A stretch of 34,844 nt of DNA from a virus. The DNA lies in the IMG/VR virus record IMGVR_UViG_3300037340_000021, positions 1 to 34,844 of that record; one strand, given 5' to 3'. The notes under the pieces are model-generated. The model did not search any database, was not told the DNA's origin, and was given only the letters and a program-made list of their open reading frames with translations. Positions 1 through 34,844 of the stretch are shown here, piece after piece. The stretch's first letter is position 1, and the number at the start of each line of letters is the position of its first letter. Position numbers and translations under genes: made by a program.

Positions 1-144
1 GTCCAGCAATAATCTTGCGTCCAGCAATAATCTTGCGTCCAGCAATAATCTTGCGTCCAGCAATAATCTTGCGTCCAGCAATAATCTTGCGTCCAGCAAT
101 AATCTTGCGTCCAGCAATAATCTTGCGTCCAGCAATAATCTTGC
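1..144. repeat. Eight perfect 18-bp tandem repeats at the left end
   Basis: The unit GTCCAGCAATAATCTTGC repeats eight times without a mismatch and starts at base 1, so the array may continue outside the window. Across each unit junction the sequence reads TTGC-GTCCA-GCAA, a short dyad, so every unit carries a possible protein-binding site. The inner 12-mer AATAATCTTGCG recurs once upstream of the capsid promoter (5993-6004). Iteron-like origin, operator array or packaging-site element are all possible; its position just before the small terminase gene fits the last two. Confidence 0.95.
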
Positions 145-162
145 GCACAAATGGTTCGACCT

Positions 163-197
163 GCAGGTTTGACCCGCAGGTTTGACCCGCAGGTTTG
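163..197. repeat. 13-bp direct repeat, 2.7 copies
   Basis: GCAGGTTTGACCC occurs at 163-175 and 176-188 and its first nine bases again at 189-197. It lies directly after the 18-bp array and before the inverted repeats. Function unknown; a second short-period array in one control region suggests a replication or packaging site. Confidence 0.85.
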
Positions 198-220
198 TGA
201 CTACCCGCTACAATGTCACG

Positions 221-284
221 TTATTCGCGCAATAAAATTTCAATTTGAAATAATGTTGCGCGCACGATTGTTGCGCCACGCAAC
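221..284. promoter_or_regulatory. Cluster of three inverted repeats
   Basis: Three dyads stand side by side: TTATT-CGCGC-AATAA (221-235), ATTTCAA-T-TTGAAAT (237-251) and GTTGCG-CCA-CGCAAC (270-284). Between the last two is AATAATGTTGCGC (249-261), which differs by one base from the AATAATCTTGCGC form found elsewhere. The region is AT-richer than the genes. Nothing here looks coding. An operator or origin region is the simplest reading. Confidence 0.6.
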
Positions 285-399
285 TATATTTCAACTTTCG
301 TGAACCAAAATAGACCTGGGTGGCGTGTGGGCGGGGAGGAAAATCCCATGTGCGATCGGGCGGTCGGCTCAATGGACTTTTTCGCGCCAAAAATTCACC

Positions 400-429
400 T
401 TGACATTAACCATCCGGGGGCCCTAAAGT
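400..429 (+). promoter_or_regulatory. Putative sigma-70-type promoter for the terminase genes
   Basis: TTGACA (400-405) is followed after 18 bp by TAAAGT (424-429). The first gene starts at 456, with GGAAG at 443-447 as its ribosome site. The -35 is a consensus match, the -10 is weak. This is the only promoter-like site I see in the 455-base leader; the rest of the leader is the repeat region described separately. Confidence 0.55.
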
Positions 430-455
430 GCCATTTCGTTATGGAAGAATAACAG

Positions 456-1022
456 GTGAGCAACAATATTTCAATCATCGGTCTGCCAGATGAGGACGAC
501 CTTGGGCCGGCCATGAAAGCGTGCTCGGATGCCGAGCGGGAGTTCGTCGTCTCACTGTTCAACCTCGGCTGCAGGAACTATACCGACGCCGCGTTCGCGA
601 CCGGACGGTACAAGGATCGCGGTGTCGCCCAGGCGGCAAGCTCTCGCTTCATGGCGCGCGGTCATGTCGTCGCTGCACTCGACGAGCACACGCGCACGAT
701 AATGAAGATGGGTCTCCCGCTGGCGACCAAGGCCCTGATGGAGCTTGTCGTCGGCGCCGACAGCGACGCGGTGCGCTTTAAAGCCGCCACCGAGTTGATG
801 AACCGCAACGGCCACATCGTAGAGACAGTGCAGCGCCATATCGTCGAGGACCGCCGCACGACGCGGGAGATGATCGTAGAAGCCGTGCAGTTGGCCCGCA
901 AGAACGGCCTCGACCCGCGCACGCTCCTTGGCAACATTCCGCAGGACATCCTCGACGCGGAGTTCAGTGAAGTGATTTCGGAGACCAATGGTTCTGAGGG
1001 CCTTGAGGATATTTTGTCATGA
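456..1022 (+). CDS. terS: Terminase small subunit (putative)
   Basis: This 188-aa protein lies directly before the large terminase gene and overlaps it by four bases (ATGA). It probably recognises phage DNA for packaging and hands it to the large subunit. The N-terminal third (roughly residues 25-75) is compatible with a helix-turn-helix DNA-binding region, followed by helices around 90-115 and an acidic C-terminus; this is typical in size and layout for small terminases, but I see no diagnostic motif. The GTG start is supported by GGAAG eight bases upstream. The call rests mainly on position and size. The tandem repeats upstream could be its binding site; that is inference. Confidence 0.72.
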   Translation: MSNNISIIGLPDEDDLGPAMKACSDAEREFVVSLFNLGCRNYTDAAFATGRYKDRGVAQAASSRFMARGHVVAALDEHTRTIMKMGLPLATKALMELVVGADSDAVRFKAATELMNRNGHIVETVQRHIVEDRRTTREMIVEAVQLARKNGLDPRTLLGNIPQDILDAEFSEVISETNGSEGLEDILS

Positions 1023-2494
1023 CCACACGTGACGAAGCTGCAAAAGCTCTCAAGCTGTTGACGGACATCGACCGGAGGCGCAAGTACAACGCGATCGACT
1101 TCTATCGGCCATATCCGAAGCAACAGGAGTTCCACGACTACGGGCTGACAAAGCGCGAGCGCCTATTCATGGCAGGCAACCGCTGCGGCAAGACATTCTG
1201 CGGCGCCGACGAGTTGGCATTCCATCTGACGGGCAAGTACCCGGACTGGTGGCTTGGCCGCAGGTTCGAGCGTCCGATACAGGCATGGGCCGGCAGCGAC
1301 ACAAGCACCACGACGCGCGACATTGTGCAGAGTGCATTGTGTGGCGACTATTCCGACAGCGAGAAGTTCGGTACCGGCTCCATCCCACGCGACTGCGTGG
1401 ATTGGAAGAACGATATCTCGCTCGCGCGTGGCGTCACCGACGCATTCGATACTGTGTTGGTAAAGCACTTCACCAATGGCACATACGACGGCAAGTCGCC
1501 GCTTGCGTTCAAGTCTTACGATCAGGGACGCAAGAAGTGGCAGGGAACAGCGAAGGATGCTATCTGGCTCGACGAGGAACCGGATCCGGACATTTACAGC
1601 GAAGCCAAGGCCCGCATAGCACCGACGAAGGCCGGTCAGCAGGGGGGCATCATCTACATGACGTTCACCCCGCTGCAAGGTCTCTCGAAAGTCGTCAACA
1701 CGTTCCTCTCGGAAGAAAACAAAGATCGCTCCGTGACGACGATGACGATCGACGATGCGAAGCACATTGATCTGGCCGAGCGCAAGAAGATCATAGATGG
1801 TTATGAAGACTACGAGCGCGAGGCGCGCGCCATGGGTGTACCTATGCTCGGCAGCGGGCGCATCTTCACGGTCGCGGAGAAATCCGTTGCGATCGAGCCA
1901 TTCGAGATACCGTTCTTCTGGCCTCGTCTGTGGTCCATCGACTTCGGTGTAAACCATCCGTTTGCGGCGGTGCTCAACGCATGGGATCGCGACGCGGACA
2001 TAGTGTATGTCATCGCGTGTGTGCGCATGAAGAACAAGCTGCCGATCGACCACGTGCTAGCGATGAAATCTTTCGGCGTCGACATTCGTGTTGCTTGGCC
2101 GCAGGACGGTCATCAGCGCGAGGAGTATGACGGCAAGCTCGTGCCGACTGCGAAGATTTACAAAGCGCACGGCGCCAACATGCTCTCGCACCACGCGACG
2201 TTTCCCGATGGATCGAACTCGACCGAGGCCGGCATCACGATGATGCAGGAGCGCATGCGCCTGCTCAAGTACCGCGTGTTCTCGACGTGCAAGGAATGGT
2301 TCGAAGAGTATCGCACCTATCACCGCAAGGACGGCCTGATCGTGAAAGAGCGGGACGACTTGATGTCCGCGTCGCGCATCGGCATCATGGCGTTGCGTGA
2401 GGCACGGGTGCGCGAGAAAGACCTGGGCCGCCTGCAGGGCGGCGGCTCCGTGAAGATGGCGCGCGGTGCCCGCACGGATTTATGGGGAGCATAA
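1019..2494 (+). CDS. terL: Terminase large subunit
   Basis: This 491-aa ATPase-nuclease pumps DNA into the prohead and cuts the concatemer. Visible motifs in order: an adenine-binding stretch PKQQEFHD (33-40), Walker A GNRCGKT (53-59), Walker B IWLDEE (182-187) with the catalytic Glu, a coupling motif TFTPLQG (215-221), and an RNase H-like nuclease domain starting with SIDFG (Asp308) and including a late DDLMSA acidic pair. Length is normal for the family. It starts inside the terS stop (ATGA), so the two are probably translated together. It is followed by a 127-base gap carrying an operator-like dyad and a promoter. Confidence 0.97.
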   Translation: MTTRDEAAKALKLLTDIDRRRKYNAIDFYRPYPKQQEFHDYGLTKRERLFMAGNRCGKTFCGADELAFHLTGKYPDWWLGRRFERPIQAWAGSDTSTTTRDIVQSALCGDYSDSEKFGTGSIPRDCVDWKNDISLARGVTDAFDTVLVKHFTNGTYDGKSPLAFKSYDQGRKKWQGTAKDAIWLDEEPDPDIYSEAKARIAPTKAGQQGGIIYMTFTPLQGLSKVVNTFLSEENKDRSVTTMTIDDAKHIDLAERKKIIDGYEDYEREARAMGVPMLGSGRIFTVAEKSVAIEPFEIPFFWPRLWSIDFGVNHPFAAVLNAWDRDADIVYVIACVRMKNKLPIDHVLAMKSFGVDIRVAWPQDGHQREEYDGKLVPTAKIYKAHGANMLSHHATFPDGSNSTEAGITMMQERMRLLKYRVFSTCKEWFEEYRTYHRKDGLIVKERDDLMSASRIGIMALREARVREKDLGRLQGGGSVKMARGARTDLWGA

Positions 2495-2500
2495 TCCTGC

Positions 2501-2561
2501 TCGGGAAGTTGTCGGCAATTTGTATACATATTTCGGACAAAAACTTCCCGATCGGGAAGCC
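2501..2561. promoter_or_regulatory. Triple half-site and 16-bp palindrome upstream of promoter
   Basis: TCGGGAAGTT (2501-2510), its exact complement AACTTCCCGA (2542-2551) and TCGGGAAGCC (2552-2561) give three copies of one half-site. The last two form the perfect palindrome CTTCCCGATCGGGAAG (2544-2559), ending four bases before the -35. No T-run follows, so an intrinsic terminator is unlikely. TGTATACA (2521-2528) is a further small palindrome inside. An operator for the next promoter, or alternative RNA hairpins at the end of the terL message, are possible. Confidence 0.6.
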
Positions 2562-2563
2562 CA

Positions 2564-2592
2564 TTGACATAAAGTTGCGCGCGCAATATCCT
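2564..2592 (+). promoter_or_regulatory. Putative promoter for the portal operon
   Basis: TTGACA (2564-2569), 17-bp spacer, TATCCT (2587-2592). The spacer holds the perfect palindrome TTGCGCGCGCAA (2575-2586), placed where a bound protein would block RNA polymerase. It is the best-matching promoter in the window and lies in the gap between terL and the small gene before portal. Confidence 0.65.
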
Positions 2593-2621
2593 GCCCGAGA
2601 AGCCCCATCCTCGGCACGAAA

Positions 2622-2825
2622 ATGGCTGGCCTGACGAATATGCCTTCCGTGTGGGGCGACCTTCAACTCCCCGGAGTTGGGAATGCTGCCTCCAACCAGG
2701 AAATGTTGAGCGAGCAAGAAAAGATTGCGCGCAAGAAAAAGATCATGTCGGCCGGCAACATCGGGAACAACATGCAATCCGCGACCCAACTTATGTTCGG
2801 CGGCGGCAGCTTGCCGCAAGGATAA
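2622..2825 (+). CDS. Small hypothetical protein between terminase and portal
   Basis: A 67-aa protein with a Lys/Arg cluster near the middle (QEKIARKKK, 33-41) and a Gly-rich tail. I do not recognise a family. It sits between the putative promoter at 2564-2592 and the portal gene, where short-tailed phages often have a small gene, and its stop is seven bases before the portal start. No convincing ribosome site precedes the ATG, which is the weak point; a second ATG at 2640 is no better. The coding call rests on its position, its fit in the gap and a sensible amino-acid composition. Confidence 0.6.
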   Translation: MAGLTNMPSVWGDLQLPGVGNAASNQEMLSEQEKIARKKKIMSAGNIGNNMQSATQLMFGGGSLPQG

Positions 2826-2831
2826 ACTCCG

Positions 2832-4556
2832 ATGCGCCTCACCACAGCACGGCCGCTCGCCGACGCGGAGGAGACCCGCAAGACGGATGCCGTGTATAAG
2901 ATTTACACGCAGTGTGCGCTGTACCGCCCGAACTTCTCAATGCAGTGGGAGGAGATTTCGCAGCTTCTCCTGCCGAACATGCGCAATACATTTTTCCGCG
3001 ACGCCTACAATTTCCCTGGTCTGAAAAAGACCGATCGCCAGATCGACGCGAGCGGCATGGTAATGCTGATGAAATTTGCCGCGATCTGCGACAGCATGTT
3101 GACGCCCTTCTCCGCGAACTGGCACGAATTGCAGGCGAGCGATCCGTACCTGCAGAAGCAGCGGTCAGTGCGCCTGTGGTTTGAGGGAGCGAGCAATGCG
3201 CTCTACCGCACGCGGTATCTCGGCCCGTCGAACTTCCGCAAGAACAACCAGCAGATTTATCAGCAGGTGGGCGCATTCGGAAATGGTCCGATGTTCGTCG
3301 ATCAGCTTTACGACATGCATAATCGTCCGGTGCGCGGTATCCGCTACAAGGCGTTGCCGATCGGAGAAGTCTACATCCGCACGAACCACCAGGGTCAGGT
3401 TGATGCGTTCGTGCGCGCATACCGCATGACCGCGCGGCAGGCGATGCAGAAGTTCGGCCACGAGATGCTGCCCGAGGAACTTGATCTCGCGCAGGACAAC
3501 CAAAGCGAACAGTTGTTCGACTTCTTCCACGCGGTCTATCCGAATGAGGACTACGACCCGGATGCGAAGCTGGCGGTCAACGGAAAACCGTTCTATTCCT
3601 GCTACGTGTCCTGCACCGGACGCCGCGTGATGCAGGAAGGCGGCTACTATTCGTTCCCGCTTCCGTTCGCGCGCTACACTGAATGGCCGAATGAAATTTA
3701 CGGTCGCGGCCCTGCAATGGATTGTTTGCCGTCGCTCAAGACGCTCAACGCAGAGAAGGCGACGTTCCTCAAGGCCGGCCACCGCGCATCCGATCCGATC
3801 TTCCTTTCGAGCGACGATGGTGTCGGCGATTTCGATTTCATCTCAGGCGCGATGAACAAGGGCTGGCTCGACAGCGAAGGCCGCGAGCTTATCAAGACAC
3901 TGCAAGCCGGGGAAATCCAGATAAGCGACAAGATGATGGACGAGGAGCGCACGCTGATCGGCGATATGTTCCTGACGACCATTTTCCAATCACTCGTCGA
4001 GAACCCGAACATGACCGCGACCCAGGTCATCGAGCTTATCAATCAGAAGGGCATTTTCCTGGCGCCGACAGTCGGCGGCATGGCTGACTATCTGGAAGCG
4101 ATGATCGAGCGTGAACTTGAAATGTGTGTGCGGATGAAGCTGCTCGATCCGATGCCGCGCATCCTTGCCGAAGCGAAGGGCGAATACCGCGTCGTGTTCA
4201 CGTCGCCAATGTTCAAGGCCATGCGTGCCGGCGAAGCCGCAGGCTTCCTGCGCACGATGGAGAGCGCGCTCGAAGTGGCAGGCCAGATGCAGGACCCGTC
4301 GGTTCTCGATTGGGCGGACAATGATGTTGCTTGGCCCGAGATCGCGCGCATCCAGTCGGTGCCCGAGAGTTGGATGGCGTCCCCCGACAAGATCAAGGCG
4401 AAGCGCGACGCCCGCGCGAAGGCCACGCAGCAGCAGCAACAGGTGCAGGCAATGCCGGCACAGGCGGCGATGCTCAAGGCGCGCTCTGTTGTCGCGAAGT
4501 CTGGTGGCCAAGGCGCGCAGCAGATGGAACAACAACCAGGAGCACAGCAGCAATGA
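2832..4556 (+). CDS. Portal (head-to-tail connector) protein
   Basis: This 574-aa protein resembles the T7 gp8-type portal family (Head-tail_con). Dodecamers form the DNA channel at one capsid vertex, dock the terminase and later hold the tail. Typical features are an N-terminal helical region (YRPNFSMQWEEISQLLLP, about 31-48), the stem/wing region with LPIGEVYI and FVRAYRMTARQAMQKFG, and a late segment with NPNMTATQVIELINQKG. The last 45 residues are low-complexity and Gln-rich, including a QQQQQ run. AAGGA (2818-2822) lies nine bases before the ATG. The stop overlaps the next start (ATGA). Confidence 0.95.
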   Translation: MRLTTARPLADAEETRKTDAVYKIYTQCALYRPNFSMQWEEISQLLLPNMRNTFFRDAYNFPGLKKTDRQIDASGMVMLMKFAAICDSMLTPFSANWHELQASDPYLQKQRSVRLWFEGASNALYRTRYLGPSNFRKNNQQIYQQVGAFGNGPMFVDQLYDMHNRPVRGIRYKALPIGEVYIRTNHQGQVDAFVRAYRMTARQAMQKFGHEMLPEELDLAQDNQSEQLFDFFHAVYPNEDYDPDAKLAVNGKPFYSCYVSCTGRRVMQEGGYYSFPLPFARYTEWPNEIYGRGPAMDCLPSLKTLNAEKATFLKAGHRASDPIFLSSDDGVGDFDFISGAMNKGWLDSEGRELIKTLQAGEIQISDKMMDEERTLIGDMFLTTIFQSLVENPNMTATQVIELINQKGIFLAPTVGGMADYLEAMIERELEMCVRMKLLDPMPRILAEAKGEYRVVFTSPMFKAMRAGEAAGFLRTMESALEVAGQMQDPSVLDWADNDVAWPEIARIQSVPESWMASPDKIKAKRDARAKATQQQQQVQAMPAQAAMLKARSVVAKSGGQGAQQMEQQPGAQQQ

Positions 4557-4834
4557 GTGACATGGCAGACCGCGTGATTGAGTTCTTTCGCGGGCACAAG
4601 CGCGCGTACCAGCAGACGTTCAATCGTGCGTCGCCGGCAGCGCAGTATGTGCTTGCCGACATCGCAAATTTCTGCCATGCAAAAGAAACGACATTGCGCC
4701 CCGGCGCAACCGAGTTGGAACTGGCGCGCAATGAAGGCCGCCGTCAGGTATTCCTTCGTATCCAAAGAGCTCTCAACCTAACGCCCGAGGAGATGTTCGA
4801 TCTCGCTCGACAAGCAAAGGAAATCGTCAAATGA
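4553..4834 (+). CDS. Bbp19-like small virion protein
   Basis: A 93-aa protein resembling the Bbp19 family of Bordetella phage BPP-1. Conserved-looking features are an N-terminal YQQTF (19-23), VLADIANFCHAKETT (33-47), then ELARNEGRRQVFLRIQRALNLT ahead of a short C-terminal helix. The family is found next to portal and capsid genes, as here. An open frame extends farther upstream, but ATG 4553 overlaps the portal stop (ATGA) and has AGGAG ten bases before it, so I take that start. Its stop in turn overlaps the scaffold start. Exact role unknown; a structural or assembly role is inferred from context. Confidence 0.8.
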   Translation: MSDMADRVIEFFRGHKRAYQQTFNRASPAAQYVLADIANFCHAKETTLRPGATELELARNEGRRQVFLRIQRALNLTPEEMFDLARQAKEIVK

Positions 4835-5664
4835 CCGAGACCACACAAACCCCTGCCGTGACTGCGTTCAACGCGGACCCCTTCTTCGCCACCCTGTCGC
4901 CGGAACTGCAAGGTTCTTTCAAGAACAAGGGATGGGACACGAAGTCGGCGGCCGAAGCTGCCGCCGAAGCGATGAAGTCCTATCACGAAGCCGAGAAGCA
5001 CATTGGCATCCCGCCCGATCAGATTGTGCGAATGCCGAAGGATGCGGCCGACAAAGAAGGTTGGGCCAAGTTCAACGCCAAGATCGGCGTCCCCGAGAAA
5101 GCCGAAGGCTACGACTTCTCGAAGATCAAGTTCGGCGATGGCTCCGATCTCGACGACAATTTCATCGACACGATGCGCAAGGCTGCGTTCGAGCGCGGGC
5201 TTCCGGCCGGCAAGGCATCCGAGTTCGTCAGCGATGTAGTCAAATGGATGGATGGTGTCGAGCAATCGGAGACGGCGGCGAAGCAAGCTGCGATTGTCAC
5301 GGGCCGTGACGAACTCAACAAGTCGTGGGGCGCCAACAAAGAGGCGAACCTGTTTATCGCAAAGCAAGCGGTGACAAAGCTCGACCTGACGCCCGACTTC
5401 GTGGAGAACCTTGAGAACAGCGTCGGCTACGCCAAGACAATGCAGACTTTGCTCAAGCTCGGGCAGATGATGGGCGAGGACAAGTTCGTCAGCAACCAGA
5501 ACTCGAATACGCCGGGCGTCCTCACGCGCGAGCAGGCTGAAGCGCGCTTGGGTGAGCTCAAGCGCGACAACAGTTGGATTGCGAAAGTGAATGCCGGCGA
5601 CTACAAGGCGAACGAGGAGTTCAACGCCCTCACTCGCATCATGGCACTCGGCACTGGAAACTAA
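4831..5664 (+). CDS. Scaffold / capsid assembly protein (putative)
   Basis: A 277-aa, highly charged, helix-rich protein just before the capsid genes, as expected for an internal scaffold. The first 60 residues are Ala- and Glu-rich (AAEAAAEAMKSYHEAEKHIG), followed by GIPPDQIVRMPKDAADKEGW and VPEKAEGYDF, segments I recognise from phage scaffold-like proteins. The C-terminus contains LTREQAEARLGELKRDNSW, a likely helix that could contact the capsid protein. AAAGGAAA lies before the ATG, which overlaps the previous stop (ATGA). No protease motif is visible. The call is by family resemblance and position. Confidence 0.8.
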   Translation: MTETTQTPAVTAFNADPFFATLSPELQGSFKNKGWDTKSAAEAAAEAMKSYHEAEKHIGIPPDQIVRMPKDAADKEGWAKFNAKIGVPEKAEGYDFSKIKFGDGSDLDDNFIDTMRKAAFERGLPAGKASEFVSDVVKWMDGVEQSETAAKQAAIVTGRDELNKSWGANKEANLFIAKQAVTKLDLTPDFVENLENSVGYAKTMQTLLKLGQMMGEDKFVSNQNSNTPGVLTREQAEARLGELKRDNSWIAKVNAGDYKANEEFNALTRIMALGTGN

Positions 5665-5680
5665 ACACTAGGAGACGGTC

Positions 5681-5812
5681 ATGTATCAGTTCATTCTTGC
5701 AATGGCGGCACTGTGCTTGGGTTTCTCAAGTTGCAGCCAGCCGGCAAAAGACGTTGTGCTGGCGATCATTTTCGTCCTCGCACTCGTCGTCACTTTCGGT
5801 GTGCGGCCATGA
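5681..5812 (+). CDS. 43-aa membrane or lipoprotein-like peptide
   Basis: A 43-aa gene with a strong ribosome site (GGAGA at 5671-5675). It has a hydrophobic N-terminus (FILAMAALCLGFSSC) whose FSSC at residues 15-18 could serve as a weak lipobox, and a second hydrophobic segment VVLAIIFVLALVVTFGV (25-41). Two membrane segments in 43 residues suggests a small membrane protein rather than a virion core part. Its stop overlaps the next start (ATGA at 5809-5812), which supports expression. I do not recognise a family. It is unusual to find it between scaffold and capsid; a membrane-associated accessory or a holin-like role is possible but unproven. Confidence 0.65.
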   Translation: MYQFILAMAALCLGFSSCSQPAKDVVLAIIFVLALVVTFGVRP

Positions 5813-5997
5813 GCGCGCTCTCAAAGGCAGCGAAGAAGATCACGCATCCGGGCGTCGAGACTGCTAAAGCGAAAGCGGCTGGCATCTCTACCCGCGAACA
5901 GCTTGAGAAGGACAGCCACAGCAGCGACGCCAAAACGCGCGCTCGGGGAAACCTTGGCTTAGCCCTTACGCGCTCCGCAAAACGGCGTGCGAAATAA
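5809..5997 (+). CDS. Small basic protein before the capsid gene
   Basis: A 62-aa protein rich in Lys, Arg and Ala with a HPGVETAKAKAAGISTREQLEK block (13-34) and a basic end (RSAKRRAK). A longer open frame exists upstream, but the ATG overlapping the previous stop by four bases is the natural start given the style of this operon. The HPG-to-STREQ stretch resembles small phage hypothetical proteins I cannot name; a nucleic-acid-binding or structural role would fit the charge. No membrane segment or signal peptide. It is the last gene before the capsid promoter. Confidence 0.65.
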   Translation: MSALSKAAKKITHPGVETAKAKAAGISTREQLEKDSHSSDAKTRARGNLGLALTRSAKRRAK

Positions 5998-6040
5998 TCT
6001 TGCGCGGGGCTATTGACACATTATTGCGCGTAAGATAATT
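5993..6040. promoter_or_regulatory. Inverted pair of the repeat-array motif around the capsid promoter
   Basis: AATAATCTTGCGC (5993-6005) contains the 12-mer found in all eight left-end repeats. GCGTAAGATAATT (6028-6040) is its inverted copy with 11 of 13 bases matching. Together they bracket the -35 and overlap the -10 of the capsid promoter, the arrangement of a dimer-bound operator. A further exact 9-bp inverted pair exists between 5965-5973 (CTTACGCGC) and 6026-6034. Confidence 0.55.
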
Positions 6041-6041
6041 T
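6013..6041 (+). promoter_or_regulatory. Putative promoter for the major capsid gene
   Basis: TTGACA (6013-6018), 17-bp spacer, TAATTT (6036-6041). It is followed by an unusually long leader of about 160 bases before the capsid start. A dedicated promoter would fit the high demand for capsid protein. TTGCGCG lies in the spacer, similar to the palindrome in the 2564 promoter. Confidence 0.6.
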
Positions 6042-6115
6042 CACGAATGGCCGGTTCACGCAGGCCACGGTGAAGCAAGGAAGTGGCGGGCGTGACCATC
6101 CGCTTCTTTGCGCAG

Positions 6116-6144
6116 CCCTCTCACAACCGGCAACGGCGAGAGGG
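6116..6144 (+). promoter_or_regulatory. Leader hairpin upstream of the capsid gene
   Basis: CCCTCTC (6116-6122) pairs exactly with GAGAGGG (6138-6144) across a 15-base loop. It would sit in the 5' leader of the capsid transcript, about 60 bases before the start. No T-run, so not a terminator; RNA stability or translation control is possible. Confidence 0.4.
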
Positions 6145-6206
6145 ACAGGTTGCCCCCGTAAGGACAAGGCTCGCGTGTGAGTTTTGAAACCAACGGAGTT
6201 ACGATC

Positions 6207-7154
6207 GTGGCAACCACAATCGACACAGGGATGATCCCCTTCTACACGACCCAATTCACGCAGCGGCTCGAATTGAAGCTGCAGCAGATGGGTTCCAAAT
6301 TACGCGGGCGCGTTGACGAATACACCGGCTATGTCGGCAAACTCGTCTCCCCCGTGAACCAAGTTGGCGCAGTGAAGTCGCGCGCTCCCCTCGGTCGTTT
6401 CGTGCCGAAGGCGGAAGCCGTGCAGGACTACACCCGGCGCTGGCTGACCCCGCAGGATCGCGTGATCGAGCAATACTTCGACAATCTCGATCAGCTTCGC
6501 ACGATCGTTGAGCCGAAGTCCAAGGCGACCGAAAATGCCGCGATGGCGGCCGGCCGCGATTGGGACGACTGTATCCTTGCCGCCGCAACCGGCACCGCGC
6601 TGATCGGTCAGGACGCATCGAACCTGACGACCGAAACTTTTTCGACGACCTATTTCCAGGTCAGTGCTTCGTTTGGCGCCTCGGCTGCAACCGGCCTCAC
6701 GGTTTCTAAGATGATCGAAGCTCGGCGCATCTTGCGTCACTATGAGAACAATCTTGAAAACGATCCGGCGACGATTGTCATCGGCTCTCAGCAGGAGAGC
6801 GATCTGCTCCGTCAGATACAGGTCACGAGCAGGGACTACAACGAAAGTGTTGCCAGTCAGTCTGTTCTTTCAGAGGGCCGTGTCACGCGTTTCGTCGGCA
6901 TGGATGTTGTGGTGATGGAGCGTCTGCCGCAGACGACTGTCAACGTCACACGCGGCATTCTTGTCTATGTGAAGTCGGGGTTGCATCTTGGCATCTGGAA
7001 GGATTTGAACACGAATATCTTCCAGCGCCCCGACCTGGAAGCGAACCCATGGGACGTTTCGACGATCCACACGTTCGGCGCCACGCGCACGCAGCCGGGC
7101 AAGATTATTCAGGTGCTCTGCGCCGACACCACGGGTGGTCCGATCAACCCGTAA
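6207..7154 (+). CDS. Major capsid protein
   Basis: A 315-aa protein resembling the Phage_capsid_2 type coat family (BPP-1 Bbp17-like). It assembles into the icosahedral shell. Family-like stretches are FTQRLELKLQQMGSKLRG (residues 13-30), the loop ending in FVPKAEAVQDYTRRW, DRVIEQYFDNLDQLRTIVEP and AAGRDWDDCILAAATGTALIG, then VTRFVGMDVVVMERLP and a C-terminal strand region. I chose GTG 6207 because GGAG (6195-6198) is eight bases upstream and the product begins MATTIDTG, usual for the family. A GTG at 6177 in the same frame adds ten residues and has AAGG upstream, so it cannot be excluded. Confidence 0.92.
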   Translation: MATTIDTGMIPFYTTQFTQRLELKLQQMGSKLRGRVDEYTGYVGKLVSPVNQVGAVKSRAPLGRFVPKAEAVQDYTRRWLTPQDRVIEQYFDNLDQLRTIVEPKSKATENAAMAAGRDWDDCILAAATGTALIGQDASNLTTETFSTTYFQVSASFGASAATGLTVSKMIEARRILRHYENNLENDPATIVIGSQQESDLLRQIQVTSRDYNESVASQSVLSEGRVTRFVGMDVVVMERLPQTTVNVTRGILVYVKSGLHLGIWKDLNTNIFQRPDLEANPWDVSTIHTFGATRTQPGKIIQVLCADTTGGPINP

Positions 7155-7162
7155 CCGAGACG

Positions 7163-7180
7163 GGTGGCTGAGAGGCCACC
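7163..7180 (+). promoter_or_regulatory. Hairpin after the capsid gene
   Basis: GGTGGC (7163-7168) pairs with GCCACC (7175-7180) across TGAGAG, directly after the capsid stop. No T-run follows immediately, so it is more likely a partial attenuator or 3'-end stabiliser than a full terminator. Confidence 0.4.
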
Positions 7181-7213
7181 TAACTCACAACTGGAATTTT
7201 TGGAGAAACGACT

Positions 7214-7819
7214 ATGGCAACCGACACACTCAAAAGCCGCTCGATCACAAACCGCGACGGCAATCTTTCCGCCAGCCCGGTTGTGCTCGCCGATCAGTTC
7301 GACACGACCGGCTTCAACATCGCGGGCGTCATCAATCAGACGGCCGACTATTGCGCGCCGACCGCTTCCGGTCTCGCGTCTACGTCGAGCACGTACAAGC
7401 TCGTGCGGCTCCGCTCGAACTGCAAGATCAAGGAGATGTCGTATTTTGTCTCGACGGCTCTGGATACGGGCGGCTTGGCCGCTTCGTTGACTTGGGACAT
7501 CGGCGCCTATTACAGCGACAGCGCGACAGATGGCACCCAGGCGTCACTGCAGGGTGCCCTGATCTCGACTTCGTGCTTCTTTGCAGCGTCCGTTTCGCCA
7601 GCCGCAGGGTATAACAACCGGGTCGTTTCGTCCTTGATCCCGACAGCGGTGAGCGAGGACCAGATGTTGTGGGACTTCCTCGGTCTCACCCCTCCGGGCG
7701 CCGAAGATGCAATCTATGGTGATCCGGGCGGCTATATCGACGTGGTTGCGGCGGTTCATGCCGGCGCAGATGTGGCGGCTACCGGCAATCTCTGTGTGGT
7801 TGTCAATTTCGTCCCGTAA
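7214..7819 (+). CDS. Head decoration-like structural protein (putative)
   Basis: A 201-aa protein directly after the capsid gene, with GGAGAA seven bases before the ATG. It is rich in Ala, Ser, Thr and Gly with alternating beta-like segments (TYKLVRLRSNCKIKEMSYFV; GGYIDVVAAVHAGADVAATGNLCVVVNF) and no charged coiled coil, membrane segment or enzyme motif. This is the composition expected of a capsid cement, decoration or head-fibre protein. BPP-1-like phages have a cement protein in this slot, but I see no clear sequence match, so the role is inferred from place and composition. Confidence 0.65.
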   Translation: MATDTLKSRSITNRDGNLSASPVVLADQFDTTGFNIAGVINQTADYCAPTASGLASTSSTYKLVRLRSNCKIKEMSYFVSTALDTGGLAASLTWDIGAYYSDSATDGTQASLQGALISTSCFFAASVSPAAGYNNRVVSSLIPTAVSEDQMLWDFLGLTPPGAEDAIYGDPGGYIDVVAAVHAGADVAATGNLCVVVNFVP

Positions 7820-7854
7820 GCGTAGTCAGACTACGCTTATTGACGAAAAGTCAA
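7817..7854 (+). terminator. Two consecutive hairpins after the decoration gene
   Basis: An 11-bp inverted repeat with arms TAAGCGTAGTC (7817-7827) and GACTACGCTTA (7829-7839) starts on the stop codon itself. It is followed at once by TTGAC-GAAAA-GTCAA (7840-7854). There is no long T-run, so termination would be weak. They may tune how much message passes from the abundant head genes into the tail genes. Confidence 0.45.
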
Positions 7855-7868
7855 ACTAGGAGCCAGTC

Positions 7869-8096
7869 ATGGCGAACGTGTATATCAGTCTGAACCAGGG
7901 TCAGGCCGACATGGGTCCCGATGAAGTGACGGAAAGTTCTTCCAGCACTTCAGGAGCCGATGTCGAACTTCGTATCGCGGTTCCGGGCGCCGGCGGCGCC
8001 AATCTGTACCGCTCGGAGATCATCGACATTGTGGAGCGTCTGCTCGAATATATTGCAGACGGCCGCACCGCGACGCTCGCCGATCCGGTCACGTAA
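7869..8096 (+). CDS. Small structural protein of unknown function
   Basis: A 75-aa protein with AGGAG just upstream of its ATG. The N-terminal half is polar and Ser-rich (ESSSSTSGADVELRI), the C-terminal half is a probable helix (YRSEIIDIVERLLEYIAD). No recognised family. It lies between two proteins of similar beta-rich style and is separated from the next gene only by a short ribosome-site spacer, so a minor head or head-tail joining part is plausible. Confidence 0.7.
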   Translation: MANVYISLNQGQADMGPDEVTESSSSTSGADVELRIAVPGAGGANLYRSEIIDIVERLLEYIADGRTATLADPVT

Positions 8097-8107
8097 CGGA
8101 GGCAGTC

Positions 8108-8428
8108 GTGCAACACGAAGGCATTTCCTTTATCGGCAACGCCAACAACCCGGCGTCGTTCACGCTAACACTTGGTGGCCGCTATGCGGTTACGGTGGAA
8201 GCGACGTTTGGCGGCGGCACCGTTGAACTGCAGTGCCAAGGTCCTGGTGGGACTTTCGTTTCATTGAAGGCGCCATTCAATAACGCCGGCACGGAAGCGG
8301 ATTTGGTGATCGGTTCGTTTGCAGCGGCCGGTCAGAAGGTGCTCGACCTTGCACCGGGTACCTACAAGTTTGTCATCACGACAGCGACGGTTGTTTCAGC
8401 TTCGATTGCGCGCGCCCCGCTGTGCTGA
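8108..8428 (+). CDS. Small beta-rich structural protein
   Basis: A 106-aa protein started by GTG, with a strong CGGAGG (8097-8102) five bases upstream. It has a beta-sandwich-like pattern (ASFTLTLGGRYAVTVEATFG, VELQCQGPGGTFVSLK, LAPGTYKFVITTATVVSASIAR). The GTYKF turn is common in small phage decoration and Ig-like proteins. No enzyme motif, no signal peptide. It probably belongs to the head or head-tail interface, given capsid genes before and the tubular protein after. The family is not identified. Confidence 0.75.
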   Translation: MQHEGISFIGNANNPASFTLTLGGRYAVTVEATFGGGTVELQCQGPGGTFVSLKAPFNNAGTEADLVIGSFAAAGQKVLDLAPGTYKFVITTATVVSASIARAPLC

Positions 8429-8458
8429 TAGCATGGGGCCTCTAAAGGACCCTGTGCG

Positions 8459-9583
8459 ATGGCCGGCCAAGCTTTTCAGACCAACGTTGACATCTGCAAC
8501 CGCGCACTCCAACGCTGCGGCGCCCGGCGCATCACGACGTTCTCCGATCCCACGAAAAATGCGAAGGAAGTGTCGTTTTGCTACGACAAACTCCGTCGCG
8601 CAGAACTCCGTCGCAATCTCTGGCGCTTCTCGATCCGCCGCGTGATGCTGCGCCCGCTCGGAACTGCGTTGCAGGCATGGAACCCGCTGCTCACATACGC
8701 GAGCGGCGCCTATGTCAGCTACGGCACCCTGAATTATGTGTCGCTGCAGAATGCGAACACGAACCAGGAGCCAGATACGGCAGGAACCTATTGGGCGGTG
8801 TTCACCGGCAATACATCGCTTCTGGTGACGTTCTCGGCCTATGCTGGTGGCACCGCATACACACAGGGGCAGGTTGTGGCAGGTTCCGATGGGCGCCTGT
8901 ATCAACTCAATGTCGCGACGAGCACGGGCAACGACCCGACCGCGACGACCGGCTTTTGGGTTGAGTATTTCGGCAATATCACTGCGCCGCAGTACGACAG
9001 CACGCAAGGCTACGGCATCGGCGAACTCGTGTTCTACACGATCAACAACCACATCTATTCGTCGAACACCAATGGCAACACGAATGATCCGACTACGAGC
9101 AATTCCGGTTGGGTGCAGCAATCCTGCACGTCCGTTCCGATCGTGATCCCGTGGCCGGCCGGCACAGGCCCGAGCACGCAGCCCGAGACCAAGAACGTAT
9201 TCTATATGCCAAGCGGGTATATGCGCGTTGCCCCGCAGGCGCCGGACGCCGGCCGCACGTCGGTGCTCGGCTTCCCATCGAACATCCCGGCGACCGACTG
9301 GACATTCGAGGGCAATCTGCTCGTGTCGATCATGAGTGGAGCGATCATGTTCCGCTTCGCCGCGGACGTGATTGATGTGACGACGATGGACGATATGTTC
9401 TGCGAAGGCTTGGCCGCGCGCATCGCGTTGGAAGTGTGTGAGCCGCTGACACAGAGCGGTGCGAAGCTCAAGGACATCGCAAGCGAATACAAGCAGTTCA
9501 TGGGCGACGCGCGCAACGTCAATGGCATAGAGCAGGGATCGGTAGAGCCCCCGCTTGACGATTACATTCAATCTCGTTTTTGA
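8459..9583 (+). CDS. Tail tubular protein A (gp11-like adaptor) with carbohydrate-binding-like repeats
   Basis: A 374-aa protein whose ends resemble the T7 gp11 adaptor that joins portal to nozzle: ICNRALQRCGARRITTFSD (12-30) and the YDKLRRAELRRNLWRFSIRR helix (42-61) in front, and MFCEGLAARIALEVCEPLTQSG plus DIASEYKQFMGDAR behind. T7 gp11 is about 200 aa; the excess here is three tandem modules at about 73-115, 126-171 and 178-221, each with a W/Y-x-G-x-x-V-x-Y...Y pattern and an N-D-P/T turn like chitin-binding CBM5/12 modules. Adaptor function is well supported; the binding role of the modules is inference. AAGGA lies upstream of the ATG. Confidence 0.88.
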   Translation: MAGQAFQTNVDICNRALQRCGARRITTFSDPTKNAKEVSFCYDKLRRAELRRNLWRFSIRRVMLRPLGTALQAWNPLLTYASGAYVSYGTLNYVSLQNANTNQEPDTAGTYWAVFTGNTSLLVTFSAYAGGTAYTQGQVVAGSDGRLYQLNVATSTGNDPTATTGFWVEYFGNITAPQYDSTQGYGIGELVFYTINNHIYSSNTNGNTNDPTTSNSGWVQQSCTSVPIVIPWPAGTGPSTQPETKNVFYMPSGYMRVAPQAPDAGRTSVLGFPSNIPATDWTFEGNLLVSIMSGAIMFRFAADVIDVTTMDDMFCEGLAARIALEVCEPLTQSGAKLKDIASEYKQFMGDARNVNGIEQGSVEPPLDDYIQSRF

Positions 9584-9604
9584 CAGGAGTGACGTGCCAT
9601 TCCT

Positions 9605-12600
9605 ATGACCTCGTTCGTTCAATCGGATTTTCGCGCCGGTAAGTGGTCACCGAATGCGCAAGGGAAGATGCACGACCAACGCTACAAAGCCGCGATGGCC
9701 GTGTGTAATAATGGAATGCCGCTTTATAACGGTCCCTGGACGCGGCGCCCCGGTTTCCTGTGGGGTGGCAACACGCGCCAGGGGCGGCCCGCGCGCATTA
9801 TTGATTGCTACCTGCAAGCCAGTGAACCTTTCCAGCTTGAATTGACAGATGGCGTCCTGCGCGCACACGTCGGTAACGGGTTCGTGTTTGCGCCCGATGC
9901 AAACGTCACGGTCGAAAGCATCAGCACCGCGAAACCTGCGGTCGTGGCTGTGAATGGTACGATCCCGGCTGGATGGAACAACTACGATACGATCACGCTT
10001 GAGATGGTTGGTCCAAGCACGTCGCCGATCCTCGCGGGTCGCCAATATCAAATTCAAAGCATCAGCGGCAACACGTTCGCAATCTATGACAGCATCACTG
10101 GTCTCCCAATCGACGGCTCCATACAGGCATACACGGCGCCGACGTTTGGGGTCGATCGCATTTACAAAATTCTCGAACTGCCGACGCCGTGGGCTGAGAC
10201 GGTGATCCAGCAAGTACGCATGGTGCAGACGGATACTGTTGCGCTCATGATGCAGTCGAGTTTCCAACCGCAATCGCTTATTGTGCCCCCGTATGGCAAC
10301 TTCGCGATTGCACCGCAGGCGTTTCTCGATGGGCCGTATTTCAACATCAATACGACGAGCACAACTGCGACGCCAAATGCGTTGAGCGGCAGCGTGATAT
10401 TCACTTTCAATTCCACGGTTGGTATCAACAACAACTATGGCTTTCAGAACACGGATGTCGGCCGCGCATTCCGTTTTCAAAGTGGACCACCGGCGTGGGC
10501 GGGTGGTACCGAGTATGCCAATGGTGCTGTTGTCACCGGCTCTGACAACAATGTCTATCAGTCGGTTGTTGGCAACAACACCGGCAACGATCCGACAACG
10601 GATGATGGAACGCATTGGGTGCTCACTGGCACTACGATCATTTGGGTGTGGGGCTACATCACGGCAGTCAACAGCGATGTTTCGATCACAGTCGCGATCC
10701 AGCCGGCAGCAATTCCCAACCGCAGTGGCGCACAAATTCCCGGAGACGTACTTATCAGCGCGAGTGCCTCAACTTCCTGGCAGCTTGGGCTTTACAGCAG
10801 CACAAACGGTTGGCCCTCGGTCGGAACATACTACGAGGGTCGCTTATTGCTTGCAGGCCAAGTCATCACCAATCGTTTCGATGGTTCCTGTGCCGATGCG
10901 CCGTTCAACTTCGCGCCGAGTGCGCCGGATGGAACGGTCGGCGACGGCAACGCACTTGCAGAATATAGTAATGCGCCGAAGATCAATCAAATCTTGTGGA
11001 TGAAGCCGACGAGCCAGGGGGTTCTTTGCGGCAGCAGTAATGGCGAATGGAACATCACAGCGTCGTCGTTCGGTGATCCGTTGACGCCGACGAGTGTGCA
11101 GTTCCACCGTGTCTCGACTTACGGCTGCGCAAATATCGAACCGGAGCAGACGGAGTTGACAACGACGTTTGTGCAGCGCGAGCAGCAGCGGGTGTTGAAC
11201 TATGCAAACTATCCATATGGCGAAGCGGCGGGTTGGTTTGCCGACAACCTGTCAGAGAATGCAGACGATCTCTGTGCTCCGGGCGTTGCTGAAATTCGGT
11301 TTCAACAGGAGCCATCGCATTTTTTGTGGGCGCGCTGCAAAGATGGATCGCTGATCTCGACGACGTTCGAGCATGCAGCCTACGGCAAAGAGAGCTACAA
11401 CGGCTGGCACAACCACAACATTGGTGGTGGCCGAACGGTCACGTCGATTTCATGTGGTCCTTCAAGCGATGGCCTGAGCACGACGCTATACGTGGTCGCT
11501 TTCAACCTGACCAGTGGGTTCTATGAGTATCTGGAACTCGGGCACATATTCGATGCGTCGCAGCCGACATGGGCGCAGAACTTTACTGATGGTGTAGCGT
11601 CACCAGAACTCGCGCAAGACATCGGCACCGGGATCGAAATTTTCGGTTTGTACGAAATAATTGGGCAAACAGTGACGCTCAACATGGGTGGCCTCGATCT
11701 CGGTGACTTCGTTGTGCAAGGACCGGATGGTCACATCACGGTGCCGTTCACGAGCACATTTACACGCGCTTACTATCAGTCGTTTGGAAACCTGACGGAG
11801 GGCAACGTGCTCTCGCTGTCGATCTATCCGCCTGACGCGAACGTCTACAATCAGTCGGGTGTTGGCGCCTATGTCGGTCCGACCACGAACTTTTCCGGCA
11901 ATGGCGCCGATTTGGGGATTGTTTTGCCGGATCAAGAATACTTCATTGCCCTGACAACCAATGGACTTCGGCTGTTCAATCTTCGGACTTTAGCGGAGAT
12001 CAGCGACGCGAGCATGAACCAGATGTTCTATGGCGACGCGGATTGGTTCACTGGTTCAAACGTGTTCTGTTATCATCCGAACACAAACTGCATTTATGGA
12101 AGTGTTGGAACGGGTGGAAACCCCTCCAACTCGATGCCGATTGCCGGTGTCGATATGAAAACTCTCAAGACAGTCGGTTCTTTCGGAACGGTCACAACAC
12201 AACTGCCGCGCACGGATGGGCTTGGTTTCACGCAAGTGACGAACAGCATCATCCCCCTGGCAGTAGGACCGGCGAACTATATTGTTGCAGTTTGTCTGAC
12301 TAACTCTGGATCATCGAACACACTCGCGTTGCTCGAAGTGGATAATTTCTCCTACGGGGCGCAAGCAACTGTAAGCGATGCAGAGTTGTGGTTGGTTGAC
12401 ACAAAGAATATTGGGCAGAACTTGTTCTATGGTGTCGGCACAGCAAAATATGGATCACCTGCAACGACACCGTTTCATGTCTACAAGTTTGCGATCGGTC
12501 AGCAGTGGGAGCCGACGACTGGCGTCCCTGCGGTTGTGCCAGCGATTGTGTCAACAACGATCGCAACGATCACGCCCGCCAATGTCGACGCGACATGGAC

Positions 12601-13468
12601 AAATTTTAGTGCGGTCACGGGACCGGCATTTGATCCGACCGATGGCAACTTGCTCGTGTTTGTAAGCACGACAGACAGTGTGACGACGAAGAACTATTGG
12701 CTCAAGATCAACGCTACGACTGGTGCAATCGTTCTGCAACTCGGCACGTCCATAACTTGCCCCTTCACGGCGTTCAACATGGCGAACCTGCGGCTCGATG
12801 GCGGCCAGTTGCTCTATGCGACAAACAATACAATCTGGACCCTCTCGACACCGGGTCAGAGTTTGGCAAGCGCGAGTTTTCCCGGTATTACGGACGTGTT
12901 CACAAATCAGATGTACTGGCCGACCCGGCAGGCAATCATCGCGTCGGTTGAGACTGCGTACAACCCCGGCGCCGTCGTGCCACTCGGGGCCTATTCTATT
13001 GCGAACCCCGGAGGCTTCACCGGATGGGGCCTGCTCACTGCGCTCGCTCCTGCGGTCTCTGCGGATTGGCCGCCGCCAGATCAGTTCAATGCGCCGCTGT
13101 CGATTGGAGTGAACTACACGTCCACGGGTCAGTTGCTTCGGCCGGACTTCGGTCAGGATGCGGGGGCTGCAGCAGGTCCCGCATTCGGCAAGAAGCGCCG
13201 GCAGCACTGGTTTGCGTGCGCGGTTGTGAACGCGCAGAACTTCAACATCAGCACGGATATTACGTTCAGTGCGACGAACACTGACACCGTGCAGGTGATG
13301 GACGAGGAGGAGAACTTGATCGAGCAGCCCACCTTGTACACGGGAACTCTTTCCACTACGATGCCGGATGGGTACTCTTGGGACAGCCAGATCGCGTGGC
13401 AAATCACGCGCCCGCTTCCTTTGACGATCACGGCAATGAGCGGCTTCATCGACACAATGGACAAGTAA
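9605..13468 (+). CDS. Tail nozzle protein (gp12-like), enlarged
   Basis: A 1287-aa tail protein, far longer than T7 gp12 (about 794 aa). The N-terminus (FVQSDFRAGKWSPNAQGKMHDQRY) and GEWNITASSFG, with the later FLWARCKDGSLISTTFE and YNGWHNHNIGGG, are nozzle signatures. The end (LLRPDFGQDAGAAAGPAFGKKRRQHW) is typical too. A carbohydrate-binding-like module lies at about 296-343, and about 740-1120 is a beta-rich insert with propeller-like repeats. It forms the tail tube and may contact the cell surface. AGGAG (9585-9589) is 15 bases from ATG 9605, so an ATT start at 9599, or coupling through a four-codon GTG leader at 9594, is possible. Confidence 0.9.
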   Translation: MTSFVQSDFRAGKWSPNAQGKMHDQRYKAAMAVCNNGMPLYNGPWTRRPGFLWGGNTRQGRPARIIDCYLQASEPFQLELTDGVLRAHVGNGFVFAPDANVTVESISTAKPAVVAVNGTIPAGWNNYDTITLEMVGPSTSPILAGRQYQIQSISGNTFAIYDSITGLPIDGSIQAYTAPTFGVDRIYKILELPTPWAETVIQQVRMVQTDTVALMMQSSFQPQSLIVPPYGNFAIAPQAFLDGPYFNINTTSTTATPNALSGSVIFTFNSTVGINNNYGFQNTDVGRAFRFQSGPPAWAGGTEYANGAVVTGSDNNVYQSVVGNNTGNDPTTDDGTHWVLTGTTIIWVWGYITAVNSDVSITVAIQPAAIPNRSGAQIPGDVLISASASTSWQLGLYSSTNGWPSVGTYYEGRLLLAGQVITNRFDGSCADAPFNFAPSAPDGTVGDGNALAEYSNAPKINQILWMKPTSQGVLCGSSNGEWNITASSFGDPLTPTSVQFHRVSTYGCANIEPEQTELTTTFVQREQQRVLNYANYPYGEAAGWFADNLSENADDLCAPGVAEIRFQQEPSHFLWARCKDGSLISTTFEHAAYGKESYNGWHNHNIGGGRTVTSISCGPSSDGLSTTLYVVAFNLTSGFYEYLELGHIFDASQPTWAQNFTDGVASPELAQDIGTGIEIFGLYEIIGQTVTLNMGGLDLGDFVVQGPDGHITVPFTSTFTRAYYQSFGNLTEGNVLSLSIYPPDANVYNQSGVGAYVGPTTNFSGNGADLGIVLPDQEYFIALTTNGLRLFNLRTLAEISDASMNQMFYGDADWFTGSNVFCYHPNTNCIYGSVGTGGNPSNSMPIAGVDMKTLKTVGSFGTVTTQLPRTDGLGFTQVTNSIIPLAVGPANYIVAVCLTNSGSSNTLALLEVDNFSYGAQATVSDAELWLVDTKNIGQNLFYGVGTAKYGSPATTPFHVYKFAIGQQWEPTTGVPAVVPAIVSTTIATITPANVDATWTNFSAVTGPAFDPTDGNLLVFVSTTDSVTTKNYWLKINATTGAIVLQLGTSITCPFTAFNMANLRLDGGQLLYATNNTIWTLSTPGQSLASASFPGITDVFTNQMYWPTRQAIIASVETAYNPGAVVPLGAYSIANPGGFTGWGLLTALAPAVSADWPPPDQFNAPLSIGVNYTSTGQLLRPDFGQDAGAAAGPAFGKKRRQHWFACAVVNAQNFNISTDITFSATNTDTVQVMDEEENLIEQPTLYTGTLSTTMPDGYSWDSQIAWQITRPLPLTITAMSGFIDTMDK

Positions 13469-13469
13469 T

Positions 13470-13922
13470 ATGAGCTTCGCGGGCGCAGGTGCAGCAACAG
13501 GTGCAGTCGGTGATCTGTTCTCGGGCTTCATGGGCGCTATGGGCGACATGGCAGCATCGAAGGCATATGACCAAGCGGCAGCTTTCGCGAATGAGAACGC
13601 GGCCGTTGCGAAACGCAGCGGTGTTGTTCAAGAAGCGCAGTTGAACCGCAATATCTATCAAGTCGTCAGCGGGCAAGGATCGGCGGAAGCGGCGTCCGGC
13701 CTACAGGCAAATTCTGGTTCCGGCCAATATCTGCAGCGTGCGAGTTTGCAGCAAGGCGGCCTCGCGAAAGCGATCGTTGCAAACAACACGCAGCTTCAGG
13801 TACAGGGCTACGAGGCGGAAGCTGCAGCCGACATTGGTCAAGCAACACAGGCGCAGGACCAGGGCATCGCGTCAGCGGGCAGCGGCATACTTGGCGCCTT
13901 CGGAAGTATGATGGGAATATAA
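13470..13922 (+). CDS. Internal virion protein, gp14-like
   Basis: A 150-aa Ala/Gly/Gln-rich protein with an N-terminal glycine-rich hydrophobic part (AGAGAATGAVGDLFSGFMGAMGDMAA) and a long helical middle (KAYDQAAAFANENAAVAKRSGVVQEAQLNRNIYQVVSGQGSAEA cut by SG). This is the pattern of short-tailed phage gp14-like proteins that leave the virion first and form a pore in the outer membrane. It starts one base after the nozzle stop and is followed by gp15- and gp16-like genes. Assignment is by order and composition; no residue-level signature is known to me. Confidence 0.75.
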   Translation: MSFAGAGAATGAVGDLFSGFMGAMGDMAASKAYDQAAAFANENAAVAKRSGVVQEAQLNRNIYQVVSGQGSAEAASGLQANSGSGQYLQRASLQQGGLAKAIVANNTQLQVQGYEAEAAADIGQATQAQDQGIASAGSGILGAFGSMMGI

Positions 13923-13923
13923 G

Positions 13924-16167
13924 ATGCCAAAAATTCCTCAGTTTGAAGCGACCGAGAAACTGCAGCCGAACAACATGGCAGAAGAAGCCATGAACAAGGA
14001 GGCGTATCACGACGAACGCACGGCCGAAGCAATTCCACATTTGATCCAGCAGGGCTCCGAGAGCATTCAGCGCGGGTTCGCGCGCATGGATGACCAGCAG
14101 GCGCAGGCGCAGACTGCTGGTATGATGCAAGACATGGCGGACCTGACGGTCCAGTCGCATCAGCAATTGGACACGACGCTCAACACGGCCGATCCGTCCA
14201 GTGGCGTCGATCCGATGACCGGGTTCAACGAGAGCCTGCAGCAGAAGTTGCAGGAAGTGAAGGACAAATATCAGAACCCGAAAACGCAGGAAGTGTTCTC
14301 GCGGATGTCGGCGGAACTGCAGTCGAACATTCTCGATCGCGGCTACTCCCAATGGCAGGGCAACGTTCGCAGCTACACAGCACAAGCGCTCGACACGTCG
14401 GCACAGAAGTTCGCGAATGCCGCTGCACTCGACCCCGCATCCGTTGATGACACAGCGAAGCAATTTGGCAGTGCCGTCAGTGCAATGGCGTCGCAGCACG
14501 CCGGGATGTTCTCGGCTGATGATCGCAACAAACTGACGCGCTCTGGCATGGAGAGCATCTACAATTCGGCGGGGATGCAGATCACGCACGCCATCAACAG
14601 CAATCCGAACGCGAGCCTGTCGGACATAGCGCAAGCACGCGCTGTCTTGGCCGGCGACAACTTCAAGAACAACATGAGCCCGCAGGATTACAATCGCGTG
14701 CTCGATGACCTGGATAAAGCGACCACGACGCGGCAGGATGCTTTCTCGATCTATATCGACAAGTCGGCGCCGCAGCTATTGGATCAGGTTCGGCAGTTCG
14801 GCGACCCGGACGGCAAAGTTGGGAAGCTGCTGAGTTCAAGCGCGGTTCATACTCCTGAGCAACTCGCGTCGGCTGCAGTGCGAACTGACGACTACAACAC
14901 TGCGGTCCAAGAGCACAAGGTCGTGCAGACGATCGGCAACATGCCGAACGATCAGGTGCAGCAGTTTATTCAGGCACGCAAGGCAAACTGGCAGAGCGCG
15001 AAGGACCCGGCCGAAGCGACAGCGGCGCATGGTGCTTATGACATGGCAGTCAAGGTCGCGAAGCAGCGCGACGAGGAGTTTATGAAAGCTCCTGCGACGT
15101 ACATGCTCAACCATAATGATACAGTGGGCGCACTGTATGCGAAGTATCAGCAGCAGCCGACGCCGCAGAACTTCCAAATCTATGCGGCGTTCTCGGCCGG
15201 TCAACAGGAGAAGCTTTACCCCGGGGTCTCGCCGAACATCTTGACGGACGACATGAAGCAAGACATTGGCACCCGCATGGCATCTGTCGCGCAGGACCCG
15301 CAAGGTGCTCTCGCGGCGGGACAAATTTTGAGCGGCACGCAGAAACTTACTGGTCAATATTGGAACCAAGCGGCGCATGAACTCTACAAGGACCACATTG
15401 TCAGCCCCGCGCAGTTCGCATCGGCACAGTTGCTCGGGTCCCCGAAGTCGTGGTCGCTGGCGCAGGAGGGTTTCCGCGCCGCGTCGATCCCGAGCGACAC
15501 GCTCACGACGACCAGCGGCATCTCGAAGGAAGCATCCGACAAGGTTGCGGCCGATGCGCTGCGCCCGCTGCTGGCGACGTTCGCCGACACGGCAGACGGG
15601 CACGAGTTGGTTGCATCATATGTGGACTTCGCGTCGAACATCATGCGGGCGCGCGGCAAGGTTGATCCGACAACGGCGGCTGCGCTAGCACAGACTGCGG
15701 TGCTCGACCGTTTCACGATCAAGAACAATTTGCGCATACCGAATGAATTGGACGCGAACGATGTAGCGGATGGCGGCGACAATGTTCTTGCGAACATCGA
15801 CCAGCACAAACTCGTGTCCCCGCCGAGTTTCAGCGGCGCCGGCGAAGCGGTGCAGGGCGCATCCTACGCGGACGACATCAAGAACTTCGGCCACTGGTCC
15901 ACGAATGCGAAGGGCGACGGCATGACGCTGTATGACCAGTATGGTGCCCCGGTGTACGAGAACGTCAAAGGCGGCAAGGCCCCGGTGCAGGTTGAAATCC
16001 CATTTGCGACGGCAGCGAAACTCGGCAGTCGAATTCGCAGTCCATTGAACAATGCGGAACGCATCTTCACGAACCCGCGCTCAGTGCCCGGTTTGACTGG
16101 TGGCCCGAACAAAGAGGATCAAGCTTTCTCTGCCGAAGAACTGGCGGCTAACCCCGATGGCCGATAG
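13924..16167 (+). CDS. Internal virion protein, gp15-like
   Basis: A 747-aa, almost wholly helical and Gln/Ala/Asp-rich protein in the slot of T7 gp15 (747 aa there as well). Such proteins are ejected with the DNA and help build the periplasmic tunnel. It has no Cys, no membrane segment and no enzyme motif that I can see; the first 80 residues contain many Met/Gln/Glu, and the last 100 are less regular (FATAAKLGSRIRSPLNNAER). It starts two bases after the previous stop and overlaps the next gene by 11 bases. Function is inferred from size, composition and order. Confidence 0.78.
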   Translation: MPKIPQFEATEKLQPNNMAEEAMNKEAYHDERTAEAIPHLIQQGSESIQRGFARMDDQQAQAQTAGMMQDMADLTVQSHQQLDTTLNTADPSSGVDPMTGFNESLQQKLQEVKDKYQNPKTQEVFSRMSAELQSNILDRGYSQWQGNVRSYTAQALDTSAQKFANAAALDPASVDDTAKQFGSAVSAMASQHAGMFSADDRNKLTRSGMESIYNSAGMQITHAINSNPNASLSDIAQARAVLAGDNFKNNMSPQDYNRVLDDLDKATTTRQDAFSIYIDKSAPQLLDQVRQFGDPDGKVGKLLSSSAVHTPEQLASAAVRTDDYNTAVQEHKVVQTIGNMPNDQVQQFIQARKANWQSAKDPAEATAAHGAYDMAVKVAKQRDEEFMKAPATYMLNHNDTVGALYAKYQQQPTPQNFQIYAAFSAGQQEKLYPGVSPNILTDDMKQDIGTRMASVAQDPQGALAAGQILSGTQKLTGQYWNQAAHELYKDHIVSPAQFASAQLLGSPKSWSLAQEGFRAASIPSDTLTTTSGISKEASDKVAADALRPLLATFADTADGHELVASYVDFASNIMRARGKVDPTTAAALAQTAVLDRFTIKNNLRIPNELDANDVADGGDNVLANIDQHKLVSPPSFSGAGEAVQGASYADDIKNFGHWSTNAKGDGMTLYDQYGAPVYENVKGGKAPVQVEIPFATAAKLGSRIRSPLNNAERIFTNPRSVPGLTGGPNKEDQAFSAEELAANPDGR

Positions 16168-17680
16168 TTTTCCTTTATTACCCGTCATGAACGGTGGTCC
16201 CGCTGCGCCGGTCGAGGGCGCAACGAACTCGTCGCCGACTGCGCCCGACCATCCGTATGAGGGCGGCGTCGCGGACACATTCAAATCCGCCTACTACAGT
16301 TCACCTGTGGTGACTGCGCTCGCGCGTGGGCTTGGTGAAGCGAACGATCCGACGCCGATCTCCTACGATGCAGCGAAAAAGCAACTCGTCGCGCAGGGGC
16401 TCGACCCGGCCTTTCTGGCGCCGAACGGGAACACGCTTGGCGCCGTTCGCGCTGAGGCAGAGCGGCAATCGGAAGTGAAGCTGCACCAGCTTCGGCAGGA
16501 CCGCGAAGGCAACAACTGGTCGAGCAGCCCCGGCACGCAGCTTGCCGGCAGTCTGACGGCCGCCATGGTCGATCCCTCGAATATCGTCCTCGGGCCGGTT
16601 GCCGGCAAGATCGCGGCCCTGGCGCGCGGTGGATTGGCCGCAAGGGCTGCAGTGGGTGCCGGCGAGGGGCTTGCATACAATACAGGGATGTCGGTGGGCT
16701 CCGACGTTGAGGCCGGCCGTGACCCGGATTTGTCCTCGTGGGAGTTCTTGCGCAACAGCACGATCGCGGCCGGTACTGGCGGCCTCCTGCACGCTGCCTT
16801 TGGCGCACGGCCGATCGCGCGGCCGGGAATGGACATGCGGGGGGAACCCGGCCTTAGTGTTGTCGAACAGTTGGAACGGTCAGATGCAGCGGCGAAAGTA
16901 CAGGGTGTTGATACGGATCACGTTATTTCACCGACTGGTGCTGTTGGTCGCTATCAAGTCGAGCCGGCTACCGCGCGCGGTCTTGGGCTTGAGGGAACTG
17001 ATGCAGAGATTACGGAGCAGTTGAAAGACCCGGCCGTCAATAAGGTAATGGCGTCGAAGCTGCTCGACCAGCTTGCACGTCGATATGGCAACGACCCCGA
17101 AGCGATTGCGGTCGCCTACAATGCGGGTCCCGCGCGCGCCGACAAGTGGCTGGCGAACGGCCGCGATGATAAGGTGTTGCCCGGTGAGACGCGCGGCTAT
17201 CTTGGGCGGCTGCGCGGTGCTACAATGCCCGATCGCACTGCTGCCGGTGCTACTGCTCTCGCGCAGTTCGCTGCCGACAATCCGGTCGATCCGGGAATGG
17301 CTTTCACGAAGCGCAGCGCGCTGACGATCGGTGACGATCACAACGAGCAGGTGCGCTCACTTGAGAGTGAGGCGTTGCAGAATGCGCGACCCGATCCGCT
17401 CAAATACTCGCTGTCCGATGGCGACCAAAATAATCTCGATCGTGTCAATTCCGAAGCACAGCAAGGTGCAGCGGAGCCGAAAGAAGAAGATCATGTGAAC
17501 GACTTTGCGCAACAGGCCGACATGCTGCGCGAGAATGGCGGCGAAGCGGTGAAGAACGCAGCGACGGAAGCCACGAACGTCCATGAGGAAGGCACACAAA
17601 TGACGCATGACGAGTTTACGAAAGCGGTGCAATCTGCTGTAAACTGTGGTGTCGTGAAAGGATTGAGTTATGGCCCTTGA
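16157..17680 (+). CDS. Ejection protein with lytic-transglycosylase-like domain lacking the usual Glu
   Basis: A 507-aa virion protein that resembles the transglycosylase part of T7 gp16, which locally opens peptidoglycan. The SLT-like domain covers about 235-360: SPTGAVGRYQVEPATARGLG, then AVAYNAGPARADKW and a final GYLGRL. In the family a Glu stands nine residues before the first Ser of SPTGA; here it is Gln249 (CAG at 16901-16903), one base change from Glu. Glu240 is close and could substitute. A Gly/Ala-rich helical part (about 125-185) could span or disturb membranes. ATG 16157 overlaps the previous gene by 11 bases; a longer GTG start at 16100 is less likely. Confidence 0.82.
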   Translation: MADSFPLLPVMNGGPAAPVEGATNSSPTAPDHPYEGGVADTFKSAYYSSPVVTALARGLGEANDPTPISYDAAKKQLVAQGLDPAFLAPNGNTLGAVRAEAERQSEVKLHQLRQDREGNNWSSSPGTQLAGSLTAAMVDPSNIVLGPVAGKIAALARGGLAARAAVGAGEGLAYNTGMSVGSDVEAGRDPDLSSWEFLRNSTIAAGTGGLLHAAFGARPIARPGMDMRGEPGLSVVEQLERSDAAAKVQGVDTDHVISPTGAVGRYQVEPATARGLGLEGTDAEITEQLKDPAVNKVMASKLLDQLARRYGNDPEAIAVAYNAGPARADKWLANGRDDKVLPGETRGYLGRLRGATMPDRTAAGATALAQFAADNPVDPGMAFTKRSALTIGDDHNEQVRSLESEALQNARPDPLKYSLSDGDQNNLDRVNSEAQQGAAEPKEEDHVNDFAQQADMLRENGGEAVKNAATEATNVHEEGTQMTHDEFTKAVQSAVNCGVVKGLSYGP

Positions 17681-20279
17681 TGCTTGTGGTGACGAAGTTG
17701 CGAAAGCGATCGGTAGGCCCCTGTCGAAAGACGAGGAGACTGCTGTCGCGCGTCAGGCGGCCAAGATCAAGGCGCGCATCGACGCGGCTGGCGGAACGCA
17801 GGGCGCCGCGCGTGCCGCGTTGGCTGCGCACATGGAAGATCGCGTCCGCATCAAATCGGCGAAGCAGCAACTCGCGGCGCATAGCGCACTGACCGAGCAG
17901 AAGTGGAACTCCGCGATTGACGCTTCGGGCGACTTCGCAACGAAAGCTCCCGGTCAAGTTCTGCAGAGCATGTTCATCTCGTCGCTCAAGCGGTTTCCCG
18001 GTGCAGCAGATAGCGTTGGCAAAGACCTGACCTACAGCGGTGCCATGCGGACACAGGCGTTCATGTCCGATCTCTACAAGGATGGGATGACCAAATGGGC
18101 GTTCGATCCCGCAAATCAGAAGGCGTTGTTTCACGCATTTCAGGCGTTGAGCAAAGGCGAAGATGCGTCACCGTTCGGCAAGAATGCTGCAGCCGTTGCA
18201 GCGACGATGAAGAAGCACACCGATGCGCTGTGGCAGGCGAAGCGCGACGCCGGCATCCCGGTCGGCAAGCTCGAAGATTGGGGCGGCCCACAGATACACG
18301 ATCAGTACGCGGTCTCGCGCGCAGGCGGCAACACCTATGGTTCCAACGAGGCGTCGGCGGAATGGTCGGCGGATCAGATGAAGTGGGTGGACTTTGGCCG
18401 CAGCTTTGGCGGTGAATTTGCTGCCAGTGAGCCGAGCCTGCAGTTGCGCCGCATGAAAGAGTTGTGGTCGCAGTTCTCGTCGGGCAACCATTTGAAGTAC
18501 AGTGGCTTCGATCCGTCGAAGAACCGCGAGATCATCTACAAGGACGCCGACGCCGCGTATCAAAACAATCTCAAGTACGGCAACGGTCGCTCGCTCGCGG
18601 AGAACATCTCGTCGCATCTCGGTTACGGTGGCCGCGATATCGCGTTGTTCAATCGAATGGGCAACAACCCCGAAGGGCTTGTCGGCCGCATGACGGATAG
18701 GTGGGAGAAGAAGATCAATGAGAACATGGATCTTGACGCAGCCACTCGCGCCAACGCGCTCAAGCAACTTGCAGCGACAAAAAAGAAAGTCCTCAACGAA
18801 TGGCTCCCTTCGTTCACGGGCGCTCTTGCTTCGCCGGAACACGCGGGGGCTGTACAGTGGCTCGGGATGGCGCGCAACGCAACGAACACGCTCGCGATCC
18901 TTGGAAGCCTCGTTGTGCTACCGGGCGATCTTCCGCTGTCGATGCGGATGATGGCGCAGTATGGCGGCCCGAGCATGAAAAGCTACATGGGCCGCATGAT
19001 AAAAAGCGGATCGCTCGGCGATCTGCCGGCATCGAAACAAATGCGTCTCGCCGCCAGTGGTGAAATCCTTTTGTCGGATGCGCTGCGCCCGATGACGCAC
19101 GCTTACTTGGACATGCCCGGTTCCGGTATTGTCACGCGCGCCGAAACGGAGCTAACGCGCGCTGCCGGTCACACGGCTTGGATCGATCGCTTCCGCACGA
19201 ACCTGCTGGTCAAGTGGGGTCATGATCACTATCTGCAGAAGGATTTGACGTTTGACAAACTCGACCCGAACACACAGGCGTTGTTCACGCGCTACGGCAT
19301 CTCACCGCAAGAGTGGGATGTCGTCCGCGCGCAGGAGCCGCTCGACAAGGACGGCCGGACGCCGATCTTCACTGCCGGCAATGTGCGCAACATGGACCTG
19401 GACAAGTTCAAGTCGCTTGCGCCCAATGAAGCTTCGGACGGCACAGTGCGCCGCGTGCGCGCGGGCGTCGCCGACAAGTACCGCAACATGATCGGCGACC
19501 TTGCGGATCGCGGGACAACTTCGCCGTCTGCCGAAATGCGTGCCATCACACAGCAGGGCCGCCAAGCGGGTTCCGCTGCTGCCTTGTTCCTCGACCAGTT
19601 CAACTCGCTCAAGGGTTGGGTCTACAACGTCATGCGCAATCACTTGGGCGACATCATTGCCGGCGACAGCAATCCCGAAAATGTTGGTTGGCCGAAGATG
19701 TTCGTCAATTTCATGAAGGGTCAAGGCGGCCAAGGTCGGATGGCAATGACGAAATTCATGTCGAACGCGACGATGTTCGGTGTGCTCATAAACGCGCTAG
19801 CCGACGTGCGCGACGGCAAGACGCCCGAGCTTCCCGACACTCCCGAGAAGGCAGGCGACATTCTGTTTCGTGGTTTTCTGCGGCAAGGTGCCGGCGTCTA
19901 CGGCGACTTCATTGCGGGTCAGTTGGATAAGCCGGACCAGTCCATCTTCGATACGATCGGCAACAGCATGTCGCCATTGGTCGGCGACGCAAACGATATG
20001 ACGGTTGCTACCAGCAAGATGATGTCGCATCTTGGCCGCTATGCCACGGACCCGAAGTATGGCGGCGACAAGTTCTGGAAAGCATTCAACCACGACGAAG
20101 GCAACTATGCGAAGATGGGTTACAACCTGACGCCCAATCGCATGGTGTGGACGAAGTGGGCGACCGACTACTATCTGCGCGACAACATGATGGAGCATTT
20201 CAATCCGGGATATAAGGACCGGCTACAGAAGCGCCTCGACCCGCGCGGCCAAACCATGATGTTGGGTCCACAGAAATGA
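17670..20279 (+). CDS. Large internal virion / DNA ejection protein
   Basis: An 869-aa protein with AAAGGA seven bases before its ATG, which overlaps the transglycosylase gene by 11 bases. It is mostly helical, with a hydrophobic patch NTLAILGSLVVLPGDLPLSM near 410-430 and a second semi-hydrophobic stretch (MFGVLINALADVRDG). The C-terminus (YLRDNMMEHFNPGYKDRLQKRL) resembles the end of large ejection proteins in related phages. The simplest reading is that the T7 gp16 function is split here between this protein and the preceding one. It would leave the virion with the DNA and form the inner-membrane part of the channel. Confidence 0.78.
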   Translation: MALDACGDEVAKAIGRPLSKDEETAVARQAAKIKARIDAAGGTQGAARAALAAHMEDRVRIKSAKQQLAAHSALTEQKWNSAIDASGDFATKAPGQVLQSMFISSLKRFPGAADSVGKDLTYSGAMRTQAFMSDLYKDGMTKWAFDPANQKALFHAFQALSKGEDASPFGKNAAAVAATMKKHTDALWQAKRDAGIPVGKLEDWGGPQIHDQYAVSRAGGNTYGSNEASAEWSADQMKWVDFGRSFGGEFAASEPSLQLRRMKELWSQFSSGNHLKYSGFDPSKNREIIYKDADAAYQNNLKYGNGRSLAENISSHLGYGGRDIALFNRMGNNPEGLVGRMTDRWEKKINENMDLDAATRANALKQLAATKKKVLNEWLPSFTGALASPEHAGAVQWLGMARNATNTLAILGSLVVLPGDLPLSMRMMAQYGGPSMKSYMGRMIKSGSLGDLPASKQMRLAASGEILLSDALRPMTHAYLDMPGSGIVTRAETELTRAAGHTAWIDRFRTNLLVKWGHDHYLQKDLTFDKLDPNTQALFTRYGISPQEWDVVRAQEPLDKDGRTPIFTAGNVRNMDLDKFKSLAPNEASDGTVRRVRAGVADKYRNMIGDLADRGTTSPSAEMRAITQQGRQAGSAAALFLDQFNSLKGWVYNVMRNHLGDIIAGDSNPENVGWPKMFVNFMKGQGGQGRMAMTKFMSNATMFGVLINALADVRDGKTPELPDTPEKAGDILFRGFLRQGAGVYGDFIAGQLDKPDQSIFDTIGNSMSPLVGDANDMTVATSKMMSHLGRYATDPKYGGDKFWKAFNHDEGNYAKMGYNLTPNRMVWTKWATDYYLRDNMMEHFNPGYKDRLQKRLDPRGQTMMLGPQK

Positions 20280-20428
20280 GCAACCCGATCGACAAAGGCG
20301 TCACGATCGTTCCTGTTTTGAATTGGACGGGCCCGCGTTCGATCGCGGCAGGTGTTACGATCACGGTCAATGGACCGTCGCCGGCCGATCCTACATTGGC
20401 GAACGTAAACTTCACGATCACGGGTTGA
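20276..20428 (+). CDS. 50-aa hypothetical protein before the tail fibre
   Basis: A short gene starting inside the previous stop (ATGA) and ending three bases before the tail-fibre start. The product is 50 aa, with beta-like repeats of V-T-I (GVTIVPVLNW, GVTITVNGP, VNFTITG). No family recognised. The tight packing on both sides makes translation likely. It could be a small fibre-attachment or structural part; that is inference only. Confidence 0.65.
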   Translation: MSNPIDKGVTIVPVLNWTGPRSIAAGVTITVNGPSPADPTLANVNFTITG

Positions 20429-20431
20429 GCC

Positions 20432-23377
20432 ATGACCACACGCGTCAAAGTCCTGCTCGCAGGCACAACCAGCTATACGCCTCCCGCAAACTTCGGCACG
20501 ACAAATACGATCGAAGCGTTAGGTGCAGGTGGCAATGGCGGCACTGGCATTGCTGCCACGTCGAGTGGTGGTTCCGGTGCGTCCGGTTCCTATGCCAGCA
20601 TCAGTAATACGTCATTGACAGCGATGACGGCTGTCGCGGTCCAGATCGACAGTAGCGGCGGCGCAGCTTCGACGTTCCTTGAGAATAATAGTTCAACGGT
20701 CATAGTCAAAGCCTTCTCTGGCGGCAATGCGTCTGGCGCAACTGGCGGTGCCGCCCCCGCCGCTGGAACGGGCACAACCAAAAACCCAGGGCGCGGCGGC
20801 GGTTCGGGGGCGGCAACATCATCACGCGGCGGCCGCGGCGGCACGGGTGCCCCTGGTCCGCTTGGCTTAGGAGGAACATCATCAGGCGCGCAGGCTTTCT
20901 CTGGTGGCGGCGGCGGTTCGGGGGCGAACGGCGGTGGTGCGGGCTCCGGAGGAACGGCTACAGCGGGCGGCGCAGGTGGTATCGGTGGCAATGGCAGTTC
21001 CGTTGCGGGTGCTGGCGCAACAACAACGACCGCAGCAACGTCAGGCACTCTCGGTGCTGGCGGCGGCGGCGGCTGCGCAACCTTAGCTGATGATAGCGGC
21101 GCAGCGGGCAGCAACGACACAACGTGGACAGACAGTGCTACAGGGATCGTATATGGACCCGGTGGCGGTAGCGGTGGTGGAGGAAGTTCAACAGCAGCCG
21201 GTAGTGGTGGTAACGGCGGCTATGGCGCTGGCGCTGGCGGTGGAGCAAACACGGCTGCTGCAGGTGGAGTTGGCGGTACTGGTGGTGCGGGCCTTCTCGT
21301 CATCACAGATACGCCACTTGGACCTTGGGTTGTTCAGAACGGTTTCAACTCGGCGACCCCGAGCACAACCAACCAAGTCACACTGACGAAGGCGCCGTTA
21401 GCTGGCAACCTGCTGGTGATCTTCTATGTGACGTTCGGCACGGGAATGTCGAACAGCCACATTAACACGAGCAAATACACGATCCAACAGGGCCATTCTT
21501 CTGCATCCAGCGACAGCATGTATATTCTGACGCGCGTATGCGATGGCACTGAGACCGCAACGCCGCCGAACTTTCAAGATGGAACGGTAAGCTGCTACTT
21601 CGGCGCAGCAATGTACGAAGTGAATTTGAATGGTGGTAGTGTTGATCAATCGAACATATGGACCAGCACAGGCGGTACGCTCACCACCGTCAGCGCGAAC
21701 GAACTGTGTCTCGGCGCCGGCATTGGTGACGGCGGCACCGTTGGCGCATGGTCGTCGCCCTGGCTGTCCGACATCTCACAGCCGGCTGGTGCAGCGGGCT
21801 ACACGATCTCAGCCGTCGAGCAGGGCAATCTTTCTGCAAGTTCGTCTGTTTCTTTTACGCCTACCGGCTTGCCGGGATCGGGTGCATCCAACATCGGCGG
21901 CATCCTCATAAAGAATGCAGCCTCGACCGAGACCGGCACAGGCGTAATGACTTTTGGTGGCATCAAGATCAATGCTTCGGGCAGTCCTGTACTTCCTTCC
22001 GGCACTGCCACGCTGACATTCGGCGGCATCAAGATCAATGCTTCGGGCAGTCCTGTACTTCCTTCCGGCACTGCCACGCTGACATTCGGTGGTATAAAGT
22101 TTGCGAGCAGTGCAACTGCCATCGTCACCGGAACAGGTGTCTTGGCCTTCGCTGGTGCGAGACTTGCGGGTGTTGGCAGTGACGCAACGGGACAAGTGCG
22201 GCTTACATTCGGTGGCATCACGTTCAATGCAGCCGGCAGACCATTCCGGGGTGCGACCAATGTTCGTGGGCCGAAGAACTATCGTATTGTGCGCGGCATC
22301 CGCGATACAATTACCGGAGCTCATCTTCTTGGCCGCATACCCGGTGCGGCTGGTGCTGCTCAACAAATTCCTCTCTCTGAAATTCTTTCTCAAGTTTCAG
22401 GAAAAGCGGGAGCACCCGGCACAAACGGGACCAATGGAACTAACGGAGCGACTATTCCCACACCCCCACAAGGACGTTTGACGCTTGTTGCCGCAACACC
22501 ATATCTTACGGCCAATACCACAGGCATCACGACAGTTTATTATACGCCGGCGGTCGGCTCTTATGCGCCACTGTGGAATGGGTCTGCGTTCTTAATGACA
22601 CAGTTCACAGAATTAAGCCAATCACTCTCTGATACTACAAAGTCTCCTGCTGCGGCTGTTGCGTCCTCACTCTACGACTTGTTTGTGTGGTCCGACAGCG
22701 GCACACTCCGATGCACTCGTGGTCCTGCTTGGACCAATTCAACAACACGTTCCAGTGGCCTCACTCTGACGCAAGGGGTTTGGGTCAACACGAGTGGCAT
22801 AACCAACGGACCCACTGCGGGATACGGTACGTATGTCGGGACTATAGCTACTGACGCCAACACGCAATGCAATATGAATTTCAATCCTGCCGGCGCAGTT
22901 GGAGGCGCAGGCAACAGACTTGATGTGTGGAACGCCTATAATCGCTCCCGGGTCGCCGCCTGTAACATCGACAGCACTACCTATTGGCAGTACAACACTG
23001 AAACATGGCGTTGCAAAGACAACAATGTTGCTAATGGAATTTGTTTCGTCTGTGGGCTTCCTGCCGACACAGTGCGCGCTGTTAACTATGTCAACGGCGA
23101 TAACACAAACAGCGGCGCGGGTGCAGCGGTCGGAGTGGGCCTCGACAGCACATCCACCAATCACACTGACACCGGATTTGAGTGGTCCTGGAACGGCAGT
23201 TCAAAGTTCCAAGGAGGCAGCGCGGAACTTGAAGTGTTCCCCGGCATCGGGGTTCACATCCTCTACCCACTTGAAATCTCCATTGCGGGCAGCGCACAAT
23301 ACTGGTTTGGGTCCGGCACGGCATCCGGCTCCCACATATGGGGAAACTCGGTTTTCAAGGTGAGTTGGTGGTGTTGA
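20432..23377 (+). CDS. Tail fibre / receptor-binding protein
   Basis: A 981-aa fibre with clear modules: a beta start (MTTRVKVLLAGTTSYTPP), a long glycine-rich region (about 30-290) with runs such as GGGGGSGANGGG, a beta region (about 295-500), then a 22-residue repeat TFGGIKINASGSPVLPSGTATL twice (507-550) with weaker copies after it. Next comes a collagen-like GxY stretch (657-672, GTNGTNGTNG) and a C-terminal domain beginning PPQGRLTL that I associate with alphaproteobacterial phage fibres. Such proteins choose the host. There is no chaperone-like autocleavage motif. It ends in WWC. No good ribosome site; translation is probably coupled to the 50-aa gene. Confidence 0.88.
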   Translation: MTTRVKVLLAGTTSYTPPANFGTTNTIEALGAGGNGGTGIAATSSGGSGASGSYASISNTSLTAMTAVAVQIDSSGGAASTFLENNSSTVIVKAFSGGNASGATGGAAPAAGTGTTKNPGRGGGSGAATSSRGGRGGTGAPGPLGLGGTSSGAQAFSGGGGGSGANGGGAGSGGTATAGGAGGIGGNGSSVAGAGATTTTAATSGTLGAGGGGGCATLADDSGAAGSNDTTWTDSATGIVYGPGGGSGGGGSSTAAGSGGNGGYGAGAGGGANTAAAGGVGGTGGAGLLVITDTPLGPWVVQNGFNSATPSTTNQVTLTKAPLAGNLLVIFYVTFGTGMSNSHINTSKYTIQQGHSSASSDSMYILTRVCDGTETATPPNFQDGTVSCYFGAAMYEVNLNGGSVDQSNIWTSTGGTLTTVSANELCLGAGIGDGGTVGAWSSPWLSDISQPAGAAGYTISAVEQGNLSASSSVSFTPTGLPGSGASNIGGILIKNAASTETGTGVMTFGGIKINASGSPVLPSGTATLTFGGIKINASGSPVLPSGTATLTFGGIKFASSATAIVTGTGVLAFAGARLAGVGSDATGQVRLTFGGITFNAAGRPFRGATNVRGPKNYRIVRGIRDTITGAHLLGRIPGAAGAAQQIPLSEILSQVSGKAGAPGTNGTNGTNGATIPTPPQGRLTLVAATPYLTANTTGITTVYYTPAVGSYAPLWNGSAFLMTQFTELSQSLSDTTKSPAAAVASSLYDLFVWSDSGTLRCTRGPAWTNSTTRSSGLTLTQGVWVNTSGITNGPTAGYGTYVGTIATDANTQCNMNFNPAGAVGGAGNRLDVWNAYNRSRVAACNIDSTTYWQYNTETWRCKDNNVANGICFVCGLPADTVRAVNYVNGDNTNSGAGAAVGVGLDSTSTNHTDTGFEWSWNGSSKFQGGSAELEVFPGIGVHILYPLEISIAGSAQYWFGSGTASGSHIWGNSVFKVSWWC
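21959..22089 (+). repeat. Tandem duplication of 66 bp inside the tail fibre gene
   Basis: Bases 21959-22023 are identical to 22025-22089, a 65-base exact match with a 66-base period, in frame. It encodes two identical 22-residue units. Identity at silent positions points to a recent duplication or to gene conversion. Further, diverged copies follow (TFGGIKF, LAFAGARL, LTFGGITF). Confidence 0.95.
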
Positions 23378-23424
23378 CGGCGGCACGCAATTAAATTATA
23401 ACCATTCGGAAACAGGAGCTTAAA

Positions 23425-23865
23425 ATGGCAACCCTTCCCGTCATGTCGATCCTTGGGGCCAAGACAGCCCTCAATGCAGTCACGGCGCTGGTGGGCTCAA
23501 GCCCCGGCATCATTTCGATTTATTCGGGCGCACAACCGGCGACGACACTGACGGCAGACAGCGGCACGAAGCTCTCGACGCTGACCTGTTCGTCCACCGC
23601 ATTCGCTGCGTCCACGAACCTGACCGGCAATGGCCTCGCGACGGCAACCGCGAACACTATCACGTCGGATACAAACGCAGCCGCATCCGGCACTGCAGGC
23701 TACTTCCGCCTCAAGACCGCAACGGGCGGCACCACGATCTTCCAGGGCAACGTCGGCACATCCGGCGCCGATCTCAACATGAATACCACGACGATCAGCG
23801 CAGGCGACACCGTTGCAATCACGTCGTTCCTTGTCACGCTCGCGTGCGGCGACGGCTCAAGCTAA
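23425..23865 (+). CDS. Phage structural protein of the late region
   Basis: A 146-aa protein with AGGAGC ahead of its ATG. The sequence (AKTALNAVTALVGSSPGIISIYSGAQPAT, AGYFRLKTATGGTTIFQGNVGTSGADLNMNTTTISAGDTVAITSFLVTL) follows a pattern I know from many phage genomes, a small beta-rich protein usually near tail-fibre genes and of uncertain role. Thr, Ala and Gly make up much of it; two Cys. It sits 47 bases behind the fibre gene, in an AT-rich gap with no clear promoter. A baseplate/tail accessory or decoration role is likely. Confidence 0.8.
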   Translation: MATLPVMSILGAKTALNAVTALVGSSPGIISIYSGAQPATTLTADSGTKLSTLTCSSTAFAASTNLTGNGLATATANTITSDTNAAASGTAGYFRLKTATGGTTIFQGNVGTSGADLNMNTTTISAGDTVAITSFLVTLACGDGSS

Positions 23866-23877
23866 GAGGAGACTTTC

Positions 23878-24060
23878 ATGGACCCGAAGAAAATTGTCGT
23901 TGGCATTGTCATCCGTGCAGACGGGACGGTTCCGTTCGATGACGACGTGCCGGAAGCAAACAAGGCTGCGACGTTGAAACATCTGATCGACGAGGGCCAT
24001 TCGGTCGCGCCCGTCGAAGGCACAAATCACTACAAAATCGCTGTCTGGCCCAAGGTGTGA
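23878..24060 (+). CDS. 60-aa hypothetical protein
   Basis: Short gene with a strong ribosome site (AGAGGAGA before the ATG). The product, MDPKKIVVGIVIRADGTVPFDDDVPEANKAATLKHLIDEGHSVAPVEGTNHYKIAVWPKV split over two beta-like parts and one helix, is soluble and acidic in the middle. No family recognised. It lies between a structural protein and the holin-like gene, one base before the latter's GTG start, so it is probably cotranslated with it. Confidence 0.7.
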   Translation: MDPKKIVVGIVIRADGTVPFDDDVPEANKAATLKHLIDEGHSVAPVEGTNHYKIAVWPKV

Positions 24061-24061
24061 C

Positions 24062-24388
24062 GTGGCCATGCTGAACGCTTCGCATGTCGCATCGCACGGC
24101 CTTGCCGCAACTTCGCTGATCGGCGTCATTAGTGCAACCATGCACTATCTGCCGGCCCTTTCACTGGTCCTCTCGACCATTGCCGCGACACTTTCGATCG
24201 TCATTACGGTAGCTGGTTTTGTCGCGAAGTGGTCGCAGGGCCGCGCCAAGATCAGGGCGGCTGAGATCGTAGCCGATGCCAAAGTTGCTGCGCAGGCATT
24301 GCAGAGCGCAACAGAAGCAGCATCGACTGTCGAGCAGCAGGCGCAAATTGTGCAGGCCGCAGTTGACACACTCGCCAAGAGGCCCTAA
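24062..24388 (+). CDS. Holin-like membrane protein
   Basis: A 108-aa protein with two predicted membrane segments (about 13-28 and 31-53: LAATSLIGVISATMHY; LPALSLVLSTIAATLSIVITVAGFV) and a long, polar C-terminal helix (KWSQGRAKIRAAEIVADAKVAAQALQSATEAAS). Two segments plus a charged tail fits a class II holin, which would open the inner membrane at the end of infection; a spanin-like or other membrane role is also possible. GTG 24062 has AAGG six bases upstream; ATG 24068 is an alternative, and a dual start as in some holins is conceivable. It precedes a secreted protein and a lipase, so this looks like an exit cassette. Confidence 0.55.
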   Translation: MAMLNASHVASHGLAATSLIGVISATMHYLPALSLVLSTIAATLSIVITVAGFVAKWSQGRAKIRAAEIVADAKVAAQALQSATEAASTVEQQAQIVQAAVDTLAKRP

Positions 24389-24391
24389 CTT
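24363..24391 (+). promoter_or_regulatory. Putative promoter for the secreted-protein/lipase genes
   Basis: TTGACA (24363-24368), 17-bp spacer, TAACTT (24386-24391). The -35 is inside the end of the holin-like gene. The -10 is weak. A perfect palindrome follows at 24403-24416, in a position to act as an operator near the transcription start. Confidence 0.45.
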
Positions 24392-24402
24392 CTTCCCTAC
24401 AA

Positions 24403-24416
24403 TGTGTTGCAACACA
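24403..24416. promoter_or_regulatory. 14-bp perfect palindrome
   Basis: TGTGTTGCAACACA reads the same on both strands. It lies just after the putative promoter and 23 bases before the next ATG. Its TTGCAA core is similar to the TTGC/GCAA dyads at the other promoters. A repressor site is likely; an RNA hairpin is less likely because there is no loop. Confidence 0.6.
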
Positions 24417-24438
24417 ACCCGTCCATTGGAGGACAACT

Positions 24439-24870
24439 ATGCGTAAATTCCTTCTCACTCTCGCCCTTGCGGGCTTTGCTTCGATCGGCACCGCGAACGC
24501 ACAGAGCACTTCATCCGATCCGTTGGCCGCGATCCAGTCGTTCACGCTCGCCGACGTGCAGGCCGCGCAGGCCATCTACGCTGCCAACCCGACCGTGCCC
24601 ACCTACGGCGCTGCGACACAGTGCCTCAACTATCTGAACACCACGCTGTCGGCGACGGGTTCGCCGTCAGTCGGCGTCATGCTCGCGGCCCCAAAAGGCA
24701 TCGTCTCGGCTGTCGCCGATCTCGATGTCGCGCTGAACGCCGCGAACAACGGGCTTCCGTCCCAGGTCGTGTCGTTCAACCAGAACTGTGCGCCCTATGT
24801 CGAGGACCTGAAGGCGGAAGCTGCGAAGCTCGCCGCGTCCAACTTCACGATCTTCGGGCTGAAGCTGTAA
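24439..24870 (+). CDS. Secreted protein of unknown function
   Basis: A 143-aa protein with GGAGGA seven bases before its ATG and a classic Sec signal peptide: MRK, hydrophobic FLLTLALAGFASIG, cleavage after TANA (residue 21 or so). The mature part is about 120 aa, helical, with two Cys (in TQCLNYL and NQNCAPY) that could form a disulfide in the periplasm. No muramidase, amidase or peptidase motif is visible. Its position between a holin-like gene and a lipase gene suggests a role in host exit or in the envelope; that is inference. Export by a phage protein is itself notable. Confidence 0.75.
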   Translation: MRKFLLTLALAGFASIGTANAQSTSSDPLAAIQSFTLADVQAAQAIYAANPTVPTYGAATQCLNYLNTTLSATGSPSVGVMLAAPKGIVSAVADLDVALNAANNGLPSQVVSFNQNCAPYVEDLKAEAAKLAASNFTIFGLKL

Positions 24871-24872
24871 TT

Positions 24873-24930
24873 CAAGTCTGGCCGAACCGGACTTGTAGAG
24901 GAGGGGCCGCTGGTGCAGACTGGCGGCTCC
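24873..24930 (+). terminator. Two hairpins before the lipase gene, the second terminator-like
   Basis: Hairpin one: CAAGTC (24873-24878) with GACTTG (24890-24895), extended by inner G-C pairs around a CCGAA loop. Hairpin two: GGGGCCGC (24903-24910) pairs with GCGGCTCC (24923-24930) with one G-U pair, and is followed by TTTCGTT. The second has the form of a weak intrinsic terminator. It also buries a possible ribosome site (AGAGGAGGGG), so it could control lipase level. Confidence 0.4.
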
Positions 24931-24948
24931 TTTCGTTCGGAGGCTCCC

Positions 24949-25617
24949 GTGAACGACCTGGACCTTTGCACCCTCGTCCACGCGCTCTACAGCGAGCAGG
25001 TGGATGGCTTTTGGGACACCCTCCTGCCCCATGACGGCGGCTATGTCGCCCGCAAGCGGATCGCAGACAAAATCGACGTTGTGATCTGGCGCGGATCGGA
25101 AACCGACCTGGACTGGATCGACGACATGGACGCCTCGACCACGATCGACCCCCGGATCGGGGAAGTCCATGCCGGCTTCCTGCAGGGCGTAGAAAGCGTG
25201 CGCAAGGCCCTAGACGCCACCATAGCGCGGCCGGTCCTCGTGGCCGGGCACAGCCTTGGCGCCGCCCACGCGGCGATCTATGCGGGGCTCTCCCTGATGT
25301 CGGGCAGGGACCTTTATAGCGCCACACTGTTCGGTTGCCCGAACCCTGGCTATCAGAAGTTGGCCGATGTCTTGGCCGATCTGTCCATCCATTCCTATCG
25401 GAACGGCCGCGATCCCGTGACCTATGTCCCGGTCGCGATCTTCGGGTTGAACTATGTTCCCGTGCAGCCATTCATCCAGGTCGATGTCGAACCAGATGCC
25501 GGCGACAGTTGGGGGCTGTTTTCGCATCACCACATTGCGCTCTATCACACGGCGATGCAGGCCATGTTCAAACCCGCGCTTCCGCAGTGGGAGCCGCCGC
25601 TCAATTTGAAGAAGTGA
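24949..25617 (+). CDS. Class 3 lipase-like alpha/beta hydrolase
   Basis: A 222-aa esterase/lipase. Family features: VVIWRGSETDLDWIDDMDA (44-62, the usual oxyanion-loop region), VHAGFLQGV (73-81), the nucleophile elbow GHSLG (100-104, Ser102), a probable catalytic Asp155 in YRNGRDPVTYVP, and a His near the end (HHHIALYH, 193-200). This matches the Lipase_3 pattern in order and spacing. No signal peptide, so it would act in the cytoplasm or be released on lysis. GTG 24949 has GGAGG five bases upstream; GTG 24913 in frame, with AGAGGAGGGG before it, would add 12 residues. A role in breaking host membranes is plausible. Confidence 0.85.
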   Translation: MNDLDLCTLVHALYSEQVDGFWDTLLPHDGGYVARKRIADKIDVVIWRGSETDLDWIDDMDASTTIDPRIGEVHAGFLQGVESVRKALDATIARPVLVAGHSLGAAHAAIYAGLSLMSGRDLYSATLFGCPNPGYQKLADVLADLSIHSYRNGRDPVTYVPVAIFGLNYVPVQPFIQVDVEPDAGDSWGLFSHHHIALYHTAMQAMFKPALPQWEPPLNLKK

Positions 25618-25864
25618 TCTCTCCGACCACGAGCATATAGATTTCGCCAGTGCCCGTGTGGGCGCAGCAGTACTCGAACGGTGGTATGGCGCCGGCCTTT
25701 GTGAGGTCGGCCACCGGCTCCCTGCAGATCATCAGCAGATAGTCCTCGGGGCCATACCGCCACATGCGCATCTCGACATGGTTGAATGCCACTTCGCGGG
25801 TGAAGCGGCCGTCACATTGGTCATTCCTGCGGCAGTAGTAGGTCACTGGCTTCTCACTTTCCAT
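25601..25864 (-). CDS. Small Cys-containing protein, last gene of the minus operon
   Basis: An 87-aa protein with five Cys (residues 11, 17, 47, 66, 67), possibly binding a metal: YYCRRNDQCDG near the start and FEYCCAHTG near the end. I choose the ATG at 25864, preceded by GGTGA; a longer frame running upstream overlaps the lipoprotein gene in another frame and gives an Arg/Pro-rich, unlikely extension. It overlaps the lipoprotein gene by 22 bases. Its last 17 bases overlap the end of the lipase gene on the other strand. No family recognised. Confidence 0.65.
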   Translation of the reverse strand: MESEKPVTYYCRRNDQCDGRFTREVAFNHVEMRMWRYGPEDYLLMICREPVADLTKAGAIPPFEYCCAHTGTGEIYMLVVGEITSSN

Positions 25865-25998
25865 GTTGCTGTCACCTGCAGACCCGGCGTCGCTTGCCAG
25901 TCTTGGTCGTGCGCCCACGGGGTCACTGACAGGTTTGGCCGGTCGGCGCTTGCGCACCCCGACAGGAATAGGACTGCGGCGACGAGAAGCCATCTCAT
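25843..25998 (-). CDS. Small lipoprotein (spanin-like candidate)
   Basis: A 51-aa gene encoding a textbook lipoprotein signal: MRW, hydrophobic LLVAAVLF, lipobox LSGC with Cys15, then a 36-residue mature part rich in Trp and polar residues (PWAHDQDWQATPGLQVTATWKV). The size and form resemble outer-membrane spanin subunits or other small phage lipoproteins. The ATG overlaps the stop of the upstream 46-aa membrane protein gene (ATGA). A much longer frame exists but its upstream part is the antisense-free shadow of other genes and has no start signals. A role with the 46-aa membrane protein in envelope disruption is inferred from pairing. Confidence 0.7.
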   Translation of the reverse strand: MRWLLVAAVLFLSGCASADRPNLSVTPWAHDQDWQATPGLQVTATWKVRSQ

Positions 25999-26135
25999 TT
26001 CACTACCATTATCATTCCAAAGTTTGCCATAGCATAGGCAGCAAATGTGACGCCGATCCACTCTCGACGCAATAGCAAATCTATCGCCACAAAGGCATAG
26101 ATACCAGTCACGATCCAGAGCAGAAAGTTGTTCAC
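25995..26135 (-). CDS. 46-aa two-segment membrane protein
   Basis: A gene too short to appear in usual ORF cut-offs: GTG at 26135, stop TGA at 25997-25995. The product is MNNFLLWIVTGIYAFVAIDL then LLRREWIGVTFAAYAMANFG and MIMVVK, so two hydrophobic segments joined by a short RRE loop. GGGG lies just before the GTG. It overlaps the upstream DUF5664 gene by GTGA and the downstream lipoprotein gene by ATGA, the same coupling seen throughout this operon, which is strong support that it is real. It could be a holin or the inner-membrane partner of the lipoprotein. Confidence 0.72.
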   Translation of the reverse strand: MNNFLLWIVTGIYAFVAIDLLLRREWIGVTFAAYAMANFGMIMVVK

Positions 26136-26533
26136 TGCCCCTGATCCAATTCAAGGATCGCCAGCGCATTCCACGCAGCGTGCGCCAGATGCGGGAGACC
26201 ACTCTCGGGATCAATCTTCTCACCCTCGGCATCACAGGCTAAGTGACGAAGAAGTGCATCGAAGTAGCGCTCGCGGGCTTCCGGCACTTTGCGCCATCCA
26301 CCCCATTTCCCGTATTTCTGGAAGCCGAAAAAGCTGACCGCCGCGACAGAGCGCAGCGCGCGGCTGAAATACTTGTAGACACCACGGAAGATCGGTAACT
26401 TGCCGGCATCTTTCTTTTGCGCGTGTATGGGATCGCCTGCAGGCGCCCGGTCAATCGAACAGCTTTGGCTGCGCTGATGATCCGGCTTCGCGTGTACGCC
26501 CCCAATCGCTTCATCCTCATAGTGTCTGTTCAT
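26132..26533 (-). CDS. dATP/dGTP diphosphohydrolase-like protein (DUF5664)
   Basis: A 133-aa protein with the pattern of the dATP/dGTP diphosphohydrolase N-terminal family (PF18909): FQKYGKWGGWRKVPEARERY (71-90), DALLRHL (92-98), then GEKIDPESGLPHLAHAAWNA (104-123). Family members are all-alpha MazG-like enzymes thought to hydrolyse purine dNTPs; some belong to phages that use 2-aminoadenine. The first 40 residues are polar and variable. ATG 26533 follows a perfect GGAGGA and overlaps the HD gene by ATGA; a longer upstream frame is unlikely. Together with the HD hydrolase it forms a nucleotide-pool module in the replication operon. Confidence 0.82.
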   Translation of the reverse strand: MNRHYEDEAIGGVHAKPDHQRSQSCSIDRAPAGDPIHAQKKDAGKLPIFRGVYKYFSRALRSVAAVSFFGFQKYGKWGGWRKVPEARERYFDALLRHLACDAEGEKIDPESGLPHLAHAAWNALAILELDQGQ

Positions 26534-27120
26534 GTCAGTCCTCCTGATAGTTTCCAATATCGGACCATGAAAGCATCCCATGAGTGTCGGACACTACAAG
26601 GCATGATCTTCTCGGGCCAGCAGTACTGCTCCCAATCGCCCCAATCAACTTCGCCCGTGTGTGGTTGCAGATCACGGTGCTCGGTTGCGACGGCACGACG
26701 ATCCTGTTCCTTGACGGCCGGTGTCATCGTCGGGGGCAGGTTGAACCGATTGCGCACTGCACGCTCGACGTCTCGTTCGATGGCCTTCCAGCCCGGCAGC
26801 ATCAGCTTGATCGGCTTTATCAGGTCGCCCGTGTACGCCTCGGCCGCATCGTGCAGCAGCCCTTCGAGCTTCAACTCGTCGGGCAGATGATCGGACACGA
26901 GGCAGCAATGCTGTGCAACCGTGTAGATTTCCACATCACTCCGCATAGCACCATTAAAGCGACACTGGCGCGAGAGCATGGGCGCGATATCCTCGATAAA
27001 AACATCCTCGGGACGCGGATCGGCCGGCCAGAAGGCGCGACCAGTGGCCGTAGTCATGTTGTAGCCGCGATCGGTTTTTGCGCCCACGAGCTTGCCAGTG
27101 TCGAAGTCAGACAGCTTCAT
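26530..27120 (-). CDS. HD-domain nucleotide phosphohydrolase
   Basis: A 196-aa enzyme of the YfdR/YfbR-like HD class. Signature segments: MTTATGRAFWPADPRPEDV (22-40), IAPMLSRQCRFNG (45-57), YTVAQHCCLVSDHL (66-79, His71), LLHDAAEAYTGDLIKPIK (88-105, metal ligands His90 and Asp91), and Asp140 in KEQDRRAV. Such enzymes remove phosphate from deoxynucleotides; the cyanophage dATPase DatZ belongs to a related HD group, but specificity cannot be read here. GGGAGAA precedes ATG 27120, and the start overlaps the preceding gene by 14 bases. It is coupled by ATGA to the DUF5664 gene. Confidence 0.85.
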   Translation of the reverse strand: MKLSDFDTGKLVGAKTDRGYNMTTATGRAFWPADPRPEDVFIEDIAPMLSRQCRFNGAMRSDVEIYTVAQHCCLVSDHLPDELKLEGLLHDAAEAYTGDLIKPIKLMLPGWKAIERDVERAVRNRFNLPPTMTPAVKEQDRRAVATEHRDLQPHTGEVDWGDWEQYCWPEKIMPCSVRHSWDAFMVRYWKLSGGLT

Positions 27121-27445
27121 CCGCAGTTCTCCCGATGTCTCGCGGCCAAGACCGCCAGCTTCCACGCATGTGCATAGGTGTGCGGTAGTGCAGCGGCGAG
27201 GATGTCAGATAGCGCGCCATCTTGCGCACGGCGCGGAACGTCGGTGTCCGAGCGCGATCACCTGTCATCAGGTATTGCTGCGCGGTCAGGTACATCGACG
27301 CCAGCGGGTCAGGAGTGCGGCGAGCGATCCGCTTTGGCTTGTGGAGCTCCGCGCGTTCGACCTTGACCTGCTGGCGTTCCTGGCAGCGGCGCTGCTGCCG
27401 CGAAACTGGTGTGATGAGTTCGTCGTAAAGTTCCTGATCGGTCAT
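27107..27445 (-). CDS. Hypothetical basic protein
   Basis: A 112-aa, strongly basic protein (RQQRRCQERQQVKVERAELHK cut into Arg/Lys blocks near 16-40; RMARYL-like segment later). The ATG is preceded by GGTAGGA and lies one base after the cupin stop; the end overlaps the HD gene start by 14 bases. No family recognised. The charge would suit nucleic-acid binding. Its place between two well-supported coupled genes makes it likely real. Confidence 0.6.
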   Translation of the reverse strand: MTDQELYDELITPVSRQQRRCQERQQVKVERAELHKPKRIARRTPDPLASMYLTAQQYLMTGDRARTPTFRAVRKMARYLTSSPLHYRTPMHMRGSWRSWPRDIGRTADEAV

Positions 27446-27446
27446 G

Positions 27447-27881
27447 TCATCCTACCTTGTAAGATTTGTTGTCCCGGATTTTCGGACCAATGGTGAACAA
27501 TGTCATGGCATACGGGCATCCGTCAAGACGCAGACTGTGTGTTTCATCAGCGTTCCGGTGGATGATAGTGCCTTGAATTATGTCTCGTTCGCCGTGCTTG
27601 ACGCCTTCGGAACCATAAGTCTCGATCATTCGGCCGCCGAGCCCGAACGTCACGTTGTCCCAATCGTGATCGTGCAGTTCGCCCGTGGGATCGTCGCCCA
27701 TCATGATATGCAGGAACACGGCCGGCAGGCGCGGAGCGTAGACACGTGGCGCCACATACCAGCGAAACTGATATGGATCGTTGCCCGGCAGGAAGTGGTA
27801 GTCAGGCTCCTGTAGTTCACCGATGTAGAGCTTCGCGATGTCCTGATGCGAGGCGGCGATCTTGTTCCATTCAAATGGCAT
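27447..27881 (-). CDS. Cupin-like protein
   Basis: A 144-aa protein with a single cupin-type barrel: FLHIMMGDDPTGELHDHDWDNVTFGLGG (first motif, His-x-His in ELHDHD), then HRNADETHSL (second motif) and TLFTIGPKIRDN at the end. Similar small cupins are common in phages and are often left unnamed; they bind a metal and may be oxygenases or sugar-modifying enzymes. The ATG at 27881 overlaps the glycosyltransferase gene by 11 bases and has GGGTGG upstream. Its partnership with that gene suggests a sugar or small-molecule modification, which is inference. Confidence 0.7.
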   Translation of the reverse strand: MPFEWNKIAASHQDIAKLYIGELQEPDYHFLPGNDPYQFRWYVAPRVYAPRLPAVFLHIMMGDDPTGELHDHDWDNVTFGLGGRMIETYGSEGVKHGERDIIQGTIIHRNADETHSLRLDGCPYAMTLFTIGPKIRDNKSYKVG

Positions 27882-28494
27882 TGGTGTCCACCCGATCAGG
27901 GTGTCCCTCTTTGAGTTGCATCTGCACCGATTGGAAACCAATGTGCTTCACGCGCTGGCTCAAGTTGATATCGCACCATATCTCGAAACCATTGGCGATG
28001 GCCTTCTTGCAGAACGAGAAATCTTCGCTCGCGATGACACCCTGCCCCCAGGTCAGCTTCGCCGGCACGATCTCCTCGAAATAGTAGGGCCACCCAATCT
28101 TGCGATAGACATCGGCCTTCACGAGCACACAGCCGCCCGGCAGATAGGTTGCCGGCTTAAGGCGGCCATCAGCCCGCTCGATCTTGCCAAGCATCTCGAA
28201 CGGCGGCAGCTTCTTCAAATAGGTTGCGCCAACAATGTCCTTGTGGTGCCCGAGTAATTCATAGAGCGCGCTCGGCGGCGTCGTAATGTCGCTGTCCCAC
28301 CACAGCAGATACTCTGCCTCGGCGTCGAGGGCACGCTTGACAAGTTCGTTTCGCTGAAAGCTGATCTGCGATCCCATGAACCACAGAACATCTATCGGTG
28401 CCTCGGTCTCGCGCACGAGCGACACCAGCGATAGACCCATCTCCGCTTCCCAGGTGCGGCCGGATGGAATGCAGATCGCAATCTTCGGCAGCAT
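27871..28494 (-). CDS. GT-A-type glycosyltransferase-like protein
   Basis: A 207-aa protein with a GT-A fold pattern: an N-terminal KIAICIPSGRTW, the metal-binding D-x-D in YLLWWDSDITTP (Asp67, Asp69), IVGATYLKK, a LPGGCVLVKADVYRKIG loop (118-134) and SEDFSFCKKA (156-165) with a later His184. These are the donor- and acceptor-site landmarks of small family 2-like transferases. The domain is short but complete. The acceptor is unknown: DNA, host surface sugar or protein. AAGGGG lies before the ATG, three bases after the phosphoesterase stop. Confidence 0.75.
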   Translation of the reverse strand: MLPKIAICIPSGRTWEAEMGLSLVSLVRETEAPIDVLWFMGSQISFQRNELVKRALDAEAEYLLWWDSDITTPPSALYELLGHHKDIVGATYLKKLPPFEMLGKIERADGRLKPATYLPGGCVLVKADVYRKIGWPYYFEEIVPAKLTWGQGVIASEDFSFCKKAIANGFEIWCDINLSQRVKHIGFQSVQMQLKEGHPDRVDTNAI

Positions 28495-28497
28495 GGT

Positions 28498-29730
28498 TCA
28501 CCCCTTGTTGAACACTTCGACCCAAGCGGTCGTAATCTGATGCGAGCGGAAGGGCGTCGGGTCCTGCACATAGACTTCCATCTGTGTGTTGATGCCCCAC
28601 TTGTGATGCACGAACCACAACGCTTGCGATGCCGGCGTCGCGGGTGCCCGCAGCGCGAGACGGGCGAACTCGTCATAGCCCTTGAGGCAGTTGTTCACGA
28701 TAATGCCGCGCGTCGAGATATATTGATGCCAGTGGCCCATGATGATCGTATCGAACTCACGACCGATCTGCGCCTCGCTGCGGCCGACCTTGAAGGCGCC
28801 CCGCATGATTGGCCCAATGGCGCCGATGATCCCATCACCGCCTTTGACACCAAGTGTGTCGCCATGCGTCAGCAGGAAGCGATGTCCACCGACCGCGAAG
28901 TACGCATCGGTCTCGCCGGGGATGAAGAACTTGATGCGCTTGTCGCCGCGCAGCCGATCTTCGAGATCGGTATAAATGCCCCATTCGTAGCTCGTATAGA
29001 CGCGGCCCTTCATGCGCGGCTTGAGCGTCATGCGCCCGTGGTTGCCGACAACACACGGCACATACACGCGGCCAAACTCGTCGGCGAACCGGAGCAGTGC
29101 CTTGTGCAGATAGGACTTGAGATGGCGCACCGTTTCTTGGATGTAGCGGTCGTTCGTGTCCGCAAGCTCCTGATGGATTTCTCCGGTCAGCATGTCGCCG
29201 CCCAGGCAGATCACAACACCGGGAACACCCTTCGGCATGTGGTGGCGGATCAGGCCGATCGAACGCTCAACCAGCTTCTCAATACGTTCGCCACAGATGT
29301 CCGTGTTGAACTCGTTGAGGCCGCCGACTTCACCGGCCTTCACAACTTCGCCGTCGTGCCAGTCGGACCAGATCATCATCGGGGTGCCGGGACCGGCGTT
29401 TTTCGGTTTCTGTGCCGTCCACTTCGGCGGCTCCGACGGGACTTCGCGCAACCGGAAGATTGTTTTCCGGATCTCCTCGGCGCTCTCGTTGTGCCGATGG
29501 ATAGCCGACAACTCACGGCGCAGCCGGCCGGCTTCTTCGTGTGACGCTGCCAATGGATCGCGGACCGGACTGTCGGCCGTTAAACCCTTCACCTTCGCGC
29601 GAGCGACGCGAATTTGAATTTGTCGGCCGCTGATGCCGAGTGCGGCGGCCGCTTTTTCAAGCGTTCTATGATCTCGGACCGCGCGCAAGGCCGCAACAAT
29701 TTCGTAGTCGGAAGTGTTTTGGAGGCTCAT
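28498..29730 (-). CDS. Metallophosphoesterase with N-terminal helix-turn-helix
   Basis: A 410-aa protein. Residues about 8-50 (EIVAALRAVRDHRTLEKAAAALGISGRQIQIRVARAK in parts) look like a helix-turn-helix. The calcineurin-like domain follows with all five landmarks: D123-W-H125, G177-G-D179, G229-N-H231 (VGNHGR), H289-G-D291, and G332-H-W-H335. The active site is therefore complete. Substrate is unknown: related phage enzymes may act as nucleases or phosphatases. The DNA-binding N-terminus suggests action on DNA. It is coupled to the upstream resolvase gene by ATGA and followed after three bases by the glycosyltransferase. Confidence 0.82.
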   Translation of the reverse strand: MSLQNTSDYEIVAALRAVRDHRTLEKAAAALGISGRQIQIRVARAKVKGLTADSPVRDPLAASHEEAGRLRRELSAIHRHNESAEEIRKTIFRLREVPSEPPKWTAQKPKNAGPGTPMMIWSDWHDGEVVKAGEVGGLNEFNTDICGERIEKLVERSIGLIRHHMPKGVPGVVICLGGDMLTGEIHQELADTNDRYIQETVRHLKSYLHKALLRFADEFGRVYVPCVVGNHGRMTLKPRMKGRVYTSYEWGIYTDLEDRLRGDKRIKFFIPGETDAYFAVGGHRFLLTHGDTLGVKGGDGIIGAIGPIMRGAFKVGRSEAQIGREFDTIIMGHWHQYISTRGIIVNNCLKGYDEFARLALRAPATPASQALWFVHHKWGINTQMEVYVQDPTPFRSHQITTAWVEVFNKG

Positions 29731-30101
29731 GATTGCACCACAAAGTTGAGGAAGTCATCAAGGAAAAGAATTGCTACCCAACGTCTATCGTTACGACGAT
29801 GTGCGACAAGAGGGATTTTGTTGCCGGCGTCGCGTTGGGCTTGGGCCAGCCAGTTGTAAAGACTGCCAGCCTCGACACGCTTCCCCTCAACATGGAATGG
29901 AAAACTCGGCACTGTACAGATAACATCGGGGCTGTCAACTCCTCCTGCGTGTTGCTGACCACGAATGGCGACGAGACCGTGGTCTGTGAGGAAGTGTGCG
30001 AGCTCTCGTTCACCGGAGGCACCTTTCCGCCGACTGTTGATCTTTTTCGCTGGCTTGGCAGCGTGCGCTTTCTTCTTTTCTTTCACACTGCGCTTACTCA
30101 T
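29727..30101 (-). CDS. Resolvase-like PD-(D/E)XK nuclease
   Basis: A 124-aa protein with a basic N-terminus (KEKKKAHAAKPAKK, 7-20) and a small nuclease fold: GERELAHFL with Glu31, DSPDV with Asp59, and HVEGKR with Glu72/Lys74, then WLAQAQRDA. This is the Hjc-like Holliday junction resolvase arrangement, expected in a phage with its own polymerase and recombination nuclease. It could also be another small phage endonuclease. The ATG overlaps the polymerase stop (ATGA); a longer frame upstream is an overlap artefact. Confidence 0.72.
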   Translation of the reverse strand: MSKRSVKEKKKAHAAKPAKKINSRRKGASGERELAHFLTDHGLVAIRGQQHAGGVDSPDVICTVPSFPFHVEGKRVEAGSLYNWLAQAQRDAGNKIPLVAHRRNDRRWVAILFLDDFLNFVVQS

Positions 30102-32155
30102 TTGCGATACCGGTCCCCGACCCAACATTCTGAGTTCACCGGAATGCGTAATTGCTTCGCCCACTCTGGCACATCAGTCATATAGGCGTCAAGAAGTTTT
30201 GCATCAGCCAAACTCTCGGGGACTTCGCACAATATCTCATCATGAACGGTCAGCACGATCGGATGTCCCTCACGTTCGGCGTTGAACATGCCATTAACAA
30301 GTAGCTGTCGGGCAGTGGCTTGCACGACATTCTCCGTCAGCAATCCTCCGTATGCAGAAACTCGTTTCCATTGGCCCATCTTCCACGCACTGTACTCGAA
30401 CCCCCGGCGGATGTCGGGCTCCTCGGGGGTGGACCAGGGCATATGTTTGCGCACGGGCTTCGGATCATAGTAGTAGAGTTTCTTGCCATCGTGCAGGCGC
30501 GCTGTGAGCCAGCGGTCCTCAAGCTGATAGACGATGCCATACGCCTCAATGGGAGTGCGATCCCACACGGCGCGCACCGCTGCATCTTCGAGAGCGCGCC
30601 AGAGCTTCGGCACTTCCGGTGCGAAGTCCTCGCGGTACGCTTTGATGACTTTCTCACAGAACTCGTCGGTGTGCGTTTGTGCGTAGCGTTTCTTGAACTT
30701 GCGCCAGCCCATCTGGAAGCCGCAACCGAGCACGGCCCTCTTGCCGATGTCGCGCTTCTCGGGGTCGCGCTTCTTATCAACCGGGACACCATAGATGTCC
30801 TGTGCCATTGCGATGTAAATATCTTTGCCGCTGACGATCAGGTCGAGCTTGTCGTACTGGCCGGCAATGGCAAGCACGATGCGCGCTTCGATCGTCGCGA
30901 AGTCGCCGACTTCAAACAGTTTACCATCGGCGGCGATTAGGCAATGGCGAAGGCCGGAAGCCACTGCCTCGATCGGCTCACCGAACAACATGCGCACATA
31001 CTCTGCATCGCGCGTCAGGATTGCATCGACAAGCTGAGCGGGGTCGTATGGTTTATCGTCTACTTTGAGCGTCGGACAAGGGAAATTTTGAGGTTGTAGC
31101 AGCCGCCCTGCCCATCGACCAGGGCCAGCGCCGTGATACTGTAGGAGGCCGAGAGCCCGACCGTTAGAGCAGACACACGCCTGCATAGACGCGAGCTTTT
31201 TGATAGACGCGGACCCCAGGACTTTGCGGATTTCGAGGGGCCGAAGAAATGAATATGGCAGGACGATTTGCCGTTCCTCATCTTGATAATCTTCTTCGTC
31301 ACCTGCGATGCTGTCGTCGCTTTCTTCGTCATTTTCAACTCCCAATAGTTTCGCGACATGCTCTTTGTCGAGCGACGTGTCCAGGTTGCCGTCTTTGTCG
31401 CGGGGGAAGGGGCAACCCTGTTCCTGCAGCCAATCCTTGAACTTCGGAGACCCGATTTTCTTGATCCCGGTCAGGGCTATGAACTCGGCTATCAATGGCT
31501 TCGTCGCAGCATCGCAAATTGCTTGCGAGGCGTCAATATACGAGAGATCGAGACGGACACCGCGCTGATTGATACGCTGATCCAATAGCCAGACGTTGCG
31601 CTCTGTGGCGCCAAGACCCTTCACGGCACGATGTAGCTCAAGCTCGGCGTCTAGATCGGACAGGTTATAGTCGTACACACGCCGCAGCTTCTCGAGCGTG
31701 TTCGTATAGTAGCCCTTCTTGTTCACGCGGCCAAGCGCGAGCGTGGCCTTCGTGCCTTCGGTGTCCTTTTGATGGACGAGGCCGAGCGCGTGCGCTGCGC
31801 GTTCCAGCTTGAGCGGGAGGCCCTTCAAAGCGCACGACGCCATTATGTCATGCCACCGTTCGTCGGGAATGTCGGGCCAACCGTAGACGCCCATCATGAT
31901 GTTGCGCCAATGGGCCTTCTCGAAAGCAACATTGTGCGCGATGAACATGCACTCGGGATCGAGGACACCCGCCATTAGAAATGAGCGGGCCTCGGGATCA
32001 TTCAGATCGGCCGGCGTCAGCACGGTGTTCACATTGCCGAACGTGTAGCCAAGGCACAGGATGTCTGTCGTGGGGTCCTCGGCGTAACGCCAAGCACCCG
32101 CTTTCTTGAGATCGCAGGCTGACTTTGTTTCAAAATCTATGAGGCAGAAGCGCAT
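30098..32155 (-). CDS. Family A DNA polymerase with 3'-5' exonuclease domain
   Basis: The 685-aa replicative polymerase. The N-terminal DEDDy exonuclease has D7-F-E9, FIAHNVAFEKAHW and YNLSDLDAEL. The polymerase domain has motif A (VGDFATIEARI), motif B (RDIGKRAVLGCGFQMG) and motif C (TVHDEI). In motif B Leu occupies the place of the Phe/Tyr that controls sugar discrimination in E. coli Pol I, which I think is usual in this phage branch. It copies phage DNA. GGAAG lies five bases before the ATG, next to one copy of the CCTAAAAG direct repeat. An acidic insert (NDEESDDSIAGDEEDYQDEE, 275-294) lies between the domains. Confidence 0.95.
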   Translation of the reverse strand: MRFCLIDFETKSACDLKKAGAWRYAEDPTTDILCLGYTFGNVNTVLTPADLNDPEARSFLMAGVLDPECMFIAHNVAFEKAHWRNIMMGVYGWPDIPDERWHDIMASCALKGLPLKLERAAHALGLVHQKDTEGTKATLALGRVNKKGYYTNTLEKLRRVYDYNLSDLDAELELHRAVKGLGATERNVWLLDQRINQRGVRLDLSYIDASQAICDAATKPLIAEFIALTGIKKIGSPKFKDWLQEQGCPFPRDKDGNLDTSLDKEHVAKLLGVENDEESDDSIAGDEEDYQDEERQIVLPYSFLRPLEIRKVLGSASIKKLASMQACVCSNGRALGLLQYHGAGPGRWAGRLLQPQNFPCPTLKVDDKPYDPAQLVDAILTRDAEYVRMLFGEPIEAVASGLRHCLIAADGKLFEVGDFATIEARIVLAIAGQYDKLDLIVSGKDIYIAMAQDIYGVPVDKKRDPEKRDIGKRAVLGCGFQMGWRKFKKRYAQTHTDEFCEKVIKAYREDFAPEVPKLWRALEDAAVRAVWDRTPIEAYGIVYQLEDRWLTARLHDGKKLYYYDPKPVRKHMPWSTPEEPDIRRGFEYSAWKMGQWKRVSAYGGLLTENVVQATARQLLVNGMFNAEREGHPIVLTVHDEILCEVPESLADAKLLDAYMTDVPEWAKQLRIPVNSECWVGDRYRK

Positions 32156-32163
32156 TGCGACTT

Positions 32164-32171
32164 CCTAAAAG
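32164..32171. repeat. Direct repeat CCTAAAAG, polymerase side
   Basis: This 8-bp sequence recurs in the same orientation at 32941-32948, just outside the inverted repeats. That is the arrangement of a target-site duplication. If one more base is added to the inverted repeats, the duplication shrinks to CTAAAA (6 bp), so its exact length is uncertain. Confidence 0.75.
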
Positions 32172-32197
32172 CGTGCTTATCCGGTTCTCACCCATAG
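32172..32197. repeat. Terminal inverted repeat, left copy
   Basis: Outer half CGTGCTTATCCG, inner half ending CACCCATAG. It matches the reverse complement of 32915-32940 at 22 of 26 positions. The inner part overlaps the last codons of the methylase gene (TAT GGG TGA on the minus strand), so the repeat is both coding end and element end. Confidence 0.8.
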
Positions 32198-32907
32198 CCA
32201 CTACCGTTGGGGACAAACAATTTTTCTAGGCGCGCCTCTTTCCCGTTTGCAGTTGTTCGGATATCGGTCTTAACGGGGATTGTTAACACCGCCCGAAAGG
32301 TTTCCGGGGCGGCATACTCTGAAACAAAAACAGCGTTTCCGGCTGCGTGTTTGGCAAGACACCAAGCCCAAAACTCGGGCCATGAAAACGGCGCGACGGC
32401 CCCATACTGAGTTGTCCCAGCATAAGGCGGGTCGCAATAAATCACAGCATGGCGAGGCGTTGGGCAGTCCCGATAGTCGCCCGCTTTCCACCATACGCCC
32501 TCTAAGCCGCGCATCTTTTTTCTTAAAGACGACGCGGCGTTTGCAGCGTAATTTCTTCCAACGCTGCCCCTTGCATAACCGCCGAACCACTTTCCAGCAA
32601 AGGACACTCCGAACCCAACAAAGGCCGTGAGCGGGTCTTCAGGGTCTGCAGCGGCCTTTATATCAGCGTATGCCGCCTCTGAAACACACTCTGGCGGTCT
32701 CCACCCCGACGCAAGCGCAGCCCACATAGTTATTAAGGCCACGTTACTATCTGAAGCTATTCGGACTGGTGCAGGGACAACTGACATTACGGCGGCACCC
32801 CCAACGAAGGGTTCAACGTAGGTCCCACGCTGCGCGGCAAGCGGGATAAGAATTTCAGCTAAGCGAGCGGATATCCGCTGCTTGCCACCAAAGTATTGCA
32901 TCAACAT
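32188..32907 (-). CDS. DNA adenine methyltransferase (D12 class)
   Basis: A 239-aa N6-adenine methylase. Visible are the N-terminal YFGGKQRI (5-12), the SAM-binding YVEPFVGGAAV (30-40), SDSNVALI (52-59) and the catalytic DPPY (159-162) in AVIYCDPPYAGTTQYG. Length is normal. It methylates DNA, probably protecting phage DNA from host restriction or altering gene control; the recognition sequence cannot be told. GGAG is four bases before ATG 32907, ten before a second in-frame ATG at 32901. It lies within a cassette with inverted repeats, in contrast to the overlapping genes around it. No restriction gene is next to it. Confidence 0.9.
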   Translation of the reverse strand: MLMQYFGGKQRISARLAEILIPLAAQRGTYVEPFVGGAAVMSVVPAPVRIASDSNVALITMWAALASGWRPPECVSEAAYADIKAAADPEDPLTAFVGFGVSFAGKWFGGYARGSVGRNYAANAASSLRKKMRGLEGVWWKAGDYRDCPTPRHAVIYCDPPYAGTTQYGAVAPFSWPEFWAWCLAKHAAGNAVFVSEYAAPETFRAVLTIPVKTDIRTTANGKEARLEKLFVPNGSGYG

Positions 32908-32914
32908 CTAGCTC

Positions 32915-32940
32915 CTATGGGTGTCAAGCGGATAAGCATG
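32915..32940. repeat. Terminal inverted repeat, right copy
   Basis: Begins CTATGGGTG and ends CGGATAAGCATG. It is upstream of the methylase ribosome site. It pairs with 32172-32197 (22/26). It includes TTGACA on the minus strand, but no -10 fits before the start codon, so it is not a convincing promoter. Confidence 0.8.
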
Positions 32941-32948
32941 CCTAAAAG
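32941..32948. repeat. Direct repeat CCTAAAAG, ssDNA-binding-protein side
   Basis: Second copy of the 8-bp direct repeat, immediately outside the right inverted repeat. It is followed by a 14-base remnant of the gap behind the ssDNA-binding protein gene. Confidence 0.75.
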
Positions 32949-32962
32949 AATGGGGGTTTAAC

Positions 32963-33622
32963 TCAAAAAGCTATCTCGTCGTCATTTGCGCCCTCGGTCG
33001 CGCTCTCCCCGCTGACGGTGCCAGCATACGCCTTGAACACTTCTGCACCGCTCGATCCGCCGATGCGGGGGCCGTCCTTGACCCACAACACCGCGTCGAG
33101 ATAGGCAGTGACGCCATCGGGATTGCCGACGCCGTTTTCGGCTTGGCCGTCGTAGGGCACGAAATTGACCTGCGGCACGACGAAACATCCGTTATAGAAC
33201 TTCGTCTTGCCTTCGAGTGCGCGTTGGGCGCCTTCGAGATCACGCACCGTCTTGCCTTCGAGGATCGCGAGACGCGGCTCATACTTCGAGCGCGCATCGA
33301 GCACGACCGTTCCTGCGAAGAACGCTCCGTCCTTGCCGGCCGCCTTCGACTTCTCGGCGCGCTTGTCTCCGGTCGTGAACGGGAACTTGAGTTCCTTGAG
33401 ATCACGTCCGGGCCACCGGGCCTTCGCGACTTCCGCCGCCTTGGCTTTTGCGGCCTTGAGATCGGCGCCGTCGATCGCCAGCAGGAACGTCCCGCTGTAC
33501 TTCGGTTCGCCCTTGGCTTTGCCCTTGCGCCCAACAGGCACCGGGACGATCAGGTTTCCGAAAGGCATCCTCACCGGGACGGTGAAAACATAGCGCCCTT
33601 CTGTTTTGACATTATCAGACAT
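32963..33622 (-). CDS. ssDNA-binding protein (DUF2815 type)
   Basis: A 219-aa protein of the Enc34-type ssDNA-binding family. The beta-rich core includes RYVFTVPVRMPFGNL, KYSGTFLLAIDGADLKAAKA, a charged middle (GRDLKELKFPFTTGDKRAEKSKAAGKD in parts), FYNGCFVVPQVNF and GVTAYLDAVLWVKDG. The acidic C-terminal tail ends DDEIAF, the usual partner-binding tip of SSBs. It coats ssDNA during replication and recombination. I choose ATG 33622, seven bases after GGAG and overlapping the nuclease stop by eight bases; an ATG at 33643 is too early. Confidence 0.88.
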   Translation of the reverse strand: MSDNVKTEGRYVFTVPVRMPFGNLIVPVPVGRKGKAKGEPKYSGTFLLAIDGADLKAAKAKAAEVAKARWPGRDLKELKFPFTTGDKRAEKSKAAGKDGAFFAGTVVLDARSKYEPRLAILEGKTVRDLEGAQRALEGKTKFYNGCFVVPQVNFVPYDGQAENGVGNPDGVTAYLDAVLWVKDGPRIGGSSGAEVFKAYAGTVSGESATEGANDDEIAF

Positions 33623-34805
33623 TTGAGTTCTCCATTGGTTCATCGGCCGGGATCAGATGGGCAAAAATGTCGGCCGTTTGCTCCACTTTTACCGCCCCCC
33701 TTCTGTCACTTTCTCTCGCGACAGTCAACCCTGTGTTGGGTGTATAGGCGTACTCTTTGACGAGTTTCTTTGCATCGGCGCCGAGCGTCTCGATCTCTGC
33801 CGGCGACTTTAGCGCGGGCGTCGTGAACGCATCCTTGCCGATCTTCGCCGTAAGTTCCGCAAGAGCCTCCTCGCGCCAAACACGCTTGGCCTGTTTCTGC
33901 ACCAGTTTCGTGCCGGGCACCGTATGACCAATGGAATTGCGCCGGAACACTTCGTCCTCCAACGCCTTCATGTAGAATTTCACGGCGTCGCGCTCTTGAT
34001 ATTCGAGGCCAATCCGCTTGGCTGAAAAATTGGGAATGGCTTTCGGATCGGCCTTCGCGGCGGCGCCAAAGATGCCCGACAGCAGCGGGCAGAACAACTT
34101 CGCGGGACAGAAGCGGCACCACTTGCCGGCCTCGAAATCGTTGTCAATCTCGGCCGCGTTCATAGCTGGCAGCAATTCGTTCTCGGCCCACTCGACCAGT
34201 TCGCCGACCGTGGTTTCCCAGGTGCAGTTGTCGAGGCTCCATTCGGAGTGCCGAGGCTGAATGATTGTCAGGCGCACAACACGATCGCTGCGCACCTGGA
34301 CGCCACGCGCCGTCCGCTCATAGATGCGGCCGTAGGCGTAGTACTTCATCTGTGGGTTCTCGACCGGGCTGACATAGATGCCCTCACCGTGCTTGTAGTC
34401 TACAATGTCGAGGAACTCCTCGCTGTAGCAGTCCACGTCGGCGGTGCCATAGAAGTCGGGATGCGGACGCAGTGCAGGGTCCTCACCAATGCGCGCCTCT
34501 ATGTTCAGCGTGGCACCGGGAAACTTCGCCAGTGGCCGCACGAAGTTGAGATAGGTCTGCACCGCATCGGCCATGACCTTATCGACTTCGCAGCCGTGAA
34601 AATCCATGCCGAGAATGAACTCGGCGTCGAGGTCGTTGCGCAGGCAATACTCGCAAGCCTCATGTGCTGCGACCCCGAGCGCGCGATATTCGGGCTCGTC
34701 CGTCTGCGGCAAATCCAGTTGCTTGAGCAGGATGGCGCTGCCCGGGCAGTTCATCCAGCGCTCGGCGCTCGATGCGCCCTTTGGGCTGTGTGCTAATTCA
34801 GTCAT
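33615..34805 (-). CDS. Cas4/RecB-like exonuclease with Fe-S Cys cluster (DUF2800)
   Basis: A 396-aa nuclease. The first Cys is in WMNCPGSA (Cys20), and three more are in KWCRFCPAKLFCP (Cys230, 233, 239): four Cys in the AddB/Cas4 pattern that holds an iron-sulfur cluster. The nuclease core has GTADVDCY (Asp123/125) and IVDYKHG (Asp136, Lys138), followed by QMKYYAYG. It probably resects DNA ends for recombination, working with the ssDNA-binding protein next to it. GGAGGGG precedes ATG 34805. The frame stays open to the right edge, but this start signal is strong. Confidence 0.85.
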   Translation of the reverse strand: MTELAHSPKGASSAERWMNCPGSAILLKQLDLPQTDEPEYRALGVAAHEACEYCLRNDLDAEFILGMDFHGCEVDKVMADAVQTYLNFVRPLAKFPGATLNIEARIGEDPALRPHPDFYGTADVDCYSEEFLDIVDYKHGEGIYVSPVENPQMKYYAYGRIYERTARGVQVRSDRVVRLTIIQPRHSEWSLDNCTWETTVGELVEWAENELLPAMNAAEIDNDFEAGKWCRFCPAKLFCPLLSGIFGAAAKADPKAIPNFSAKRIGLEYQERDAVKFYMKALEDEVFRRNSIGHTVPGTKLVQKQAKRVWREEALAELTAKIGKDAFTTPALKSPAEIETLGADAKKLVKEYAYTPNTGLTVARESDRRGAVKVEQTADIFAHLIPADEPMENSNV

Positions 34806-34844
34806 AGTTCCCCTCCATAACCATAGCGTACATGTTGCATCCTG
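34802..34844 (-). CDS. Possible end of an upstream gene, cut by the window edge
   Basis: A frame open from the right edge ends with TGA overlapping the nuclease ATG by four bases (ATGA). This is the junction used by most genes of the operon. Only 13 residues (RMQHVRYGYGGEL) are visible, so no function can be given. The operon promoter must lie farther right. Confidence 0.35.
   Translation of the reverse strand, partial: RMQHVRYGYGGEL

Follow-up and report, generated by a model that had tools for sequence, protein, structure and literature searches.

The IS1595 insertion sequences (ISXO2-like) are an established kind of element (Siguier, Gagnevin and Chandler 2009, cited in PMC3281130 and PMC3129680) and can reportedly carry passenger genes (Siguier 2009), with which two of the elements found here (L019 and L075) agree. 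Mobile insertion cassettes (MICs) are likewise an established kind, the first of which came to light with IS231 in Bacillus cereus (De Palmenaer 2004, cited in PMC3281130 and PMC3129680). The mycobacteriophage elements MPME1 and MPME2 show a 6-bp addition beside the left repeat, and all of them have the same 439-bp content (PMC3029335). Integron gene cassettes consist of one compact gene with its own boundaries, which is moved by an enzyme supplied elsewhere.

The DNA analyzed here, a stretch of 34,844 nucleotides that we call the window, is a phage contig encoding a terminase, a head-tail connector, a capsid protein, a family A DNA polymerase (pol), an Enc34-type ssDNA-binding protein (SSB) and a DUF2800 protein. 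Between the pol and SSB genes lies a 769-bp element (32172 to 32940; Table 1). The locus as a whole is very probably best explained as an IS1595-family cassette, made of two 26-bp ends and a single adenine-methylase gene, that inserted between these two genes. With similar confidence, we classify the element as a transposase-free mobile insertion cassette of an IS1595-type transposon; the assignment is at the family level only, and we name no subgroup.

This cassette can be compared with each of the known systems. It shares with the IS1595 insertion sequences a target duplication of 8 bp, and the transposase of this family (PF12762, PF12760, NF033547) is encoded in elements that have its ends; unlike these insertion sequences, it has no transposase and carries a methylase gene. 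It has the anatomy of a MIC, namely, transposon ends around a passenger gene, no transposase and the potential to be moved in trans. However, the known MICs are of the IS231/IS4 type in Bacillus, whereas here the ends are of the IS1595 type and occur in phages whose hosts are uncultivated, and the payloads are single genes of many different kinds. With MPME1 and MPME2 the cassettes share ultra-small size, residence in phages, inverted repeats and demonstrable empty sites, but they have a variable payload; we rejected identity with MPME because the target duplication is 8 bp long and there is no 6-bp addition beside the left repeat (PMC3029335). The similarity to integron gene cassettes is one of outline, as there is no attC site or integrase platform here but DDE-transposon ends and scattered targets. 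In the open-access literature searched, we found no paper on phage-borne IS1595 cassettes or on a phage cassette population with many payloads. Passenger-carrying IS1595 elements and MICs are already known; the phage-borne population of cassettes with many payloads seems undescribed in that literature.

Table 1. Coordinates of the cassette, its parts and its neighbors in the window
Feature	Position	Strand	Evidence or remark
Family A DNA polymerase (pol)	30098..32155	-	PF00476; downstream neighbor of the element, intact
Left copy of the 8-bp target-site duplication, CCTAAAAG	32164..32171	.	Sequence; 8 bp is the sole length standing out over 66 elements
Left terminal inverted repeat, IS1595-type end, 26 bp, CGTGCTTATCCGGTTCTCACCCATAG	32172..32197	+	
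Cargo: D12-class N6-adenine DNA methyltransferase, 239 aa	32188..32907	-	PF02086 (1.2e-10); phrog_56 DNA methyltransferase (5.6e-29); motifs
Putative ribosome-binding site of the methylase gene, AGGAG	32912..32916	-	Read from sequence; inference; overlaps the edge of the right end
Right terminal inverted repeat, 26 bp, CATGCTTATCCGCTTGACACCCATAG	32915..32940	-	
Right copy of the 8-bp target-site duplication, CCTAAAAG	32941..32948	.	Sequence; duplication-length comparison
ssDNA-binding protein (SSB)	32963..33643	-	PF10991; upstream neighbor of the element, intact

An earlier note, made from the sequence alone, had described the 26-bp inverted repeats, their agreement at 22 of 26 positions, the direct repeat flanking them and the methylase gene as the sole gene between them. 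All of this held, with the coordinates confirmed: the two ends differ at 4 of 26 positions, and the direct repeat outside them is a perfect 8-bp one. Also correct was the spacing that it had predicted for the empty site, as removing the element and one duplication leaves 30 bases between the SSB and pol genes. Its statement that the methylase gene is the one minus-strand gene failed. The pol, SSB and DUF2800 genes are all on the minus strand as well, so that the methylase gene is co-directional with its operon; the case for a cassette is not affected.

The cargo meets the criterion for a D12-class N6-adenine methyltransferase, with a PF02086 score of 41.9 bits against a gathering score of 22, and its translation contains the motifs YFGGK, EPFVGG and DPPY. 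It does not meet that for the Dam subfamily (TIGR00571; 50.5 bits against the NCBIfam cut-off of 114.85), and therefore we leave its target motif unassigned. The gene may alternatively start at the third codon (32901), and its stop codon (TATGGGTGA) lies inside the left end of the element. Its codon use, which the earlier note had called unlike that of the phage, does differ, with a GC3 of 0.52 compared to 0.67 (pol), 0.73 (SSB), 0.77 (portal) and 0.72 (capsid). Between methylase cassettes of different phages dN/dS is 0.085 to 0.10 (only pairs with unsaturated dS were used), which indicates purifying selection and, therefore, that the methylase is kept functional. It probably modifies the phage DNA and so guards it against host restriction; this is inferred from its family, without restriction data, and the anti-restriction role proposed earlier thus remains an inference that has not been shown.

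We scanned IMG/VR and a genome collection by exact matching with a slightly relaxed pattern of the window ends, a retrieval that captures only elements near the window end sequence. The pattern was present in 101 IMG/VR stretches, which gave 66 distinct convergent element pairs, and in 85 stretches of the bacterial and archaeal genome collection (257 Gb). In the latter, chance alone would give about 2 (assuming equal base frequencies and counting both strands, with 19 specified-base equivalents in the pattern). A perfect 8-bp duplication flanks 43 of the 66 viral pairs, and 2 more have a 7/8 match. Flank identity over the 66 pairs is 78% at length 8, compared to 19 to 35% at the other lengths from 3 to 12, and the duplications vary between elements, with a weak palindromic preference (G-W-W-Y-R-W-W-C) in common. 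Because the same ends recur as convergent pairs, mostly with 8-bp duplications, the window ends are not a chance occurrence. IMG/VR contigs are predicted viruses, some bacterial DNA may be among them, and some separately counted loci represent one phage found in two samples (L012 and L032; L059 and L100). A nucleotide search of the window region in isolated phages gave no match, and isolated phages, searched for the window ends and for the IS1595 transposase, and plasmids, searched for the ends, yielded only chance or remote matches; the population is therefore one of metagenomic phages and environmental bacteria, as far as these searches show.

Most same-ended elements in beta- and gammaproteobacterial genomes are gene-free, 100 to 190 bp long (MITEs) and flanked by 8-bp duplications (L147, L148, L149, L150, L177, L184, L193 and L212), whereas in phages the ends bound gene-carrying cassettes. 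Two different cassettes stand in tandem in L167 (2899 to 3806), with the target duplication CGTTGATC common to both. In a metagenome-assembled genome with the label Bordetella parapertussis, some twenty contigs (L151, L165, L169 and other CAMATZ contigs) have the end sequence about 120 bases away from a contig terminus, as expected if a high-copy element breaks the assembly.

An IS1595-family transposase is encoded in 10 viral and 6 bacterial elements with window-type ends. The protein of about 340 amino acids matches DDE_Tnp_IS1595 (PF12762) and its zinc ribbon (PF12760), and scores 185 to 203 bits against NCBIfam transpos_IS1595 (NF033547; cut-off of 75). Simple insertion sequences of 1.11 kb in Polaromonas sp. 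CG9_12 have the same ends and are flanked by perfect duplications. Whether taken from transposase-bearing, cargo-only viral or bacterial elements, the end logos are equal at positions 1 to 15 and 20 to 23, with position 2 varying between A and G. The window element contains no transposase, the methylase gene being its only open reading frame, and profile matching found no PF12762 in the window contig or in 11 other cargo-only contigs. The earlier note had proposed a search for the ends in phage and bacterial genomes and for same-ended copies with other genes or a transposase; many copies with other genes were found, as were copies with a transposase, and the family, which it had not named, is now identified as IS1595.

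Polaromonas sp. CG9_12 also has a 2.29-kb version of the insertion sequence (L213, 1603 to 3894; L215, 3542 to 5833) with two extra open reading frames, which, by reading alone, look like a split IS630-type transposase.

The window-type methylase cassette occupies unrelated sites in at least three further phage contigs. L003, L016 and L112 each have a 765-bp cassette with both ends and a duplication (69%, 67% and 68% protein identity, respectively), each in a gene context of its own. The empty site of L003 is seen in L283, L284 and L285, in which the joined flanks align for up to 3 kb, with 87 to 89% identity, through the junction. These relatives have one CAATGAGC, whereas the filled genome has CAATGAAC-cassette-CAATGAGC; the junction reads ...GGGTGAAACAATGAGCATCGATG... 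in L283 to L285 and ...GGGTGAAACAATGAAC-(765 bp)-CAATGAGCATCGATG... in L003. The 8-bp target covers the overlap of the stop codon of the upstream gene (TGA) and the start codon of the downstream gene (ATG), and therefore the duplication restores both genes intact. A cassette with a DHH phosphoesterase gene (L059) has its empty site in L232 (82.7% identity in a 1148-nt alignment that spans the junction) and in L234 (77.7%). The exact empty sites came from fetched homologues of the flanking genes; comparing the joined flanks with the first set of fetched loci gave none.

At the window site itself, the methylase gene is absent from all nine pol relatives (32 to 67% identity), eight of which have an SSB homologue upstream of pol. 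Neither the SSB-based nor the pol-based search found the exact empty site, as the intergenic DNA of the relatives is too diverged for base-exact joining. The absence of the methylase gene supports insertion at the window site, but the exact joined sequence has not been seen. The joined empty site that the earlier note had proposed to look for in a related phage was thus found exactly for the methylase cassette in L003, and at the window's own site only as gene absence. Its claim that the methylase gene moved in as a unit is supported by the sister cassettes at other sites and by the exact L003 empty site.

A tree of 24 methylases places those with flanking ends together with that of the half-cassette L110 (support 91/89), and adding L113 gives 100/96; more distant phage methylases (≤50% identity) have no ends. 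L110 (2501 to 3223) and L113 (2501 to 3208) encode close relatives of the window methylase, the former with one end lost and the latter with only a decayed trace of an end left, which suggests that cassettes can become fixed phage genes. The tree fits one capture followed by spread and occasional loss of ends; a single origin is unproven. The methylase-cassette insertions fall between co-directional genes, a statement read from gene tables and limited to these cassettes. Orientation statistics from simple ORF calling are unreliable in GC-rich DNA and were excluded.

Other transposase-free elements with the same ends carry different genes. Their cargo includes DNA methylases (L095, phrog_757; L109, phrog_11619), a Mom-like DNA-modification protein (L085; PF25680, phrog_1384), phosphoadenosine-phosphosulfate-reductase (PAPS-reductase)-like morons (L012 and L036; phrog_424), the DHH phosphoesterase of L059 (phrog_4771) and a MazG-like protein (L038; below the Pfam cut-off). 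Many cassette genes have no family, as is the case for about half of the cargo genes tested here. L085 and L095 show no duplication, and their boundaries are therefore less certain than those of the window element. Methylase genes are also found inside transposase-bearing elements (L019, C5-type; L075, N6/N4-type), suggesting that a cassette may originate when a passenger-carrying IS1595 element loses its transposase gene and keeps both ends; this origin is inferred. Of the 46 duplicated elements over 300 bp, 25 have an open frame (60 codons or longer) with its stop codon in the terminal 26 bp, and such tight packing is common to cargo and transposase genes.

We propose that DDE transposition placed the cassette between the SSB and pol genes, duplicating 8 bp of target, as shown by its anatomy. 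The transposase would have come in trans from an autonomous element that has the same ends and resides in the host or in a phage infecting the same cell. Mobilization in trans, which the earlier note had also proposed, remains an inference, as no transposition has been observed. The architecture is shown: the gene has its own putative ribosome-binding site, stops inside one end and follows the direction of the operon, and the neighbors are intact. Such a cassette could be expressed at once and retained by selection, and the methylase would be expressed together with the replication operon, although expression is inferred. The window cassette would be one of a population that has the same ends and different phage accessory genes.

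The rival explanation that survives best, although we consider it unlikely, is that the element goes back to an autonomous insertion sequence that has decayed, or to an old transposition, and is now fixed in the phage lineage, spreading only vertically and by ordinary recombination. The window copy lacks a transposase, its ends have four mismatches, and L110 and L113 show lost or decayed ends around a related methylase gene. However, the window duplication is still perfect, the pol relatives lack the methylase gene, and related cassettes with duplications are present at unrelated sites. Less likely still, the methylase might serve the cassette and not the phage, for example by methylating the ends and controlling transposition. 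Some DDE transposons are controlled by Dam methylation, and methylase genes occur in several cassettes and in transposase-bearing elements; against this, GATC is absent from the ends of the window element, and the many cassettes with unrelated genes argue against a fixed role in transposition. The view that the inverted repeats are regulatory or recombination sites, and that the cassette moved by homologous recombination at short repeats, can draw on the stop codon within the ends, the adjoining ribosome-binding sites and the insertion of methylase cassettes between co-directional genes, but it is all but ruled out and was rejected because it leaves unexplained the element-specific 8-bp duplications, the exact empty site in which the 8 bp occur only once and the DDE transposase inside same-ended elements. 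We also rejected a homing-endonuclease cassette or intron, because the element encodes only a methylase and no homing nuclease and has a target duplication.

The transposition of single-gene cassettes bears on how phages acquire genes. The entry of single accessory genes (morons) into tight phage operons is usually ascribed to illegitimate recombination; the cassettes offer a specific mechanism, the boundaries of which can be recognized from the known ends, the 8-bp duplication and empty sites that can be tested for. Dozens of uncultivated viral genomes have the same ends around other genes, and phages thus appear to exchange genes singly, in the form of mobile units ready for use; several of these genes are DNA-modifying. 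If the transposase is supplied in trans, as inferred, the cassettes tie phage gene flow to the bacterial IS family that supplies the enzyme. The ends can serve as a search key for phage cargo genes, those without a family being candidates for counter-defense or takeover functions. A bolder reading, which may as well prove wrong as right, is that environmental phages share a transposon-driven gene-cassette system in which IS1595-type ends move single accessory genes between unrelated phages, into junctions that spare both neighbors. Its payloads would be adenine and cytosine methylases, Mom-like, PAPS-reductase-like, nucleotide-metabolism and unknown genes, and TnpB with stand-alone guide-RNA-like elements. 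If true, phages would have a general route for acquiring counter-defense genes singly, with the unknown cassette genes as candidates for counter-defense functions.

Four elements have a TnpB gene (PF07282, PF01385) between the same IS1595-type ends (L080, 4200 to 5335; L048, 654 to 1789; L091, 5316 to 6454; L097, 2525 to 3780), with no IS200/605 transposase and no target duplication. A repeated 241-bp element with the same ends (L080, 6787 to 7027; L018, 3334 to 3574; L102; L086; L091) has about ten copies, mostly in contig IMGVR_UViG_3300050119_000104 and its relatives. It contains a TTGACA-like box, and its 3' part is like the 3' end of tnpB (84% over 38 nt, in the same sense, with a similar GAGTGCTC hairpin). 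By this resemblance, the 241-bp element looks like a stand-alone TnpB guide-RNA (omega RNA) cassette, the guide of which would be the flank.
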